Positions 1-64,000 of a DNA stretch of 64,000 nt are shown here, piece after piece. The number at the start of each line of letters is the position of its first letter. Position 1 is the stretch's first letter. The DNA is from Rhizobiales bacterium Y(2018). GTDB taxonomy: Bacteria; Pseudomonadota; Alphaproteobacteria; Rhizobiales; Aestuariivirgaceae. A program made the position numbers and the translations under genes. The notes beneath the pieces are model-generated. The model had not been told where the DNA came from, searched no databases, and was given only the letters and a program-made list of their open reading frames with translations. The stretch spans positions 1-64,000 of the forward strand of contig SCPD01000010.1 in assembly GCA_005502925.1 (NCBI GenBank), in the 5' to 3' direction.

Positions 1-2
1 AG

Positions 3-113
3 CAGTTCAGGCACATTGCCACACGATACGACCGCGGCGCCCTCAACTACCTCGCTATGGCCAAGATCGCCTGCATCCGTCTATGGCTCAGGTTTTATGA
101 GTCCACAGCCTAG
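3..113 (+). mobile_element. IS5-family transposase, C-terminal fragment cut by window edge
   Basis: The frame opening at base 3 runs to a TAG at 111-113 and encodes 36 residues beginning QFRHIATRYD and ending RFYESTA. The pattern FRxIATRYD...NYLAxxKxAxIRLWLRxYESTA is the conserved C-terminus of IS5-group (IS427-like) DDE transposases. The rest of the element lies left of the window, so whether it is intact cannot be judged. The right inverted repeat should lie within the next tens of bases but could not be delimited without the left end. Confidence 0.8.
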
Positions 114-204
114 TTCAGGGTTGCGGGGCGCTTCGACCCGAACCGCCAAATGTGATTGAAATCTTAAGTTTGGCGGTCAGTTGTGTTCGCGACGGCAGGC
201 TCCT

Positions 205-2250
<2,046 letters not shown>

Positions 2251-2288
2251 GCGTTTAGGCCCTGCTACGGAAAACTCATGTCGGCTAT

Positions 2289-2328
2289 TGTAGGCTAAAC
2301 TTGACATTCGTCGATTTTAACCTACAGT
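2289..2328 (+). promoter_or_regulatory. Promoter with inverted-repeat operator of the toxin-antitoxin pair
   Basis: An 11-base inverted repeat, TGTAGGCTAAA at 2289-2299 and TTTAACCTACA at 2316-2326, has one mismatch and a 16-base spacer. The spacer holds a perfect -35 hexamer TTGACA at 2301-2306, and TACAGT at 2323-2328 is a fair -10 at 16 bases. The toxin GTG starts at 2329, so the mRNA would have almost no leader. Binding of the downstream antitoxin to this repeat would cover the promoter. That is inference from HigA-type autoregulation; the repeat and -35 are seen directly. Confidence 0.6.
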
Positions 2329-2634
2329 GTGTACGTGGTCGATTTCGTCAAAACTCAGGCTTACGACGACTGGCTCAAGAGCCTGGACCTGCAGATCCAG
2401 GTCCGTATCGTCACCCGCGTGACTAAGTTTGAAGCGACCGGCCACCCTGGCGACGCCAAGTCGGTTGGCGAGGGCATAATGGAAATGCGCTTCGCTTTCG
2501 GCCCTGGCTACCGGGTGTACTATGCGGTCCTGAAGCAGACCGTCATTCTGCTGGGTGGGGATAAGTCCACTCAGGCGAAGGACATCAAGACTGCGAAGGG
2601 ATTTGCAAAATACTGGAAAGGTCAAATGCGATGA
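2329..2634 (+). CDS. HigB/RelE-superfamily toxin (Gp49-like, addiction module killer)
   Basis: A 101-residue basic protein beginning at GTG 2329. It has the family layout: KTxxYDDWLKSL near the N-terminus, the central GxGxMEMRFxFGPGYRVYY strand region, and GGDKSTQxKDIxxAKxxAKxW near the C-terminus. These are marks of the phage-derived Gp49/HigB-like branch of RelE toxins, which are ribosome-dependent mRNA interferases. The stop overlaps the antitoxin start by four bases, so the two are translationally coupled, toxin first as in higBA systems. Its cellular target is not predictable from sequence alone. Confidence 0.85.
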   Translation: MYVVDFVKTQAYDDWLKSLDLQIQVRIVTRVTKFEATGHPGDAKSVGEGIMEMRFAFGPGYRVYYAVLKQTVILLGGDKSTQAKDIKTAKGFAKYWKGQMR

Positions 2635-3065
2635 CAAGCATCAAGAAAGCGAAGAGCGAGAAGAACGAAATGCCCGCTGGCGCTGCGCTCTCCCGCTACG
2701 ACGCGGCTGACTACCTCCAGGGCCCCGAAGCGCGCGCCGCCTATCTGGAAGCCGTGTTCGAGGAATATGGTGATGACGCGCGTGTGGTCGCCAAGGCGCT
2801 CGGTGATGTTGCTCGTGCGCAGGGCATGCAGAAGATCGCTAAAGAGACCGGCTTGAACCGCGAGGGCCTTTACCAGGCGCTTTCCGGCGCCGGCAATCCG
2901 AGCTTTGACACGATCCTGAAGGTGATGCGCGCCGTCGGTGTCGAGCTTCGGCCACGGCTGGTCGCCACCACCAGGAGACGGGAAAGCGATGCTGGCTCGG
3001 CAAGGCCCGCTTCGGCAGGCGCTCGCACGGCGCCCAAGAAAGCGCCGGCACGAAAGCGGGCCTAG
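2631..3065 (+). CDS. HigA-type antitoxin (putative addiction module antidote, HTH)
   Basis: A 144-residue protein with a helix-turn-helix at about residues 65-105 (GMQKIAKETGLNREGLYQALSG, then NPSFDTILKVMRAVGVEL), the signature of the small XRE-like antidote family paired with Gp49-type toxins. Its N-terminal SRYDAADYL is typical of the family. The lysine- and alanine-rich tail (residues about 115-144) is longer than the usual ~100 residues and looks disordered. It should neutralise the toxin just upstream and repress the shared promoter at the inverted repeat before the toxin gene. Confidence 0.85.
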   Translation: MTSIKKAKSEKNEMPAGAALSRYDAADYLQGPEARAAYLEAVFEEYGDDARVVAKALGDVARAQGMQKIAKETGLNREGLYQALSGAGNPSFDTILKVMRAVGVELRPRLVATTRRRESDAGSARPASAGARTAPKKAPARKRA

Positions 3066-3357
3066 GTCCTCGCCATGGGCCGCGCCGACCTACCTATCGG
3101 CCGGTACTTGTGTAACCCTGCGTCATTCGGTCCCGCATTCGCGACGCCGTTGATCCCTGTCGACGATGTATTGCTGAGCGGACTCATGAACACCAATAAG
3201 GCGCTTTCCAATGTGGGCTTTTCGCCTCTATGGTCATCGCTACGGCCACCGCTGTTAATCGCCGCGCGCCGGAGATCCCTGCAAATCCCTGTTGTTCCGC
3301 TGTTAATCCGCTGCAAATTCCGCTGTAAAAGAACAGCGGATTTACTGTTCTTCCGCG
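3066..3357. repeat. Non-coding spacer with repeated CCGCTGT/ACAGCGG words and a hairpin
   Basis: No convincing gene lies in these 292 bases between the convergent antitoxin and GNAT genes; the open frame at 3075-3368 has no recognisable features. The right part (about 3280-3350) has low-complexity phrasing with several copies of CCGCTGT or close variants (CCGCTGTTAATC, CCGCTGCAAATT, CCGCTGTAAAAG) and one perfect stem, TCCGCTGT / ACAGCGGA, with a short A-rich loop. It resembles dispersed intergenic palindromes found next to recombinase and addiction genes in proteobacteria. It could also serve as a weak bidirectional terminator. Confidence 0.4.
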
Positions 3358-3972
3358 TCACTCGATGATCGGAATCTGTGGCGCCGCCTCACGTGGCATG
3401 TGGCCCGTGAGGCGCGGGTCGGGATGAACCTCGATCGCGGTCTGATAGGGCGCGAAGCCGGAACGACGATAGAAAGAGAGCGCGGCGGGATGATCGAAGC
3501 TGCAGGTATGCACCCAGAAGCGTTTGATCGGCTTCGCCCAGGCGCGCCGGGTCGCTTCCGACATCAGGAAGCGGCCGGCGCCCTTGCCGATCTCGTCGGG
3601 CACGAGGCCGAAGAAGGAGAGTTCACATTCGCCGGGGGCACGGAAATCCAATTCAAGCAACCCAGCGACAGCCGCGCCGCGGAGGAGGCGATAGACCTCG
3701 ACATCGGGGTGGCGCAAGATTCCGGAGAGCTTCTCATCCGCCATCTTGAGGCGCGAATACCACAGCCAGTTCTCGCCGATCAGCTTGAAGAGCGCGCGAT
3801 AGGCGCCGAGATCGGCATCCTTCCAAGGTTTTAACGTGAGATCGGGCGCATAGATCTGCGGCGGCCGGTGCTCCGGCGGCGCCGTCATCTCGAGGAAGGT
3901 CGCGACATTGGCGACGTGACCGGGCGGAACGGGTGAGTAGCCTTCAGGCAAAAGCGGGCGGGGGCTGGACAT
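3358..3972 (-). CDS. GNAT-family N-acetyltransferase
   Basis: A 204-residue protein, start chosen at ATG 3972 (MSSPRPLLPEGYSP). The GNAT fold is recognisable from the strand LSFFGLVPDEIGKGAGRFLM (about residues 127-146), which carries the acetyl-CoA pyrophosphate loop as xxGKGAG. The C-terminal HTCSFDHPAALSFYRRSGF is the typical beta5-alpha5 segment. Such proteins acetylate small molecules or protein termini; the substrate is unknown. It lies just downstream of, and codirectional with, the SDR of the inositol-type cluster, but a 36-base gap leaves it uncertain whether they share an mRNA. Confidence 0.8.
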   Translation of the reverse strand: MSSPRPLLPEGYSPVPPGHVANVATFLEMTAPPEHRPPQIYAPDLTLKPWKDADLGAYRALFKLIGENWLWYSRLKMADEKLSGILRHPDVEVYRLLRGAAVAGLLELDFRAPGECELSFFGLVPDEIGKGAGRFLMSEATRRAWAKPIKRFWVHTCSFDHPAALSFYRRSGFAPYQTAIEVHPDPRLTGHMPREAAPQIPIIE

Positions 3973-4008
3973 GGAGCGTAACCACCCCGCGCCGCGCAAA
4001 TTGTCAAG

Positions 4009-4758
4009 TCAGAGGCTCACCGACAGGCCACCATCGACGGCGAGCACATGGCCGTTCACATAGGAAGCCGCCTCGGAAGCGAGGAACACCACGGCGCCGC
4101 CGAGCTCGGCGGGCTTGGCCCAGCGCCCCGCCGGCGTGCGGCCCTCGACCCAGGCGGTGAAGGCCTTGTCCTCGAGAAGTGCCGTGTTGAGCTCGGTTGC
4201 GAAATAACCGGGCGCGATTGCGTTCACCGTCACGCCGTGGCGGCCGATCTCGGCGGCCATCGAACGGGTCAGGCCATGCAGGCCGGCCTTGGCCGCGGCA
4301 TAGGCATGGATCGTCGGGCGGCCGAGGATCGCCGCCACCGAGCCGGTATTGATGATGCGGCCATATTTGTTGGGCAGCATGATACGCGCCGCATCGCGCG
4401 CCAGCCGGAAGCAGGCCGAGAGATTGACAGCGACGACGCGATCGAAATCGGCGTCCTCCCAGTCGATGAGTGGGCGGCGATGCTGGATGCCGGCATTGTT
4501 GACGAGGATGTCGAGCTTGCCGTGATCGGCGACGATCTTCGCCAGCGCGTTCTGGCACTGGCGCGTATCGGTCACGTCGAAAGCGAGATGCTCGGCGCCG
4601 AGCTTCGCCGCCGCATTGCGCAAGGAGGCCTCATCGCGTGCATTGAGAATGACTTTGGCGCCATGTTCGGCCAAAGCTTCGGCCATGGCGAAGCCGAGCC
4701 CGCGCGACGCGCCGGTCACCAGGGCCACGCGGTCTTTCAGAGAGAAACGATCGGTCAT
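4009..4758 (-). CDS. SDR-family oxidoreductase, gluconate 5-dehydrogenase-like
   Basis: A 249-residue classical short-chain dehydrogenase. The dinucleotide motif TGASRGLG is at residues 15-22, NNAG at 87-90, and the catalytic Ser140, Tyr153 and Lys157 are all present. The sequence style (SLKDRVALVTGASRGLG, start of a Rossmann fold right at the N-terminus) matches the gluconate 5-dehydrogenase/IdnO branch, so a sugar acid or polyol keto substrate is likely. It follows the periplasmic binding-protein gene by 57 bases on the same strand, which suggests it handles the imported sugar. Confidence 0.8.
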   Translation of the reverse strand: MTDRFSLKDRVALVTGASRGLGFAMAEALAEHGAKVILNARDEASLRNAAAKLGAEHLAFDVTDTRQCQNALAKIVADHGKLDILVNNAGIQHRRPLIDWEDADFDRVVAVNLSACFRLARDAARIMLPNKYGRIINTGSVAAILGRPTIHAYAAAKAGLHGLTRSMAAEIGRHGVTVNAIAPGYFATELNTALLEDKAFTAWVEGRTPAGRWAKPAELGGAVVFLASEAASYVNGHVLAVDGGLSVSL

Positions 4759-4815
4759 GATTTTCTTTTGTTGGAGGGAGAAGCAGGCGGGACAAGCCCG
4801 CCTGCCTGAGCGTGG

Positions 4816-5826
4816 TTATTTGCCGATGCAGGTGTCGGCGGTTTCCGGCGTGCAGACATCGAGGCCGGTATAGGTCGGGTCGGTCGGATTGCCCTTGCCG
4901 TCCTTCATGTCCTTCAGGAACATCATGGTCTTGTAGCCCATCTCGAAGGGCCGCTGACCGACCTGGCCCTTGGACAGGCCTTCCTTCATCAGCTCCATCT
5001 GAACGGGGAGCGTGTCGGCGACGACCAGCGCCAGCTTGCCGGAGTCGAGACGGTCTTTGTATTTGGAGACCGTCGCGCGATAGGCGTCGGGGATGAATTG
5101 CGGGAAGCCGCCGGTCGGCACGAAGGCGTCGAGATCGGCAAGCTTGCCCAGCGTATCCTCGAGCTGCTGCACTGAGCGCGGGAAGTCGTCATCGGTGTAG
5201 AGCGGGCAGCCGTCGGCCTCCGTCCAACCGTTCTCGCCTTTCAGTGCATCGCCGGGCGAAGCCGCCGACTGCTTGCCGGAGAGCGTGTCGCGGATGCCCT
5301 GCATGCGTTCATTGTGGTTGGCCGCCGCCGCACCACCCGACTGGATGCAGATGGTGCCGCCCTTGGGCTTCAAGGTCTGCACGATCTTCGCCAGGTTGAC
5401 GCCGATGTCGTAGTTCTTGGTACCGACATAGGCGACACGCAGGTCCTTGTTCTCGGGCAGCATGTCGGAGTCCCAGGTGAGCACCGGGATACCGGCTTCC
5501 TTCGCCGCCTGCAGCGCCACCGCCATGGCCGCCGCGTTGGACGGCGACACCGCGATGCCGTCGACCTTCTTGGCGACGAGATCCTGCACGATCTGCACTT
5601 GCTCGTCACCGCCGCCATGCTCGCCGGGGCCGATATACATACACTCGAAGGCGCCGTTCGATTCCGCCTCCGCCTTCTTGCAGCCATCACGCGCCTGGTC
5701 GAAGAACGGGTTGTTCATGTTCTTCGGCACCAGCGCGAAAGTGTATTTCTGCTGCGCCATGGCGCCAGCGGCGCCGACAGCGAGAAGTCCGGCGATGATC
5801 GCCGTTCCGGTAAGATACTTCAACAT
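4816..5826 (-). CDS. Periplasmic sugar-binding protein of an ABC importer (ribose/inositol class)
   Basis: A 336-residue protein with a Sec signal peptide (MLKYLTGTAIIAGLLAVGAAGAMA, cleavage after residue 24) and a type I periplasmic binding fold: FALVPKNMNNPFFDQARDG, the VDGIAVSPSNAA hinge strand and IPVLTWDSD. The start is ATG 5826 because the signal peptide begins there; an upstream open extension to 5877 would place basic and glycine residues before it. Paired cysteines near the C-terminus (VCTPETADTC) are unusual for this fold. It is the first-line receptor for the permease and ATPase genes upstream on the same strand. Confidence 0.85.
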   Translation of the reverse strand: MLKYLTGTAIIAGLLAVGAAGAMAQQKYTFALVPKNMNNPFFDQARDGCKKAEAESNGAFECMYIGPGEHGGGDEQVQIVQDLVAKKVDGIAVSPSNAAAMAVALQAAKEAGIPVLTWDSDMLPENKDLRVAYVGTKNYDIGVNLAKIVQTLKPKGGTICIQSGGAAAANHNERMQGIRDTLSGKQSAASPGDALKGENGWTEADGCPLYTDDDFPRSVQQLEDTLGKLADLDAFVPTGGFPQFIPDAYRATVSKYKDRLDSGKLALVVADTLPVQMELMKEGLSKGQVGQRPFEMGYKTMMFLKDMKDGKGNPTDPTYTGLDVCTPETADTCIGK

Positions 5827-5902
5827 TCGAGATCCTCCACTTGCTCTTGCTGTTAGGCCAAATCCGACGGTCCGCACTGGTGCTCCTTTGCGTTCCGTTG
5901 TT

Positions 5903-7015
5903 CTAGCGGTGCTTCCTGGGCAGAATCCTCTCGATAGTGGCGGCGATCAGGGATTTGCCGCCGCTCTGCATGCCGAGAAGCACCGCGAGAATGATGAAGG
6001 CGCCGACAAAGGCCCCTTGCCAATTGGAATCGATACCCGCCATCAAAAGCGCGTTGCGGATGACCTCGAGCAGGGCCGAGCCCACCACGGCGCCGAAGGC
6101 GGTGCCGGCGCCGCCCATGAGATTGGCGCCGCCGATAACGGTGGCGGCGATCACGCGCAACTCATAGGACTGGCCGAGCGCATTGATGGCCGACCCGCTA
6201 TAACCCAGGATCAAGAGCGAGGCGATCGAGGCGGTGAAGGCCGAGAAGACATAGGCGAAGAATTTTATGCGGTCGACCGGCACGCCGGTGAGGCGGGCGG
6301 CCTGCTCATTGCCGCCGATGGCGAAGAGATGGCGGCCCCAGGCGGTGAAGTTGAAGGCGAAGCCGGCCACCAGCGCGAAGATGATCATGGTCCAGAAATG
6401 CGACGACAGCTGTGGCAGCCAATGCGGCAGCCAGCTGTCGGGCGTGTGCAGCGGCCAGCGCCACTGGCCGATCGCCTTCACGATCGGGGCGTCGGGGCCG
6501 AATTTGTAGAGCATCTGGTTGCCGGAGAAGACGATGGCCAGCGAACGGGCGATCGCCATCATGCCGAGCGTCACCACGAAGGACGACATGCCGACATAGG
6601 CGACGAAGAAGCCGCTGACGGCGCCGCAGATGAGGCCGGCGGCGAGACCGGCGCCGAAAGCGATGTACCAGGGGTATTCCCAGGTGAGGAAAAGCCCGGC
6701 GACGATGGCGACCAGGCCCATGATCGAGCCGATCGACAGGTCGATGCCGCCGGTGATGATGACTACCGTCATGCCGATGGCCATGATGCCGAAGGGCGCG
6801 AAGTTGCGGGTCATATTGGCGAGATTCTCGACCGTGCCGAAGGCGTTGGGCTCGTAGAGCGCCATGCCGACATAAAGAATGGCGAGTGCGATCGTGACCC
6901 AGAAGGCCTGGCTGGCGAAGAGCTTGTCGAGCAGCGTCTGCTCGCGATTCTCGACGATGTCGGTGATCGCCGCGTGATCGGTTTCGATGCTGGCCTTGGC
7001 GGGTTCAGGCGGCAC
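5903..7015 (-). CDS. ABC sugar transporter permease (RbsC/IatP family)
   Basis: About 370 residues if translation begins at GTG 7015, which overlaps the end of the ATPase gene by 11 bases; an upstream in-frame extension to 7126 lies wholly inside the ATPase gene and is rejected. Eight to ten hydrophobic helices are visible, with the family signature GGIDLSIGSIMGL about 100 residues in and VIAATVIGGANLMGG in the C-terminal half, both diagnostic of the ribose/xylose/inositol permease family (PF02653). It forms the membrane channel with the neighbouring ATPase and binding protein. Confidence 0.85.
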   Translation of the reverse strand: MPPEPAKASIETDHAAITDIVENREQTLLDKLFASQAFWVTIALAILYVGMALYEPNAFGTVENLANMTRNFAPFGIMAIGMTVVIITGGIDLSIGSIMGLVAIVAGLFLTWEYPWYIAFGAGLAAGLICGAVSGFFVAYVGMSSFVVTLGMMAIARSLAIVFSGNQMLYKFGPDAPIVKAIGQWRWPLHTPDSWLPHWLPQLSSHFWTMIIFALVAGFAFNFTAWGRHLFAIGGNEQAARLTGVPVDRIKFFAYVFSAFTASIASLLILGYSGSAINALGQSYELRVIAATVIGGANLMGGAGTAFGAVVGSALLEVIRNALLMAGIDSNWQGAFVGAFIILAVLLGMQSGGKSLIAATIERILPRKHR

Positions 7016-7745
7016 GGATCGCTCCCGTGATGAGGCCGGTGATCTCCTCGGGTGAGGTCTCGGAAGTGTGCTTGTCGGCGACCTTGGCGCCGCGGCGCAG
7101 CACGATGATGCGGTCGCTGACGGCAAAGACGTCCGGCATGCGGTGGCTGATCAGCATCACCGTCACGCCTTGCGATTTGAGGCGGCGGATCAATTCGAGC
7201 ACCTCGGCGACCTGGCGCACCGAAATGGCGGCGGTCGGCTCGTCCATCAGGACAAGTTTGGCCTGTGAGAGCCTGGTGCGGGCGATGGCGACCGCCTGAC
7301 GCTGGCCGCCCGACATCTTCTTCACCAGATCGCGCGGGCGGGTTTCGGATTTGAGCTCCTGGAACAAGGCGGCGGAGCGCTCGATCATCGCCTGCTTGTC
7401 GAGGACGCGAAAGGGCCAGACGCCCTTCTTGATCTCGCGGCCCAGGAACACATTCTCGGCGGCGGTGAGATTGTCGGCGATCGCCAAGTCCTGATAAACG
7501 ACCTCGATGCCCTTGCCGCGCGCTTCGATCGGCTTATGGAAATGGCAGACCTCGCCCCCGACCGCGATCTCGCCTTCGCTCGGCGGGAAATTTCCCGCGA
7601 TCAGCTTGACCATGGTCGATTTGCCGGCGCCGTTGTCACCCATCAGGCCCACGACCTCGCCCGGCTCGAGCGCGAAGCTGACCTCGCTCAGGGCCCGGAT
7701 GGCGCCGAAATTCTTCGACACGCTGCGAATATCGAGCAAAGCCAA
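7005..7745 (-). CDS. ABC sugar transporter ATP-binding protein, single domain
   Basis: A 246-residue ATPase with Walker A GDNGAGKST (about residues 36-44), signature MSGGQRQAVAIAR (about 145) and Walker B LVLMDEPTAAIS. Unlike RbsA and many inositol ATPases it has one nucleotide-binding domain rather than two, so it probably works as a dimer, as in FrcA-type systems. It is the first gene of the reverse operon ATPase-permease-binding protein-SDR and diverges from the IolG-like gene across a 184-base promoter region. Confidence 0.88.
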   Translation of the reverse strand: MALLDIRSVSKNFGAIRALSEVSFALEPGEVVGLMGDNGAGKSTMVKLIAGNFPPSEGEIAVGGEVCHFHKPIEARGKGIEVVYQDLAIADNLTAAENVFLGREIKKGVWPFRVLDKQAMIERSAALFQELKSETRPRDLVKKMSGGQRQAVAIARTRLSQAKLVLMDEPTAAISVRQVAEVLELIRRLKSQGVTVMLISHRMPDVFAVSDRIIVLRRGAKVADKHTSETSPEEITGLITGAIRAA

Positions 7746-7929
7746 AAAGGGGTCCTCCCATCGCGTCGGCTCTTGATGGCCGGCTTTTTCGAAAACTACC
7801 CGGCTGGAATTTTTGCATAGCTTCGGCGGGCTTGTCGAGCGCCTTCACAGGCGATAGGCATATTTGTCATACTAAAGACTCTTGAGACTTTCCCATCAAA
7901 CCATCAGTCATTCGGATGAGGCTTCGCAG
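7746..7929. promoter_or_regulatory. Divergent promoter region of the transporter operon and iolG-like gene
   Basis: These 184 bases separate two divergently transcribed genes that appear to share a substrate, so promoters for both must lie here. The stretch around 7858-7890 is AT-rich compared with its surroundings. No confident repeat or hexamer pair was identified, and no regulator gene is adjacent. Confidence 0.4.
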
Positions 7930-8931
7930 ATGCTGAAGTTTGCGCTTTTCGGAGCAGGGCGGATCGGCGCCATGCATGCCGCCAATATCGCCGCCAACCC
8001 GCAAGCCCAGCTGGCCTGGGTGTTCGATGTGAACAAGGACGCGGCGGAAAAGGTGGCGAGCCGGCATGGCGCCCAGGTGGCGCCCGGCATCGAGGCGGCG
8101 CTGGCGGATATGTCAGTGGGCGCGGTGCTGATCGCCTCCTCGACCGACACCCATGTGCCGCTGATCACGGCTTCGGCCAAGGCCGGCAAGGCGATCCTGT
8201 GCGAAAAGCCGATCGATCTCGACATCCAGAAAGTGGAGCAATGCCGTAAGGATATCGCCGGAACGAACGTGCCGGTGCAGATCGGCTTCAACCGGCGCTA
8301 TGACGCAACGCACCGCGCCGTCCAGCAGGCGGTGGCGAGGGGGGAGATCGGCGCGCTCGAAGTGCTGATCATCACCAGCCGCGATCCCGAGCTGGCGCCG
8401 ATGCCGATCCTCAAGAGCTCGGGCGGCATCTTCCGCGACATGACGATCCATGATTTCGACCTGGCCCGCTTCATCCTGGGCGAGGAGCCGGTCGAGGTTT
8501 CTGCTACCGGCAGTGTCAAGGTCGATCCCATAGTGGCGACGCTCAACGACTATGACACGGTGATGGTGACGATGAAGGCCAAGTCCGGCGCGCTCGTCCA
8601 CATCAATAACTCACGGCGTTGCGTCTATGGCTATGACCAACGCGTGGAAGCCTTTGGGTCGAAGGGCATGGTGCAGTCGGACAATCCGATGCCAAATATG
8701 CTCAGGCGCTCGGGCGCCGGGGTGACCCAGGCGCTCGGCGGGCTCCATTACTTCTTCATCGAGCGGTACATGCAGGCCTATCTCGACGAGCTCAATGAGT
8801 TCATCGACCGCACCAACAGAGGATTGCCGCCGACAGTCGATTTCGAGGACGGCCGCAAGGCGCTCATCATCGCGGATGCGGCCTTCGAATCGATCCGCTC
8901 CGGCGAGGCGGTGAGCGTGAATTACGGGTGA
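7930..8931 (+). CDS. iolG: Inositol 2-dehydrogenase-like oxidoreductase (Gfo/Idh/MocA family)
   Basis: A 333-residue protein starting at ATG 7930 with the Rossmann motif GAGRIG right at the N-terminus (MLKFALFGAGRIGAMHA). Further marks are the CEKPID lysine motif near residue 97, QIGFNRRYD, and FRDMTIHDFDLARF, which supplies the catalytic Asp and His. This set is characteristic of IolG, which oxidises myo-inositol (or a related cyclitol or sugar) to the 2-keto form with NAD+. No other iol genes are nearby, so the substrate could be another cyclitol. It is divergent from the ribose/inositol-type importer. Confidence 0.82.
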   Translation: MLKFALFGAGRIGAMHAANIAANPQAQLAWVFDVNKDAAEKVASRHGAQVAPGIEAALADMSVGAVLIASSTDTHVPLITASAKAGKAILCEKPIDLDIQKVEQCRKDIAGTNVPVQIGFNRRYDATHRAVQQAVARGEIGALEVLIITSRDPELAPMPILKSSGGIFRDMTIHDFDLARFILGEEPVEVSATGSVKVDPIVATLNDYDTVMVTMKAKSGALVHINNSRRCVYGYDQRVEAFGSKGMVQSDNPMPNMLRRSGAGVTQALGGLHYFFIERYMQAYLDELNEFIDRTNRGLPPTVDFEDGRKALIIADAAFESIRSGEAVSVNYG

Positions 8932-8946
8932 GCGCCCCTTCCAATC

Positions 8947-9048
8947 CGTCATCCCGGCGAAAGCCGGGATCCACTGAATAAACAAAACGCGGGCAACACT
9001 GCCCGCGCTTCAAGAATTTAATGGGTCCCGGCTTTCACCGGGATGACG
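8947..9048. repeat. Pair of inverted 26-base REP-like elements
   Basis: An element at 8947-8972 beginning CGTCATCCCGGCGAAAGCC recurs in inverse orientation at 9023-9048, differing at two positions. Each copy is itself a hairpin (CCCGGC / GCCGGG). This CGTCATCCC...CGAAAG... form is a widespread intergenic repeat in alphaproteobacteria. The pair brackets the terminator at 8989-9006 between convergent genes. Confidence 0.75.
8989..9006 (-). terminator. Intrinsic terminator of the hydroxylase gene
   Basis: A perfect 7-base stem, GCGGGCA (8989-8995) and TGCCCGC (9000-9006), has a four-base loop. Read on the minus strand it is followed by a T-rich stretch (TTTTGTTT), as expected for a Rho-independent terminator serving the gene that ends at 9052. 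On the plus strand no T-run follows, so termination of the iolG-like gene here would be less efficient. Confidence 0.65.
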
Positions 9049-9051
9049 TCT

Positions 9052-9864
9052 TTAGTCGTGGTCCGACATCTTCTCCAGATTCTGGTCGGCGCGCCGGGTG
9101 GCAGCCTCGAAACGCTCTTCCATCGTCTGCATGTTCTTCTTCGGCTCCTGATAATAAGCCGTGAGCTTGAGCAGCTTGACGAAGGTCTTGTTGAGGGTGC
9201 GGCCCCAGAACCGCATCGGGCGGTCGAAGTCGAACAGCAGGATGACGCGTTCTTCTTCCGTGTCGTTCCACACCTCATGCTCATAGGTGTCGTCGAACAC
9301 GAAAATCTCGCCCGGGCGCCAGACCTGGATCTTGTCGCCGACGCGGATACGGCATTTCTCGGCATCCTTCGGGATGATGAGGCCCAGATGCGAGCGCAAG
9401 ATGCCCTTGGTGACGCCGCGATGCGCCGGGATGTGATAGCCCGGCCCCAGGATCGAGAACCAGGCGGTCTGCAGATTGGGAATGCTCTCGAGAGTTCTCG
9501 TGGTGAGCGGCGCCTGCTTGCAGTTCTTCTCGAGCTTGTCGCCGAATCCGAAGAGAATGAAGGTGCGCCAGTTATTGCCCTTGGCGATACGCATCTGGTC
9601 AGGCGACACGTCCTGGAACAACGGCACGGCTTCACGATGCTTGAGGATCTCGACGACCTCGGCGCGAATGCCTTCCCAATTGTCCACGAAGGGCTTGAGG
9701 AAGGGGAAATCCTTGTTGTCATGGATGGGCATGTCGCCCACCAGGGACTGGCGCCCGAGGAAGTCGGCAAGGCTGCGGATCAGGTTCTTGCCGAACCGCT
9801 TGACCCTCTTGCGGCGTCCCTTCTTGAGCTTATCGCCGAGCGACATCTCGGTATTGGCCATCAC
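9052..9864 (-). CDS. Aspartyl/asparaginyl beta-hydroxylase family protein (LpxO-like)
   Basis: A 270-residue protein of the non-haem Fe(II)/2-oxoglutarate beta-hydroxylase family. Recognisable segments are GPGYHIPAHRG, LRSHLGLIIP, the binding strand GEIFVFDDTYEHEVWN with the second iron His, and RVILLFDFDRP. In bacteria this family includes LpxO, which hydroxylates acyl chains of lipid A, and enzymes acting on ornithine lipid or peptides. The N-terminus is strongly basic (KKGRRKRVKRFGK) without an evident membrane helix. Because a sphingolipid island lies in the same window, a lipid acyl substrate is plausible but unproven. Confidence 0.8.
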   Translation of the reverse strand: MMANTEMSLGDKLKKGRRKRVKRFGKNLIRSLADFLGRQSLVGDMPIHDNKDFPFLKPFVDNWEGIRAEVVEILKHREAVPLFQDVSPDQMRIAKGNNWRTFILFGFGDKLEKNCKQAPLTTRTLESIPNLQTAWFSILGPGYHIPAHRGVTKGILRSHLGLIIPKDAEKCRIRVGDKIQVWRPGEIFVFDDTYEHEVWNDTEEERVILLFDFDRPMRFWGRTLNKTFVKLLKLTAYYQEPKKNMQTMEERFEAATRRADQNLEKMSDHD

Positions 9865-9988
9865 AATCCTCTTAAACCAATGGAGGTAACCTTACGGATA
9901 CCCCTCCCTATAACATTCCACCCGGATTTTCACCTTATCTTGTGTAACGGATGTTGGCTCGGGCTGGCTTCGTGCTGGCTCTGGCGCT

Positions 9989-11227
9989 ATGGGATGTCCG
10001 TTGACGAAGGTATTTAGGCAAATGTGGGTCAGAACGCAACTCAAGATCGGATGGCTGGACCTCCTCGCTGGAGCTTGGAATTGTTTTAAATCCAATGATC
10101 GCGAGGCCTTGCGGCGGTCAGTCGAGAGCTTCTTCTCCGACACCGATGATACGATCGCCACCTATTCGGTGCGCTCCGGTTTCGACCTCCTGATCCAGGC
10201 GCTCGATCTCAAGCCTGGCGATGAAGTCATCTTCTCGGCCCTCAATGTCCGCGGCATGGTCAGGGTGGTGCGTGATGCCGGTCTGGTGCCGGTGCCGGTC
10301 GATCTCGACATGGGCTCGATGGGCCCCAATCTCGAACGGCTCGAAAAGGTCATTACGCCGCGCTCGCGGGTTTTCGTTGCGGCACATCTCTTTGGGGCGA
10401 GACTCGATCTCGATCCGCTGTTCGATCTCGTCCGCTCGAAGGGCATCGTCGCGGTCGAAGATTGCGCCCAGGCCTTCAATGGCAGGGCGTATCCCGGAAG
10501 TTCCAAGGCCGATCTGAGCCTCTTCTCCTTCGGCCCGATCAAGACGTCGACGGCATTGGGCGGCGCGCTCATCCGAGTGCGCGACGACAAGCTGCGTGGC
10601 CGCATGCGGGCCATCCAGGCCAATTATCCGGTGCAGCCCGACAAGAAGCATCTGAAGCGCATCTTCCAGTTCATGGGGCTGAAGCTCGTCACGTCCCGGC
10701 CGGTGCTGGGCGCCATCTACAAATATTACCATTCGCGCGGGCAGGACTATGAGGACTCGCTCGCCGACAAGGTGCGCGACGTGGCGCCGCTCAAGACCGC
10801 CAAGAATCTCCGCTTCCAGCCGTCGACCGCCATGCTGGCGCTGCTCAGCCGGAGGCTCGATGAGTTCGACATCCGGGACATCCGTGTGCGGACCACCAAG
10901 GGCGAGAAGCTGCGCGATCTGATCGGCGGCTCGGTCGCCATGCCGGCGCAGGCCAATGCCCATCATGATTACTGGGTGTTCCCGCTGCTCGTGGACGAGC
11001 CGCGCAAATTCATCGACGGCCTTCGCGCCGAGGGCTTCGATGCCGCCGATCTGCCGCGCTCGCAGCATATCGCAGCACCCAAGGACCGACCCGAGCTCGA
11101 GCCTCTGACGGCACGCGACGTGATGCGCGACCTGGTCGTCATTCCTTGCTACGACACGATGCCGGATACCGAGCTGGCGCGTCAGGCCGAGGTCATCAAA
11201 CGGTTGGCGGCGAAGCCGGCAGCCTGA
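9989..11227 (+). CDS. DegT/DnrJ/EryC1-family PLP-dependent enzyme
   Basis: Up to 412 residues from ATG 9989; ATG 10022 (MWVRTQLKIGWLD) is an alternative start with better family spacing. The fold is seen in SGFDLLIQALDLKPGDEVIFSA, VAVEDCAQAFNG and SLFSFGPIKTSTALGGALI, where the lysine after SFGPI takes the Schiff-base position. Family members are sugar aminotransferases or dehydratases used for nucleotide-sugar modification. No glycan genes are adjacent, so its substrate is unknown. It is divergent from the hydroxylase gene (124-base gap) and precedes the microcompartment locus. Confidence 0.75.
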   Translation: MGCPLTKVFRQMWVRTQLKIGWLDLLAGAWNCFKSNDREALRRSVESFFSDTDDTIATYSVRSGFDLLIQALDLKPGDEVIFSALNVRGMVRVVRDAGLVPVPVDLDMGSMGPNLERLEKVITPRSRVFVAAHLFGARLDLDPLFDLVRSKGIVAVEDCAQAFNGRAYPGSSKADLSLFSFGPIKTSTALGGALIRVRDDKLRGRMRAIQANYPVQPDKKHLKRIFQFMGLKLVTSRPVLGAIYKYYHSRGQDYEDSLADKVRDVAPLKTAKNLRFQPSTAMLALLSRRLDEFDIRDIRVRTTKGEKLRDLIGGSVAMPAQANAHHDYWVFPLLVDEPRKFIDGLRAEGFDAADLPRSQHIAAPKDRPELEPLTARDVMRDLVVIPCYDTMPDTELARQAEVIKRLAAKPAA

Positions 11228-11301
11228 CAACAGGCTGAATCAAATCAATAATTTAGTGGGATTTGCGTAGATTTCGCATCAACTTTGCGACGCGCCGAGC
11301 C

Positions 11302-11355
11302 TGTCAAATCGCGGACGTCTTCTGTCAAGCCGCTTTCTGCGCCTGGGCCTAAGGT
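11302..11355 (+). promoter_or_regulatory. Tandem operator and -10 element P1 (lyase-kinase operon)
   Basis: Direct repeats TGTCAAA (from 11302) and TGTCAAGC (from 11323) are spaced 21 bases, two helical turns. They form one copy of the pattern TGTCAA-N15-WGTCAAGC. Exactly 19 bases after the end of the pattern (11330) comes TAAGGT at 11350-11355, a -10-like hexamer. The second repeat therefore covers the -35 position, as in AraC-type class II activation. The same arrangement occurs at 14889 and, inverted, at 24892. The leader to the ATG at 11389 would be about 27 bases, with TTTGGAG as ribosome site. Confidence 0.7.
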
Positions 11356-11388
11356 CGGATCAGACAGAATCCCTTTGGAGCCCGCCCG

Positions 11389-12699
11389 ATGAGCAAAGAA
11401 AAAGACGACTTCATTGCCCGGTCGAAGCAGTTCTGGAATCCCGGCAAGACCTCGGATTGGCAGCGCATGGGCGTCGATCTCGTCATCGACCGGCGCGAGG
11501 CCTATTACCTTTGGGATGTCGACGGGCGCCGGCTGATCGACGTTCATCTCAATGGCGGCACCTATTCGCTCGGCCACCGCAATCCGGAAGTGGTCGAGGC
11601 GGTGCGCGAGGGCATGGCCTATTTCGACATCGGCAACCACCATTTCCCCTCGATCATGCGCACCCATGTGGCCGAGATGCTGGAACGACTGACGCCGCCC
11701 GGCCTCAAGCGTACCATCTTCGCCTCGGGTGGCGCAGAGGCGATCGACATCGCGCTCAAGAGCGCCCGCAACGCCACCAAGCGGCGCAAGATCATCTGCA
11801 TCGAGCGCTGCTATCATGGCCATACGGGCCTCGCGGTGCAGGTCGGCGATGACCGCTTCTCCAAGCTCTTCCTGTCCGAGGCGTCGAGCGAGAATGTGGT
11901 CAAGGTGCCGTTCAACGATCTCGAGCGCATGCTGGAAGCCATCGCGGTCGGCGATGCGGCCTGCGTGATCATGGAGACGATCCCGGCGACCTATGGCTTT
12001 CCGATGCCGAAGCCCGGCTATCTCAAGGCCATCAAGGCGGCCTGCGAGAAGGTCGGCACGCTTTATATCGCGGATGAAGTGCAGACCGGCCTGATGCGCA
12101 CCGGCGAGATGTGGGGCATCGAGACCTATGGGGTCAATCCGGACATTCTGGTCACCGGCAAGGGATTGTCGGGCGGCATCTATCCGATCGCCGCGGTGGT
12201 GGTGAGCGAGAAGGCCGGCCAGTGGCTGAGCGAGGACGGCTTCGGCCATATGTCGAGCTTCGGCGGCGCCGAGCTCGGCTGTCTCGCGGCGGCCAAGGTC
12301 CTGGAGATCTGCTCGCGCCCTGAGACGCGCTCGCAGGTCCATTACATCTCGGCCTATCTGGCCAACGGCCTGCGCCAGGTGCAGGCGAACTATCCCGATT
12401 TCTTTACCGGCATCCGCCAGCGCGGCGTCGTCATGGGGCTCGAATTCAACCATGACCAGGGTGCCGTCTATGTGATGAAGCATCTCTATCAGAATGGGGT
12501 CTGGGCGATCTTCTCGACCCTCGACAAGCGGGTGCTGCAGTTCAAGCCGGGCCTGCTGATCGACCGCGAGATGTGCGACGAAATCCTGACCCGTCTCGAC
12601 ACGTCGGTGGCCCTGGCGCAGGCCGAGCTTTTCGGCGGCCGGGCCCGCAGCTATATGACGAGCTCCAAGCCCTCTTATTCGCGGCAGTCGGCGGCCTAG
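11389..12699 (+). CDS. Class III PLP enzyme, probable amino-alcohol O-phosphate phospho-lyase of the BMC pathway
   Basis: A 436-residue protein of the class III aminotransferase fold, with PLP-site segments SLGHRNPEVVEAV, SGGAEAIDIALKSARN, ERCYHGHTG, YIADEVQTGLMRTG and the Schiff-base Lys258 in VTGKGLSGGIYP. In RMM-type microcompartment loci this class III gene accompanies an amino-alcohol kinase. The known chemistry of close relatives is ethanolamine-phosphate or aminopropanol-phosphate phospho-lyase (EC 4.2.3.2 type), releasing aldehyde, phosphate and ammonia. That reaction would feed the aldehyde dehydrogenase encoded at 14949. A true transaminase cannot be excluded. It is first in a two-gene operon with the kinase, three bases apart. 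Confidence 0.8.
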   Translation: MSKEKDDFIARSKQFWNPGKTSDWQRMGVDLVIDRREAYYLWDVDGRRLIDVHLNGGTYSLGHRNPEVVEAVREGMAYFDIGNHHFPSIMRTHVAEMLERLTPPGLKRTIFASGGAEAIDIALKSARNATKRRKIICIERCYHGHTGLAVQVGDDRFSKLFLSEASSENVVKVPFNDLERMLEAIAVGDAACVIMETIPATYGFPMPKPGYLKAIKAACEKVGTLYIADEVQTGLMRTGEMWGIETYGVNPDILVTGKGLSGGIYPIAAVVVSEKAGQWLSEDGFGHMSSFGGAELGCLAAAKVLEICSRPETRSQVHYISAYLANGLRQVQANYPDFFTGIRQRGVVMGLEFNHDQGAVYVMKHLYQNGVWAIFSTLDKRVLQFKPGLLIDREMCDEILTRLDTSVALAQAELFGGRARSYMTSSKPSYSRQSAA

Positions 12700-12702
12700 T
12701 TC

Positions 12703-13701
12703 ATGTCAGCATCGGATACGCTTACCCATCAGCAGAAGCTTGATCAGCTGCAGCGTGTCGCCGATGCGGCGCTCAAGGCCTATGACCTGCCGGCCGAGGC
12801 CCGAGCTACGATGATCAACCTGTCGGAGAACGCGACCTATCGCGTCGACGGGGGGGGAAAGAAATGGGCGCTGCGCGTCCATCGCGAAGGCTACCACTCG
12901 AAGACCGCCATCGGCTCGGAGCTCGCCTGGCTGCAGGCGCTACGCCAGGACGGCGCCGTCACCACGCCGGTGCCGGTCAAAGGCAAAAATGGCGAAATCA
13001 TCCAGACCATCACGCTGCCGGGGCTGGCGCAACGCCACGCGGTGCTGTTCGACTGGGAGGCGGGGGCCGAGCCCTCGGAAGCCGAGTTGCTCGGTCCGTT
13101 CGAGGTATTAGGCGCGGCGACCGCGCGCATGCACAGCCACGCGCGGCAGTGGCGGCGGCCTATAAATTTCGAACGCATGACATGGGATTTCGACGGCGCC
13201 TTCGGCACCGTGCAGCATTGGGGCTCATGGCGCGACGGCATGGGGCTCGATGCCGAGAAGACGAAGCTTTTCCAGCGCACGGTCGATCTCATGGAAAAGC
13301 GGCTCGCGGCGTTCGGCAAGGGCCCCGAGCGTTATGGCCTCATTCATTGCGACATGCGGCTCGCCAATCTGCTGATCGACGGCGAGGAGACCAAGGTCAT
13401 CGATTTCGACGATTGCGGCTTCAGCTGGTATCTCTATGACGGCGCGACAGCGTTATCCTTCATCGAGCATCGTCCCGACGTGCCGGAGCTCATCGCGGCC
13501 TGGGTCAAAGGCTATCGCAGCGTGCTGCCGCTGTCGGCCGAAGACGAGCATGAGATCCCGACCTTCGTGATGTATCGCAGACTCTTGCTCGTCGCCTGGA
13601 TCGGCTCGCATGCCGAGACCGATCTCGCCAAGTCGATGGGCGTTCCTTATACGCGGGATACGGTCGCGCTCTGCGAGGATTATCTGCGGCGATACAGCTA
13701 G
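12703..13701 (+). CDS. APH-fold amino-alcohol kinase (1-amino-2-propanol kinase-like)
   Basis: A 332-residue aminoglycoside phosphotransferase/choline-kinase fold protein. The Brenner-type catalytic loop LIHCDMRLANLL puts His215 and Asp217 in place, and the metal-binding motif VIDFDD has Asp234 (the DFG equivalent). An N-lobe lysine strand, KWALRVHREG, is present. The family phosphorylates small amino alcohols; the kinase of the mycobacterial RMM locus acts on (S)-1-amino-2-propanol, and context suggests the same here. The stop codon shares the palindrome CTAG (13698-13701) with the stop of the convergent regulator gene. Confidence 0.85.
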   Translation: MSASDTLTHQQKLDQLQRVADAALKAYDLPAEARATMINLSENATYRVDGGGKKWALRVHREGYHSKTAIGSELAWLQALRQDGAVTTPVPVKGKNGEIIQTITLPGLAQRHAVLFDWEAGAEPSEAELLGPFEVLGAATARMHSHARQWRRPINFERMTWDFDGAFGTVQHWGSWRDGMGLDAEKTKLFQRTVDLMEKRLAAFGKGPERYGLIHCDMRLANLLIDGEETKVIDFDDCGFSWYLYDGATALSFIEHRPDVPELIAAWVKGYRSVLPLSAEDEHEIPTFVMYRRLLLVAWIGSHAETDLAKSMGVPYTRDTVALCEDYLRRYS

Positions 13702-14729
13702 GCCGTCTGCTGCGCCCGGTAGGATCTGGGCGAGGCGCCGGTCCAGCGGTGGAAGGCGCGCGAGAAGGCCGACAATTCCGAATAGCCGAGCAGGAAAGCG
13801 ATCTCCGAAAAGGGGAGTTCGCGCTGGCGCACATAGATAAGCGCCAGATCGCGGCGCGTTTCCTCGACCAGATCCTTGTAATTGAGATTGTCGCGGGCGA
13901 GCTCGCGCTGGATGGCGGCGGGCGACGCCTTGATCGCCTCCGCCACGTATTCGAGCGCCGGATAGCCCTCGGCGAGGCGGGCGCGGACCGCCGAGCGGAT
14001 CTGGTCCTTCAAGGTCTGGCGCGGCAGCGGCTTGGTGCCGACGCTCATCAGGCACATGCGGGTGATCGACAGGAGCTTCAAGTCTGGTGCCGGCATCGGG
14101 CGCTGGAACAGCTCGCGCCGGAAGACGAGCGCATTGGTCGATTGCGAAAAATAGACGGGCGCGTCGAAGGCGCTTTCATGCTCGCGCCAGGCCTCGGGCT
14201 TGGGGTGCTCGAAATGGACTTCTTCCGGAGCCCAGCTCGCGCCCAGACATTCGCGGATGATGTTGAGGAACATGCCGAGAGAGAGCTCGGCATCCTGGCG
14301 GCGTGCCAGAATGTCGGGCATGCGGATCTGATATTCGAGGCGGGCGAGGCCATTGCCAGCATCGGCAATCGCCATATGAGTCGATTGCTGGTGCAGCCCG
14401 AACAGGCCGACGAAATTTTCGAGGGCGGCGCCGAGGGTGGGTGAGGAGACGGCGGTGTAACCGATGAGGCCCAGGTCGCGCGGTTTGAAGCCGTTGCCGA
14501 ACCACAGGCCGAAATTGGGATTGCCGGTATTGCGGGCCGCTTCCTCGAAGAGCGAGCAGAAGGCCGACAGCTCGAGGCTCAAAGTGGGCTGGCCGACGCA
14601 GGCCGGGTCGATGCCGACCTCGCCACAGACCCGGTCGATATCGCCGCCCCAGCGGGCGACATGATCGGCGATGCCGGTGGCGGCGGATGCGAGGATTCCC
14701 GGATTGGCGCTGTCTTCCCTAGGTGGCAT
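13698..14729 (-). CDS. AraC-family transcriptional regulator of the BMC regulon
   Basis: A 343-residue regulator with an N-terminal arabinose-binding-like domain of the OruR/ArgR type (about residues 20-210: VGIDPACVGQPTLSLEL, LGLIGYTAVSSPTLG) and a C-terminal AraC double HTH (about 240-335: YVAEAIKASPAAIQREL, then FSEIAFLLGYSELSAFSRAF followed by WTGASPRSYR). It lies between the kinase and aldehyde dehydrogenase genes, tail to tail with the former and divergent from the latter, the usual place for a local activator. The 21-base tandem sites at 11302, 14889 and 24892 fit the two-HTH binding mode of this family; that this protein binds them is inferred. Confidence 0.85.
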   Translation of the reverse strand: MPPREDSANPGILASAATGIADHVARWGGDIDRVCGEVGIDPACVGQPTLSLELSAFCSLFEEAARNTGNPNFGLWFGNGFKPRDLGLIGYTAVSSPTLGAALENFVGLFGLHQQSTHMAIADAGNGLARLEYQIRMPDILARRQDAELSLGMFLNIIRECLGASWAPEEVHFEHPKPEAWREHESAFDAPVYFSQSTNALVFRRELFQRPMPAPDLKLLSITRMCLMSVGTKPLPRQTLKDQIRSAVRARLAEGYPALEYVAEAIKASPAAIQRELARDNLNYKDLVEETRRDLALIYVRQRELPFSEIAFLLGYSELSAFSRAFHRWTGASPRSYRAQQTA

Positions 14730-14888
14730 GACGAGCCCCTTGTTTTCTTGGGCGGCAGCGTGACACGGAAAGGCTGCCGAAGCAACTTCACAGGCGCTTG
14801 ATCTACAAAAAGAGGGACATGATAAAGTGAATAACAGCGATTTTCCGCTGTATTTATATTGTCCCTGAATTTAGTGGGCGACAACTGA

Positions 14889-14942
14889 TGTCAAGCTGGC
14901 CTTGTTTGGTGTCAAGCCTGGTTCGCGGTGATGCCGTAATTT
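14889..14942 (+). promoter_or_regulatory. Tandem operator and -10 element P2 (aldehyde dehydrogenase-shell operon)
   Basis: Direct repeats TGTCAAGC at 14889 and TGTCAAGC at 14910 are spaced 21 bases and match TGTCAA-N15-WGTCAAGC. TAATTT at 14937-14942 begins exactly 19 bases after the pattern ends at 14917, the same distance as in P1. Initiation about seven bases downstream would fall at or next to the ATG at 14949, so this mRNA may be leaderless; no good ribosome site precedes that ATG. Confidence 0.7.
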
Positions 14943-14948
14943 GGCGTC

Positions 14949-16523
14949 ATGGCCATTCATCCCCTTCTCGAAGATAGAGGCTTCACCAGCTTTCACGCCA
15001 AGCAGATGGTCGAGAAAGCCCGCTGGGCGGCGGAGGCCTTCTCCGGTCTCGACCGGGTCGCGGTGCTGCGGATCGCCAAGGCGGTCGCCGAAGCGGGTTA
15101 TGCCCAGGCCCAGCGCTATGCCCAATGGGCGGTGGAAGAGACGGGTTTCGGTGTCGCCGAGCACAAGCTGATCAAGAACCAGGCCTGCTCGCGCGGCCTC
15201 TATGAGCTCTACAAGGATCAGGACTTCACCGGCATCAAGCTCGATGCCGAGCGCAAGATCCTGGAGATCCCCCGGCCGGCGGGCGTCGTCTTCGCGCTCA
15301 CCCCCTCGACCAACCCGGTCGCCACCGTCTTCTACAAGATCATGCTGTGTCTCCTGACACGCAATGCCATCATCATCTCACCGCATCCGATGGCCAAGGC
15401 CTGCTGCGCCGATGCCGCCAAGCTCCTCGCCAAGGCGGCCGAAGATGCGGGCGCCCCCGATGGTGTCATTCAAGTCATCGAGGAGCCGTCGCTGCCGATC
15501 GTCGAGACGGTGATGAAGTCGGACCGTATCGACGTGATCCTCGCCACCGGCGGCTCGCCGGTGGTGCGCGCGGCGTACAGTTCGGGCAATCCGGCGATCG
15601 GGGTGGGGCCCGGCAATGTGCCGTCCTATGTCGATGAGACGGCCGATGTGCCGGCGGCCGCGAAAGCGATCACCGACTCGAAGTCTTTCGACAACGGCAT
15701 TCTCTGCACCAACGAAAGCGCCATCATCGCCCATGGCGCCATCGCCGACGCGCTCGCGCAGGAGCTCAAGCGCAATGGCTGCCATATCTGCAGCGAAGAA
15801 GAACGCGACCGGCTCGAGCAGACCTTGTTCCCGAATGGCAAATTCGACATTTCACTGATCGGCAAAGCGGCCGAGCTCATCGCGCAGAAGGCCGGCTTCC
15901 GGGTGCCGCCGCGCACCAAGGTGCTGGTGGCGCCGCTCGCCCGTATCGGCGACGACTATCCGCTGTCGCGTGAGAAACTCTGCCCGGTGATCGGCCTCTA
16001 TGTGGCGGCGACGCGCGATGCGGCAATGATCGCCTGCCGCGCCATGACGCGGCGCTCGGGCGGAGGCCATTCCGCCTCGATCCATGCGCGCGATCCGCAG
16101 ATCATCCTGCGTTATGGCGAAGTGATGAATGTGCTGCGCATCAGCGTGAATGTCGGCAACAGCCTCGGCGCCTCGGGTTTCGAAACGCATCTGGCACCGA
16201 CCATGACCATCGGCACCGGCTATTTCGGCAGGAGCTCGGTGGGCGAAAATGTCGAGCCCCGGCACCTGGTGCAGTGGGTGAAGATGGCCTGGAACAAGGA
16301 TGATCGAATCCAGATGCCATCCTTCTCCGCAACGGATCGGGTCGAGAAACCCAGAATCGGCGCCCCTCCGCGCGGCGAGATCGACTATGACTTCGGCAAT
16401 CATCCGGATGGCACGGCGAGCCCGCCGGCGCCCGCAAGGCAGACGGCGACCCAGGATGCCGATATCAGGGCGGAGATCCGCCGCATCATCCTCGAAGAAT
16501 TGAAGGAGCTGACGGCGCGCTGA
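14949..16523 (+). CDS. BMC CoA-acylating aldehyde dehydrogenase with C-terminal encapsulation peptide
   Basis: A 524-residue protein of the PduP/EutE-like acylating aldehyde dehydrogenase family. Catalytic Cys253 lies in [30 protein letters not shown] and [28 protein letters not shown] mark the nucleotide region. Such enzymes convert propanal plus CoA and NAD+ to propionyl-CoA. After a Pro/Ala-rich linker (about residues 485-502) the last 20 residues form an amphipathic helix ([19 protein letters not shown]), the classic encapsulation peptide that targets cargo to a shell. Its stop overlaps the start of the first BMC-T gene by one base (TGATG). The catalytic core is intact. Confidence 0.9.
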
Positions 16524-17134
16524 TGGCCAAGCTTCGCTCCTATATCTTCATCGATCAGCTGCAGCCCGGCACCATGTGCTATCTCGGCACTTTCTGCCGG
16601 GGCTTCCTGCCACGCGCCAATATGGCGGCGATCGTCATCGAAGTGGCGCCCGGGCTCGATATCGAGCCGTTGACCGACATCGCGGTGAAGACCGTCGACG
16701 TGAAGCCCGGCATTTTGGTAGTCGAGCGGCAGTTCGGCTATCTCGAATTCCATTCGCATTCGACGGCCGCGGTGCGTGCGGCGGGCGACGCGATTCTGGC
16801 CGAGCTCGGCGCGAGCGAGAAGGATGCGCTCAAGCCCGAGATCCTCGCTTCCAAGATCGTCAAACGCGTCGACAATTATCATGCGCTGCTGATCAACCGG
16901 AATAAGTCGGGCTCGATGATCCTTCCGAGCGAATCGCTCTTCGTGCTCGAAATGCAGCCGGCTGCCTATGCCATTCTCGCCGCCAATGAGGCGGAGAAGG
17001 CGGCCAATATCAAAGTGGTCGACTACCGGATGATGGGCGCCACGGGCCGCGTCTATCTCTCGGGCGAAGAAAGCAACATACGGGCCGCCGCCCACGCGGC
17101 CGAACAGGCCCTCGAAATGAGGAAGGCGGCATGA
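16523..17134 (+). CDS. BMC-T trimeric shell protein (tandem BMC domains), copy 1
   Basis: A 203-residue protein with two BMC domains: residues about 1-95 (LRSYIFIDQLQPGTMCYLGTF, then MAAIVIEVAPGLDIEPLTDIA) and about 100-200 (NRNKSGSMILPSESLFVLEMQPA, then GATGRVYLSGEESNIRAA). The permuted order and opening ELRxYxxLxxLQ-like strand match the BMC-T class of RMM loci, which form pseudohexameric trimers that may carry a gated central pore. It is coupled to the aldehyde dehydrogenase upstream and overlaps the next gene by four bases. It is about 45% alike by eye to the second copy at 18201. Confidence 0.9.
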   Translation: MAKLRSYIFIDQLQPGTMCYLGTFCRGFLPRANMAAIVIEVAPGLDIEPLTDIAVKTVDVKPGILVVERQFGYLEFHSHSTAAVRAAGDAILAELGASEKDALKPEILASKIVKRVDNYHALLINRNKSGSMILPSESLFVLEMQPAAYAILAANEAEKAANIKVVDYRMMGATGRVYLSGEESNIRAAAHAAEQALEMRKAA

Positions 17135-17604
17135 GCGGCATTTCCTCGAACGAGATCCGGCAATTGGTACGCGATGCCTTGCGTGAATTGCTGCCGGCCG
17201 CGAAAATGAAGCCTACGACCGGGGGCACGCTTCTCAACCGTTTGCGTGCCGCTCTCAGTGAGCCGAAGTCCGCGCCGGTCGAGGTCATGGTCGATGGCGC
17301 CGGCGATCTCAACGCCTTCGCCCGCGATCTCCTGCAGGCGCAGGAGGACGTCAAGGTCGGCATCCTTTCGGGGAAGATCCAGTTCAGTCTGGCGGCGCGC
17401 AATGGTGTCACATCCAGCGCTGCGGCTCCTGCCGCGACGCGCAGCTCGCATCAGATTTCCAAGGGTGTGGTGACCGAGGTCATGGTCACCGAGATCGGCA
17501 AGTCACATGACCGTCTTATTGTCGGCAAAGGCGTCGTGGTGACGCCGCTGGCGCGCGATCGTGCGCGCGAGGTCAAGCTTGAAATCGTGAGGGAACACTC
17601 ATGA
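17131..17604 (+). CDS. Small BMC-associated protein with encapsulation-like N-terminal helix
   Basis: A 157-residue protein not assigned to a family with confidence. Residues 5-20 (SSNEIRQLVRDALREL) form an amphipathic helix of the same style as the encapsulation peptide at the C-terminus of the aldehyde dehydrogenase. A middle part (about 45-95) is alpha/beta-like (VEVMVDGAGDLNAFARDLLQAQEDVKVGIL). After an Ala/Ser-rich linker the C-terminal part reads GVVTEVMVTEIG...LIVGKGVVVTPLARDRARE, a motif seen in several BMC-locus accessory proteins. It overlaps both neighbours by four bases, so it is made in step with the shell. A cargo or scaffold role is inferred. Confidence 0.65.
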   Translation: MSGISSNEIRQLVRDALRELLPAAKMKPTTGGTLLNRLRAALSEPKSAPVEVMVDGAGDLNAFARDLLQAQEDVKVGILSGKIQFSLAARNGVTSSAAAPAATRSSHQISKGVVTEVMVTEIGKSHDRLIVGKGVVVTPLARDRAREVKLEIVREHS

Positions 17605-17891
17605 AGACAGGGATAGTCGTCGGAAAAGTTTGGGCCACCAAGCGGCTCGATCAATTACCGGGTGGCGCGCTGCTCGAGATCGCCATCGAAGAGGAAGACG
17701 AGATGGATGAGCGCATGGTGGCGTTCGATCCGCTGGGCGCCGGCATCGGCGAAAGGGTACTGATCACTCAAGGGTCGGTCGCCAAGGCGTGGTTCAAGGA
17801 CAGCAACAATGTCGTCGATGCGCTGGTGATCGGCATTCTCGACGAGCAGACGGCGCCGGCCAAGCCCGGCAAGAAGAGCAAAGTGGATTAG
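17601..17891 (+). CDS. BMC-P pentameric vertex protein (EutN/CcmL family)
   Basis: A 96-residue protein with the EutN/CcmL signature: N-terminal strand TGIVVGKVWATKRLDQLPGGALLEI, central LGAGIGERVLITQGSVAKAWF, and C-terminal NNVVDALVIGILDE. These pentamers cap the vertices of microcompartments. A short lysine-rich tail (KPGKKSKVD) is extra. Translation is coupled to the upstream 157-residue protein through an ATGA overlap. Confidence 0.93.
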   Translation: MKTGIVVGKVWATKRLDQLPGGALLEIAIEEEDEMDERMVAFDPLGAGIGERVLITQGSVAKAWFKDSNNVVDALVIGILDEQTAPAKPGKKSKVD

Positions 17892-17915
17892 TCAGGTTGC
17901 GAAAAGGAGGACATC

Positions 17916-18191
17916 ATGTCTAACGCAATTGGTTTTGTCGAAACGCGCGGCTTCGTGGCGGCTTTCGCCGCGGGCGACGCGATGGTGAAAGCGGCGAATG
18001 TGACGATCATCGGCCGCGAGCAGGTCGGCGCCGGTTTGGTGTCGGTCGTGGTGCAGGGCGATGTCGGCGCCGTCAAGGCGGCGACGGAAGCGGGCGCCGA
18101 AGCTGCGCGCAATGTCGGCGAAGTGGTCTCGGTGCATGTCATTCCGCGCCCGCATCCGGATGTGCTCAAGCATTTCGGCACCGCGAAGTAA
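17916..18191 (+). CDS. BMC-H hexameric shell protein
   Basis: A 91-residue canonical single-domain shell protein ([21 protein letters not shown], then [32 protein letters not shown] and ending [11 protein letters not shown]). These hexamers tile the facets. The gene has by far the best ribosome site in the operon, AAGGAGG at 17904-17910 five bases before the ATG, which suits the most abundant shell component. The intergenic gap (24 bases) also breaks the chain of overlapping starts seen upstream. Confidence 0.95.
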
Positions 18192-18200
18192 CAGCCAATC

Positions 18201-18830
18201 GTGGCCGAACTCCGCGTCTATCTGAAGCTCGAAACCCTGAGGCGGCAGTTCGCCGCCTATATGGGATCGCCGACCCGCGCGCGGGGCTATGTGCCGCTGG
18301 AAGGCATGCATTCGCTGATCATCGAGATCGCACCAGCGCTCGCCATCCATCATGTGAGCGATATTGCGCTGAAAACGGTGCCCGAGGTCGAGCCCGGCAT
18401 TCTCTATACCGAGCGGCAGTTCGGCATTCTCGAACTGCATTCCTTCGATATGGAGCATGTCGACCGGGCGGGTGCTGCAGTGCTGAAGGCAATCGGCCAG
18501 AAGGCCGAAGACCAGCTCAAGCCGCAGTTGCTCTTCGCCGAGATTGTGCCCGAGGTGACGGACAGCCATGCCGTCATCCTCAATCGCAACCGCGAGGCGT
18601 CGATGATCCTGCCGGGCGAATCGCTCCTCCTCGTCGAGATGATGCCGGCGTTGTTCGCGGCATACGCGGCAAACGAAGCTGAGAGGATCGCGCCCGGCGC
18701 CACGCTCGTCGATTGCCAGATGATCGGCGCCTCGGGGCGGTTGTTCATGTCGGGTGATAAAGCCGAGCTGGAAAAAGCGCGCGATCATATCGTCAAGATG
18801 CTGAAGGGCATGAGCGGGCGGAAATCCTGA
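18201..18830 (+). CDS. BMC-T trimeric shell protein, copy 2
   Basis: A 209-residue tandem-BMC protein starting at GTG 18201, nine bases after the BMC-H stop. It has the same permuted architecture as the first copy (LRVYLKLETLRRQFAAYMGSP; VEPGILYTERQFGILELHSF; NRNREASMILPGESLLLVEMMPA; IGASGRLFMSGDKAELEKA). RMM loci typically encode two different BMC-T proteins. It is the last shell gene; 105 bases follow before the RNase gene. Confidence 0.9.
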   Translation: MAELRVYLKLETLRRQFAAYMGSPTRARGYVPLEGMHSLIIEIAPALAIHHVSDIALKTVPEVEPGILYTERQFGILELHSFDMEHVDRAGAAVLKAIGQKAEDQLKPQLLFAEIVPEVTDSHAVILNRNREASMILPGESLLLVEMMPALFAAYAANEAERIAPGATLVDCQMIGASGRLFMSGDKAELEKARDHIVKMLKGMSGRKS

Positions 18831-18935
18831 CGCTGTCCGTGAAGTTGACGCCTTGTAATCCGCTAGCCATAGGAAGCGGCCGCTGAACCATGCTATCAAG
18901 CATCCGTCCTTCATTCGCGAGGAGTTTGTTGGCAG

Positions 18936-19931
18936 ATGCGGCTCGTTTCCTTCTCTAAAATTTTCGTTGTTCTCGCTGGGGCGCTAGGGCTCGCGGCCCC
19001 TTTTGCGGTCGCTGACGTGCCGCTCGACGGCTCGTTCGTCGCCGGCCAGAACTGCAGCGCCTTCCAGTCGATCAAGAAGCAATCGAACCCGGTACCGCTC
19101 AACGCCGGCACCTCCTATCAGATCGTCGCGGGGAACAAGGAGCCGGCCAGCCATTATCTCATTCTCGTGCCGGGTGCTTCACCGGAACGGCGCTGGGCGC
19201 CGGTCGATTGCGGCACCCGCAGTGGCGGGAACACCTCCGCGCAACAGCCCGGCAAGCAGGCGCCGGCCGGCAAGCAGCCGACGCAGAATGTCCTGGCGGT
19301 CAGCTGGCAGCCGGCCTTCTGCGAGACGAAGCCCAACAAGGTCGAATGCCGGACGCAAACGGCGGACCGGTTCGATGCCAGCAATTTCACTCTGCATGGT
19401 TTGTGGCCGCAGCCGCGGCGGATGGCTTATTGCAATGTCGGCAAAAGCGATATCGCCAATGACAAGGATGGCCGCTGGGATCAGCTACCGGAAGTCTCGC
19501 TCGAGCCGCCGACGCGCACTGAGCTCGACAAGGTGATGCCGGGCACGCAGTCGCAGCTCGACCGGCATGAATGGACCAAACACGGCACCTGCTACTCGCA
19601 GACGCCGGAAGAGTATTTCAGCGAATCGCTGGCCCTGATGCGGGCGCTCAACAGCTCCGCCGTGCGCGAGCTGTTCGCCAGCCGCGTCGGCCAGCAATTG
19701 ACCTTCGATGAGATCCGCAAGGCCTTCGACCAGAGCTTTGGCGAGGGCGCGGGCCTCAGGGTGCGCATGCAATGCGCGCGCAACAACGGCAAGCTGATCA
19801 TCTCCGAGCTCACCATCGGCCTCAGTGGCGACATCACGCCCGAAACGTCGCTCGCAAATCTCATGGCCGCCGCGACGCCGACCAAGACCGAATGTCCAAG
19901 CGGCCTCGTCGATGCGGTGGGACAGCAGTAG
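18936..19931 (+). CDS. Secreted RNase T2-family endoribonuclease
   Basis: A 331-residue protein with a Sec signal peptide (cleavage near VADV, residues 26-28). The RNase T2 catalytic motifs are intact: CAS I FTLHGLWPQ with His154, and CAS II HEWTKHGTC with His211, Glu212, Lys215 and His216. Several cysteines fit periplasmic disulfides. The first 110 mature residues form an extra N-terminal region with a Gly/Gln/Pro linker (about 95-117). It cleaves single-stranded RNA in the periplasm or outside the cell. It sits between the last shell gene and the SDR of the transporter operon, with no obvious tie to the microcompartment; it may supply nucleosides or phosphate or be a passenger. Confidence 0.9.
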   Translation: MRLVSFSKIFVVLAGALGLAAPFAVADVPLDGSFVAGQNCSAFQSIKKQSNPVPLNAGTSYQIVAGNKEPASHYLILVPGASPERRWAPVDCGTRSGGNTSAQQPGKQAPAGKQPTQNVLAVSWQPAFCETKPNKVECRTQTADRFDASNFTLHGLWPQPRRMAYCNVGKSDIANDKDGRWDQLPEVSLEPPTRTELDKVMPGTQSQLDRHEWTKHGTCYSQTPEEYFSESLALMRALNSSAVRELFASRVGQQLTFDEIRKAFDQSFGEGAGLRVRMQCARNNGKLIISELTIGLSGDITPETSLANLMAAATPTKTECPSGLVDAVGQQ

Positions 19932-19941
19932 TTCAATAAAA

Positions 19942-19967
19942 ATGGCCGCCTCGCAAGTGGCGGCCAT
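19942..19967. terminator. Terminator between RNase T2 and the reverse transporter-SDR operon
   Basis: A perfect 9-base stem, ATGGCCGCC (19942-19950) and GGCGGCCAT (19959-19967), has an 8-base loop. Read on the minus strand it is followed by TTTTTATTG, a good U-run, so it should end the SDR operon. It may also slow transcripts from the RNase gene. Confidence 0.7.
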
Positions 19968-19989
19968 AGCCGATTGAGTGTTCTGCCGC

Positions 19990-20769
19990 TCAGGCCTGGT
20001 TGATGGCTTCGATCGATTCGGGGATGATCTGGCCGCCATCGACGATGATCGTCTGGCCGGTCACATAGGCCGCTTCCTTAGTGGCGAAATAAAGCGCCGC
20101 ATAACCGATATCCTCGACGCGGCCGAGGCGCTTCAGCGGGATCGAGGCGGCCATGGTCTTTTCGTAATCGGGGCCGAGATCGGCGAGGCCTTCGGTCGCG
20201 ATATTCCCCGGCAGCACGGCATTCACGGTGATGCCGAATTTGGCGAGCTCCATGCAGGCGGTGCGCATGAAGCCGAGCTGGCCGGCTTTGGTGGCGCCGT
20301 AATGCGTCCAGCCGGGGAAGCCGGTCACCGGTCCGGTGATGGAGGAGGTGATGATGATGCGGCCCTGGCCGCTCTTCTTGAGCGCCGGCAGGCAGGCCTT
20401 CACCGAGAGGAAGGTGCCCTTCAGATTGGTGTCGACGGTGATGTCCCAGGTCTCATCCGTCATCTCCTCGATCTTCACTTGCGGGAAGATGCCGGCATTG
20501 GCGCAGAGAATATCGAGACCGCCATGCGTCTTGACCGCGAAGTCGGCTGCTGCCTGCATGCTCTTGTAGTCGGTGACGTCAGCGGCGAAGGCGGCGACGG
20601 TGCCGCCCGCTTTGCTGAGCTCCGCCGCGGCTTCCTTGGCCACGTTCTCATGGCGCGCGGTGATCAGCACCTTGCAGCCGGCCTCGGCGAAAACGCGCGC
20701 AATGCCCTTGCCGATGCCCTTGCTGCCGCCGGTGACCAGGACGGATTTGTTCTTCAGCGATGAAAACAT
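19990..20769 (-). CDS. SDR oxidoreductase, probable 1-amino-2-propanol (aminoacetone) dehydrogenase
   Basis: A 259-residue classical SDR (FabG-like in sequence) with TGGSKGIG at residues 13-20, NAG at 91-93, and catalytic Ser142/Ser143, Tyr157 and Lys161. In mycobacterial RMM loci a FabG-like SDR acts as S-1-amino-2-propanol dehydrogenase, which fits this gene's place at the end of the importer operon opposite the shell genes. It would interconvert aminoacetone and amino-propanol. Its C-terminus (IPESIEAINQA) shows no encapsulation peptide, so it may act outside the shell. Generic ketoreductase activity is the alternative. Confidence 0.75.
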   Translation of the reverse strand: MFSSLKNKSVLVTGGSKGIGKGIARVFAEAGCKVLITARHENVAKEAAAELSKAGGTVAAFAADVTDYKSMQAAADFAVKTHGGLDILCANAGIFPQVKIEEMTDETWDITVDTNLKGTFLSVKACLPALKKSGQGRIIITSSITGPVTGFPGWTHYGATKAGQLGFMRTACMELAKFGITVNAVLPGNIATEGLADLGPDYEKTMAASIPLKRLGRVEDIGYAALYFATKEAAYVTGQTIIVDGGQIIPESIEAINQA

Positions 20770-20793
20770 GGAAACATTCCCTCTCTCGTTATT

Positions 20794-21585
20794 TCATGAT
20801 TGTGCGCGCCGGCGCAGCGTGACGAGCCAGTAGCCGCCGAGCAGCAGCAAGGCCGCGCCGAAGGTCGACACCGTGCCGAGCACCGGCACGCCCGGCGTGT
20901 AGCCCGCCACCATCTTGGCATAGAGATATTTGGGGATGGTCGCGTCGGCGCCGGTGGTGAACAGCGACAGAGGGAAATTGCCCCAGGATAGAAGGAAGGC
21001 GAAGAAAGCCCCCGAGACGATGCCCGGCAGGAGCACGGGCAGCGTCACTTCGCGGAAGACCTGCCAGCGCGAGGCGCCGAGATCGAAGGCCGCCTCTTCG
21101 AGCGCCGGATCGAAACTATAGACCTGGATCGAGATGACGAGCGTCACCACCGGGATGATCCAGACGAGATGGGCGAAGATGGCGGTCATCCACGAAGTCT
21201 GGATGCCGACGGCGTTGAACCACAGGAGCAGAGCGAGGCCGAGAACCGATTGCGGAAAGAAGATCGGCAAAAGCACGATCTTCTGGAAGACGGTGCGGCC
21301 TTTCCAGTTATAGCGAGCGAAAGCGAGCGCGCCGAAGAAGGCGATGACGACGGCGATGACCATGACGCAGAAGGCGATGGTGATCGAATTGGCGAAAAGC
21401 TGGCGGATCTCGAGCGACTCGAAAGTCTTGCGCCACCAGTCGAAGCCCCATTTCTGGATCGGGAACAGGAAATAACGGCTCGCAGTGAGCGAGGCGAGCA
21501 GGATGCACAGTGCCGGCAGATAGAGGAAGACAAGGACGGCGAGCGTCCAGGCCCAGATCAGCGCGCGGCGGCCACGGTCAGTCAT
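20794..21585 (-). CDS. ABC transporter permease, PotC-like
   Basis: A 263-residue inner-membrane permease of the spermidine/putrescine class, with about six helices and the cytoplasmic EAA loop LEEAAFDLGASRWQVFREVTLP near residue 180. It is the second permease of the importer; its start follows the partner permease stop by three bases. Polyamine-type permeases also carry other small amines and opines, so the substrate here is inferred from linkage to the amino-alcohol pathway. Confidence 0.88.
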   Translation of the reverse strand: MTDRGRRALIWAWTLAVLVFLYLPALCILLASLTASRYFLFPIQKWGFDWWRKTFESLEIRQLFANSITIAFCVMVIAVVIAFFGALAFARYNWKGRTVFQKIVLLPIFFPQSVLGLALLLWFNAVGIQTSWMTAIFAHLVWIIPVVTLVISIQVYSFDPALEEAAFDLGASRWQVFREVTLPVLLPGIVSGAFFAFLLSWGNFPLSLFTTGADATIPKYLYAKMVAGYTPGVPVLGTVSTFGAALLLLGGYWLVTLRRRAQS

Positions 21586-21588
21586 GGC

Positions 21589-22455
21589 TCACCTCTTTCC
21601 CAAGATGGCGTCGAGATCGAAACGCTTGAGCACCAGCATGACCAGCGTGCCGACGACGATCATCAGAAGCACGGCGAGTGCGGCGCCCAAGGGCCAGTTC
21701 TGCGCATAGGTGAAGGCGATCTCGATATCATGGGTGATCGGGATGATGGTCTGGCCGCCCAGCACCTTGGCTTCGGCAATGGCGCCGACGGCGAGCACGA
21801 AGGTCAGGAGCAGGCCGATCATGATGCCGGGCATGGAGAGCGGCAGCTCGACCTCGCGGAAAACCTGCCAGCGCGAGGCGCCGAGATCGCGCGCCGCTTC
21901 ACGCGTTTCGTTCGGCACCATGGAGACGCCGAGCGTCATCGGGAACAGCATGAAGGGCAGATAGACATAGACCATGCCAAGCAGCACCACGCCCGGCGTG
22001 AACAGGATGCTCTCCGGCTCGATGCCGAACCAGGATTTGAGCGTACCAAGCAACACGCCGTTCTTGATGAGGAACAGGATCCAGCCATAGAGGCGGACAT
22101 TCTCGGAGACGAAGAGCGGAATGGTGAAGAGCAGCGTCAGGATCGGCGACCAGCGGCCGAAGAGCCGCGCCATGCCGTAGGCGATCGGATAGCAGATGAG
22201 CGCCAGGAGGGCGACGGTGAGCGCGGCGAACAGCATAGACCAGCCGAAGGAGATATAGCTGTTGCTGGTGAATATGTCGGCATAGTTGTCGAGCGTCGGC
22301 GCATGGGTGAGGCCGAAGGAGCGCGGTGGCATGAAGCTGTAGGCGATCACCGCGAGGAGGGGGGCGGCGAAGCCGATGATCATGAAGAGTATCAGCGGCA
22401 AGGCGTTGCGGGCACCTTGCGACAGGCCTTTGCCGGTTTCGTGAGGTGCCGCCAT
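21589..22455 (-). CDS. ABC transporter permease, PotB-like
   Basis: A 288-residue permease with six to seven helices and the EAA loop ETREAARDLGASRWQVFREVELP at about residue 195, nearly the same as in the partner permease. Its start (ATG 22455) overlaps the end of the ATPase gene by one base. It forms the translocation pore together with the PotC-like protein. Confidence 0.88.
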   Translation of the reverse strand: MAAPHETGKGLSQGARNALPLILFMIIGFAAPLLAVIAYSFMPPRSFGLTHAPTLDNYADIFTSNSYISFGWSMLFAALTVALLALICYPIAYGMARLFGRWSPILTLLFTIPLFVSENVRLYGWILFLIKNGVLLGTLKSWFGIEPESILFTPGVVLLGMVYVYLPFMLFPMTLGVSMVPNETREAARDLGASRWQVFREVELPLSMPGIMIGLLLTFVLAVGAIAEAKVLGGQTIIPITHDIEIAFTYAQNWPLGAALAVLLMIVVGTLVMLVLKRFDLDAILGKR

Positions 22456-23522
22456 CAGCCGGTCACCAGAATGGAATCTTTCGCGTCCCAGCCAATGAGG
22501 ACGGTCTGGTCGCGGCGGAGCGTGGAGGAATGCTGGCGCAGCTTCTCGACGATGAAGACATTCTCGCCGACGCGCACCTGATACTGGATGCGCGAGCCCA
22601 GCGCATATTCGTTGTAGAGCTTGCCCTCGAGAACGTTCTCGGCCTCTTTCGCCTCGGTAACGAAGCGGACGAATTCGGGCCGGATGACGAGGTGGCCTTT
22701 GCTGAAGGCTTCAGGGATGGCGGCGACGGTGAAAGTCTTGTCGAACGTGTCGGCGGTGATGGTGCGGCTGCCGTTCATGCTGACCGGAATGACATTCACA
22801 TCACCCATGAATTCCGAGACGAACTTGTCCTTGGGCGCCGAATAGATCTCGTTCGGGGTTCCGACCTGAACCAGGTTGCCGGCGCACATGACGCCGATAC
22901 GGTCCGACATCACCATCGCCTCTTCGAGCGAATGAGTGATGTAGACGAAGGTCTTGCCGGTCTCGCGGTGGATGTCCTTGAGCTCCCTCTCGAGAGTCTT
23001 GCGCAATTTGTAGTCGATGGCCGAGAGCGGCTCGTCGAAGAACAGGATTTTGGGGTCGAAAGCGAGGGCGCGGGCCAAGGCGACGCGCTGGCGCTCGCCG
23101 CCCGAGCAGCGCAGCACCGACTTGCCGTAATAATTCTGCGGCAGGCGCAACTGATCGAGAAGCGCCAAAGCTCGGGCTTTACGCTGGGCCGGATCGACGC
23201 CTTTGATCTTGAGTGGAAACTCGATGTTCTCGCCGACAGTGCGGTGGGGGAAAAGGGCGAGCGACTGGAACACCATGCAGGTCGGCCGCTTGTTGGCGGG
23301 GAGATCGTTGATACGCGTGCCGCTCAGGATGATGTCGCCGCTCGAAGCCTGCTCCATGCCGGCGAGCATGCGGATAAGCGTCGTTTTGCCCGAGCCCGAC
23401 GGGCCGACAATGGTGAAGAACTCGCCCTCGGCAATGTCGAGATCGATACCGTCCACGGCATTGAACGTACCGAAGGACTTGGTGAGGGACTTGAGCTGCA
23501 GAATGGGCGGGCGCTTTGACAT
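22455..23522 (-). CDS. ABC transporter ATP-binding protein, PotA-like
   Basis: A 355-residue ATPase with Walker A GPSGSGKTT (about residues 38-46), signature CSGGERQRVALARAL, Walker B ILFFDEPLSAID, H-loop YITHS and a C-terminal TOBE region (from about 240). The signature reads CSGGE rather than the usual LSGGQ, which is common among polyamine-type ATPases. It follows the binding-protein gene after an 84-base gap containing a stable hairpin. Confidence 0.9.
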   Translation of the reverse strand: MSKRPPILQLKSLTKSFGTFNAVDGIDLDIAEGEFFTIVGPSGSGKTTLIRMLAGMEQASSGDIILSGTRINDLPANKRPTCMVFQSLALFPHRTVGENIEFPLKIKGVDPAQRKARALALLDQLRLPQNYYGKSVLRCSGGERQRVALARALAFDPKILFFDEPLSAIDYKLRKTLERELKDIHRETGKTFVYITHSLEEAMVMSDRIGVMCAGNLVQVGTPNEIYSAPKDKFVSEFMGDVNVIPVSMNGSRTITADTFDKTFTVAAIPEAFSKGHLVIRPEFVRFVTEAKEAENVLEGKLYNEYALGSRIQYQVRVGENVFIVEKLRQHSSTLRRDQTVLIGWDAKDSILVTG

Positions 23523-23550
23523 GCAATCCTTGGGAACTTTAAGCAGGTTT

Positions 23551-23579
23551 GGCCCCTCCGGCGTCGAGCGGGAGGGGCC
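23551..23579 (-). terminator. Intercistronic hairpin between binding protein and ATPase genes
   Basis: Stem GGCCCCTCC (23551-23559) and GGAGGGGCC (23571-23579) is perfect over 9 bases with an 11-base loop. It lies in the 84-base gap after the binding-protein gene. No T-run follows on the minus strand, so it is more likely an mRNA stabiliser or attenuator that raises binding protein over transporter subunits than a full terminator. Confidence 0.6.
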
Positions 23580-23606
23580 TTATCGATAGGTGCGAGACGG
23601 CCCGGA

Positions 23607-24770
23607 TTACCCGGCCGACGCTTCCTTCTTCGCTGCGGTCATGATGTCGAGCAGCTTGTCATAGTCGGGAACGATGTCGTACTCGACCGAGCGCGCCACT
23701 TCTTCCTCGAGCGAGTCCCATTGAATGGCGTCGAGCTCTTCCTTGGTGAAGAGATCGAAACATTCCTTGTTGCCCATCTGGGCGACGGGATTGAACGTGC
23801 CTTCGGCGAAAGCGACGGTGTGGGCGACCTTCGGGTCCTGCACATATTTCAGGAACTCGACGGCGAGCGGTGACAATTCCGGATTGTTCACCGGCGAGGT
23901 GATCTCGATCCAGACGATGCCGCCCTTGCCGCCTTCCATCGGGCCCGAATTGGGCGTGATGCCGCGGATATTGGCGGCGCCGTCGGCACGCGCCGGCGAG
24001 GCCGAATAGGTGCCGCCGGTCAGATGGAAGTCGATCTCACCCGACACCAGCGACTGGTTCATCGTGGCGATGTCGCCGACGACCTTGGCGCCCTTGAAGA
24101 CGCGCTTCGCCGTCTCGGTGAATTTGGCGACCTCGTCGTCATTATGCACCTTGAAGGGATCGAAGCCGGCGATGCAGCAGATGTTGAAGACGTTCCAGTC
24201 GTCCGATTCGAGGACGCCGTATTTCTTGTCATTGGCCGGATCGTTCCACAGATTCCAGCCCTGATCCTCGGCGGCCTTGCGGCTGACCTTGTCGGTGTTG
24301 ACGACGAAGCAATAAGGTCCGAAGCGCTGCGCCATGCCGATGAGCTGCTCGCCCTTCTCGTCCATCGCCCACTTATAGGGCGCCTTGAAGGCCGGCATCA
24401 TCTTGTCGAAATAGGGCTCGAAGGTAGCGCGGTCGAGCGGCTTGATAAGGCCCTCGGGCGCCATGATCTTGCGGGCCCAGGGATTGTTGACATTGATGAG
24501 GTCCCAGATCTTCGTTTCACCGGCGCGCAGCCGGTTGACCATGGTCGGGTCGTTGGTGAGGGACTCGGCTTTGACCGTGGCGCCCTTATCCTGGCGGAAA
24601 GGGTCGAGCACCTGGGCCGAGTTGTAGCCTTCCCAGCACAGGATATTCAGCTCTTTCTCGCGCGCGGCGTGTGCCGGAGTGGTAGTGAATTTAGCGCCGG
24701 CTGCCACCGCTGCCGCAAAAGCGGTCGAGCGTTGCATGAAATTCCGGCGAGACAGGGGTGTTTTCAGCAT
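23607..24770 (-). CDS. Periplasmic amine-binding protein, PotD-like
   Basis: A 387-residue binding protein with a twin-arginine-like leader (SRRNFMQRSTAFAAAVAAGAKFTTTPAHA, cleavage about residue 34). The body has the PotD/PotF fold (LNILCWEGYNSAQVLDPF at the start of the mature part, PLDRATFEPYFDKM, and the late SPLAVEFLKYVQDP). The leader suggests export in the folded state by Tat. It is the first gene of the reverse operon binding protein-ATPase-permease-permease-SDR and has its own tandem operator upstream. Ligand is inferred to be an amino alcohol or aminoacetone. Confidence 0.85.
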   Translation of the reverse strand: MLKTPLSRRNFMQRSTAFAAAVAAGAKFTTTPAHAAREKELNILCWEGYNSAQVLDPFRQDKGATVKAESLTNDPTMVNRLRAGETKIWDLINVNNPWARKIMAPEGLIKPLDRATFEPYFDKMMPAFKAPYKWAMDEKGEQLIGMAQRFGPYCFVVNTDKVSRKAAEDQGWNLWNDPANDKKYGVLESDDWNVFNICCIAGFDPFKVHNDDEVAKFTETAKRVFKGAKVVGDIATMNQSLVSGEIDFHLTGGTYSASPARADGAANIRGITPNSGPMEGGKGGIVWIEITSPVNNPELSPLAVEFLKYVQDPKVAHTVAFAEGTFNPVAQMGNKECFDLFTKEELDAIQWDSLEEEVARSVEYDIVPDYDKLLDIMTAAKKEASAG

Positions 24771-24838
24771 GCGACTTCCTCCATTGTTCTGTTACCCATC
24801 ACTTAGCGTGGGTTTGGCTTTAGCGTTTCCCATCAGAT

Positions 24839-24892
24839 AGCCTAGGGCAGGTCCCTGGCAATCGCTTGACTTTCGAGCGTCCCGATTTGACA
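24839..24892 (-). promoter_or_regulatory. Tandem operator and -10 element P3 (transporter-SDR operon)
   Basis: Read on the minus strand from 24892: TGTCAAATCG..., then AGTCAAGC ending at 24864. This matches TGTCAA-N15-WGTCAAGC with the same 21-base repeat spacing as P1 and P2, and the first ten bases equal those of P1. TAGGCT (24844 down to 24839) begins exactly 19 bases after the pattern. The binding-protein ATG at 24770 would have a leader of about 60 bases. Confidence 0.7.
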
Positions 24893-24907
24893 CCCTCCTT
24901 TCTGGTT

Positions 24908-25606
24908 TCAGAGCCGCATCATCCCGATGAGCTCCGCGCTCGACATGACGTGACAGTAGATCATGTTGATGATCTCGAGCTCCTTGCGGTGAAGCTCGTC
25001 CGAACCGGCCGCGCAGCAATCCTCTACGACCACCACATTGTAGCTTTCATCGGCCAGGCTGCGCACCGTCGAAGACACGCATTGGTCGGTGAAAATTCCG
25101 GCACAGACGACGTTCTTGATCCCCAGATTATGGAGGATCAGTCGGAGATTGGTGCCGGTCAGCGCCGAGTCGGTCGTCTTGGTGACAACGATCTCGTCGC
25201 CGATTGACGCTAATTCGGGGACAAGTTGGGAGGGGCTTTCACCCTTCGGCAAAAGCAGGTTGTTCCAGCCCGGCATCTTCTGGCTGAGCGACCGGTCGCG
25301 GCCATCGTTAGTGTGGCAGGCGATGCGGGCGAAGAGGCGCTCGATGCCATGCCGGCGAAAGCGCGTCAGGAGGTCGGCGGTGCGCGGAATGACGGTGTCC
25401 CGCATCCGGCGGTGGAAGGGTGTCCAGGCGTCGTAGCGGCGCTGCTCGTCCGGCGCCAGCGTGGCGCGGTCAGGACGCGCCAGATACGTATTCTGGACAT
25501 CGATGACGAGGAGGGCAGTCTCCTTCCAACCGAGATCGAGGTCCGCCGGTTCGGGCGCACCTTCGTAATAGATCGATCGGAAGGAATTTTTCCAACTCAT
25601 CGCCAT
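24908..25606 (-). CDS. Isochorismatase-family cysteine hydrolase
   Basis: A 232-residue protein with the complete family triad: Asp36 in LLVIDVQN, Lys143 in VVTKTTDSAL and Cys176 in GIFTDQCVSS. Members hydrolyse amides, such as carbamoylsarcosine, biuret, ureidoacrylate and nicotinamide, or isochorismate. The insertion around residues 95-125 with NDGRDRSLSQKMPGWN is typical of ureidoacrylate- or N-carbamoyl-type enzymes. It sits upstream of the amine importer operon on the same strand, with operator P3 in between, and is divergent from the polyol operon. Amide release from an imported amine derivative is possible. Confidence 0.82.
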   Translation of the reverse strand: MAMSWKNSFRSIYYEGAPEPADLDLGWKETALLVIDVQNTYLARPDRATLAPDEQRRYDAWTPFHRRMRDTVIPRTADLLTRFRRHGIERLFARIACHTNDGRDRSLSQKMPGWNNLLLPKGESPSQLVPELASIGDEIVVTKTTDSALTGTNLRLILHNLGIKNVVCAGIFTDQCVSSTVRSLADESYNVVVVEDCCAAGSDELHRKELEIINMIYCHVMSSAELIGMMRL

Positions 25607-25645
25607 CTCGTTTGGAAATAGCTTGCGCCATCCATGTCAGCTATG

Positions 25646-25673
25646 CAACATAATTGTTGTGGGTACAACATAA
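25646..25673. promoter_or_regulatory. Operator-like repeats between divergent genes
   Basis: In the 77-base gap before the TIM-barrel gene, CAACA-TAAT-TGTTG (25646-25659) is a perfect 5-base inverted repeat. CAACATAA occurs twice as a direct repeat, at 25646 and 25666, spaced 20 bases. The stretch is clearly more AT-rich than its flanks. It is a good candidate operator for the DeoR-type regulator of the operon that starts at 25684. Confidence 0.5.
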
Positions 25674-25683
25674 GAGTGGCGAC

Positions 25684-26358
25684 ATGGATTTCATCTTTAT
25701 GCTGACGCATCACGACAAGACGGTCCAGAACTGTCTTGACGTTTACGACTCCCTGTCAGGTATCGGCCTGACACATGTGGGCTTCAAGGATGTCGGCGTC
25801 GACAAGGCCACCCTCAAGGAGCTGACGCGGCGCATCAAGGCAAATGGCTGCATCGCTTATGTCGAGGTCGTCAGCCAGACGCCGGAGACCATCCGCCAGT
25901 CGATCACTGCTTCCGCCGAACTCGGTGTCGATCGTGTGCTCGGCGGTCAGGACATCAAGCTCGCCATGGACACCTTCAAGGGTGGTGGGCCTTCCTATTA
26001 TCCATTTCCCGGCAAACCGATCGGCCATCCCACCAAGCTCGGCGGCACGGCGGCAGATGTTGAAGATGATTGCCGCAAAGCCGTCACCTCGGGTTGCCCC
26101 GGCGTCGACCTCCTGGCCTATCGCGCCACCGAGGCCGATCCGCTCGATCTCATCCGCGCGGCGCGGCGCGGTGTCGGCGACAAAGGTTATCTGATCGTCG
26201 CCGGCAGCATCGACTCGCCCGCGCGCATCAAAGCGGTTGCGTCGGCGGGCGCCGATGCCTTCACCATCGGCTCGGCTGTTTTCGAAGAGGCCTTTGCGCA
26301 GGGCGTCAAAGGTGTGCGGGATCAATGCAAGGCGGTGCTGCGCGCGACCGGTACATGA
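25684..26358 (+). CDS. TIM-barrel protein of unknown function, first gene of the polyol-like operon
   Basis: A 224-residue protein, start at ATG 25684. Its pattern is an (alpha/beta)8 barrel of the HisA/ThiE/KDPG-aldolase style: MDFIFMLTHHDKTV, LTHVGFKDVGVD, AYVEVVSQTPE, DRVLGGQDI, GVDLLAYRATEADPLDLI, and the phosphate-binding end LIVAGSIDSPARIKAV plus GADAFTIGSAVFE. The last two segments form the usual standard phosphate site, so a phosphorylated substrate is likely. One base separates it from the next gene. An aldolase or epimerase role in the pathway is inferred; the specific family is not recognised. Confidence 0.6.
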   Translation: MDFIFMLTHHDKTVQNCLDVYDSLSGIGLTHVGFKDVGVDKATLKELTRRIKANGCIAYVEVVSQTPETIRQSITASAELGVDRVLGGQDIKLAMDTFKGGGPSYYPFPGKPIGHPTKLGGTAADVEDDCRKAVTSGCPGVDLLAYRATEADPLDLIRAARRGVGDKGYLIVAGSIDSPARIKAVASAGADAFTIGSAVFEEAFAQGVKGVRDQCKAVLRATGT

Positions 26359-26359
26359 C

Positions 26360-27658
26360 ATGGAAACCTTGAGACAGCTGCTGACGGGCGCTTATCGGGA
26401 TCCCGATACAGGCGAGCTCCTCCATGTGCCGATGAAGGCGCTGGTGATCGAGCCGACGCTCGCCGGGCGCGAGGCGGATCTCGTCAAGGCGCTCGATCTG
26501 CCGAAGCCTTTCGCGATCCTCTCCGATGACGATACATATGCCGCGCTGGCGCATCGGGTCGAGCCGGCGCTCGCCTCGCTGGGCGAAATCATTTCGATCA
26601 GGCTCGGCAAACGGCCACATCCCGATGACGAGACGGCGGCGCGCGTGATGCGCGCCGGCGAAAGGGCAGGATCCTATATCGCCGTCGGTTCGGGCAGCAT
26701 CTGCGATCTCGCCAAATATTCCGCCGCCAAACAAGGCAAGCGCTGCGCCGTCTTCGGTACCGCGCCGTCGATGAACGGCTATACGTCCGTCAATGCCGCC
26801 ATCACCGTGCATGGACACAAGAAGTCCCTGGCGGCGATTTCGCCTGACGGCGTCTTCATCGATCTCGAGGTGCTCGCCAAGGCGCCGAAACGCCTGATCC
26901 AGGCAGGTTTCGGCGACGCGATCTGCCGGTCGACGGCGCAGGTCGACTGGCTTCTGTCGAGCCGTCTCTTCGGCCAGGCCTATCGCAAAGCCCCGTTCGC
27001 GTTCATCGCCGATCTCGAAAACCAGCTCGTCGCCGATCCGGGCGCTCTGCTGAAGGGCGATCGCGCCGCCCTGAGCTGCCTCATCCAGATCCTGCTGCTC
27101 TCGGGCTTCGGCATGACAATCTGCGGCGGCTCCTATCCGGCGAGCCAGGGCGAGCATCTGATCAGCCATCATGTCGAGATGATGCCGCCCGAAGGCTGGG
27201 AACCGGCGCTCCATGGCGAGCAGATCGCCGTCACGACGGTGGTGATGGCCAAGCTGCAGGACCAGCTTCTGGCGCGCGATACGCCGCCGCTTCTCGAACC
27301 CAGCAAGCTCAGCATCGGCGCGCTCAAGTCGCATTTCGGCGATGAAGTGGGCGCTGCCTGCTGGCAGGACATCCAGCCCAAGCTCACCGATGCATCCAGG
27401 GCGGCGCGGCTCAATGAAAGACTGCAGGCGATCTGGCCCGTCCTCAGATCAGAGATCGAGCTGGTGCGCCGGTCCTCCGGCGCCATCGACAAGGCGCTGG
27501 CGCAGGTCGAGGCGCCGCGGCGTTATCCGGCGATCGGCCTGTCGCGGTCGTTCTTCAAGAGTGCGATCCTGCATGCGCGGGAAATCCGGAATCGCTATAC
27601 CTTCCTCGACCTCGCGGCCGATTCAGGCCTGCTGGAACCGGAAAGGCTGATCGATTGA
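26360..27658 (+). CDS. AraM/EgsA-like NAD(P)-dependent glycerol-1-phosphate dehydrogenase family protein
   Basis: A 432-residue protein of the iron-containing alcohol dehydrogenase/dehydroquinate synthase-like fold, in the sn-glycerol-1-phosphate dehydrogenase (AraM) branch. Visible are VGSGSICDLAKYSAA (nucleotide loop), FGTAPSMNGYTSVNAAI, the metal-binding region around GFGDAICRSTAQVDW, and SQGEHLISHHVEMM with two metal histidines. It is longer than archaeal EgsA (~350) and close to bacterial AraM in length. It probably oxidises or reduces a polyol phosphate made by the FGGY kinase encoded in the same operon. The stop overlaps the next gene by four bases. Confidence 0.8.
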   Translation: METLRQLLTGAYRDPDTGELLHVPMKALVIEPTLAGREADLVKALDLPKPFAILSDDDTYAALAHRVEPALASLGEIISIRLGKRPHPDDETAARVMRAGERAGSYIAVGSGSICDLAKYSAAKQGKRCAVFGTAPSMNGYTSVNAAITVHGHKKSLAAISPDGVFIDLEVLAKAPKRLIQAGFGDAICRSTAQVDWLLSSRLFGQAYRKAPFAFIADLENQLVADPGALLKGDRAALSCLIQILLLSGFGMTICGGSYPASQGEHLISHHVEMMPPEGWEPALHGEQIAVTTVVMAKLQDQLLARDTPPLLEPSKLSIGALKSHFGDEVGAACWQDIQPKLTDASRAARLNERLQAIWPVLRSEIELVRRSSGAIDKALAQVEAPRRYPAIGLSRSFFKSAILHAREIRNRYTFLDLAADSGLLEPERLID

Positions 27659-28464
27659 CGACTTTGGCTCCACTCGCTTCCTGCCCGCCCGGCGAGCTTC
27701 GGGCGGTGAAGTCGATCCTCACCGATATCGACGACACGCTGACGCTCCATGGCCGCCTGCCGGCGATCGCCTATCGCGCCCTCGAGGATCTGCGCCGTTC
27801 AGGATTGGTGGTCATTCCGATCACCGGGCGGCCGGCGGGATGGTGCGATCACATTGCCCGCATGTGGCCGGTCGACGGCATCGTCGGGGAGAACGGCGCC
27901 TTCTATTTTCGTTATGACAACACGTCCCGCAAGATGCAGCGTGTCTATGGTCAGCCGGCCGAAGAGCGGCGGGCCAACAACGCCCGGCTCGAAAAGCTCG
28001 GCGCGCGCATTCTCAAGGAATTTCCCGGCACCGCCATCGCCTCCGACCAGGCCTATCGCGAAATCGATATCGCCATCGACTTCTGTGAGGACGTGCCGGC
28101 GCTGCCGCTGGCGACGGCCGAGCGGATCAGGCAGGCCTTCGAGGCCGATGGTGCGGTGGCCAAGGTGAGCTCCATCCATGTCAATGCCTGGTTCGGCCAA
28201 CACGACAAGCTGACAATGACGACGCGCATGCTCAGGGAGTGTTTCGGGATCGATACAGAGCGCGAGAAGCAGCATATTGTCTATGCCGGCGACTCCCCCA
28301 ATGATGCGCCGATGTTCGCCTTCTTCCCGAACTCGGTCGGTGTCGCCAATGTGATGCCTTACAAGGAGATCATGGCGCATCTGCCGCGTTATGTGACCAA
28401 GGCTGAAGGCGGGGAGGGGTTCGCTGAACTCGCCAAGGCTCTGCTGGAGGCCCGCCATGGATAA
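27655..28464 (+). CDS. HAD-superfamily (IIB, Cof/sucrose-phosphatase-like) phosphatase
   Basis: A 269-residue protein starting at TTG 27655, which overlaps the previous stop and has GGAAAGG as ribosome site; GTG 27706 is an alternative. Motif I is LTDIDDTLT (about residues 22-30), motif II PITGRP, and motif IV AGDSPNDAPMF. The type IIB cap lies between II and III. Such enzymes remove phosphate from sugar or polyol phosphates. In this operon it could make the pathway reversible, detoxify a phospho-intermediate or produce a free sugar. It overlaps the regulator gene by eight bases. Confidence 0.82.
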   Translation: MTTLAPLASCPPGELRAVKSILTDIDDTLTLHGRLPAIAYRALEDLRRSGLVVIPITGRPAGWCDHIARMWPVDGIVGENGAFYFRYDNTSRKMQRVYGQPAEERRANNARLEKLGARILKEFPGTAIASDQAYREIDIAIDFCEDVPALPLATAERIRQAFEADGAVAKVSSIHVNAWFGQHDKLTMTTRMLRECFGIDTEREKQHIVYAGDSPNDAPMFAFFPNSVGVANVMPYKEIMAHLPRYVTKAEGGEGFAELAKALLEARHG

Positions 28465-29251
28465 ATTGTCCAAACGCGAGAGACAGGACCGCATCGTCAC
28501 CCGTCTCAACACCACGGTGGCGGTGCGCATTTCCGATCTCGCCGAGGAATTCGACGTCACCACCGAAACGATCAGGCGCGATCTTGACGCTCTCGCCGAG
28601 CGCGGCCTCCTGGCGCGCACCTATGGTGGTGCGGCGATGCGGGCGCTCTCCGACGAGCCCGGTATCGCAGCGCGCGCCCAGACCTATGTCGCCGAGCGCG
28701 AACGCATTGCGCAAACCGCGGCGCGGCTGGTGAAATCCGGCGATGTCCTCATCATCGATGCCGGCTCCACGACATCGCATTTGGCGAAGGTGCTGGCGCA
28801 GCTTCCGATCGAGTTCCGTGCAATCACCAATTCAATCGGCGTGGCGCGGCTCCTGGGCCAATCAGACACGGCTTCCGTGCTGCTTTGCCCTGGCGATCTG
28901 CGCCTCACGGAAGAAGGGGTGTTCGGCCCCGAGACGCTCGATTTCCTCGACCGCTATCACGCCAATCTCGCTTTCATCGGCGCCGGCGGCTTCACGGTGA
29001 ACGAGATCAGCGACGCCGATGCGGCGGGTGCCGCGGTCAAGCGCAAGATCATCGCGCGTTCGGAACGCGTCTATCTGCTCGCCGACCAGACCAAGGCCGG
29101 CATCACCCAGTTCGCGACGATCTGCGCGTTGGGCGCCATAGACGGGCTCATCACCGATGCGAGGCCCGACGAGGCGCTGGTCCGCGCGCTCAGCGAGGCA
29201 CAGGTCGAGCTCAGTGTCGCAGAGCAAGGGAAGACCGGCATCGCCGCATGA
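28457..29251 (+). CDS. DeoR-family transcriptional repressor
   Basis: A 264-residue protein with the DeoR N-terminal winged HTH (residues about 6-60: RQDRIVTRLNTTVAVRISDLAEEF, then TTETIRRDLDALAERGLL) and the C-terminal sugar-phosphate sensor domain (DVLIIDAGSTTSHLAKVL; AFIGAGGFTVNEISDAD). Members respond to phosphorylated sugars. Embedded in the operon, it likely represses it from the repeats before the TIM-barrel gene and is released by a polyol or sugar phosphate. The stop overlaps the kinase start by four bases. Confidence 0.9.
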   Translation: MDKLSKRERQDRIVTRLNTTVAVRISDLAEEFDVTTETIRRDLDALAERGLLARTYGGAAMRALSDEPGIAARAQTYVAERERIAQTAARLVKSGDVLIIDAGSTTSHLAKVLAQLPIEFRAITNSIGVARLLGQSDTASVLLCPGDLRLTEEGVFGPETLDFLDRYHANLAFIGAGGFTVNEISDADAAGAAVKRKIIARSERVYLLADQTKAGITQFATICALGAIDGLITDARPDEALVRALSEAQVELSVAEQGKTGIAA

Positions 29252-30690
29252 TCGTCGGCATCGACATCGGCACCCAAAGTCTCAAGGCGGTGATCCTCGC
29301 CCCCGAGATGAAGATCATCGGCGAGCACGCCATTCCTTACAGCCCGAGTTTCCCGCGCCCCGGATGGGCGGAGCAGGATCCGTCTCTGTGGGAGGCGGCA
29401 CTGGGGCGGGCCATACATGGCGCCCTCGCCAAGGCCGGGCGCAAGGCGGATGAGGTTAAAGCCCTGGGATTCGGTGGCCAGCTTGATGGCTGCGTCGCCA
29501 TCGACCGAAGCGGAAAGCCGTTGCATCCCTGTCTCATCTGGATGGACCGGCGCGCCGAAATCGGCGGCGTCGATGCCGATGCGGTTCATGCACGCTGCGG
29601 CGTGGTGCTCGATGCGACCCATCTCGCCGCCAAGATCAGATGGCTCAAGCGGCATGTACCGACTGTGTCCGCGGCGGTGAAGTTCCATGTGCCGGTGTCC
29701 TATCTGGTGTCGCGGGTGACCGGCGCCCATGTGATCGATCATGCCACCGCCTCGACCAGCATGGTCTACGGGCTCGCCACCAGGGCCTATGACGAGACGT
29801 TGCTCGCGGCTTTCGGAATCGGCGCGGAAGAGCTGCCGGAGGTTATGGACATGGCCGACAAGGCCGGGGAGCTGTCGGCGGAGGGGGCCCGGCTGACCGG
29901 CCTGCCGATGGGCATTCCGGTCGCGGTCGGCACCGGAGACGATTTCTCCTCATCGCTGGGGGCCGGGCTCACCGCCCCCGGGCGTTTCATCAATGTGCTT
30001 GGAACCGCCGAGGTAACGGGGGCGCTGCATCGGGCGCCGGTCGTCGATCCGGGCCGGCTCGTCGAGACGCATGCTTTTCATGGCGGGCACTATTTCATCG
30101 AGAATCCGGGCTGGCTGTCGGGCGGTGCGCTCGTCTGGTTCCGCGACACATTCCGGCTCACAAGTTTTGACGAGTTGACGGGGCTCGCCGGACAGGTGGA
30201 GCCCGGGGCCGAAGGGGTGACGTTCATCCCGGCTTTATCCGGCGCCATGGCGCCCGAATGGATCGCCTCGGCGCGCGGCGCCTTTTATGGCCTGACGCCC
30301 GCGCATGGCGCGCCACATCTGGCGCGCGCTTTGCTCGAGGGGCTCGCTTTCGCCATGCGGGACGTGTTCGAGCGCACACAGGAGCTAGGCCTTGCGGCCG
30401 ATGCCTTGCGGATCGTCGGCGGGGGAGCGCGCAGCGCCTTGTGGAAGCAGATCCGCGCCGATCTCATCGGCCTGCCGGCCGAAACGCCGCTCCATACCGA
30501 TACGTCAGCTATCGGAGCTGCCGTTCTCGCCGGCAAGGCGGCCAGCCTCATTGCGGATATCAGCGCGACGGTAGCCGAGCTCAATCCCGTTGCGGATGTG
30601 ACTTTGCCGCTTGTTCGGCACAAGCAAGCCTATGACAATGCGTATCGGCGCTATCGCCAGCTCTTCGAGTCATTGAGGCCCTTGTTCTGA
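29248..30690 (+). CDS. FGGY-family carbohydrate kinase, xylulokinase-like
   Basis: A 480-residue kinase starting at ATG 29248 (VGIDIGTQSLKAVIL, the phosphate-1 motif of the ASKHA fold). Also seen are LGFGGQLDGCVAIDRSGKPL (XylB-like LSGQMHG position, here GGQLDG), WMDRRA, GTGDDFSSSLGAG and the adenosine motif IVGGGARSALWKQIRADLIGLP. The family phosphorylates pentuloses, polyols or tetritols. The change from GQMHG to GQLDG, which replaces a substrate-contacting His, hints that the substrate is not xylulose. An upstream in-frame extension lies in the regulator gene and is rejected. Confidence 0.85.
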   Translation: MIVGIDIGTQSLKAVILAPEMKIIGEHAIPYSPSFPRPGWAEQDPSLWEAALGRAIHGALAKAGRKADEVKALGFGGQLDGCVAIDRSGKPLHPCLIWMDRRAEIGGVDADAVHARCGVVLDATHLAAKIRWLKRHVPTVSAAVKFHVPVSYLVSRVTGAHVIDHATASTSMVYGLATRAYDETLLAAFGIGAEELPEVMDMADKAGELSAEGARLTGLPMGIPVAVGTGDDFSSSLGAGLTAPGRFINVLGTAEVTGALHRAPVVDPGRLVETHAFHGGHYFIENPGWLSGGALVWFRDTFRLTSFDELTGLAGQVEPGAEGVTFIPALSGAMAPEWIASARGAFYGLTPAHGAPHLARALLEGLAFAMRDVFERTQELGLAADALRIVGGGARSALWKQIRADLIGLPAETPLHTDTSAIGAAVLAGKAASLIADISATVAELNPVADVTLPLVRHKQAYDNAYRRYRQLFESLRPLF

Positions 30691-30713
30691 TACGCATTCT
30701 TTTCACGCTTGCT

Positions 30714-31724
30714 TTGGGCGCTCTCGGCGGCGCCGTCTTCGCCTATCTGCATCTGCCGGCGCCCTGGCTCGCCGGCAGCATGATCGTGGCGATCATCGTC
30801 GTATTGTCCGGGGTGAAGCTCTCGGTGCCACCCTATCTGCGCATTCTCGCCTTCATCATTCTGGGTGTGCAGATCGGCAGCAGCGTCACGTCGGAGACGC
30901 TCGCCACGGCGGGACGCTGGCCATTGAGCCTGGCGATATTGCTGCTGACCGTCTTCGTGGTGACGGCCGCCTGCTATTGGTTCTACCGGCGCGTGCGCGG
31001 CTGGCCGATGGCCGATGCGTTGTTTTCGAGCCTGCCCGGCGCGCTGGCCATGGTCGTCGCCATGGCGGACGAGGCGAAAGCCGATATGCGCCGGGTGATC
31101 ATCGCCCAGAGCATCCGATTGTTCTTCCTCGTCGCGGCCCTGCCGATCGTCATCACCAATCTGTCGCACGCGGCGGCGCCCCGGACGGCAATGGTGCCGA
31201 CGGTGTGGTGGGAGATCGTACTGGTCTTCCTGGCGAGCGCCGCGGCGGCATTGCTTCTCAACCATCTGAAGGTTCCGGCCGGGCTGTTCATCGGCGCGAT
31301 CGTCGTCAGCGCCGGATTCTTTCTGGGAGGGATCGCCCATGGCGTCCTGCCGGCACCGGCGCTGATCCTCGCCAATGTGACGCTCGGCACGCTGCTCGCC
31401 AGCCGGTTCCAGGATTTCAGCCCGGGCGAACTGCTCTATGGCCTGGCGGATGGACTGGCGGGCTTCGCCATCGCGCTAGCGATCTCGATCCTCGGCGCCA
31501 TTCTGGCGAGCCTCGTCGCGCATCAGCCCGTCGCCTTGACGCTGCTCGCCTTCTCGCCGGGCGGGCTCGATGCGATGACGGTCATCGCGCTGGCGCTCAA
31601 TCTCGATCCGGCCTATGTCGGCGCCCATCAATTGGCGCGCTATTTCGCCATGAGTCTCGCCGTTCCGCCGCTCGCCGCCTATCTGCTGCGCCGCCGGCTG
31701 CCGCCGCCATCCTCCGGCGAATAG
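30714..31724 (+). CDS. AbrB-family (PF05145) polytopic membrane protein
   Basis: About 336 residues with some ten hydrophobic helices and the internal duplication usual for the family (GALGGAVFAYLHLPAPWLAGSM early, then HLKVPAGLFIGAIVVSAGFFL). The C-terminal FSPGGLDAMTVIALALNLDPAYVGAHQLAR is diagnostic. The family is often annotated as ammonia monooxygenase or AbrB regulator, but it is a membrane protein of unknown, probably transport, function. The coding frame continues upstream to 30687 (CTG overlapping the kinase TGA) and encodes the missing start of helix 1, so the true start is likely non-ATG. It is the only membrane gene of this operon. Confidence 0.8.
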   Translation: MGALGGAVFAYLHLPAPWLAGSMIVAIIVVLSGVKLSVPPYLRILAFIILGVQIGSSVTSETLATAGRWPLSLAILLLTVFVVTAACYWFYRRVRGWPMADALFSSLPGALAMVVAMADEAKADMRRVIIAQSIRLFFLVAALPIVITNLSHAAAPRTAMVPTVWWEIVLVFLASAAAALLLNHLKVPAGLFIGAIVVSAGFFLGGIAHGVLPAPALILANVTLGTLLASRFQDFSPGELLYGLADGLAGFAIALAISILGAILASLVAHQPVALTLLAFSPGGLDAMTVIALALNLDPAYVGAHQLARYFAMSLAVPPLAAYLLRRRLPPPSSGE

Positions 31725-31811
31725 GGATTCCGGCGAATCGGCCGGCGCGGTAAAAGGCCACCGTTCCGCCGCATTGGAATGGTGCAAGGCGGCGGAATTT
31801 GTTGGAGTTCA

Positions 31812-32528
31812 ATGATGTCGATGCGGCCCATGCGCGAAATTATGGTCCAGCTCCTGGCGACCGTCATGATCCCGCTCACCGTGGCGGGAACCGGCCTCTA
31901 TTACACGCGCTGGCAGCAGAATCTGAGCGATCTCAAGACCATGATTGATCTGGTCAGCGACGAGAACTCCGAGAAGCGCAAGTTCGGCATCGCCATGCTC
32001 GAATATCTCCTGAAGAACGACAAGGTGCCGGTGGAGTTCGTCGCGGCGCAGCTCGATTACGCCAATTCATCTTCCGACAAGCAGATGCTGCCGCTGATGG
32101 AAGCGGCGCTGATGAAAGCGTCGGACGAAAATGCCGCCGTCGCCGAGACCTTCCGCAAGGCGCTCGAACGCCTGCCGAGCCGGCTCTTCGTCCACGCCAT
32201 GACCGATCAGCAGCGTGCCTGCATCGCCACGATGCTTCTGTCGCTGAAGGATGCCGACCGCACACAGATTTCCGTGCCGCTGATCGCGCAGGTCAATTGG
32301 GACGGCAAGCAGCATGAGTTGCGGGTGCTGAAGGACTCCGACATGGAGCGCGGCCAGGCCATCGCCAACATGTTCGGCGCGCTCGGCCTCGAGCTCAAGG
32401 TGATCAATCTCACCACCATCTGGGAAGGCGCCAAGAAGGTCCGGCCCAACACCTTCGAATTGTGGTTCGGCGATGCGCCGCTGCCGACGGTCTGCGGCGG
32501 CTCGGCGCAGCCGGTCAAGTCTCAGTAG
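31812..32528 (+). CDS. Membrane-anchored protein of unknown function
   Basis: A 238-residue protein starting at ATG 31812, preceded by TTGGAG. One membrane helix lies near the N-terminus (about residues 10-27), followed by a soluble part rich in short helices (TMIDLVSDENSEKRKFGIAMLEYLL; a HEAT-like feel up to about residue 135) and a mixed C-terminal domain (ISVPLIAQVNWDGKQHELRVL). No family is recognised. Its stop overlaps the end of the convergent YbaK-type gene by seven bases. Confidence 0.6.
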   Translation: MMSMRPMREIMVQLLATVMIPLTVAGTGLYYTRWQQNLSDLKTMIDLVSDENSEKRKFGIAMLEYLLKNDKVPVEFVAAQLDYANSSSDKQMLPLMEAALMKASDENAAVAETFRKALERLPSRLFVHAMTDQQRACIATMLLSLKDADRTQISVPLIAQVNWDGKQHELRVLKDSDMERGQAIANMFGALGLELKVINLTTIWEGAKKVRPNTFELWFGDAPLPTVCGGSAQPVKSQ

Positions 32529-33010
32529 ACAACCAGGGACGCGGCGCCCGTTTTAGCCTGCAGGTCCTGCGGGGAGAGCCGCATGACGCAATGCGGGGTG
32601 CCGGCGGCAGCCCACACGCTGTCATAGGCCAGGAGATCGGCATCCATGAAGGTCTTGAGCGGCGTGTCGTGGCCGAAAGGCGGGATGCCGCCGATGGCGT
32701 AGCCGGTGGTGCCGCGGACATAGCTGGCGTCCGGGCGCGCCAGGCTCTCGCCGATCACATTTGCCGCCTTCTTCTCGTTAACCCGATTCTTGCCCGAAAC
32801 CAGCAGCAGATAGGGCGTGCCCGACTCGGCGCCTCGGAAAATAAGCGACTTGACGATCTGGGCAACTTCACAGCCGCAGGCGGCCGCGGCTTCCTCGGCG
32901 GTGCGGGTGCTGTCCGCCATGGTGACGATGTGAGGGGATAGGCCAAGGCGCTTCGCCGCATCGGCGACGCGCTGGGCGCTGGAAGGCAGTGGATTGTCCA
33001 TTTCGGTCAT
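32522..33010 (-). CDS. YbaK/EbsC-family aminoacyl-tRNA deacylase
   Basis: A 162-residue protein of the YbaK/ProX editing fold. Characteristic segments are GCEVAQIVKSLIFRGAESG with the conserved lysine, LLVSGKNRVNEKKAANVIGE, and TGYAIGGIPPFGHD. These free-standing proteins clear mischarged tRNAs, for example Cys-tRNAPro or Ala-tRNAPro. The subclass (YbaK versus ProXp-ala) cannot be fixed here. It is a single gene, convergent with the previous one. Confidence 0.88.
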   Translation of the reverse strand: MTEMDNPLPSSAQRVADAAKRLGLSPHIVTMADSTRTAEEAAAACGCEVAQIVKSLIFRGAESGTPYLLLVSGKNRVNEKKAANVIGESLARPDASYVRGTTGYAIGGIPPFGHDTPLKTFMDADLLAYDSVWAAAGTPHCVMRLSPQDLQAKTGAASLVVY

Positions 33011-33112
33011 GGCTTTGCTGGTGCGGGAGTTGCAGGATATGGAAATAGCTGAAGAAACGAGTCTTTTGCGACCTATTTTGGCACAGACGGTTCATAACTC
33101 GGGAGCATTCTA

Positions 33113-33667
33113 GTGGTTTCCCCTCTGTCGACAAGATTGCCGGGAGATCAGAGTCTGGGCGGCGCGTTGCGCCAGGCCCGCCTGGCGGAGGCTGCCCATT
33201 TCGATGCGGTGCTGGATATCAGAGACGCCCAGACGCTGCGCCTGCAAGTCCTGAAAGACGATCTGGCGCCGGTCGTGGCCAGCAATAGCGCCGCCACGTC
33301 CTTCATCGACCTGGCGCTGGTGCCGGGTGACCCGCCGCGCCTGTGGGTCGATCTCATCACTTCCGTGGTCATGGCGCCCGATCCGCGCAGCTACCGGCTA
33401 GTCCAGGACAGTCCGGCAGGACGCCAGACACTGCTCGAGACGACGAACCGCGTCGAGATGATCGAGCGCATCACCCAGCATATCGCCCACCGCCTGATCG
33501 CGCGGGAGCGTGAGATCACGGCTGTTTCTGCCCCAGCGGCAGGTCCAAAGCCGGCGATCATCGGGCATTCGACCACTGCCTTGATCCTGGCCTGGCTGTC
33601 CGGCTTTTCCATCGGGGCCTTGGCGCTTTTCATTGCCGGAATATTAATTTCCCGGCTCACTGGATAG
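33113..33667 (+). CDS. Hypothetical protein with C-terminal membrane anchor
   Basis: A 184-residue protein, start GTG 33113 (other starts possible). The soluble part (residues about 20-125) alternates strands and helices: LRLQVLKDDLAPVVA, DLALVPGDPPRLWVDLITSVVM, and TTNRVEMIERITQHIAHRLIAREREI. After a short Ala/Pro linker a single membrane helix (about 153-180, ILAWLSGFSIGALALFIAGILI) ends the protein, so it is a tail-anchored inner-membrane protein. No family is recognised. It precedes the sphingolipid genes by 135 bases on the same strand. Confidence 0.55.
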   Translation: MVSPLSTRLPGDQSLGGALRQARLAEAAHFDAVLDIRDAQTLRLQVLKDDLAPVVASNSAATSFIDLALVPGDPPRLWVDLITSVVMAPDPRSYRLVQDSPAGRQTLLETTNRVEMIERITQHIAHRLIAREREITAVSAPAAGPKPAIIGHSTTALILAWLSGFSIGALALFIAGILISRLTG

Positions 33668-33802
33668 CGTCGTTAATAATCTGAAATACCTTTTGATTTT
33701 AAGCTTTCCCGTCCCGCTGTTAGCTAAGAGCAGGGGATTTCAGCGAGTCCTGTCCTTTTCAGGGCGCTGTCGGGAAATAGGTAGTAAGGTCAAGAGGTTA
33801 AG

Positions 33803-35641
33803 TTGCACGGCACGGCTATCAAAGGGGGATTGAGGCAGAGCGCGAGCGAGTTCGCGTTGAGCCCCACGTCCCATCATAACCCGGTGCTGGCGAAAGTGCT
33901 TGGTGGTTTTGCCACTCTCACCGCGGGTCTCGACTATGCGGCGCGGGGTGTGACGGGCTTCAATTTCTATTCGTCGCGCGGCCAGCTCGAGCACGTGCTG
34001 CCCTATCGCGAATTGCGCCTCAAGGCTCTGGCCACGGCGCGCAAGCTTCTCTCGACCGGCCTCAAGCGCGGCGAACGCGTCGCCGTCGTCGCCGAGACGA
34101 GCCCCGATTTCATGGCGGTGTTCTTCGGCTGCCAATATGCCGGCCTGGTGCCGTGCCCGATGCCCTATTCGATGTATATCGGCGGCAAGAACGCCTATGT
34201 CTCACGCATCGCCGGCATGCTGAAGACGGCGCGCGCCAGCGCGGTCATCCTGCCTGGCGATCTCGTCTCCCATATCACCGAGGCGGCGCGGCTCGCCGAC
34301 ACGGCGATCGTCAAGACTTTCGAAGAACTGGCGGCGATGCCGGAGAGCATCGAGAAGCTGAAGCCCTTCGACGTCGACGATGTCGCCTATATCCAGTATT
34401 CCTCGGGCTCGACCTCGAGCCCCAAGGGCGTGCTCATCACCCAGAAGGCGATCGTCGCCAATACGCGCGGCATCCTGCGCGACGGCCTCAAGATCACCAA
34501 TGAGGATCGCGCCTTCTCCTGGCTGCCGCTCTATCACGACATGGGCCTTGTCGGCTTCTGCCTGTCGCCGATGATGGGGCAGGTGACTGTCGACTATCTC
34601 TCGACGACGTCCTTCGCCCGCCGTCCGGCCATGTGGCTCAAGCTCATGTCGGAGAACCGCAACACCATCGCCTATTCGCCTTCCTTCGGCTTCGACCTCG
34701 CGGCGCGCCGGATCAATGGCGAGGCGGTGACACTGGATCTGACGTCCTGGCGCGTTGCCGGCATCGGCGGCGACATGGTGCGCGCCGACATCCTGAATGA
34801 TTTCGCTGAGAAGCTGTCGGTTGCCGGCTTCGACGCCAAGGCCTTCACGCCGAGCTACGGCATGGCCGAGTCGACGCTCGCCATCACCTTTGCCGATCTC
34901 AGCAAGCCGGTGAAGATCGATACCGTCGATCGCCTCCATTACAAGCTGGCGCAGCGCGCGGTTCCGGCGAGCGAGCAGCTCAAGCAGAGCCCCGAGCGGG
35001 TGCGCAGCTTCGTCGTGTGCGGCAAGCCGATCGCCGGCCATGAAATCGTCATCCGTGACGATAGAGGGGCAGATCTCGGCGAGCGTGAAATCGGCCGTAT
35101 CCTGTTCAAGGGCCCGAGCCTGATGGACGGCTATTTCGAGAATGCCGAAGCCACCCAGGCGATCATGACCGCCGATGGCTATATGGATACCGGCGACATG
35201 GGCTACTGGCTCGACGGCGAGATCGTGATCACCGGCCGCGCCAAGGACCTGATTCTCCATAACGGCCGCAATATCTGGCCGCAGGACATCGAATGGGCGG
35301 CCGAGCAGATCGAGCCGCTGCGCAATGGCGATGCCGCGGCCTTCGCGGTCGAAGGCGAAGATGGCGAGGACGATGTCGTCGTGCTCGTGCATTGCCGGCT
35401 CGCCGATGCGGTGGAGATGGAAGATTTGCGCCGCAAGGTCGCCGCCGTCGTCCATCAGACCGCCGGCATCGAATGCGCCGTGATCCTCGTCGCGCCGAAG
35501 AGCCTGCCCTTCACCTCTTCGGGCAAGCTTTCCCGCGCCGGCGCCAAGGATGGGTATCTCACCGGCGATATCGCCGAAATTTCGCCTCTGGCGCGCCTGC
35601 CGCGTTCCCTGGATGAAACGCGGCTCGCGGCCGCGCAATAA
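33803..35641 (+). CDS. Fatty acyl-AMP ligase / acyl-ACP synthetase of ceramide synthesis
   Basis: A 612-residue adenylating enzyme of the FAAL branch, beginning at TTG 33803. It shows the P-loop YIQYSSGSTSSPKGVLITQK (about residues 194-213), SWLPLYHDMGLVGFCLSP typical of FAALs, YGMAESTLAITF, and DTGDMGYWLDGEIVITGRAKDL. In Caulobacter the homologous gene beside spt activates fatty acid and loads the dedicated ACP. Here it heads a plus-strand operon synthetase-reductase-ACP-SPT, the Caulobacter gene set in order. It should supply the acyl-ACP that serine palmitoyltransferase condenses with serine. Confidence 0.87.
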   Translation: MHGTAIKGGLRQSASEFALSPTSHHNPVLAKVLGGFATLTAGLDYAARGVTGFNFYSSRGQLEHVLPYRELRLKALATARKLLSTGLKRGERVAVVAETSPDFMAVFFGCQYAGLVPCPMPYSMYIGGKNAYVSRIAGMLKTARASAVILPGDLVSHITEAARLADTAIVKTFEELAAMPESIEKLKPFDVDDVAYIQYSSGSTSSPKGVLITQKAIVANTRGILRDGLKITNEDRAFSWLPLYHDMGLVGFCLSPMMGQVTVDYLSTTSFARRPAMWLKLMSENRNTIAYSPSFGFDLAARRINGEAVTLDLTSWRVAGIGGDMVRADILNDFAEKLSVAGFDAKAFTPSYGMAESTLAITFADLSKPVKIDTVDRLHYKLAQRAVPASEQLKQSPERVRSFVVCGKPIAGHEIVIRDDRGADLGEREIGRILFKGPSLMDGYFENAEATQAIMTADGYMDTGDMGYWLDGEIVITGRAKDLILHNGRNIWPQDIEWAAEQIEPLRNGDAAAFAVEGEDGEDDVVVLVHCRLADAVEMEDLRRKVAAVVHQTAGIECAVILVAPKSLPFTSSGKLSRAGAKDGYLTGDIAEISPLARLPRSLDETRLAAAQ

Positions 35642-35661
35642 CCACGATTGGCTTAGGGCCG

Positions 35662-36636
35662 ATGCAAGGGCCGATAGCACTCACCGGAAGCACCGGTTTC
35701 GTCGGCCGTCATCTCGTCAGGATGCTGGAGGACGCCGGATATTCTCTGCGGCTCCTCGTGCGCAAGGGCCCACGCGACTGTGGGTTCGGCACGGCCGAGA
35801 CGATTATCGGCGGGCTCGATGACGAACAGGCGCTCAGGCGTCTGGTTACTGGCGCCCAGGCCGTCATCCATTTGGCGGGAGCGATCGCGGCACCCGACCG
35901 CGCCACCTTCTTCGCCGTCAATGCGCAAGGCACTGAGCGCTTGGCCCAGGCGGCGCTCGCCGCGGGCGTCGAGCGCTTCATCCATGTCTCGAGCCTCGCC
36001 GCGCGCGAGCCGCAGCTCTCCGACTATTCGGCGAGCAAGCGCAAGGCTGAGGATACGCTGCTGGCGCATCCGCCGCAGGGCCTTCTCATCGTCAGGCCGC
36101 CGGTTGTTTATGGCCCGGGGGATCGCGCCACCTTGCCCTTGCTCGGACAGCTCACCAGACGTTTCGCTGTCATACCCGCCGCGGCTGAGGCGCGCTTCTC
36201 GCTTCTCTATGCCGAAGATCTGGCGAAATACCTGGTGGCGCGGCTCGACGACCGGACAACGGGCCTGCACGAGATCGATGACGGGAAGGCCAATGGTTAT
36301 GGCTGGTCCGATCTGACGAAGAGCGCGGCCGAAGCGGAAGGACGGGAGCCGCGCCTGGTCTTCCTGCCGCGGTGGCTGCTCCAGGGCCTGTCGTGGCCAG
36401 TGTCGCTGCTGGGCGCCAGCTTGAAATTGCGTGTGCCGCTGACGCCTGGGAAAGTGCGCGAGCTCTATCATCTTGACTGGGTCGCCCGTCGCGACGCGGG
36501 TCTCGTTGGCGCGGTGCCATTCGACGAGGGCTTCCGCCTTACGATCGCCTGGTATCGCGAACAAGGGTGGTTGCCGGCCAAGATCGGGGCCGATAGAAGG
36601 CAGGCGCCGAAGTCTTATGGAGAGAGCACGAAATGA
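35662..36636 (+). CDS. NAD-dependent epimerase/dehydratase family, CerR-like ceramide reductase
   Basis: A 324-residue extended-SDR protein with the Rossmann motif GSTGFVGRHL (residues 8-17), VIHLAGAIA, and the catalytic YSASK. Its relatives beside bacterial spt genes (CerR of Caulobacter) reduce the 3-keto group of oxidised ceramide. The gene overlaps the ACP start by four bases, which ties it to the pathway. General sugar epimerase activity is unlikely in this context. Confidence 0.82.
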   Translation: MQGPIALTGSTGFVGRHLVRMLEDAGYSLRLLVRKGPRDCGFGTAETIIGGLDDEQALRRLVTGAQAVIHLAGAIAAPDRATFFAVNAQGTERLAQAALAAGVERFIHVSSLAAREPQLSDYSASKRKAEDTLLAHPPQGLLIVRPPVVYGPGDRATLPLLGQLTRRFAVIPAAAEARFSLLYAEDLAKYLVARLDDRTTGLHEIDDGKANGYGWSDLTKSAAEAEGREPRLVFLPRWLLQGLSWPVSLLGASLKLRVPLTPGKVRELYHLDWVARRDAGLVGAVPFDEGFRLTIAWYREQGWLPAKIGADRRQAPKSYGESTK

Positions 36637-36875
36637 ACCAGGACATATTCGCGACCCTGTGTCAGCTGCTTGAACCGTTCAATTCAGCCAAGATCGCCCT
36701 TAAGCCCGAAACAGATATCTCTGCTGATCTCAATATCGATTCCGTGTCGGTGATGGATTTCGTCATGGAAGTGGAAGACCATTTCGACATCGAAATTCCG
36801 CTCAATGTCCTCTCTGAAACCCGCTCGCTCGCCGATCTCGTGAAGGTCGTCGAAGGCCGTCTGGCAAAGGTTTGA
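36633..36875 (+). CDS. Acyl carrier protein dedicated to sphingolipid synthesis
   Basis: An 80-residue ACP with the phosphopantetheine site Ser37 in NIDSVSVMDFVMEVEDHF. It is a second-type ACP, different from fatty-acid AcpP, which carries DSLDTVEL. It carries the acyl chain from the synthetase to SPT. Four bases separate its stop from the SPT gene. Confidence 0.9.
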   Translation: MNQDIFATLCQLLEPFNSAKIALKPETDISADLNIDSVSVMDFVMEVEDHFDIEIPLNVLSETRSLADLVKVVEGRLAKV

Positions 36876-36879
36876 TCCC

Positions 36880-38082
36880 ATGACCGATCTCTTCGACAAG
36901 CATCGCGGCATAGCGGAGCGTCATGAGCGCATGATGTCGCTCGGCGTCAATGCGGTCAGCCTCACCAATGACCGGATCCTGTCGCCGACCCGCGCCATCA
37001 TCAACGGCCGCGAGACGGTGCTGGCCGGCACCAACAACTATATGGGCATCACCTTCGAGCCGGACTGCATCGCCGCCGGCCAGGAGGCGCTCGGCCTCTA
37101 CGGCACCGGCACGACGGGCTCGCGCATCGCCAACGGCTCCTATGCCCTGCATCGCGATCTCGAGAAGGAACTGGCGGGCTTTCTCAACCGCACGCACTGC
37201 ATCATGTTCACCACCGGCTACCAGGCCAATCTCGGCATGCTGGCGGGGCTCGCGGGGCCCAAGGACACGATCTATCTCGACGCCGACTCGCATTCCTCGA
37301 TCTATGATGGCTGCACCTTGTCGGGCGCCAAGCTGGTGCGCTTCCGCCACAATGACGCGAGCGACCTCGACAAGCGCCTGGCGCGCTCGGAAGAGGGGGG
37401 CGGCCGGCTGGTGGTCCTCGAAGGCATCTATTCGATGCTGGGCGACCGCGCTCCGCTTGCGGATTTCGTCGAGGTCAAGAAGAAACACGGCTTCCAGCTG
37501 CTCGTCGACGAAGCGCATTCCTTCGGCGTGCTGGGTCCGAACGGCCGGGGCCTCGCCGACGAGGCCGGCCTCGAGGACGATGTCGATTTCGTCGTCGGCA
37601 CCTTCTCCAAGAGCATCGGAGCGATCGGCGGCTTCGGCGCCGGCAACCATCCGCTGTTCAACATGCTGCGCTATGCCTCGCGCCCCTATATGTTCACCGC
37701 CTCGCCATCACCCGCGACGGTGGCGACGTCGCTGGCGGCGATCCGCAAGCTCAAGGCCGAGCCCGAGCGGCGCGAACGCCTGGCGGTCAATTCGGCCCGC
37801 CTGTTCAATGGTTTCAAGGGCCTGGGCCTGGCGCTCGGCTGCGACAGTGTGAGCCCCATCGTGGCGGTGAACTGCCCCGACGAGGTCTCCACTATCGCCA
37901 TGTGGAATGCGCTTCTCAACGCCGGCGTCTATGTGAACATCGCCCTGCCGCCCGGCACGCCGGGCAAGCAATGCCTGCTGCGCTGCTCGGTGTCGGCGGC
38001 GCATACATTCGAGGACATCGACCGGATCATCGCCTTGTTCGGCGAGGTCGTGGCGCAAGGCCACTACAAGAAGGCTAGCTGA
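36880..38082 (+). CDS. spt: Serine palmitoyltransferase
   Basis: A 400-residue alpha-oxoamine synthase. The PLP lysine is Lys244 in GTFSKSIGAIGG, and the other active-site marks are YGTGTTGSRI, DSHSSIYDG with the ring-stacking His138, and LLVDEAHSFGVLG. It condenses serine with acyl-ACP to 3-keto-sphinganine, the committed step of sphingolipid synthesis. AONS or KBL paralogues share the fold, but the neighbouring ACP, acyl-ACP synthetase and CerR-like reductase select SPT. Its end overlaps the convergent GGDEF-EAL gene by eight bases. Confidence 0.88.
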   Translation: MTDLFDKHRGIAERHERMMSLGVNAVSLTNDRILSPTRAIINGRETVLAGTNNYMGITFEPDCIAAGQEALGLYGTGTTGSRIANGSYALHRDLEKELAGFLNRTHCIMFTTGYQANLGMLAGLAGPKDTIYLDADSHSSIYDGCTLSGAKLVRFRHNDASDLDKRLARSEEGGGRLVVLEGIYSMLGDRAPLADFVEVKKKHGFQLLVDEAHSFGVLGPNGRGLADEAGLEDDVDFVVGTFSKSIGAIGGFGAGNHPLFNMLRYASRPYMFTASPSPATVATSLAAIRKLKAEPERRERLAVNSARLFNGFKGLGLALGCDSVSPIVAVNCPDEVSTIAMWNALLNAGVYVNIALPPGTPGKQCLLRCSVSAAHTFEDIDRIIALFGEVVAQGHYKKAS

Positions 38083-40054
38083 CCTCGCGCATGCGCGGCG
38101 AGGGGCGGGCGGCGGCGGCGTCCCATTTCTCGATCAGCGTCAGGCAGGCGAGCTGGTTTACCGGCCGGCTATAGAGAAAGCCCTGGCCGTAGATGCAGCC
38201 GAGCTGCTGCAGCTCGATCGCCTGCGCCTTGAGCTCGATGCCTTCCGCCGTCGTCGCGAGACCAAGGCTCCTGGCGAGGCTGAGCATGGAGCGCACGATC
38301 TTGGCGTTCTGCTGGGGATCGGCCGAGGGGCGGATGAAGGACTTGTCGATCTTGATCTTGTTGATCAGGAGCTCGGAGAGATGCTGCAGGCTCGAGTAGC
38401 CGGTGCCGAAATCATCGAGCGCGATGGAGATGCCGAGCAATTTGAGATCGACCAGCGGCTGGCGCACCGACTCGAAGTTGGCGGCGAGGGCGCTTTCGGT
38501 GATCTCGATCTCCAATCTTTGCGGTGTGATGCCGGCATCCCTGACGATGTCGCGTATACGCACCGAAATGTTCGGGTTGACGAGCTGCATGGGAGAAAGA
38601 TTGACCGACACCGAAAGCCGCGGGGGCCATAGGCGCGCACTGGCACAGGCCTGCCGCAGGATGGAGATAAACAGATCGTCGATGAGACCGGCCTCCTCGG
38701 CGACCGAGATGAAGGCGTCGGGACTGATCAGTCCGTCGTCGGGATGCTCCCAGCGGGCGAGAGCCTCGAAGCCGACGAGACGCCCGGTGGCAAGTTCCAC
38801 GACCGGCTGGAAATACGGCACGATGAGGCCGCGCTCGATCGCCGCCGGCAGCTCGGTTTCGATGCGGGCGCGCAGCCTGATGCGGTCGTCCATCGAGGCA
38901 TTGTAGTAGACGGTGGTCTCGGATTGCTCGCCGCGCGCATGCTGAAGCGCGATGTCGGCCTTGCGATAGAGCGATTGCGGATCGGTCGCGTCCTGGGGCG
39001 CCTTGGCGACACCAAGGCGGGCATTAAGGGATATGGTGCCGGACGCTGCAGCAATCGGCTTTTTCAGCAGCTTGATCAGCCGGTCGCATTGCGCCTCGAG
39101 ATCCTGCTCGTCGGCGAATTCGGTGAGGATCACGAACTCGTCGCCGCCGACGCGGAAAGTGTTGGTCAGATCGCTCTGATTGGACTGGAGGCGCTTGGCC
39201 AAGGCGACGAGGATCGTATCGCCGGCGACGTGGCCATAGAGACTGTTCACCTTCTTGAAGCCGACCATGTCGAGCGAGATCAAAGCGAGCTTCTTGCCAC
39301 CGGTGGAAACGGTATGGAGTTTCTCGCCGAGGACACCGCTCAGCGCGCGCCGGTTGGCGAGACCGGTCAACTCGTCATGCATGGCCAGGAAACGGATATT
39401 GTCTTCAGCTTCGGCGAAGACGTCCTCCGAGCGGCGGAGATTGCGGTAGAGCGCCCACCACAGGATTCCCAAGCCGATCAGCACGAGGCAGAATTTCGAC
39501 AGCTGCGAGAATTTTGAGACCGACGCGAAATCAGTGCGCAACTGCTGACGGGTGGCCTCGACGAGGCGGCCGGTTTCGCTGGTCCGCCGCGCCTTCTCCA
39601 TCGCATAAGTGCGCGAATCGAGGATCGCCTCGGCCTCGGCCTTCTGCCCTTTCTGGACAAGGCTCAGTGCCTGGCGCTCCATGTTGGTGGTCGCTTCGTT
39701 GGAAATCTTGCCATAGGTGGTGAAACGCTTCGCAGCCTCAGCAGGGGCCAGTGCGATTCCATCGGTAATCGAGCGATCGAGCAGCGGGACGGCATTCTCG
39801 TAGCGGATGATCCACCGCCAATCGCCGCTGGAGACGGCCATATGGGCAAACATGGAGAGGCGCTCGTCGAACAGTGCGATCTGATTGGCGACGAGACTTG
39901 CCCGTTGCAGCCGGGCGTCGATCTGGCGTGCCCAGTTCTCGAATATCGAGCGCTCGATCATTCCAGCGACAGCCAGCAGGAACGCGCCGAACAGCGCGAT
40001 CATGACACTGCGATGTGCGACCGAGATCGCCCGCTTGACGATCGAGTGTTTCAT
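38075..40054 (-). CDS. Membrane GGDEF-EAL cyclic di-GMP enzyme
   Basis: A 659-residue protein starting at ATG 40054. Two membrane helices (about residues 15-32 and 187-204) enclose a helical periplasmic sensor part. The GGDEF domain (about 220-380) has an intact RVGGDEF. The EAL domain (about 400-645) keeps GFEALARW, NLSPMQL, EITESAL, DDFGTGYSSL, KIDKSF and AEGIE, the residues needed for phosphodiesterase activity. Both activities are therefore possible. It is flanked by sphingolipid genes on both sides, and its end overlaps SPT by eight bases; a functional tie is only suggested by position. Confidence 0.93.
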   Translation of the reverse strand: MKHSIVKRAISVAHRSVMIALFGAFLLAVAGMIERSIFENWARQIDARLQRASLVANQIALFDERLSMFAHMAVSSGDWRWIIRYENAVPLLDRSITDGIALAPAEAAKRFTTYGKISNEATTNMERQALSLVQKGQKAEAEAILDSRTYAMEKARRTSETGRLVEATRQQLRTDFASVSKFSQLSKFCLVLIGLGILWWALYRNLRRSEDVFAEAEDNIRFLAMHDELTGLANRRALSGVLGEKLHTVSTGGKKLALISLDMVGFKKVNSLYGHVAGDTILVALAKRLQSNQSDLTNTFRVGGDEFVILTEFADEQDLEAQCDRLIKLLKKPIAAASGTISLNARLGVAKAPQDATDPQSLYRKADIALQHARGEQSETTVYYNASMDDRIRLRARIETELPAAIERGLIVPYFQPVVELATGRLVGFEALARWEHPDDGLISPDAFISVAEEAGLIDDLFISILRQACASARLWPPRLSVSVNLSPMQLVNPNISVRIRDIVRDAGITPQRLEIEITESALAANFESVRQPLVDLKLLGISIALDDFGTGYSSLQHLSELLINKIKIDKSFIRPSADPQQNAKIVRSMLSLARSLGLATTAEGIELKAQAIELQQLGCIYGQGFLYSRPVNQLACLTLIEKWDAAAARPSPRMREVS

Positions 40055-40187
40055 CTTCCGCCGGACTGTGAATTCCGAGGATTTATTTAAGCCGAAACGC
40101 CGTAAGGAGAGACTAACACAGTTTATCTGATAATTGTTTGGTAAATATGGTGTTAATCCAACGGCTCTACTGCATTGCGGTATGGTT

Positions 40188-41069
40188 TCACTTGACGGCG
40201 CCGCGCCACAGGAGCCTGGGCAGGAGCATGAAGCCGGCAAGCACAGGATGCCGGCGCTGCCAGGGTGAAAGCTCGATCTTCTTGCCGCTGTGCCGCTCGA
40301 TTTTCCAGGCCGCATAGGAAGCGCCGCCTTCAAAGGTGAAGGCCGCCTTCACAAGTCTTGCCACCGACAGGGCCTTGCCCTGCCAACGCCGTAGCCGCCA
40401 GGACACTGGCGGGACCGAAGGCTCTCCGATCAGCATGGCCGCCTTTTCGTAGAAGGCGGCGTTCGCTGCAACGAGCTCGCCGGCGCGGCCATCAGATTCC
40501 GGACGCAGCTCGGTCCGATAGGTTTCCTCGAAACCGCGGCGCCAGGTATCGGCCGCGGCGCTCCCCTGTGGCGCAGAGGCGAGGGCGGCGCGATACATGG
40601 TGATGACGGCCTGGCTCACCGCCGCGATGACACGCGCGCGGTTCTCGTCGTTCGACACATAGGCGAGGGCGGCGGGCTGCGCGAAACGCGCCCAGAAATA
40701 TGGGTTCTTCGTATCAGCGCGCATATGCCGGGCAAACAGCGGCAAGGTCGTGGCGGCGTATTTGCACCTCAAGGTGCGACCGTCATGAACCGTCTCGGCA
40801 TAATAGACATTGGGCGGCACCAGACGCGCGCCGATACGGCTCACCGGATTGGCGCTCACATCCGCATCGCTTGCGAGGAGAACATAGAGGTCGATCAGCG
40901 ATTCATCGGTGCCGACGCCGCGCAGGCAGGATCCATAAGCGAGAATGGCGGCGGCTGTCTTATGCCGGCTCAATACATGATCGGCCATCGCCCGGACATC
41001 GGTGGAGAGCGGACGATCGAGTGTCGTGGCGACCAGGGCTGCGAGTTCTGCGGGTGGCCTGTCCATCAT
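40188..41069 (-). CDS. Nucleotidyltransferase-like protein of the sphingolipid headgroup operon
   Basis: A 293-residue protein, start ATG 41069 overlapping the kinase stop. Near the N-terminus AAILAYGSCLRG...SLIDLYVL resembles the pol-beta nucleotidyltransferase GS-x(n)-DxD motif (Gly46-Ser47, Asp60), but the second acidic residue is Tyr62, so classic catalysis is doubtful. The C-terminal third has an amphipathic or semi-hydrophobic stretch (HPVLAGFMLLPRLLWRGAVK). It is the last gene of an overlapping operon with lipid kinase and CDP-alcohol transferase genes. A comparable trio builds ceramide phosphoglycerate in Caulobacter (cpgABC), so a headgroup role is inferred. Confidence 0.65.
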   Translation of the reverse strand: MMDRPPAELAALVATTLDRPLSTDVRAMADHVLSRHKTAAAILAYGSCLRGVGTDESLIDLYVLLASDADVSANPVSRIGARLVPPNVYYAETVHDGRTLRCKYAATTLPLFARHMRADTKNPYFWARFAQPAALAYVSNDENRARVIAAVSQAVITMYRAALASAPQGSAAADTWRRGFEETYRTELRPESDGRAGELVAANAAFYEKAAMLIGEPSVPPVSWRLRRWQGKALSVARLVKAAFTFEGGASYAAWKIERHSGKKIELSPWQRRHPVLAGFMLLPRLLWRGAVK

Positions 41070-42019
41070 CCACAAATATACGCGAATTCAGGGCCGGTTT
41101 CGACCCGCAGCGGTCCGTCGGCCGGCGCTTCGAAGAATTCACCGTCGATGACGAAAGGCGTGCTGGTCGCGATCTCGAAGACACGGCCGGAGAAGCTGCA
41201 CGCCCCTTGCGGTACGCGGCGGCCCTCGCCGCCATACATCAAGGGCAGCAGCCACCGAATGATGTTGGGGACCGGATAGGGAAATGTGGAAACGCGGATC
41301 GGGCCGTTCTTGCCGCCCCAGAAGGGCTTGGTGCCGAGAATGAGCTTGTCGAGCGTGGTGGCGAGAAGCATCAGATGCTTGCCGTCGACGACCGCCGCGC
41401 CATCCTGCATGAGTTTGATCGGATAGGGGCGATCGATCCTTCGCGTATCGTGAGGGTTGGCGCGGGTGAACAATGCCTTGGCGACGGCGCTGGCGAGCGT
41501 CGCGAAAGTGGCGAATTCGCCCTTCAAGCCGGTGCCGTGGACGACGTCCTGGCAGAACACAGTCGCCTGCCAGACGGCGCCCGTTCCGAGAAACATGCCG
41601 TGACGGACGCGGCCATCGCGCGGATTGGCGACACGAAGAGTTGGGCGCGTGACCATCACCCGCGGCTGCCGGTTGGCGATGAAATCGGCCTGAACCTTCA
41701 CGTCGCGGTTGCGGAAGCCGAGATCGGCGGCCGTCATGTTCGTCGTGCCATGCGGCAGGAGCGAAAGACGCGGAAGGAATTTCGGCGCATAACGCTCGGC
41801 GATCTCGGTCTGGATCGCCTGGACAGTGCCGTCGCCGGAGCTGATGAACAGATCGCTCACCCCGGCCTCGGCCATTTCCGCGATGAACGGGTTGAGCTGG
41901 GAAAAATTCTCCAGCACCCGGACGATGATCTGGGGATGCGCCTTGAGGAGGGCGGCCAGTTCGAGACCTTTGCCGCTCGCCTTGCCGGATAGCGGATTGA
42001 CGATGAGACCGCGCGTCAT
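41066..42019 (-). CDS. Diacylglycerol-kinase-fold lipid kinase, probable ceramide kinase
   Basis: A 317-residue protein starting at ATG 42019. The DAGK catalytic domain is clear: LIVNPLSGKASGKG at the N-terminus, LFISSGDGTVQAI (the GDGT glycine motif, about residues 56-68) and LSLLPHGTTNMTAADLG. The C-terminal part (VIDGEFFEAPADGPLRVETG) matches the YegS/DAGK second domain. Such kinases phosphorylate diacylglycerol, sphingosine or ceramide; in this locus ceramide is the best guess. Both ends overlap neighbouring genes by four bases or fewer. Confidence 0.82.
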   Translation of the reverse strand: MTRGLIVNPLSGKASGKGLELAALLKAHPQIIVRVLENFSQLNPFIAEMAEAGVSDLFISSGDGTVQAIQTEIAERYAPKFLPRLSLLPHGTTNMTAADLGFRNRDVKVQADFIANRQPRVMVTRPTLRVANPRDGRVRHGMFLGTGAVWQATVFCQDVVHGTGLKGEFATFATLASAVAKALFTRANPHDTRRIDRPYPIKLMQDGAAVVDGKHLMLLATTLDKLILGTKPFWGGKNGPIRVSTFPYPVPNIIRWLLPLMYGGEGRRVPQGACSFSGRVFEIATSTPFVIDGEFFEAPADGPLRVETGPEFAYICG

Positions 42020-43215
42020 CAGCCTTTCGCCATCCAGGATTCGAGGGGGCCGGCGCGTTTCGCGGCGAGGCCCTGGGCGAGCTGCAGGCCGTGCAAGACG
42101 AGACAGATGACCGTCCACCAAGCCACCGCGATGAGGCCCCAGTCGGGCCGCCCGGCCAGGGTGAAGGCGGTGAGGATCACGAGATTCGGGTTGCGGCGCG
42201 CGGTGATCTGGCGAAACACCGTGTCGATCTTGCGCCAGATATGGATTTCGAGGCCCAGCCACTTGATGGAGATGCCCTCCATGATCCGTTGCAGCACATA
42301 GCCGCCGAGGATCGCGACGATGACGGTCCAGAAGGTCGTATCGTCAAGAGGGTAGCCGGCATAAGCGAGACCCATGCCCCAGGCGACATACCAGAAGGGG
42401 GGATGGATGAGGTCGAGGCCATGGTCGAACACATCGCCCCATTTGCTGGAGGTCAGCGTGGTCCGCGCAAGCTTGCCGTCGACGGTATCGAGGAATGTCA
42501 TGAGCCAGGCCGCTGCAAGGCCCATGCCATACTGGCCCTGCATGAACAGCCAGAAGGCGAGGAAGACCATGACGGCGCCGACGCAAGTAACCATGTTAGG
42601 CGTAATGCCGCGCGGCGCCAGCCAGCGGGTCACCGCGAAAGCGGGGCGCGGCCAAAGATGCTTGGTCACTAGGTCGGTGGCGCCTTTGTACGTGCCCATG
42701 AACATCCGCCACTCGACATCTGAGCGGTTGTCGGCCGTCACGCGGAAGGCATAAGGCGTCTCGCGCTTGCGCAATGCCTTCCAGAACTTGGCGTCGAGCT
42801 GGTCGGGGGTACGCGCCAGGAGTCCGAGATCGGACGACGGCTCAATGCCCTCGAGCAATATCTCGGCAATGGCACTCGCATGCTGGCCCGGCGCCTGTAC
42901 GGCGAGTGGCGCGCTGCCGCGGCCGGTGGTGCCGATGATCAGCACATTGGACCGCGTGGCCAGGATGGGAATCAAGGGCTGATCGAGGACAGCGTCGGCC
43001 TGCAGGAAGATCACCGGCCCATTGTACTGGGAGGCCTGCTCGAAGGAGACCTCCGTCGTCACGCCCTCGCGGGCGAACTGGCGGCGCAGGCGCTCCACCG
43101 GCGTCAGCGACCACAAGCGGATGTCGCTCGTGCCGATGAAGCAAAGCGCCGGCTTCGACGTCGGTGGCGTTCCCTGCCCGGCCGGAGCGTTCATTGTCGC
43201 ATTTTCCAGGCTCAT
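42019..43215 (-). CDS. CDP-alcohol phosphotransferase with N-terminal extension
   Basis: A 398-residue membrane enzyme. The CDP-OH signature is complete: Asp243-xx-Asp246-Gly-xx-Ala-Arg-x8-Gly-xxx-Asp264-xxx-Asp268, followed by several helices. Ahead of it lies a soluble domain of about 170 residues (CFIGTSDIRLWSLTPVERL, VIFLQADAVLDQPLIPIL) with a nucleotidyltransferase-like or regulatory look, ending FWKALRKRETPYAFRVT. It transfers a phospho-alcohol from a CDP-activated donor, probably to a ceramide-type acceptor. Fusions of an alcohol transferase with such a domain are seen in inositol and sphingolipid phosphate synthases. Confidence 0.82.
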   Translation of the reverse strand: MSLENATMNAPAGQGTPPTSKPALCFIGTSDIRLWSLTPVERLRRQFAREGVTTEVSFEQASQYNGPVIFLQADAVLDQPLIPILATRSNVLIIGTTGRGSAPLAVQAPGQHASAIAEILLEGIEPSSDLGLLARTPDQLDAKFWKALRKRETPYAFRVTADNRSDVEWRMFMGTYKGATDLVTKHLWPRPAFAVTRWLAPRGITPNMVTCVGAVMVFLAFWLFMQGQYGMGLAAAWLMTFLDTVDGKLARTTLTSSKWGDVFDHGLDLIHPPFWYVAWGMGLAYAGYPLDDTTFWTVIVAILGGYVLQRIMEGISIKWLGLEIHIWRKIDTVFRQITARRNPNLVILTAFTLAGRPDWGLIAVAWWTVICLVLHGLQLAQGLAAKRAGPLESWMAKG

Positions 43216-44288
43216 AGGCGTTCAGTGCGGAAGGTGATGAAACCGGCGATCGCGGCGAGGCCCAGGACCGGTGCCCAGGCTGCGAACCAGGGCGTCACGA
43301 AGCCTAGCTCGCCCATGGTGAGCGCGATGCCGTCGCAAATGAAGAACAGGAAGCCGAGGCCGATCCCGACCGCGAACATGATGCCGATGCCGCCACCGCG
43401 GCGAAAACGCGCCGCCAGTGGAATGCACAGCGCTACCATGGCGAAAGCGGTGACGAAGAGCGCCAGCCTTTTGTGCCACCAGGTCTGATAGACCCAGGTC
43501 GGTCGGATGCCGAAACCGGAATTTTCGACGAAATAGCTCAGATCGCTCATGCTCATCTCTTCGGGATCACCCGAGCGTGCGCCGGCGGCGGCGGGTCGGA
43601 AGGACCCCGAATAGATCATCTGATCGAGCCGGTTGGGCGGGAGGTTCTCGCGATAGTAAACGAGCACATTGGACAGGTGCCAGCGATCCTGATTGAGCAC
43701 CGCGCTTTTCGCCATGATCTGCTCACGCAACAGACCGGCTTCGTCGCGCCGGAAGATGATGACGTCCTCGAGCTCCGTCGCCTGGGCATTGGCGCTGCCG
43801 GCACGCAGGATGTCGCGGCCGGCGCGCATCCAGATCGGGTCCTTCTCGCCGCCGACCTTCAGCTTCTTCTCGTCGTAGTCGCCGATGCCCCACTCGCGCA
43901 GCGTGGGCGCAGTGCGCGGCACGGCCTGATCATTGAGAAGAAAATGCAGCCCGCCGGCCAGAATGGCGAAAGGCATGAGCATCATCATGACGCGGAAGGG
44001 CGATACGCCGGACGACCAGATCGCCGGCAGCTCGTTGCGGTAGCTCAGCTCGATCAGGACGAGCAGCAGGGCGATCAGCACGCTGATCGGCAGGAAGGTC
44101 GAGAGCGTCCCGGGAGCCCGCATCGTCACGTAAGTGAAGACGGCGTCGAGACCGCCATCGCCGATCGCCAGTATCTCCTTGGAATAGGCGACGATGTCGA
44201 GCGTGATGACGAAGATCGATATGCCGACGAGAATGAAGATGAAGCGTATGAGAACCATACGCGTGAGCATCCAGCCGATGATCTTCAT
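43212..44288 (-). CDS. LptG-like permease (YjgP/YjgQ family) in the sphingolipid operon
   Basis: A 358-residue permease starting at ATG 44288, overlapping the partner gene by four bases. It has the LptF/LptG plan: helix 1 in WMLTRMVLIRFIFILVGISI, two more helices by about residue 110, a periplasmic beta-rich domain (about 125-265), then three helices to the end. LptFG with LptB extract lipid A from the inner membrane. Neither lptA, lptC nor lptB lies nearby, and the gene is fused by overlaps to lipid headgroup genes, so a specialised copy for sphingolipid transport is likely. Confidence 0.8.
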   Translation of the reverse strand: MKIIGWMLTRMVLIRFIFILVGISIFVITLDIVAYSKEILAIGDGGLDAVFTYVTMRAPGTLSTFLPISVLIALLLVLIELSYRNELPAIWSSGVSPFRVMMMLMPFAILAGGLHFLLNDQAVPRTAPTLREWGIGDYDEKKLKVGGEKDPIWMRAGRDILRAGSANAQATELEDVIIFRRDEAGLLREQIMAKSAVLNQDRWHLSNVLVYYRENLPPNRLDQMIYSGSFRPAAAGARSGDPEEMSMSDLSYFVENSGFGIRPTWVYQTWWHKRLALFVTAFAMVALCIPLAARFRRGGGIGIMFAVGIGLGFLFFICDGIALTMGELGFVTPWFAAWAPVLGLAAIAGFITFRTERL

Positions 44289-45505
44289 GCCGCTTCTCCG
44301 CGCCGGAAGCGGGCCGTTATTCTGCTGAAGAACCGTCTCATCGCGGTCGCGAAGCGATCGATGACGCGGTCGAGGTGGTCCGGCTGCAACGTGAAGCTCG
44401 CCGACCAGAAGCGCCAGGCGGCAAAGGCGGTGACCGATATGAAAGGCAGCCACATGGTGAGCCAGGGCGAGGTGCCGTTGGAGCGTGTCGCGATGGCGCC
44501 TTGCTCGATGACCTCGTGCAGGGCCACCAGAAGGATGAGCGCCACGCCGAACCGGTAGGTCCGCTGGTTGCGGCGCCGGCTCAAGGCAAAGGGCACCGCG
44601 AGGAACGGCAGCATCGGCATGGTGAGCATCGCGATGATGCGTTTGTGCAGCTCGGCGCGCATCTGATCGGGCTTGGCTCCCGCCGGCGGATTGTCCTGCA
44701 TCGTGATGAGCTCGGGAAGCGTCAGCTCGCGTTCGTCATTGCCGCGCGGCCTGAAGGTCTTGTCGGCCACCTGGCCGAGCGGGGTGTCGGCTTCCACGAA
44801 ATTGCTGACCGTCGAATTCGGCGGTGTCTGGTCCGGTGCGAGGCTCGGCATGCGGTCGATCTGCAGGCGATGACCATTCTGCAGGCGCAATACCGGCAGG
44901 CGCGTATCGGTGTTCTCGATGAGGCGTCCGTTCGAGGCGGTCACCGTCTCGATGCCGCCATTGCCGCGATTGTCGAAAAGAAAGATGCGCTCGAATGAGC
45001 CGGCGGAGCGATTGAGCTTGTCGAGGATGAAGGTGCGGGTGCCCGCCTGCATGAAGATGCCTTCCTCGGCGAGATAGAAGACGTCGACATTCTTCACGTC
45101 GAAAACCACGGCGCGATAGGCGTAACGGGTGTGCGGTTGGAGCCAGCCGACGATCAGTACTGAAAGGGCGGCCAGGATGAGCGACAGGATCGCTACCGGC
45201 TGAGCGATGCGATGAAGCCCGATGCCGGAAGCAAGCAGGGCGTCGATCTCGCTGTCGCGCGACATCTTGTTGAAGCTGAAGAGAAGACCGAGGAACAGGG
45301 CGGCTGGCAAGGCCACGCCCAGATAATGCGGCACCAGATAGGCCAACATCTCGAAAACGACGCCGATCGAGTTCTTCTTGCCGAGCGTGGTGTCGAGAAG
45401 GCGTACCATGCGTTCGGCCAAGAGCACGAGCAGGCCGATGACCACCGAGGTGATCAGTGGCTTGGCGAGCTGGCGCAGGACATAGCGGTCTACGATACGG
45501 AACAC
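44285..45505 (-). CDS. LptF-like permease (YjgP/YjgQ family) in the sphingolipid operon
   Basis: A 406-residue permease whose N-terminus MFRIVDRYVLRQLAKPLITSV and ATGI-like GIGLHRIAQPVAILSLILA are LptF hallmarks. Three N-terminal helices, a large periplasmic domain (about 125-295) and three C-terminal helices are visible. It starts six bases after the HIT gene stop. It forms a pair with the LptG-like gene. Canonical housekeeping LptF cannot be ruled out, but canonical loci sit next to lptD or pepA, which are absent here. Confidence 0.8.
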   Translation of the reverse strand: MFRIVDRYVLRQLAKPLITSVVIGLLVLLAERMVRLLDTTLGKKNSIGVVFEMLAYLVPHYLGVALPAALFLGLLFSFNKMSRDSEIDALLASGIGLHRIAQPVAILSLILAALSVLIVGWLQPHTRYAYRAVVFDVKNVDVFYLAEEGIFMQAGTRTFILDKLNRSAGSFERIFLFDNRGNGGIETVTASNGRLIENTDTRLPVLRLQNGHRLQIDRMPSLAPDQTPPNSTVSNFVEADTPLGQVADKTFRPRGNDERELTLPELITMQDNPPAGAKPDQMRAELHKRIIAMLTMPMLPFLAVPFALSRRRNQRTYRFGVALILLVALHEVIEQGAIATRSNGTSPWLTMWLPFISVTAFAAWRFWSASFTLQPDHLDRVIDRFATAMRRFFSRITARFRRGEAA

Positions 45506-45511
45506 GGCGGG

Positions 45512-45961
45512 TCAGTCTTTCGGCCAGTCTCGGCGAATGGCGTCGCGCAGGCGAGCATGCGTCTCGGCCGGCATGGTTACGGCGCCCGCCAGATTGGGCT
45601 GGCCGGGCCAGCCGGTATCGGGAAACTCCACATCCTCGAAGCGCTGCGCCGCGGCGTAGCGGGGGATGACGTGGAAATGCACGTGCGGGTCGACCATCAT
45701 GAGCATCAGGTAGTTGATCTTGTCATAGGCACGGAAGTTCCTGAGACCGGTTTCGAGGCAATGGGTTACATGAGCCAATTCCGCAAAAGCCTGGGGCGGA
45801 ATTTGGGAGAAGGCGGACCACTCTCCTTTGGCTCCCAGGATCAGCGATCCCAGGGTCACCTGCGCCGGTCGCAGCAGAACAGTCCAGTGCTTGTAGTCCG
45901 CGATCAGGGTGGCGGGAAGGCCAAATTTGACGAGCGTCGCATTCGACATAACTTGTAACAT
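45512..45961 (-). CDS. HIT-family hydrolase
   Basis: A 149-residue protein of the HIT superfamily with the triad HVHFHV (His93, His95, His97 of the longer start). Starts at 45961 or ATG 45949 are both possible. HIT proteins hydrolyse or transfer nucleotides (dinucleotide, nucleoside phosphoramidate or CDP-type substrates). As first gene of the LptF-LptG-CDP-alcohol transferase operon it might act on nucleotide-linked headgroup precursors; this is context inference. Confidence 0.75.
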   Translation of the reverse strand: MLQVMSNATLVKFGLPATLIADYKHWTVLLRPAQVTLGSLILGAKGEWSAFSQIPPQAFAELAHVTHCLETGLRNFRAYDKINYLMLMMVDPHVHFHVIPRYAAAQRFEDVEFPDTGWPGQPNLAGAVTMPAETHARLRDAIRRDWPKD

Positions 45962-45997
45962 GCCCTAACGTAAGAGTGTGAGAGTATTCTTACCCTT

Positions 45998-46912
45998 TTA
46001 CAGGGTAAAGCTGCTGTGGGCTACAAAGGCGCCGGTCTGGCCGTCCCAGCCGCGGATGGTGACATTGGCCGACCAGGCCCCGTCCACGCGGCGGATCTTA
46101 TAGAGATACCAGGCCGCCGCGTCATAGGTGCCGTGGCCCGGCGAGGTGGCCGACGGTGCTCCCATAATATGGGCGGCGCCGAAGCGGGTCGGGAGCACCG
46201 TCCGGCCATGGCGGTGATTATGGCCGTAAAGGACCAGATCGGCGCCCTGTTCCTCGAGGATCTGCTTCAGCTGCTGATCGTCGTCGAGCGCCCGGCGCCT
46301 CGGCGTGAGGCCCGGGAGGGGCGGGTGATGGATCAGGACCACCCGGAAGAAGCCGCGCTGGCGCAGGTCCTGAAGGATGGGGCCGAGCTGCTTGAGCTGG
46401 TCGGCTCCCAGGCGCCCGCCGGCCCGGAACAGCGATTGCGGGACGGCGCTGGACAGACCGATCAAGGCGATGTTCCGGCGTTGCCGGACAAAGGGAAAAA
46501 CCTCTTCCGCCCCGGGGGCGGCGCGTGGTCCCGGCAGCCTGATGTCGCCTGTCATATAGGGGCCCCAGAGGCCGGCACCTTCCGTCCAGGGGAAGGGGCG
46601 ATAGGCATCGTGATTGCCGGGCACCAGAGTGATCCAGTCGGGCGCCCCGAAAGTCTTCAGCCACTGCGCGGCGGCCACGAATTCCTGCTTGAGCGCGATG
46701 TTGATCAGATCGCCCGTCAAGGCGACATGATCGGGCGCATGCGCTTTGATGTCGGCAATCATGGCGCTGGCGATGGCTGGATCATGCAGGAAGCGGCGCC
46801 GGCGGTGCCAGCTGATCTTGCCTAGGGTCCGCTTGCCGATGTAGTCACGCCAGGATTCCGCCTTGGGGAGCGGCCCGATATGGACGTCAGACAAATGGGC
46901 AAGCGTAAACAT
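45998..46912 (-). CDS. Calcineurin-like metallophosphoesterase
   Basis: A 304-residue protein with the complete binuclear-metal motif set: LSDVHIG (residues 7-13), LTGDLIN, VPGNHDAYRPF, VLIHHPP and YGHNHRHG. The LSDVHIG start and total length resemble the Icc-like/class III cyclic phosphodiesterase and lipid-phosphate diphosphatase group. A lipid or CDP-linked substrate is possible since it lies 36 bases upstream of the HIT-led operon on the same strand and could be its promoter-proximal member. A small inverted repeat (TTACCCT/AGGGTAA) covers its stop codon. Confidence 0.85.
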   Translation of the reverse strand: MFTLAHLSDVHIGPLPKAESWRDYIGKRTLGKISWHRRRRFLHDPAIASAMIADIKAHAPDHVALTGDLINIALKQEFVAAAQWLKTFGAPDWITLVPGNHDAYRPFPWTEGAGLWGPYMTGDIRLPGPRAAPGAEEVFPFVRQRRNIALIGLSSAVPQSLFRAGGRLGADQLKQLGPILQDLRQRGFFRVVLIHHPPLPGLTPRRRALDDDQQLKQILEEQGADLVLYGHNHRHGRTVLPTRFGAAHIMGAPSATSPGHGTYDAAAWYLYKIRRVDGAWSANVTIRGWDGQTGAFVAHSSFTL

Positions 46913-47067
46913 GGAGGCTGGACAGTTTCGTTGACTTCCGTCGAATCGGGTGCGATTGAGGTTCGCCGTTCATAGAGCCTTTCCGGTTCCGGTCGAATCA
47001 TTTTGCTTTGAACCGGGCCCGAAAACGGGGAGTCTCTAAGCGGGAGTGAGCAGCGAGTTCAAGCATC

Positions 47068-47796
47068 GTGAAAGTCATCATTCTTGGCGCCGGGCAGGGC
47101 AAGCGTCTCCTGCCGCTGACCGCCGAAGTCCCTAAGGCACTCCTGGATATCGGCGGGCGCTCGCTCATCGGTCGGCAGATCGACGCCTTCGCCGCCTGCG
47201 GGGTCACCGAATTCGCTGTGGTCACCGGCTATGCCGCGTCGCGCATGGAAGAAGCGCTGGCCCGCATCGCGCATGAGAAACGGATCAAGATCAAAACCAT
47301 CTTCAATCCGTTCTTCAGTGTCGCCGACAATCTGGCGAGCTGCTGGATGGCGCGCCATGAGATGAAAGGCGAGTTCATCCAGGTCAATGGTGACAATCTG
47401 TTCAAGACGGATCTGGTCAAGGTTCTCCTGGCGGCGCCGGAAGCGCCGGTGACGGTCGCGATCAACCATAAGCCGGCCTATGACGCCGACGACATGAAGG
47501 TCATGATGGACGGTGAAAGACTGACCGAGATCGGCAAGACCTTGCCGGCCGAGACGGTCAATGCCGAAGCCATCGGTTTCTACTTGTTCCGCGGCGACGG
47601 CGGCAAAGCCTATGTCGAGACGCTCGACCGTGCCATGCGTGATCCATCCGGCCTCAAGCAGTGGTTTCCGGCGGCGGTCGGCATGCTGGCCAAGCGTATT
47701 CCGGTCAAGACCGTGGCACTCGACGGCGTGCAATGGTGCGAAGTGGATTTCCCGGTCGATCTGCAGCAGGCGCGCCAACTCGTCTCAAGCTGGTAG
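47068..47796 (+). CDS. Sugar/phosphocholine-type nucleotidyltransferase (LicC/RmlA fold)
   Basis: A 242-residue nucleotidyltransferase starting with VIILGAGQGKRLLPLTAEVPKAL (the GxGxR nucleotide loop and PK motif), then FIQVNGDNLFKTDL with the metal-binding Asp, and CEVDFPVDLQQA at the end. Single-domain proteins of this size with this end are phosphocholine or phospho-alcohol cytidylyltransferases (LicC-like). It could make the CDP-alcohol used by the CDP-alcohol phosphotransferase encoded nearby. It converges with the next gene, overlapping by 12 bases. Confidence 0.78.
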   Translation: MKVIILGAGQGKRLLPLTAEVPKALLDIGGRSLIGRQIDAFAACGVTEFAVVTGYAASRMEEALARIAHEKRIKIKTIFNPFFSVADNLASCWMARHEMKGEFIQVNGDNLFKTDLVKVLLAAPEAPVTVAINHKPAYDADDMKVMMDGERLTEIGKTLPAETVNAEAIGFYLFRGDGGKAYVETLDRAMRDPSGLKQWFPAAVGMLAKRIPVKTVALDGVQWCEVDFPVDLQQARQLVSSW

Positions 47797-48576
47797 TCTC
47801 TGTCTTTCCGCAAGAATTTTTTCGGCGAGCTCCTTGTCCGCCGGCTTGTCGACATCGACGGCGGCCTCGGCGAAGGGCATCAGCACCGGTCTCGCAACGA
47901 GCCCCAAGCGCCGCGACGCCAAGGCGAAAGCGCTGTCGAGGGTCAACATGCCCGTTGCGAAACGCAGAAGGGCCACCGGTCCGAAGGCGCCGACCAGACG
48001 CCAAGGCTTCTTTCTGATCTTTTCGAGATCATGCCAGAAGGCGAGAGCCGCGAAAGCGCGCTCGGAGGTGAGGGCGAAGAGATTGCAGCCGGAGACGCGG
48101 TCGCGGCCGAATTTGAGGAAGGTCCGTTTCGCTTCCGGAAAACGCGCCAGGATCGTCTCGGCGCTGGCGAGCCCGGCCGACAGGTCGGCATCGCAACCCG
48201 CCGCTTCGGTGAAGAAATAGTCGAGCATCTCGGTGGTCAGGAGCGGATGGTCGCCCGTGGTGATGAGCCAGGGAAATTTCGGATTGCCGCGGACCGCCGC
48301 AAGCGACGAGTGCGCCGCGCTCTTCTGCGGCGGCAGGAAATTCACGTGGTCGGCCAGGGGGCCCAGGGCCTGCTCGAGCAATTGCTGTGTTTCGATGACG
48401 ACATGAATGGCTTCGACCATCGGATGCGCTTTAAGCGTGCGCACCACACGGGACAGCATGTTCTCACCGCCGACCTCGACCAGGCATTTATGCGTGACCT
48501 GATAGGCCTTGGCCATCGGATCATCGGGTCCACGGCCTGCGGCAAGCACGAGGACATTCCAGGCCGCGCCCGTCAC
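47785..48576 (-). CDS. MobA-like NTP transferase
   Basis: A 263-residue protein with NVLVLAAGRGPDDPMAKAYQVTHKCL at the N-terminus (nucleotide loop variant of MobA/IspD-type transferases), then LITTGDHPLLTTEMLDYF and VDVDKPADKELAEKIL near the C-terminus. It likely attaches a nucleotide to a small phosphate, perhaps a headgroup donor. The P-loop LAAGRGPDDPMAKA departs from the usual GxGxRM. Its start overlaps the ceramide-synthase-like gene by four bases, which ties it to lipid synthesis. Confidence 0.7.
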   Translation of the reverse strand: MTGAAWNVLVLAAGRGPDDPMAKAYQVTHKCLVEVGGENMLSRVVRTLKAHPMVEAIHVVIETQQLLEQALGPLADHVNFLPPQKSAAHSSLAAVRGNPKFPWLITTGDHPLLTTEMLDYFFTEAAGCDADLSAGLASAETILARFPEAKRTFLKFGRDRVSGCNLFALTSERAFAALAFWHDLEKIRKKPWRLVGAFGPVALLRFATGMLTLDSAFALASRRLGLVARPVLMPFAEAAVDVDKPADKELAEKILAERQRLPA

Positions 48577-49709
48577 GTCAGGCTCTTCTCATAGATGCGG
48601 TAGGTCTTGTAGGGCGTGCCGCCGAGCGCCTCGATGATGCGGCGCATCGGCTTGTTGTCCTCCAATATCCAGGAGAGCTCACCGCGCTTCGTGCCACGAC
48701 CGGTATGATAAGTCCTGATGGTGTCGATGACCGCGCCGGCCAGCGCCGAGCCGATCATCGTGTTGTGGTACCGGCGGCGTACCCCCATCAGCGGCATGCG
48801 CACGGAACGAGGCGGTTTCATCAGGAGCCGCCAGACGAGCTTGGCCCAGCCGAGCGGCAGCAGTTTGCCGTCCAGATCCCTGATCCAATCGTTCAGATTG
48901 GGAAGCGTGATGGCCATCGCGGCCGGCACGCCCTTGTAGCTTGCGATCGAGATGTAGTTTTCACCGACCAGCATCTTCAAGTTCTTGCCAAGCGCGGTGA
49001 TCTCCTCATGGGTCATCGGCACGAAGCCCCAATTTTCCGACCAGGCGTCGTTGAAAATGTCGATGATGATGGCGAGATCGCGATCCAGATGCTTCTTGCT
49101 GAGTGGCCTTATCGTGAGATCGCCCGATGCCTTGACCTTGTCCACCATGGCCTGCATGGCGCGGGGCAGGGATATCAATCCTTCATAATCGTAAGCGAGG
49201 ACATCCTTGATCTTGGCGTAGCCATTCGCTTCCAGGTGACGCGCATAATAGGGCAAAGCGTGCCCCATCATCATGTTGGGCGGCGTATCGAAGCCCGAGA
49301 CCAGGAGGCCCATTTCGTCGTTAATGGAGAAGTTGAAGGGGCCGTGCGTCGCCTTCAAGTCCCGCTTGCGGAGCCAGTCTTCGGCAGCGCCCAGAAGCGC
49401 TGTGAAGACGCGCGCATCGTCGAGCGCGTCGAGAAAGCCGAACTGGCCACGACCGTCGTGATGGTGTTCGAGGCGCAACCGGTCGTGCTGGGCGGAGATC
49501 CGGCCGACCGGCCGGTCGCCGTCATAAGCGACGAAAAGCTGGACGTCGGCATGCTGGAAGTAGGGGTTTTTCTTGGGATCGAGATGTTCGCGGCGCTCGA
49601 GATCGAGAGGGGCTATCCAATTGGGATCATCGGCGAAGACGAGGCGAGGGACACGGAGAAACGCCGTCTTGTCCGCCGCCGTCAGGACTTCGGTGACCCT
49701 CAGGCTCAT
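48573..49709 (-). CDS. GNAT-like N-acyltransferase, probable bacterial ceramide synthase
   Basis: A 378-residue protein resembling the acyl-CoA N-acyltransferase family members that act as bacterial ceramide synthase in Caulobacter. Visible are FLRVPRLVFADDPNWIAPLD, THGPFNFSINDEMGLLVSGFD, MGHALPYYARHLEANGYAKIKDVLAY and the end RGELSWILEDNKPMRRIIEALGG (acyl-CoA site). It would acylate the amino group of the keto-sphingoid base. It overlaps both flanking genes by four bases, between the MobA-like protein and the ABC exporter, and lies 10 kb from SPT. Confidence 0.78.
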   Translation of the reverse strand: MSLRVTEVLTAADKTAFLRVPRLVFADDPNWIAPLDLERREHLDPKKNPYFQHADVQLFVAYDGDRPVGRISAQHDRLRLEHHHDGRGQFGFLDALDDARVFTALLGAAEDWLRKRDLKATHGPFNFSINDEMGLLVSGFDTPPNMMMGHALPYYARHLEANGYAKIKDVLAYDYEGLISLPRAMQAMVDKVKASGDLTIRPLSKKHLDRDLAIIIDIFNDAWSENWGFVPMTHEEITALGKNLKMLVGENYISIASYKGVPAAMAITLPNLNDWIRDLDGKLLPLGWAKLVWRLLMKPPRSVRMPLMGVRRRYHNTMIGSALAGAVIDTIRTYHTGRGTKRGELSWILEDNKPMRRIIEALGGTPYKTYRIYEKSLT

Positions 49710-51430
49710 GCGGTCGGGACCTTTGCTTTGCGGGGAAGATGGGCCTTGATGACGGATCCTTTTTCCACCTTGTAGAGATGAGTGGCGACTTCGGTCCAGG
49801 CCGGACGATGGGTTATGGCGACCGTCGTATATTGACCGCGCAAGGCCGCGATATTTTCGCAGATGGATTGCTCGGTGTCGGGGTCGAGGGCGCTCGTCAC
49901 CTCGTCGAGGATGAGGAGCTTGGGCTTGGTCACCAGTGCCCTCGCCAGCGCGATGCGCTGACGCTGGCCGCCCGACAGTTTCGCGCCCATGGAGCCGACT
50001 TCAGTGTCGAGCCCTCTTGGCATTTCCAGGATGAATTCGCGCGCGCCGGCCTGTTCGAGCGCCAGCTGGATGGCGTCATCGCTGATATCCGTGGCGCCGA
50101 GGGTGAGATTGTCGCGAATGGTCGTGTGCAGCAGGCTGAGTTCCTGCGGCACATAACCGATCGAACGCCGCCATTGCTTGATGTCGATGTCGGCCAGTGA
50201 AACGCCGTCCAGCGTGATCTTGCCGGAATCCGGCATGTGCAAACCGATGAGCAGATCGATCAGCGTGGTCTTGCCGGCGCCTGAGCCGCCTTGCAGCACG
50301 GTGATCGAGCCGACTTTGATTGAGAGATTGGCGTTTGTGACCACCGGCGTCTCTTCATGAGCGAAAGTGACGTCCTCGAACCGGCATTCCTTGGTCAATG
50401 TGGGGGGCAGCGTTCCGGTGTGGGTCTCACGCGCCGCTACCGCGCTGGCGATGAGCTCCTCGGTGCGGATATAGGCGCTTTCGTTTTCCGCTGCCTGCTG
50501 CAGGAACTTCTGCAGCCGGTTGATGATCGAGAGCACCTGAAAGAAGACGATGCCCAGGACCACGAGCTCGGCGAGCGACACCTTGGCGATGGTGACGGCA
50601 AGATACACGCCGATGCCGAGCGCGATGATGATGAGCAATTCGCTGCCCTGGGCCAGACCCTGGCGCGCCACTTCGCGGGTGGCGAGCGCCTTGCGCAGGC
50701 GCTTGAGGATGCCGGTCATCTGGGCGACCAGCTTGTCATAGCGGTTCATCGTCTTCAGCGGCTTGATGTTGTTGATCAAGTCGGTGATGAACTTGGTGAG
50801 ATCGGAGGTGCGGTCGGCGCGCTTGTAGCCTGCACGCTTGGCGACATCGACCAGCCAGTTGAGTGCTGCGGCGATGACCACACCGACGCCGATGCCGAGG
50901 AGCGCCAGCCGCCAGTCGACCAGGAAGGCGACGAGACCGTAGACGATACCCTGGATAGAGTAGGCGACGACCTGCGCGGCGACGAAATAGGCGGCGGCGG
51001 CGAAGGCCGCATCACCGCTTATCGTGTTGGCGACGCGTCCGGCATGGAGTTGCGTGTAGTAGCTCCAGCGCGCATTGAACAAAGCCGAGATCAACTGGCG
51101 GCGGAGCGTGGTCGACACATGCGCGATGGCTATGCCGGCATAGGACAGGGCGACGAAGGAGAGCAGCGTCTTCAATGCAAAAAAGACCACGACGACGATG
51201 ACCAGATTGGGCAAAGTCGGCGCGATGCCCAATTTCGACATGAAGTCATGGATAAGGACGACCGCCGGCGAACCGGTTGAATTTGTGCCCTCGCTGGCGA
51301 TCGCCTGGATGGTCGGCAACAAGGCGGAAAGGCTGATCACTTCGGCAAAGCCGGCGAGCAGCAGACAGAACAACACGGCCCAGGGCCTGGTACCCTCGGC
51401 AGTGAAAAAGATGCGGAATACCTGTTTCAT
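49706..51430 (-). CDS. ABC exporter, fused membrane and ATPase domains (lipid flippase-like)
   Basis: A 574-residue half-transporter starting at ATG 51430. The first 310 residues contain about six helices. The ATPase part has Walker A LQGGSGAGKTTLIDLL, signature LSGGQRQRIALARAL, and Walker B LLILDEVTSALD. Exporters of this design move lipids or peptides across the inner membrane. The four-base overlap with the ceramide-synthase-like gene suggests it flips ceramide or a ceramide phospholipid. It is divergent from the next gene by 48 bases. Confidence 0.85.
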   Translation of the reverse strand: MKQVFRIFFTAEGTRPWAVLFCLLLAGFAEVISLSALLPTIQAIASEGTNSTGSPAVVLIHDFMSKLGIAPTLPNLVIVVVVFFALKTLLSFVALSYAGIAIAHVSTTLRRQLISALFNARWSYYTQLHAGRVANTISGDAAFAAAAYFVAAQVVAYSIQGIVYGLVAFLVDWRLALLGIGVGVVIAAALNWLVDVAKRAGYKRADRTSDLTKFITDLINNIKPLKTMNRYDKLVAQMTGILKRLRKALATREVARQGLAQGSELLIIIALGIGVYLAVTIAKVSLAELVVLGIVFFQVLSIINRLQKFLQQAAENESAYIRTEELIASAVAARETHTGTLPPTLTKECRFEDVTFAHEETPVVTNANLSIKVGSITVLQGGSGAGKTTLIDLLIGLHMPDSGKITLDGVSLADIDIKQWRRSIGYVPQELSLLHTTIRDNLTLGATDISDDAIQLALEQAGAREFILEMPRGLDTEVGSMGAKLSGGQRQRIALARALVTKPKLLILDEVTSALDPDTEQSICENIAALRGQYTTVAITHRPAWTEVATHLYKVEKGSVIKAHLPRKAKVPTA

Positions 51431-51478
51431 TATGCGGTTGGCTTTACTGTGATTGCCCGCCCGACTCAAGGACAGCCC

Positions 51479-51934
51479 ATGTTCAGCCGAATACTCATCC
51501 GTGTCTTGCAGCCCTGGTTCAGGCTCCGTAGGGGCATGACGCTGGGGGTACGCATCGTCGTCCTCGACGATGCGAATCGCGTCTTCCTGGTGCGGCACGG
51601 CTATGCGCCGGGCTGGCTCCTGCCCGGCGGCGGCGTCGAGCGCGGTCAGACGGTCTATGACGCGGTCGAGCGCGAGCTTGCCGAGGAGGGCGGGATCGTG
51701 CCCGGCGAGAGGCCGGTACTGCACGGGTTTTTCTCCAATGAGGCGAAATTTCGCGGCGACCATGTCGCCTGCTTCGTCCTGCGCAAATTCACCCGCAGGG
51801 ACTGGACGCCGACTTTGGAGATCAGGGAAGCCGGTTTCTTCCCGGTAACGGATTTGCCTGCCGGCACGACTGGCGGCACCCGCCGGCGCATCGCCGAGGT
51901 TTTAGAGGAGCGGACGCCGCTGGCCAACTGGTAG
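51479..51934 (+). CDS. Nudix hydrolase
   Basis: A 151-residue protein starting at ATG 51479. The Nudix box GGVERGQTVYDAVERELAEEGG is present (the catalytic RExxEE as RELAEEG), although the first Glu of the consensus is Gln. Such proteins hydrolyse nucleoside diphosphate-linked moieties. It is divergent from the ABC exporter. The substrate is unknown; a CDP-alcohol is possible given the neighbours. Confidence 0.8.
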   Translation: MFSRILIRVLQPWFRLRRGMTLGVRIVVLDDANRVFLVRHGYAPGWLLPGGGVERGQTVYDAVERELAEEGGIVPGERPVLHGFFSNEAKFRGDHVACFVLRKFTRRDWTPTLEIREAGFFPVTDLPAGTTGGTRRRIAEVLEERTPLANW

Positions 51935-52125
51935 GCGGGGCGCGGAGTTATCTGTTTACGGCAGGCCAGCCCTGTGTTATGGGCGCGGCCATGAAGCGGA
52001 TGCTGCATATCCTCGGCCATTTGCGACGACGAGACCGATCGGCGCCTCAGCGCGTTTGAATCGCTCCAGCCGGCGGTACTTCCGTTTGCTGGGGCCCCTG
52101 CAGTCTCAGACCTTCGGAAATCATC

Positions 52126-52710
52126 ATGTCCACCATCACCGTCGAAGCGGCGCTTGCCGCCGATCATGCCGCCACCGAAAACCTCCTCGACCTGACTTTC
52201 GGCCTGAGCCGCTGGGCCAAGACCTCTTATCGGCTGCGCGAGGGTAATGTCGCCGTGGACGGGCTTTCGCTGGTGACGCGCGATGCGGGCTTCGGGCTCA
52301 CCGGCGCGATCAGCTTCTGGCCGCTCAAGATCGGCACGACCGGCACTGATGCTCTGCTGCTTGGCCCGCTCGCGGTCCATCCCGAGCGGCAGAATATCGG
52401 CATCGGGCGTGCTTTGATGAAGGCCGGCCTCGACAAAGCCAAAGCGCTCGGCCACCGGCTGGTAATCCTGGTCGGCGATGAACCCTACTATGCGCGGGTC
52501 GGCTTCAAGCGCGTGCCTTACGATCAGCTCGAAATGCCCGGCCCCGTCGATTCGGACCGGCTGCTCTATCTCGAGTTGGCCGAGGGCGCGCTCGCCGAAG
52601 CGCATGGCCTCGTCCTGCCGCCGTTTCGCTTCGCGGAACTGTCAGCGTCCTTCGCGATACCACATGGCGGCAAAGGCCATCAGCAGCAGGCCCAGGCTGC
52701 CCAGGGTTGA
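52126..52710 (+). CDS. GNAT-family acetyltransferase, YhbS-like
   Basis: A 194-residue protein. It shows LLLGPLAVHPERQNIGIGRALM (about residues 81-102), where xxNIGIG is the acetyl-CoA loop, and LVGDEPYYARVGFKRV, the usual YhbS-type end of the fold. The last 23 residues (from about 172) run beyond the fold, are rich in Gly/Gln/Ala, and are translated from DNA that also encodes the end of the convergent gene on the minus strand, so this tail may be a read-through extension. Confidence 0.8.
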   Translation: MSTITVEAALAADHAATENLLDLTFGLSRWAKTSYRLREGNVAVDGLSLVTRDAGFGLTGAISFWPLKIGTTGTDALLLGPLAVHPERQNIGIGRALMKAGLDKAKALGHRLVILVGDEPYYARVGFKRVPYDQLEMPGPVDSDRLLYLELAEGALAEAHGLVLPPFRFAELSASFAIPHGGKGHQQQAQAAQG

Positions 52711-54705
52711 GAAGAGCGGAAGCTCATGCACGGCGCGCACGCGATGCGCGTCGTTGGCCTTGAAAGCGAGCCAGCCCGAGCCTGCCATCTGGCGGCCGGC
52801 ATCGGCTTTGACGAGGCGCGGCAGACCCGAATAGTCCTCGAGCCAATAGAGGCCGCCGCCGGTCGCGCGGGCGACTGGGGCGAGCTTCTCTTCGGTGGCG
52901 ACGGGATCGGCCGTCTCCTTGGGATCGGCGCTGCCGATTGCAACGGCGGCGGTGAGCTTGCCGTCGGCCAGGCGGTGGATACCGGGCTCGGTCACCGCCA
53001 GGTCGGCGCGCCAGACGCCCGGCGTCACCTGCTTGAGCTCGACCTGCTTGGTGGCGCCTGAGGGCAAGGTCACCGTCACCGGGGCGGTCGTGTCGGCCAT
53101 GGTGCGGCGCTCGATGACGATATTGTCGTTGTCCTGCTTGCCGCTCAGATATTCCTCTTCGAGATCGGGCTCCTTCATCAGCCAGTGAGCGAGACGGCGC
53201 AGCAACTCGGTCTGCGGACCGCCGCCTTCATAGCCGCGCGCCCACAGCCAGCCGTGATCGGAAAGCAGCAGCGCAAGACGGCCTTGCTCTTCGCGCGACA
53301 GGACAAGAAGCGGCTTGCTGTCGAGGCCCGACATGACGACTTCGCCCGATTGCGCCTCGGCGTCCACCAGCCTGAACCAGCGGCCCCAATTGGGCGTCGC
53401 ACCTTGTGCGCCGGGAAGATCGCGCGTGACCGGATGGCGCTGGCCGCGGTCGGTAACCCGCGGCTTGAACCCGCCTTGCAAGACCTGGCCCGACGGTACG
53501 ACCTGCAGCACCGCATTCAACGGTGTGTTGTAGAGGCCATCTTCGGCGGCGAAGTCCGGGCCGGCGGCAATGAGCACGGCGCCGCCGCGTTTCACATAGT
53601 CGGCGATATTGGCGAGATACATCATCGGCAGAATGCCGCGCCGCTGATAGCGGTCGAAGATGATGAGATCGAATTCGTCGAGCTTCTCCACGAACAACTC
53701 GCGGGTGGGGAAGGCGATCAGCGACAATTCCTTGATCGGCGTGCCGTCCTGCTTCTCAGGCGGCCGCAGAATGGTGAAATGGACGAGATCGACGGAAGCG
53801 TCCGCCTTCAGGAGGTTGCGCCAGGTGCGTTCGCCCGGGTGCGGTTCGCCCGACACCAGGAGCACGCGCAGGCGATCGCGAATACCCTCGATGATCGAGA
53901 TCGCGCGGTTGTTCTGCTCAGTGAGCTCGCCCGGCAAGGCGTCGGCGATGATCTCGGTAATATTCTGACCGCCATGGTCGACGAGAACCGGAAGCGAGAC
54001 GCTCTGGCCGGGCTCGACCTCGATCGTGTGCTCCTCGCCATTGTTGGTGCGGATGGTGACGCCAATCGGTCCTGGTGCCGGGCCCTTCTCCTCGACGCGG
54101 AAGCGGATCGTCTGTTCCTTGCCGACGATACCGAAGCGCGGCGACTGCTCGATGACGATGCGCCGGTCGATCTCCTTGCGGCTGCCGGTGATGAGGCCAT
54201 GGATCGGTGCGTTGAGTCCGAGTTTTCCGGGCTCTGCCGGGACGTCGTGAACTTCACCGTCGGTGATGAAGACGGCGCCGGCGAAACGCTCGGGCGGCAC
54301 TTCCGACAAGGCTTCGTTCAGGGCCGTGAACAGGCGTGTGCCGTCATTCTCCGCGGAGGAATTCGAGGTCACGGTGACGACGCGCAGCTCGGTGTTGCCG
54401 AGGCGCGCCACCGCCTGTTTGAGATCGGCCAAGGCGCGCTCGGTGCGGGCGGTGCGGTCGCCGAAGCTCTGGCTACGGCTCTGGTCGACGACGGCGATGG
54501 CGATGTCGGACAGGCTTTCGCGGTCTTCGTTGCGCAGGCTCGGATTGACGAGAGCGGCGATGAGCAGCGCCAGCGCCGCTGCGCGCAGTATCCAGCCGCG
54601 CCCGCGGGTGAAGGCCGAGATGGCGATGAAAACAAGTCCACCGGCGGCGAGCGCTATGAGGAGCGGCCAGGGCAGCAGCGGTGCGATAGTGAAATCCCAG
54701 CCCAT
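52642..54705 (-). CDS. Membrane protein with glutamine-amidotransferase-like domain, MoxR operon
   Basis: A 687-residue protein with two or three N-terminal helices (LPWPLLIALAAGGLVFIAI; ILRAAALALLIAALVN), a VWA-like segment with a DxSxS-type site (VVDQSRSQSF, about residue 73), a beta-rich middle, and a class I glutamine-amidotransferase-like region (DLIIFDRYQRRG..., YVKRGGAVLIAAGPDF). A last helix lies near the C-terminus. No catalytic Cys is evident. Related proteins follow DUF4159 genes in alphaproteobacterial MoxR operons; function unknown. It begins one base from the DUF4159 gene stop and ends inside the convergent GNAT gene (69-base overlap). Confidence 0.75.
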   Translation of the reverse strand: MGWDFTIAPLLPWPLLIALAAGGLVFIAISAFTRGRGWILRAAALALLIAALVNPSLRNEDRESLSDIAIAVVDQSRSQSFGDRTARTERALADLKQAVARLGNTELRVVTVTSNSSAENDGTRLFTALNEALSEVPPERFAGAVFITDGEVHDVPAEPGKLGLNAPIHGLITGSRKEIDRRIVIEQSPRFGIVGKEQTIRFRVEEKGPAPGPIGVTIRTNNGEEHTIEVEPGQSVSLPVLVDHGGQNITEIIADALPGELTEQNNRAISIIEGIRDRLRVLLVSGEPHPGERTWRNLLKADASVDLVHFTILRPPEKQDGTPIKELSLIAFPTRELFVEKLDEFDLIIFDRYQRRGILPMMYLANIADYVKRGGAVLIAAGPDFAAEDGLYNTPLNAVLQVVPSGQVLQGGFKPRVTDRGQRHPVTRDLPGAQGATPNWGRWFRLVDAEAQSGEVVMSGLDSKPLLVLSREEQGRLALLLSDHGWLWARGYEGGGPQTELLRRLAHWLMKEPDLEEEYLSGKQDNDNIVIERRTMADTTAPVTVTLPSGATKQVELKQVTPGVWRADLAVTEPGIHRLADGKLTAAVAIGSADPKETADPVATEEKLAPVARATGGGLYWLEDYSGLPRLVKADAGRQMAGSGWLAFKANDAHRVRAVHELPLFSTLGSLGLLLMAFAAMWYREGR

Positions 54706-54706
54706 G

Positions 54707-57514
54707 CTATTGCCCCAATCTTTCGAGCAAAGCGGGGATGTGGACCTGATCCGCCTTGTAGTTACCGGTCAGCGCATACATCACGATGTTGACGCCGGTG
54801 CGGTAGGCGAGCTCACGCTGGCGCTCGCCGCCGGGCACGGTCGCATAAAGCGGCTGGCCGCGGCTGTCCTGCGCCCAGGCGGCGGCATAGTCATTGGCGC
54901 CGATGATGATCGATGTCACGCCGTCGGCATTGCCGGTATTCGCGGCACCACCTTCACCGCTCTCGACCCAGAGCTGGCCACGCTCATAACGGCCGGGGAA
55001 GGACTGCAGCAGGTAAAAGGCCTTGGTGAGGACGTGATCGGGTGGCACCGGTTCGATCGGCGGGATGTCGAGCTTCTCGACGACACGGCGCAGCGCCAGC
55101 GTGGCGCCCGAGACGTCGCCCGAGAGGCTGCCGAGATCGGTGCCGTCCTCGCGCGTGTCGAAGAAGATCGTTCCGCCATTCTTGATATAGGTGTTGAGCT
55201 TGGCGAGCGCTGCCGGCGAAGGCGCCTGGGCGTCGGGCAGAATGGGCCAATAGAGCAGCGGGAAGAAAACGATCTCGTCGCGGTCGAGATTGACGGGGAC
55301 GGGCTCGCCGGGTTCGACCGAGGTGCGCTCGACCAGGACATTGCCGAGGCCGGCAAGGCCCTGCCGGCTGATCTCGTCGACCTGGGTGTCGCCCGTCTCG
55401 ACATAAGCGAGCTTGGTCTGGAGCGTGCTGTCGAGCGCGAACTGGTCGGCGGCGGTGTCCTGCGCACGCGAAGGGGTCGGCTGCAGCAGAGGAAGCGCCA
55501 GAATGCCCAGGGCGACCATCGCTGCCGTACCGGCGCGCCGGGCCTTCAGCCGCTGCCAGCTGCCGCCCAGCCACAAAGCGGCGACGCAATCGAGCAGGAA
55601 GAGAAGGGCGGCCAAGCCGAAGAGATAGGGGGCGAGCGGAATCGCCGGCGCGCGTTCCAGCCCGCGCAGACTGGCGCCGGCGGGCAAAGCCGGCATGGGG
55701 GCGAGGTCTGCCTCGCCCATAGTGAGGTTGATGGCGCGTTCGAGGCTGCCGCGATTGTAGAAGCCCGCCGGATGCCTCGGTGAAGGCTTGGCGGCGTCGA
55801 TATCGGCGGCGGCGATCGGCTCGGCATCGGGCGAGGGATCGGCGAAATCGCCGGTGCCGGTCAGCACGCGGCGCGGCGTGAAAGCGGCCTGGCTGGCCGC
55901 TTCGCCGGAAGCCGTGCCGGCGCCGCTGCCGGCGCCGGGAGCGAGATCGAGGATGCGCCGCAACATTTCCACGAACATGCCAGACAAAGGAAGATTCGAC
56001 CAATCAGCGTTGGCGGTGACATGAAACAGCACGATCATGCCTTTTCCGCGGCGCTCGGCGGTGACGAGCGGGGTGCCGTCGGCGAGGCTGGCCCAGACCT
56101 TGGGCGTCAGATCGGCGGCGGGCTCGGCGAGCACCTGGCGGTTGACGACGACGGAACTATCGAGAGCGAGGCCCGAAAAGGGGCTTGTTTCGGCGAAGGG
56201 TTGCAGGACCTGCGGTGTCTCCCAGGAGAGAGCCGAGCCCAGGGCGCGGCCGCCTTCGCGCAAGGTGACGGGGATGAGCGAATCTTGAGCGGTGGCCATG
56301 CGGGGGCCGGCAAAACGCAAGAGAAGACCACCGCGCTCGATCCAGCCGGAGATCTGGTCCTGCTCTTCTTGCGGCAGCACGCCAATATCGGCGAGCGCCA
56401 GAACCGAAAGCCCGGCATCGAGCTGGTTCTTCAGGTCGCTCGCTTCCTTGGGCTCGAAGATCTCGGTGTAAGGCTCGAGCGCGCGCGAGACATAATAAAG
56501 CGGCGACAGCAGGGGCTGAGCCGACTCGAGTGAGCTGCCGGCCATGAGGGCGACCGTCTTGCGGCGCCAACGGTCGTCGAGAAGGTAGACGGCGCCGGCG
56601 CTGCGTTCATCCGCGAGCTCGACGCGCTCGACCTCGTTGCGCAATTCGAGCGGCAGCTCGATGAAGCCCTCGGCGCGCTGGGCCCCTTGGCCGAAAGTCA
56701 GCGTCGTCTCGGCGAGGTTGCGGCCATTGCCGGCCAGCGCCTTGGCGACGACCTTGTCCTGTGGTGCCGCGGGCGCGCGCAACGCCGTCACCTTCAGGCG
56801 ACCGCTTTCGATATCGGGGGTGGCGAGAGCGAGCGGCAGGCCGGTTGCGGGGGCAGCGATCACATCGAGCGTGGCGTTGCCGCCATTGAGGCCGAGCAAT
56901 CCCTGTGCGAAGTCCCGTGTCGTGCGGTGGTCGAGACCGTCCGACAGCCAGACAATGCTGAGGCCGGATGTCTCGCGATAGGCTTGCCGCAGACGCTCGA
57001 GCAGCGCCAGGCGGTCGGGTTGCAGGGCCCTGGGGGTGAGCGCGGAGATCCGGCTCATGGCCTCGCGCGCCGCTTGCGGCTGGAGATCGGAAGGACGCGC
57101 CACAGGTGCTGTGCCGGCGACCGCCACCGGCACGCCTGCTTGCTCGGCTGAAGCGGCGACATCCTGCAGGACCGCAAGACGCGCATCCCAATCCTTGGCC
57201 GCCGCCCAGCTGTCATCGACGACGATCAGCACCGGATTGCCGGCAAACCGCGCGGCGTCATAGGGCGACGACAGCAAGGGATGCGCCACGGCGAGGATGA
57301 GCAGAGCCGCCAGAGCGAGGCGCAACAGCAGCAGCCACCATGGAGTCTTGTCCGGCTGCTCCTCGCGCGGGATGAGATCGAGCAGCAGGCGCAGCGGCGG
57401 AAAGCGCACATGTTGCGGCCGGGGCGGCGTAAAACGCAGAAGCCACCAGATGACCGGAAGTGCTGCGAGGCCGGCCAGCGCCCAGGGGGTGAGGAAAGTG
57501 AGACTCTGCAGCAT
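54707..57514 (-). CDS. BatA-N/DUF4159 membrane protein, MoxR operon
   Basis: A 935-residue protein. Residues about 1-80 have two helices typical of the BatA/aerotolerance N-terminal domain (FLTPWALAGLAALPVIWWLL; RFPPLRLL), then a VWA-like stretch (PVLIVVDDSWAAAKDW) with a degenerate metal site. The C-terminal 200 residues form DUF4159 (LAKLNTYIKNGGTIFFDTRED), preceded by a helix near 640. The protein is a component of the MoxR-DUF58-BatA system implicated in envelope or respiratory maintenance in other bacteria. It overlaps the DUF58 gene by one base. Confidence 0.85.
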   Translation of the reverse strand: MLQSLTFLTPWALAGLAALPVIWWLLRFTPPRPQHVRFPPLRLLLDLIPREEQPDKTPWWLLLLRLALAALLILAVAHPLLSSPYDAARFAGNPVLIVVDDSWAAAKDWDARLAVLQDVAASAEQAGVPVAVAGTAPVARPSDLQPQAAREAMSRISALTPRALQPDRLALLERLRQAYRETSGLSIVWLSDGLDHRTTRDFAQGLLGLNGGNATLDVIAAPATGLPLALATPDIESGRLKVTALRAPAAPQDKVVAKALAGNGRNLAETTLTFGQGAQRAEGFIELPLELRNEVERVELADERSAGAVYLLDDRWRRKTVALMAGSSLESAQPLLSPLYYVSRALEPYTEIFEPKEASDLKNQLDAGLSVLALADIGVLPQEEQDQISGWIERGGLLLRFAGPRMATAQDSLIPVTLREGGRALGSALSWETPQVLQPFAETSPFSGLALDSSVVVNRQVLAEPAADLTPKVWASLADGTPLVTAERRGKGMIVLFHVTANADWSNLPLSGMFVEMLRRILDLAPGAGSGAGTASGEAASQAAFTPRRVLTGTGDFADPSPDAEPIAAADIDAAKPSPRHPAGFYNRGSLERAINLTMGEADLAPMPALPAGASLRGLERAPAIPLAPYLFGLAALLFLLDCVAALWLGGSWQRLKARRAGTAAMVALGILALPLLQPTPSRAQDTAADQFALDSTLQTKLAYVETGDTQVDEISRQGLAGLGNVLVERTSVEPGEPVPVNLDRDEIVFFPLLYWPILPDAQAPSPAALAKLNTYIKNGGTIFFDTREDGTDLGSLSGDVSGATLALRRVVEKLDIPPIEPVPPDHVLTKAFYLLQSFPGRYERGQLWVESGEGGAANTGNADGVTSIIIGANDYAAAWAQDSRGQPLYATVPGGERQRELAYRTGVNIVMYALTGNYKADQVHIPALLERLGQ

Positions 57515-58416
57515 CAGAAGGTCCTCGCGCCATTGGCGCGGCTCTTCTCGCCGCCGATCAGCCCATGCAGGGCATGGAGAATCTTGAGCGGCGCCTCGTC
57601 GGTGCGATGCACTGCGAAGCTCCAGCCGATGCGCCGCGCGATGTCACGCACCTGCGCACGCTGCTCCTGGAATTTGGCTTGATAGGCCTCGCGCAGGCTT
57701 TCGGTCTTGCCGGCGACATATTGAAGTGGCCCCGCCATCTCCTCGAATTGCACGCGGCCCGAATAGGGCAGCGTCTCTTCCGCCGGATCGGACACCTGCA
57801 CGACATGGCCCGCCACACCGTGCGCGGCGATCGAGCTCAGCGAGCGGGCGATTTCCCGCGGGCGCTCGAGAAAGTCGCCGAACATCAGCACGGTGGAGAA
57901 TTTCGGCAGCTTCACCGAATGCGGCAAGGTCTGCGAGGAAGGCTGCGCCATCAGCATCTGCGCCAGACGCAGCAAAGCGGGACGCGAATGGGCGGGAAGC
58001 ATGTCGGCGCCGAGGAGCGAGACACGCTCATTGGCGCGCACCGCGAGGCTCGCAATGGCAAGGGCGAGAAGCTTGGCGCGATCCGCCTTGGTCACATTGG
58101 CGAGATGCGATTGGAAGTTCATGGTGAGCGAGGGCGACACCCACAGCCACAATGTATTGGCGGCTTCCCATTCGTTCTCGCGGATGAAGACGCGGTCGGA
58201 GCGCGCCGAGCGGTGCCAGTCGATCTGCTGCACCGTGTCGCCGAAGGAATAGGGCCGATATTGCCAGAAGGTCTCGCCAGGTCCTGAGCGCTTGCGGCCA
58301 TGCACTCCGATGATCACGGTCGCGGCAATGCGTTGCGCCTCGACGAGAAGCGCCGGCAGCGCGCCGGACAGGTTTTCGGCGCGGTCATTGAGGGCGAGGG
58401 CTGCCCGGTCCTGCAT
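57514..58416 (-). CDS. DUF58 protein of the MoxR operon
   Basis: A 300-residue protein with the DUF58 signature: GVHGRKRSGPGETFWQYRPYSFGDTVQQIDWHRSARSDRVFIRENEWE (about residues 38-84), in which RPY...D-x-IDW-x-xSAR is diagnostic. A VWA-like remainder follows. DUF58 proteins partner with MoxR ATPases, which may remodel them. It starts seven bases after the MoxR gene stop. Reduction in VWA metal-site residues means metal binding is uncertain. Confidence 0.9.
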   Translation of the reverse strand: MQDRAALALNDRAENLSGALPALLVEAQRIAATVIIGVHGRKRSGPGETFWQYRPYSFGDTVQQIDWHRSARSDRVFIRENEWEAANTLWLWVSPSLTMNFQSHLANVTKADRAKLLALAIASLAVRANERVSLLGADMLPAHSRPALLRLAQMLMAQPSSQTLPHSVKLPKFSTVLMFGDFLERPREIARSLSSIAAHGVAGHVVQVSDPAEETLPYSGRVQFEEMAGPLQYVAGKTESLREAYQAKFQEQRAQVRDIARRIGWSFAVHRTDEAPLKILHALHGLIGGEKSRANGARTF

Positions 58417-58423
58417 TCTGGGA

Positions 58424-59422
58424 TCAGCTCAGCCGTGTCTTCAGGCGGGCGATCACGCTATCGATCGTCTCGCCGTCGGCACGTGCCGTGAAAGTGAGCG
58501 CCATGCGGTGGCGGAAGACCGGACCGACAAGGGCGAGCACATCGTCGATGGAGGGCGACAGCCGGCCGCCGAGCAAGGCCCGCGCACGGGCGCCGAGCAT
58601 CAAGGCCTGGCTGGCGCGCGGCGACGGGCCCCAGCCGATGGTCTTGTTGACGAATTCATCGGCGTCGGGTCCGGGGCGGGCGGCGCGCACGACCGACAGG
58701 ATGGCGTCGGCGACCTGTTCGCCGACGGGCATCAGGCGCACGAGGTGCTGGATCTTCATGAGCTCACCGGAGGTCAGCACGGTCTGAGCTTCGTCCTCTT
58801 CGGTGCCGGTGGTGGCGAAAAGCATGCGCCGTTCGGCATCGAGCGCCGGATAGGGCACGTCGATCTCGACCAGGAAGCGGTCGAGCTGGGCTTCCGGCAA
58901 GGGATAAGTGCCTTCCTGCTCGATCGGGTTCTGGGTGGCGAGCACATGGAAGGGGCGCGGCAAGTCATGGCGCACACCGGCAATAGTGATGTGATGCTCC
59001 TGCATCGCCTGCAGCAGGGCCGACTGGGTGCGCGGGCTGGCGCGGTTGATTTCGTCGGCCATCAGAAGCTGGCAGAAGACCGGCCCGGGCACGAAACGGA
59101 ACTGGCGGCGGCCATGCTCGCTCTCATCGAGCACTTCCGAGCCCAATATGTCGGCGGGCATGAGATCGGGGGTGAACTGGATGCGCTTCTCCTCAAGGCC
59201 CAGCACGCGGCCGAGGGTGGTCGCGAGCTTGGTCTTGGCGAGGCCGGGTGCTCCGACAAGCAGGCCATGGCCACCCGCCAGAATGGCGGTGAGCGACAGG
59301 TCGATGACCTCGGACTGGCCGAAGATCACCTTGCCGATGGCTTCGCGCACCTTTTCCAGGCGGCCGGCCATCTGGTCGAGTTCGGAAACAATATGCTTTT
59401 CAGCTTCATTGATGCTTGCCAT
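58424..59422 (-). CDS. MoxR-family AAA+ ATPase
   Basis: A 332-residue AAA+ protein starting at ATG 59422. Walker A is GAPGLAKT (about residues 56-63; the GxPGxxKT form used by MoxR), Walker B LLMADEINRASPRTQSALLQAM, and sensor 1 VLATQNPIEQEGTYPLPEAQLDRFL. These mark the MoxR branch. It is the first gene of the operon MoxR-DUF58-DUF4159-GATase-like. The family acts as chaperone-like ATPase for VWA-bearing partners. It is divergent from the DUF1285 gene 21 bases away. Confidence 0.92.
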   Translation of the reverse strand: MASINEAEKHIVSELDQMAGRLEKVREAIGKVIFGQSEVIDLSLTAILAGGHGLLVGAPGLAKTKLATTLGRVLGLEEKRIQFTPDLMPADILGSEVLDESEHGRRQFRFVPGPVFCQLLMADEINRASPRTQSALLQAMQEHHITIAGVRHDLPRPFHVLATQNPIEQEGTYPLPEAQLDRFLVEIDVPYPALDAERRMLFATTGTEEDEAQTVLTSGELMKIQHLVRLMPVGEQVADAILSVVRAARPGPDADEFVNKTIGWGPSPRASQALMLGARARALLGGRLSPSIDDVLALVGPVFRHRMALTFTARADGETIDSVIARLKTRLS

Positions 59423-59443
59423 GGGGCTCACTATAGTTTGGGC

Positions 59444-60115
59444 ATGGTCGGTTGCGAAACCAAATCTGGTGCGCCAAATGCCGAATCCGTTAATGAAATC
59501 CTTGTGAACAAGCATGGCCTTATCATGACCAAGCCGGAGCGCGACGCGGGCAACCCCCTGGCCGGCCTGAAAGAGGCCGAGCGCGCCTCGGGTAAGAAGG
59601 GGATGCCGCCGGTCCATTTGTGGAACCCGCCCTTTTGCGGCGATATCGACATGCGCATCGCGCAGGACGGCCTATGGTACTATTTGAACTCGCCGATCGG
59701 CCGCAAACCCTTGATGAAGCTCTTTGCTTCGGTGTTGAGGCATGACGAGGACGGGAAGTATTATCTCGTCACGCCGGTCGAAAAATGTGGCATCCGGGTC
59801 GACGACGCGCCCTTCGTCGCCATCAGGATGAGCGTCGAAGGCAAGGGGCGCGGTCAGTCCATCACTTTCGAGACCAATACCGACGACATTGTCACAATTG
59901 ACGCTACGCATCCGATGCGCGTGGCGGTCGAGGCGGGGACCGAAGGCCTGAAGCCCTATGTGCTGGTGCGTGGACGGCTCGAGGCGCTGGTCTCGCGGGC
60001 GCTGTTTTATGACCTGGTCGCCCTCGGCATGGTCGAGGGCGACTGGTTCGGCGTGTGGTCGGCTGGCCAATTCTGGCCGATGCAGCGTGCTGCTGAAATC
60101 GGTGCGGTCGCCTGA
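59444..60115 (+). CDS. DUF1285 family protein
   Basis: A 223-residue protein, start at ATG 59444 with TATAGT 12 bases upstream, or ATG 59525 (MTKPERDAGNPLAG) which gives the commoner length near 196. DUF1285 features: PPVHLWNPPFCGDIDMRI, GLWYYLNSPIGRKPLMKLFASVLR, YYLVTPVEKCGIRVDDAPF, and SRALFYDLVALG. Structures of the family show two domains with unknown function. It overlaps the Nudix gene by one base and heads the DUF1285-Nudix-CCA operon conserved in alphaproteobacteria. Confidence 0.85.
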   Translation: MVGCETKSGAPNAESVNEILVNKHGLIMTKPERDAGNPLAGLKEAERASGKKGMPPVHLWNPPFCGDIDMRIAQDGLWYYLNSPIGRKPLMKLFASVLRHDEDGKYYLVTPVEKCGIRVDDAPFVAIRMSVEGKGRGQSITFETNTDDIVTIDATHPMRVAVEAGTEGLKPYVLVRGRLEALVSRALFYDLVALGMVEGDWFGVWSAGQFWPMQRAAEIGAVA

Positions 60116-60747
60116 TGGACGATTTCAGGTTCGACGAAGCGGAAATTCGCGCGCGCGCCGCGACGCGGCTTCTGAAAGACGCGCCGCAGGCGGTGGCACG
60201 CAGCGACGATGATCTCAATCCCGATCTCAGGGCCATCGATCCGCTGAAAACCCGGCGCGCCGCCGCGGTGCTGGTGCCGATCGTGCTGCATGAGCCGGAA
60301 CTCACCGTGCTTCTCACCCAGCGCACCGATCATCTGGCGAGCCATGCCGGTCAGGTCGCGTTTCCAGGCGGCAAGATCGAGCCACGCGAGGATGCGCTCG
60401 CCGCCGCCTTGCGCGAAACGCGTGAGGAGACAGGACTCGATCAGAGCTATATCGAGCCGATCGGCTTTCTCGACGCCTATTTGACCCGCACCTCCTTCGA
60501 GGTCGTGCCGGTGGTGGCGCTGGTCAAACCGGGTTTCGTGCTGGCGCCGCATGAGGGCGAGGTCGCCGCCGTCTTCGAGGTGCCGCTCAGATTTCTCATG
60601 AGCCAGGAGAACCATGCGCGGCACAGCCGCGAATGGTTGGGCAAGGAGAGATTTTTTTATGCCATGCCCTATGGCGAAAGGTATATCTGGGGCGCCACTG
60701 CCGGCATGATCATGAATCTCTACGACCGTCTCTATCGCGCGCCATGA
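60115..60747 (+). CDS. Nudix hydrolase, CoA pyrophosphatase-type
   Basis: A 210-residue protein with RAAAVLVPIVLHEPELTVLLTQRTDHLASHAGQVAFPGG, the UPF0035/CoA-type signature (LLTxRxxxLxxHxGQVxFPGG), directly ahead of a full Nudix box (GKIEPREDALAAALRETREETG). The pair identifies CoA/acyl-CoA pyrophosphatases that act at the CoA diphosphate. It overlaps the CCA gene by four bases and the DUF1285 gene by one. Confidence 0.9.
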   Translation: MDDFRFDEAEIRARAATRLLKDAPQAVARSDDDLNPDLRAIDPLKTRRAAAVLVPIVLHEPELTVLLTQRTDHLASHAGQVAFPGGKIEPREDALAAALRETREETGLDQSYIEPIGFLDAYLTRTSFEVVPVVALVKPGFVLAPHEGEVAAVFEVPLRFLMSQENHARHSREWLGKERFFYAMPYGERYIWGATAGMIMNLYDRLYRAP

Positions 60748-61961
60748 CGACATTGCCTTCCCTCAGCTCCGAGCCCTGGCTCAAGGATGCGGCCTTGCGC
60801 CGGGTTTTCGACGCCCTTGCGGCGGCGGGCGGCGAGGCGCGTGTCGCCGGCGGTGCGGTGCGCAATACGCTGCTCGGTGAGCCGGTCAACGACATTGACA
60901 TCGCGACGACGCTGACGCCCGAGCGCATCATCGCGGCCGGCGAGAAAGCCCATCTCGGTGTGCATCCGACTGGCATCGCCCATGGCACGATCACGCTGGT
61001 CACCGGCGGCAAACCCTTCGAGGTGACGACCTTGCGTGTCGATGTCGAAACCTATGGCCGCAAGGCACGCGTCGCCTTCACCGACGACTGGGAAGCGGAT
61101 GCGCGCCGGCGCGATTTCACCATGAACGCGCTCTATTGTTCCGGAGACGGGAAAATATATGACCCTACAAAGGGTTATCCGGATATCTTAAGAAAAAGAG
61201 TCAGATTCGTCGGCGAGCCTGCGGCGCGCATCAAGGAGGACTATCTGCGCATCCTGCGCTTCTTCCGATTCCATGCGCGGTATGGCGCCGGCGCGCCCGA
61301 TCCCAAGGGGCTTGCCGCCTGCATCAGATACAAGGGCAAGCTTAAAGAACTCTCAAGCGAGCGCATTCGCCAGGAACTGTTCAAGCTGCTCGAGGCGAAG
61401 CGGGCGAGCGAGACGATCAAGCTGATGGCGGCCCGCAATGTGCTGAAGATGCTGTTCACGCCTCTTGCAGAGCTGAACGCTTTTGTCCGCATGGCGAAGA
61501 TCGATGCCGCGCAAGGCTTCGCTCCCGACGCCCTCTTGCGGCTCGTGCTCGTCGCCAAGGCGCCGATCGCCTTGCGCGAACATTTGCGCCTCACCAATGC
61601 GGAAATGAAACGCCTCGAAGCGATCGCGAGCCATACTTCACCGCATCCGTCGTTGCGCGACAAGGAACGCCGTGCGGTGCTCTATCGGTTGGGGCGGGCG
61701 ATTTGGCGCGATCAGGTCCGGCTCGCTTGGGCGCGGTCGGAGACGCGGGTCGACCGTAAGGCCTGGAGAGCGCTCCTCGATTTCGCCGATCAATGGATCA
61801 TTCCGCGCTTTCCGCTTTCCGGACAGGATCTCCTGGCGCATGGCTTCAAGCCAGGACCGGATCTCGGCCGCGAATTGGAGCGACTCGAAGACTGGTGGAT
61901 CGCGTCGGACTTTACTGAAAACAAAGACACCCTCCTGCACAAGCTGGAGGCCAGAGGCTGA
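60744..61961 (+). CDS. cca: CCA tRNA nucleotidyltransferase
   Basis: A 405-residue class II nucleotidyltransferase starting at ATG 60744. It shows RVAGGAVRNTLLGEPVNDIDIATT (the GG and DxD catalytic motif), VHPTGIAHGTITLV, FEVTTLR, RRRDFTMNALY and EDYLRILRFFRFHARYG. It adds or repairs the 3'-terminal CCA of tRNA. The alphaproteobacterial type lacks the HD phosphohydrolase domain, as here. It is the last gene of the three-gene operon. Confidence 0.9.
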   Translation: MTTLPSLSSEPWLKDAALRRVFDALAAAGGEARVAGGAVRNTLLGEPVNDIDIATTLTPERIIAAGEKAHLGVHPTGIAHGTITLVTGGKPFEVTTLRVDVETYGRKARVAFTDDWEADARRRDFTMNALYCSGDGKIYDPTKGYPDILRKRVRFVGEPAARIKEDYLRILRFFRFHARYGAGAPDPKGLAACIRYKGKLKELSSERIRQELFKLLEAKRASETIKLMAARNVLKMLFTPLAELNAFVRMAKIDAAQGFAPDALLRLVLVAKAPIALREHLRLTNAEMKRLEAIASHTSPHPSLRDKERRAVLYRLGRAIWRDQVRLAWARSETRVDRKAWRALLDFADQWIIPRFPLSGQDLLAHGFKPGPDLGRELERLEDWWIASDFTENKDTLLHKLEARG

Positions 61962-62027
61962 CGGGGCTGCTCATTACTCAAATCAGCAGAACGTTCAAAT
62001 ATCACGCCAGACAAAAAGGAGATCACA

Positions 62028-62390
62028 ATGGCTGACATCATCGTCATGAAAACTACGGGCGCGAAAGCGCCGAAGGTCGAGAAGGGGCAGGGCAGTGGGC
62101 CAACGCTTCTCAAGGGACCGTATAAGACCAAGACCTGGAACCACTATAAAGGTGAGAAGGGCCGGCTCTATTCGGGCATCTGGGAATCGACGCCAGGCAA
62201 GGTGAAGGTGGCCTATAAGGAATGGGAGTTCTGCCACTTCATCGAAGGCAAGGCCATCCTGACCAACGACAAGGGCAAGAAGTGGACGCTCAAGGCCGGT
62301 GACGGCTTCATCATTCCGCCGGGCTTCAAGGGAACTTGGGAAACGGTCGAGAAAGTGCGCAAGCACTATGTGATTCTGACGCCGAAATAA
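62028..62390 (+). CDS. Cupin-domain protein (cupin_3/DUF861)
   Basis: A 120-residue single-domain cupin: YSGIWESTPGKVKVAYKEWEFCHFIEGKAILTND, then WTLKAGDGFIIPPGFKGTWETVEKVRKHYVILTPK. The usual metal-binding His pair of motif 1 is largely replaced (EWEFCHFIEG), so a metal enzyme is not assured; the DUF861 family includes (S)-ureidoglycine aminohydrolase and EutQ-like members. AAAGGAG precedes the ATG. A very strong hairpin follows. Confidence 0.85.
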   Translation: MADIIVMKTTGAKAPKVEKGQGSGPTLLKGPYKTKTWNHYKGEKGRLYSGIWESTPGKVKVAYKEWEFCHFIEGKAILTNDKGKKWTLKAGDGFIIPPGFKGTWETVEKVRKHYVILTPK

Positions 62391-62430
62391 GGCAGTGCCG
62401 GATCGCGATTGAACAACAACATGTGTGATG

Positions 62431-62460
62431 CAACACCGGCCCGTGCAAGGGCCGGTGTTG
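62431..62460 (+). terminator. Hairpin terminator after the cupin gene
   Basis: A perfect 12-base stem, CAACACCGGCCC (62431-62442) and GGGCCGGTGTTG (62449-62460), has a 6-base loop. The downstream sequence CACAAATTTCTG has only a short T-run, so termination may be partly Rho-dependent. It is the most stable hairpin noticed in the window. Confidence 0.7.
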
Positions 62461-62547
62461 CACAAATTTCTGTGTGCGCAGTGCTGGACGGCATGATGCT
62501 TCCCCCCTATATGTGCCCCTGCGACATTCTGTCAGGAGGGACACCAG

Positions 62548-64000
62548 ATGGCCGACGCCGTCAAGCCGAAACTTCAGCAAAAGCCCGACGTCTCCGATAT
62601 CCTGACCACAGCGGTGCGGGCGCGCGAGAACGTTAGCAAGGCGGCCAAGACCGAGGTCAGCGCCGATCCGCGCTTCGCCAACATCTCGGCCAACAGTTTT
62701 TTCAAGGTGATGTTCGCCGAGAACACAAAGCCCGAGGCCAAGCGCGAGGAAGTCGCCAAGCTCCTCACCTTCGAGGGCACGAAAGAACAGAATCGCGAGC
62801 GCATCAAGGAATTCGAGCTGTTCAAGGAATATCTCCAGAGCCAGCGCGAAGAGATGGCGCAGGAAATCATCCGGCTCACCGATACGGGCACGTTCTCCGA
62901 GCTGAAACAAGTCTATGACGACCTCAATACCTCGCTGATCCAGTTCGATGAGAGGATGCAGCCGCTGACCGACATCATCGATGCGGTCTATACCTTGCGC
63001 ACGAACGGCCTGACGCTCGACGCCTTCCAGGAGATCCTGCGCGACAGAAAGCGCGAGGAAGAGCTTCTGCGTATCAAAGATACCAAGCAGCAAGAGTTCA
63101 AACAGCTCAAATCCTCGGTCGAGAATATCCATTCCGACATCGCGGCGCTGGGCGAGAATCGCAGTTTCTTCGGCCTTGGCGGCGTCAAGGAAGAGGCCCG
63201 TATCGCGATCGCGCGCAAGAATGAAGAGCTGAAGTGGGTCGTCGACTCACTGGATAAGCTTTCGGACGAGCTTCATCAGCTCGACCAGCAGACTCCGACT
63301 GAGAGCGAGCTCGGCGAGTATGTCGAGCAGAAGAAAAAGCTGCGCGAGCTCCTCGACATCAGTGCCGACGATCACAAGCAGCGCCAGAAGGACCTGGTCG
63401 ACGCAGCGGTGAACTTCGTCAATACGGCCAAGACCCGCGTCGGTTCGGTGCGCGGGCATCTCACCAAAATGAACGACCAGGTGGAGAATCTGTTCGACGC
63501 CAACAATATGATGGGTACGGTCTATGCCATCATGAACGAAGGCATCAAGGAAGCGGCCGATGCGAATCTGAAAACCCGCGAGGCGCTGCAGCCGCCGGCA
63601 CCGGGCAGCGAAGACATGATCGCGCAAATGGCGCGCGAGCAGAAGAAGATGGCGGTCGAGCAGCATATCACCATGCTCGATGCTTCCGCCGCCGACACGA
63701 TGGCGACCTATGCCGACCTGACGTCGGGGGCCATTCGCATCAAGACAATGAAGGATGCCGTCGATCAGCAGGCGATCAAAGCGCGCGCCATGCACAGCCA
63801 GGGTATCTCAGGCGTCGCCGACCGTTTGAGCGTCGTGCTCCAGGCGGTTTCCTCGGCGGCTTTGGGCGAGGCCTCGGCCATGGCCAAGGATACGCTGCAG
63901 CAGATGGCGGAGAACACCAACAAGGTGGCGCAGAAGGAAAGCATCCGCATAGCCATGGGCATCGAGGAGCAGAATAGCGATCTCTCCAAGGCGATCGACG
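62548..64000 (+). CDS. Coiled-coil protein of unknown function, truncated at right window edge
   Basis: At least 484 residues from ATG 62548, preceded by CAGGAGGG; the frame is still open at base 64000. No signal peptide or membrane helix is seen. Composition is highly charged and helical: long heptad-like stretches at about residues 60-230 (FLAENTKPEAKREEVAKLL-type) and 225-330 (LDKLSDELHQLDQQ; YVEQKKKLRELL), then VNFVNTAKTRVGSVRGHL and DTMATYADLTSGAIRIKTM. The end resembles structural or chaperone-like coiled-coil proteins such as the TelA class, but the family is not recognised. 1.4 kb of coding is visible; what follows is outside. Confidence 0.6.
   Translation, partial: MADAVKPKLQQKPDVSDILTTAVRARENVSKAAKTEVSADPRFANISANSFFKVMFAENTKPEAKREEVAKLLTFEGTKEQNRERIKEFELFKEYLQSQREEMAQEIIRLTDTGTFSELKQVYDDLNTSLIQFDERMQPLTDIIDAVYTLRTNGLTLDAFQEILRDRKREEELLRIKDTKQQEFKQLKSSVENIHSDIAALGENRSFFGLGGVKEEARIAIARKNEELKWVVDSLDKLSDELHQLDQQTPTESELGEYVEQKKKLRELLDISADDHKQRQKDLVDAAVNFVNTAKTRVGSVRGHLTKMNDQVENLFDANNMMGTVYAIMNEGIKEAADANLKTREALQPPAPGSEDMIAQMAREQKKMAVEQHITMLDASAADTMATYADLTSGAIRIKTMKDAVDQQAIKARAMHSQGISGVADRLSVVLQAVSSAALGEASAMAKDTLQQMAENTNKVAQKESIRIAMGIEEQNSDLSKAID

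Follow-up and report, generated by a model that had tools for sequence, protein, structure and literature searches.

Three operons of a microcompartment cluster in Rhizobiales bacterium Y(2018) share one tandem operator, which we take, with a probability of about 0.88, to be that of the pathway-specific AraC/XylS regulator encoded in the same cluster, acting on all three operons as a class-II activator (Table 1). This reading was drawn from the sequence of the window, the whole 64,000-nucleotide stretch analysed (contig SCPD01000010.1, positions 1 to 64,000), and from related genomes. Since the same paired site stands at all three promoters, the shell, the enzymes and the importer would very probably be switched on together.

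Table 1 Features of the cluster in the window
Feature	Position	Strand	Remarks
Tandem operator 1 (TGTCAA-N15-TGTCAAGC)	11302..11330	+	Heads lyase-kinase operon; conserved before relatives' AT3/APH operons
-10-like hexamer TAAGGT	11350..11355	+	19 nt past operator 1
AT3, class-III aminotransferase-fold PLP enzyme, putative amino-alcohol-phosphate phospho-lyase	11389..12699	+	PF00202 E 9e-73; lyase role presumed from pathway knowledge
APH-fold kinase, putative amino-alcohol kinase	12703..13701	+	PF01636; role inferred
AraC-family regulator, predicted operator reader	13698..14729	-	Arabinose_bd PF12625 E 1e-51; HTH_18 PF12833 E 2e-13
Tandem operator 2	14889..14917	+	Between divergent araC and AldDH-shell operon
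-10-like hexamer TAATTT	14937..14942	+	19 nt past operator 2
AldDH, CoA-acylating-type aldehyde dehydrogenase	14949..16523	+	PF00171
Shell genes, whole block	16523..18830	+	PF00936/PF03319
BMC-T (first)	16523-17134	+	Shell gene
157-aa protein	17131-17604	+	Within shell genes
BMC-P	17601-17891	+	Shell gene
BMC-H	17916-18191	+	Shell gene
BMC-T (second)	18201-18830	+	46% identity to first BMC-T; no Pfam match
Importer-SDR operon, whole	19990..24770	-	Cluster conserved in relatives
SDR	19990-20769	-	Importer-SDR operon
PotC	20794-21585	-	Importer-SDR operon
PotB	21589-22455	-	Importer-SDR operon
PotA	22455-23522	-	Importer-SDR operon
PotD	23607-24770	-	Importer-SDR operon
-10-like hexamer TAGGCT	24839..24844	-	19 nt past operator 3
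Tandem operator 3 (TGTCAA-N15-AGTCAAGC)	24864..24892	-	Heads importer-SDR operon

The preliminary description had proposed the pattern TGTCAA-N15-WGTCAAGC at three promoters, with repeats 21 bases apart, a TAnnnT hexamer 19 nt beyond the pattern and no other -35 box, and each of these points was borne out. The pattern was found without mismatch at all three positions and strands (3/3), its direct TGTCAA half-sites recur with a period of exactly 21 bp, and the full pattern with -N19-TAnnnT gave exactly three matches in the window. The second half-site covers the -35 place, where the best TTGACA match was 2/6 in all three promoters (spacers 15-19). The operon order also agreed: site 1 precedes the class-III aminotransferase-fold and APH-fold kinase genes, site 2 the AldDH-shell operon and site 3 PotD-PotA-PotB-PotC-SDR. 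For AldDH, the closest NCBIfam models were acetaldehyde dehydrogenases, with scores under their cut-offs.

A scan of the 7.1 Mb genome for the 29-mer gave no exact match besides these three, all at the cluster, and three one-mismatch matches elsewhere. All of the latter fall within stop-to-stop frames of 185 or more codons on one of the two strands, and none is followed by TAnnnT at 15-20 nt. When the -10 was added to the pattern, there were 3 exact matches in the genome, 0 at one mismatch, 3 at two and 24 at three (30 in total vs 16 for the reversed-pattern control). Within the window alone, however, the motif must be judged as post hoc, and a chance resemblance picked by comparing three promoters would agree with the 6 matches at 3 mismatches seen there, where 4.8 were expected and 34/100 shuffles reached 6.

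Conservation in relatives places the motif above chance. The tandem operator is found again in the corresponding cluster of other Alphaproteobacteria, and comparison of the sites, proposed at the outset, showed that the geometry is kept while the letters between the half-sites and in the spacer are mostly free. All three sites also occur in Taklimakanibacter lacteus, a cultured relative. Two of the conditions named beforehand as refuting, many matches outside promoters and no conservation in relatives, were checked and did not apply. In 30 genomes with the same shell type we found 44 exact sites, compared with 7 for the reversed pattern; 41/44 lay at most 250 nt upstream of cluster genes and 3/44 away from them. 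When repeat spacings of 0-100 (101 in all) were scanned in loci fetched by the shell gene only, one spacing gave 28 matches and every other at most 1. TAnnnT followed 41/53 non-window cluster sites at 18-20 nt (40/53 at the usual 19-20 nt) and was absent at 12/53, against only 1/22 outside sites at 18-20 nt. We therefore rejected the chance reading, now virtually negligible, by the independent recurrence of the sites in relatives at a single spacing and by the fixed distance to a -10 that was not part of the search; in the own genome, too, exact and near matches are clearly separated. Across 377 other genomes of the order, the 48 exact sites were at about the reversed-control level (62), and a few of them might serve other regulons.

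Other arrangements and elements were also inspected. With gaps to 40 and each place counted on both strands, inverted TGTCAA pairs occurred at gaps 0 and 3 (2 counts each) and everted pairs at gaps 6 (2) and 40 (4), the last being back-to-back operators in two loci (L055 and L056) of one genus. In the 24 nt upstream of the operator the single standout was C at position 0 (33/56), and a further conserved upstream element was rejected. So was a conserved second box within the half-site, of which the first repeat shows a weak trace at positions 17-19 and the second none. The 11-mer AATTTAGTGGG, which precedes operators 1 and 2, was considered as a second element and set aside, since it has 4 genome copies and is missing from the G247 locus.

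The orientation of the repeats bears on how they are read. TTGACA is the sigma-70 -35 consensus, and TGTCAA is its exact reverse complement, so that the repeats could be -35 boxes of reverse-strand promoters, as the divergent araC at operator 2 would suit. Such a reading is hardly credible: it leaves unexplained why two boxes should lie 21 bp apart and have a -10 on the opposite side, a divergent gene exists only at operator 2 in this window, and the conserved -10s are on the side of the operon. Class-II activators typically have a tandem site that overlaps the -35 at fixed phase to the -10. The second repeat over the -35 place is also compatible with occlusion, in which the AraC protein would bind there, block polymerase and be released by the inducer. 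We consider repression unlikely, because the site layout matches the activator class and promoters with at best 2/6 of a -35 are expected to need help. Under class-II activation, two subunits of the inducer-bound regulator would sit head-to-tail on the two direct repeats, the promoter-proximal one would replace the missing -35 contact, and the lyase-kinase, AldDH-shell and PotDABC-SDR operons would then turn on jointly. The inducer is probably a compound of the amino-alcohol pathway, with 1-amino-2-propanol as a candidate.

The AraC-type regulator had been named as the natural candidate, and co-occurrence strengthened its case. Exact sites were present in 22/22 genomes encoding an AraC relative and in 0/8 without it (22 with both, 8 with neither, of 30). 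Fisher's test by hand gave 1/C(30,8) = 1.7e-7 with kinship among genomes ignored; the counts are not independent because the genomes are related, and by genus (16 with, 5 without) the value was 1/C(21,5) = 4.9e-5. The segment LGYSELSA of HTH2 was kept in 26/26 compared regulators, even where identity to the regulator of the window was as low as 42%; the G696 regulator showed just 30% identity. An AraC-type HTH, a half-site period of about 21 bp and a proximal half-site over the -35 place, as in AraC/XylS tandem operators, were all found. Each genome has many regulators, and the operator could be recognized by another DNA-binding protein common to them all, with the AraC gene a mere neighbour; one genome (G114, 71% complete and excluded from the 30) carries a site although no AraC was detected in it. 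This bystander reading we hold to be very unlikely, as site and AraC relative agree in presence or absence in 30/30 genomes and direct repeats of 21 bp have precedents among AraC-family regulators. Of the 8 AraC-less genomes, 3 have a DeoR-type gene adjoining the lyase gene and 2 a DJ-1-AraC-type gene after the shell genes. In the scan of loci fetched by the shell gene, 8 AraC-less loci gave 0 matches at the operator's spacing.

The regulator scored 311.8 against the QhpR model NCBIfam NF049968, above the cut-off of 250. We rejected that name because the amine-dehydrogenase gamma gene does not accompany this regulator: PF08992, the sole subunit family searched, was not found in the own genome and occurred in 1/22 genomes (G126), where the AraC gene 3.4 kb away is a distinct one, 29% identical.

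In relatives the operator follows the transcription unit. AldDH had an operator as operon head in 5/5 AraC-bearing loci (window included) and as internal gene in 0/16; for APH the figures were 12/12 and 1/10. Among AT3 operon heads, 4/13 were without a site at up to one mismatch, and PotD heads in AraC-bearing loci, which were partly selected, had such a site in 15/16. The importer and SDR are tied to the microcompartment by the operator, as claimed earlier, but not by it alone, for the conserved neighbourhood ties both too. Autoregulation of araC was rejected (a site pointing at araC in 0/25 araC upstream regions), as was the idea that the isochorismatase-like gene belongs to the regulon (operator in 0/14).

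In five relatives (G657, G433, G733, G560, G092) the same operator also stands at a diol dehydratase operon, and there are two AraC paralogs, one beside the kinase-lyase-shell operon and the other beside the B12-type diol dehydratase operon. Tentatively, the two paralogs may share one tandem operator family, so that an amino-alcohol and a 1,2-diol, both propanal-forming, would each call the same shell, AldDH and importer, although we find this two-input control doubtful. The window's genome, where the diol dehydratase gene is unlinked and without the exact operator, would then be the single-input form. If true, regulation would answer whether RMM2-type compartments are bifunctional.

Neither the substrate nor the cofactor recycling of this type of microcompartment is settled, and these results give it a regulon, derived purely from sequence, that can be tested. 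The operator points to the genes that would respond along with the organelle: the importer and SDR are inside the regulon, and the isochorismatase-like gene lies outside it, as does the diol dehydratase in this genome. It also gives an inducible means of searching for the true substrate. The same kind of shell cluster is accompanied by no fewer than three types of regulator, namely AraC with PF12625, DeoR and DJ-1-AraC.

EutR is an AraC-family regulator of the eut microcompartment, and PocR controls the pdu-cob regulon. PocR, in the available text of PMC4207490, is likewise an AraC-family regulator of a microcompartment locus. It has a PocR sensor domain where PF12625 is found here, and the pathways differ. 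The RMM1/RMM2 (amino-2-propanol) loci of Actinobacteria, as that partial text gives them, share AldDH, phosphotransferase, SDR and aminotransferase with the present cluster and carry a diol dehydratase in RMM2, but there the regulator is of the GntR type and the transporter an amino acid permease, in place of AraC and the PotABCD-type importer (PMC4207490). The cluster has the AldDH, phosphotransferase, SDR and PLP enzyme with shell genes of the RMM type without its GntR-family regulator, which is replaced by AraC here and, in some relatives, by DeoR or DJ-1-AraC. AraC is a word that the 2021 catalogue (PMC8217296) does not contain (0 occurrences).

The SphR operator of P. aeruginosa, in the portion of PMC3900636 available, also consists of AraC-family direct repeats starting TG, with a three-operon core regulon, a marked -10 and a -35 far from consensus; its half-site is TGNCCSNNRNNSNCC, its repeats lie 6-8 bp apart and its inducer is sphingosine. 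Closer still in period are the ARG boxes of ArgR (AraC/XylS) in Pseudomonas aeruginosa and P. alloputida, 16-bp half-sites TGTCGCN6GNAA in tandem with 5 bp between, which, as far as the accessible text of PMC10963909 describes them, share the 21-bp period and the TGTC start but vary in spacing in P. alloputida, whereas spacing here is rigid. In the present cluster the half-site is TGTCAA, no AA is conserved beyond it, and the regulon is a microcompartment cluster rather than arginine metabolism. Open-licence PMC literature yielded no paper on QhpR with AraC or on AraC with TGTCGC or TGTCAA direct repeats, and among the papers listed no title or displayed abstract mentioned such an operator or an AraC-controlled alphaproteobacterial locus of this type. 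By analogy, the most likely mechanism would be that of an ArgR-like class-II AraC/XylS activator with 21-bp direct repeats over the missing -35. The regulon is new, and of a familiar kind.

The tandem operator that the preliminary description had placed before three operons of the microcompartment region was right in every detail checked. Judged from the sequence comparisons below, the regulon is real, conserved and pathway-specific, and its operator is of the textbook AraC/XylS kind. As far as sequence can show, the interpretation offered in that description is well supported too. The three sites were found without mismatch at the positions and on the strands claimed, and the TAnnnT hexamer proposed to begin 19 bases after each was exactly there. 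The reported lack of a -35 element also held, since the best TTGACA agreement at spacers of 15-19 was 2/6 in all three promoters. Exact copies of the 29-mer in the strain's own genome (7.1 Mb, 37 contigs) were these three operators only. Three more sites matched with one mismatch; each lies in a frame that runs from stop to stop over 185 codons or more on one of the two strands, and all three lacked a TAnnnT 15-20 nt downstream. The 29-mer combined with the -10 hexamer gave 30 matches with up to three mismatches, vs 16 for the reversed control: 3 were exact, again the three operators alone, none had one mismatch, 3 had two and 24 had three.

Positions of the operators and associated features (L, locus taken from a relative's genome; G000, own genome)
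Feature	Position	Strand	Description
Operator 1	11302-11330	+	TGTCAA-N15-WGTCAAGC, 0 mismatches; TAAGGT after exactly 19 nt; class-III aminotransferase-fold enzyme (PF00202), then APH-fold kinase (PF01636)
Operator 2	14889-14917	+	TGTCAA-N15-WGTCAAGC, 0 mismatches; TAATTT after exactly 19 nt; AldDH (PF00171), BMC-T, 157-aa protein, BMC-P (PF03319), BMC-H (PF00936), second BMC-T
Operator 3	24892-24864	-	TGTCAA-N15-WGTCAAGC, 0 mismatches; TAGGCT after exactly 19 nt; PotD, PotA, PotB, PotC, SDR
Regulator	13698-14729	-	Arabinose_bd domain (PF12625) and AraC HTH (PF12833)
11-mer	11250-11260	+	AATTTAGTGGG, 52 nt upstream of operator 1
11-mer	14868-14878	+	AATTTAGTGGG, 21 nt upstream of operator 2
11-mer, one-letter variant	9015	+	AATTTAATGGG, before ORF at 9043
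Ribonuclease T2-family gene	18936-19931	+	PF00445, downstream of shell operon
Back-to-back operators	L052 5693-5791
Back-to-back operators	L055 4646-4743
Back-to-back operators	L056 5000-5097
Operator-like exact site	L092 3001-3029	+	T-rich middle (TGTCAAGTTTTTT...)
Operator-like exact site	L100 2001-2029	-	T-rich middle
Operator-like exact site	L101 2001-2029	-	T-rich middle
Own diol dehydratase	G000:C14:12692-14935		65% identical to the copy of genome G657

Following RMM-type compartments, we take the kinase and phospho-lyase to act on 1-amino-2-propanol and the AldDH to work inside the shell, a putative reading. The 2014 locus taxonomy deals, for the actinobacterial loci, with amino-2-propanol and aminoacetone as well as with an SDR, a phosphotransferase and a GntR regulator (PMC4207490). 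Of the compared loci, those of close relatives, L037 and L038/L043, were the only ones in which the ribonuclease T2-family gene was found. The 11-mer occurs four times exactly in the own genome; a scan of the G247 locus found no copy.

To compare relatives, we searched with the BMC-T protein, which matched 28/397 genomes of the order (E <= 1e-10) and 11/385 of the class (E <= 1e-40), own genome counted in each; 30 genomes (own included) with a close shell form, at 62% BMC-T identity or more, made up the comparison set. Where contigs were long enough, the loci held the same gene set in many arrangements, usually with PotDABC-SDR adjoining AraC, kinase, lyase, AldDH and shell genes. Loci without an AraC match differed from those with one, and the stretches taken from G750, G580 and G673 yielded no match to kinase, lyase, SDR or Pot proteins. 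The operator recurred in these related genomes at cluster genes: TGTCAA-N15-DGTCAAGY had 44 exact sites in the 30 genomes (vs 7 for the reversed pattern). Of the 44, 41 preceded a cluster gene by under 250 nt, the gene being a kinase, lyase, AldDH or PotD gene and five times a diol dehydratase gene, and three lay elsewhere (G092:C5, G307:C139, G061:C26). Across the order's 397 genomes there were 82 exact sites, 34 in 20 shell-type genomes and 48 in the other 377; the reversed control gave 5 and 62 (hand count of rows), which places the pattern at background outside cluster-bearing genomes. In three loci, operators stand back to back on opposite strands, 40-41 nt apart, between divergent kinase and lyase genes. 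The exact sites with T-rich middles belong to genus g10 (two in G004, one in G055), and these two genomes gave no BMC-T match in the order-wide search; the sites are possibly another element or regulon.

The geometry of the repeat was scanned only in loci fetched by shell protein, not by site. In the 369 kb made up by 21 loci from AraC-bearing genomes, x = 16 accounted for 28 matches to TGTCAA-Nx-GTCAAG, and no other x between 0 and 100 for more than one; the 138 kb of 8 AraC-less loci contained a single match, whose spacing was different. Shuffling the hexamer 200 times with the spacing kept gave 0 to 2 matches in 197 cases; the three that gave 28 were the true hexamer itself, drawn three times. 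TAnnnT, which lay outside the pattern used to find sites, started 18-20 nt past 41/53 non-window cluster sites (31 at 19, 9 at 20, 1 at 18), a set that includes three sites from L037 which are not independent, given the 92-100% identity between its cluster proteins and those of the window. It did so in 1/22 sampled outside sites (3 off-cluster, 16 of the 48 order-wide, and the own genome's three one-mismatch sites). Local background predicts 1.8%. Little was conserved between half-sites and in the spacer over 56 sites; G never occurred at position 8 (0/56), R was preferred at position 7 (48/56), and C directly preceded the first repeat in 33/56.

Operator placement followed the transcription unit. 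In AraC-bearing loci it stood at 5/5 AldDH unit starts and before 0/16 AldDH genes lying behind another cluster gene, at 12/12 heads and 1/10 internal positions for the kinase, at 9/13 and 2/9 for the lyase, and at 15/16 and 1/1 for PotD, whose loci were partly chosen by site. None preceded SDR (n = 20), the first BMC-T (n = 21), PotB (n = 17), PotC (n = 20) or isochorismatase-like genes (n = 14) there. Over all scored genes of these loci the operator was found at 41/102 heads vs 4/181 internal positions, the head class being too wide because unrecognised upstream genes make internal genes resemble heads. AraC-less loci had it at 0/18 heads and 0/35 internal genes.

The window's AraC protein, suggested earlier as the operator's reader, was searched against the same genomes (match, E <= 1e-30), and its predicted role is well supported by co-occurrence: the 22 operator-bearing genomes are the 22 with a match (best identity 42-100% in 21, 30% in G696), and in the 8 lacking a match no exact site was present. 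Fisher's probability, computed by hand, is 1/C(30,8) = 1.7e-7 for the 30 genomes and 1/C(21,5) = 4.9e-5 by genus (16 with, 5 without), figures that shared descent weakens. The exception is G114, a 31st genome that is 71% complete and has distant shell genes: it has a site before a PotD gene and no AraC match. In five of the eight AraC-less genomes, the others being G580, G571 and G157, a gene for another regulator type was identified: a DeoR-type gene adjoins the lyase gene in G228, G384 and G120, and a DJ-1/PfpI-AraC gene comes after the shell genes in G750 and G673; in the loci of these two kinds (L049, L050, L053 and L070, L072, respectively) the PF12625 AraC has apparently been replaced, and the operator is absent. 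All 26 operator-associated regulators share LGYSELSA as their second helix-turn-helix segment (25 of them LGYSELSAF), which lends weak support, as AraC proteins at large are often alike there; the AraC near an amine-dehydrogenase gene in G126 differs in it.

QhpR was rejected as a name for the window regulator. The NCBIfam model NF049968 scores both this protein and the G126 AraC (L114) above cut-off; the latter, which shares 29% identity with the window's regulator, lies 3.4 kb from a QHNDH gamma gene, and a search of the own genome for the QHNDH gamma family found none. The model looks over-inclusive, and its label is too wide.

In four genomes of one genus (G657, G433, G733, G560) and in G092, a second paralog of the AraC regulator is present, sharing 57-65% identity with the first one in each genome. 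It diverges from a gene for a fused large-plus-medium-subunit diol dehydratase, with an operator between the two. The G657 enzyme matches PF02286 and PF02288, and the other four were assigned by 83-93% identity; TAnnnT follows at 19-20 nt in 4/5, G092 being without. Diol dehydratase genes occur in 23/30 genomes, and the own genome's copy lies on a contig other than the window's, C14, which has no exact operator. That one operator family serves both speaks for compartment and diol dehydratase being used together in these five genomes, but the second regulator might act apart. In the consulted portion of the 2014 taxonomy, use by RMM2 of its diol dehydratase is left open (PMC4207490).

The comparisons show an operator whose direct repeats keep a single fixed period, which stands at operon heads and is linked to one regulator. 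Its proximal repeat covers the -35 place, and the -10 follows at a near-fixed distance. Two regulator subunits would bind the repeats head-to-tail and may activate the promoters in the class-II manner. The nearest documented parallel we found is the ArgR ARG box, described as TGTCGCN6GNAA repeated with 5 bp between, likewise a 21-bp period (PMC10963909); next comes SphR, whose regulon comprises three operons and whose -35s are weak (PMC3900636).
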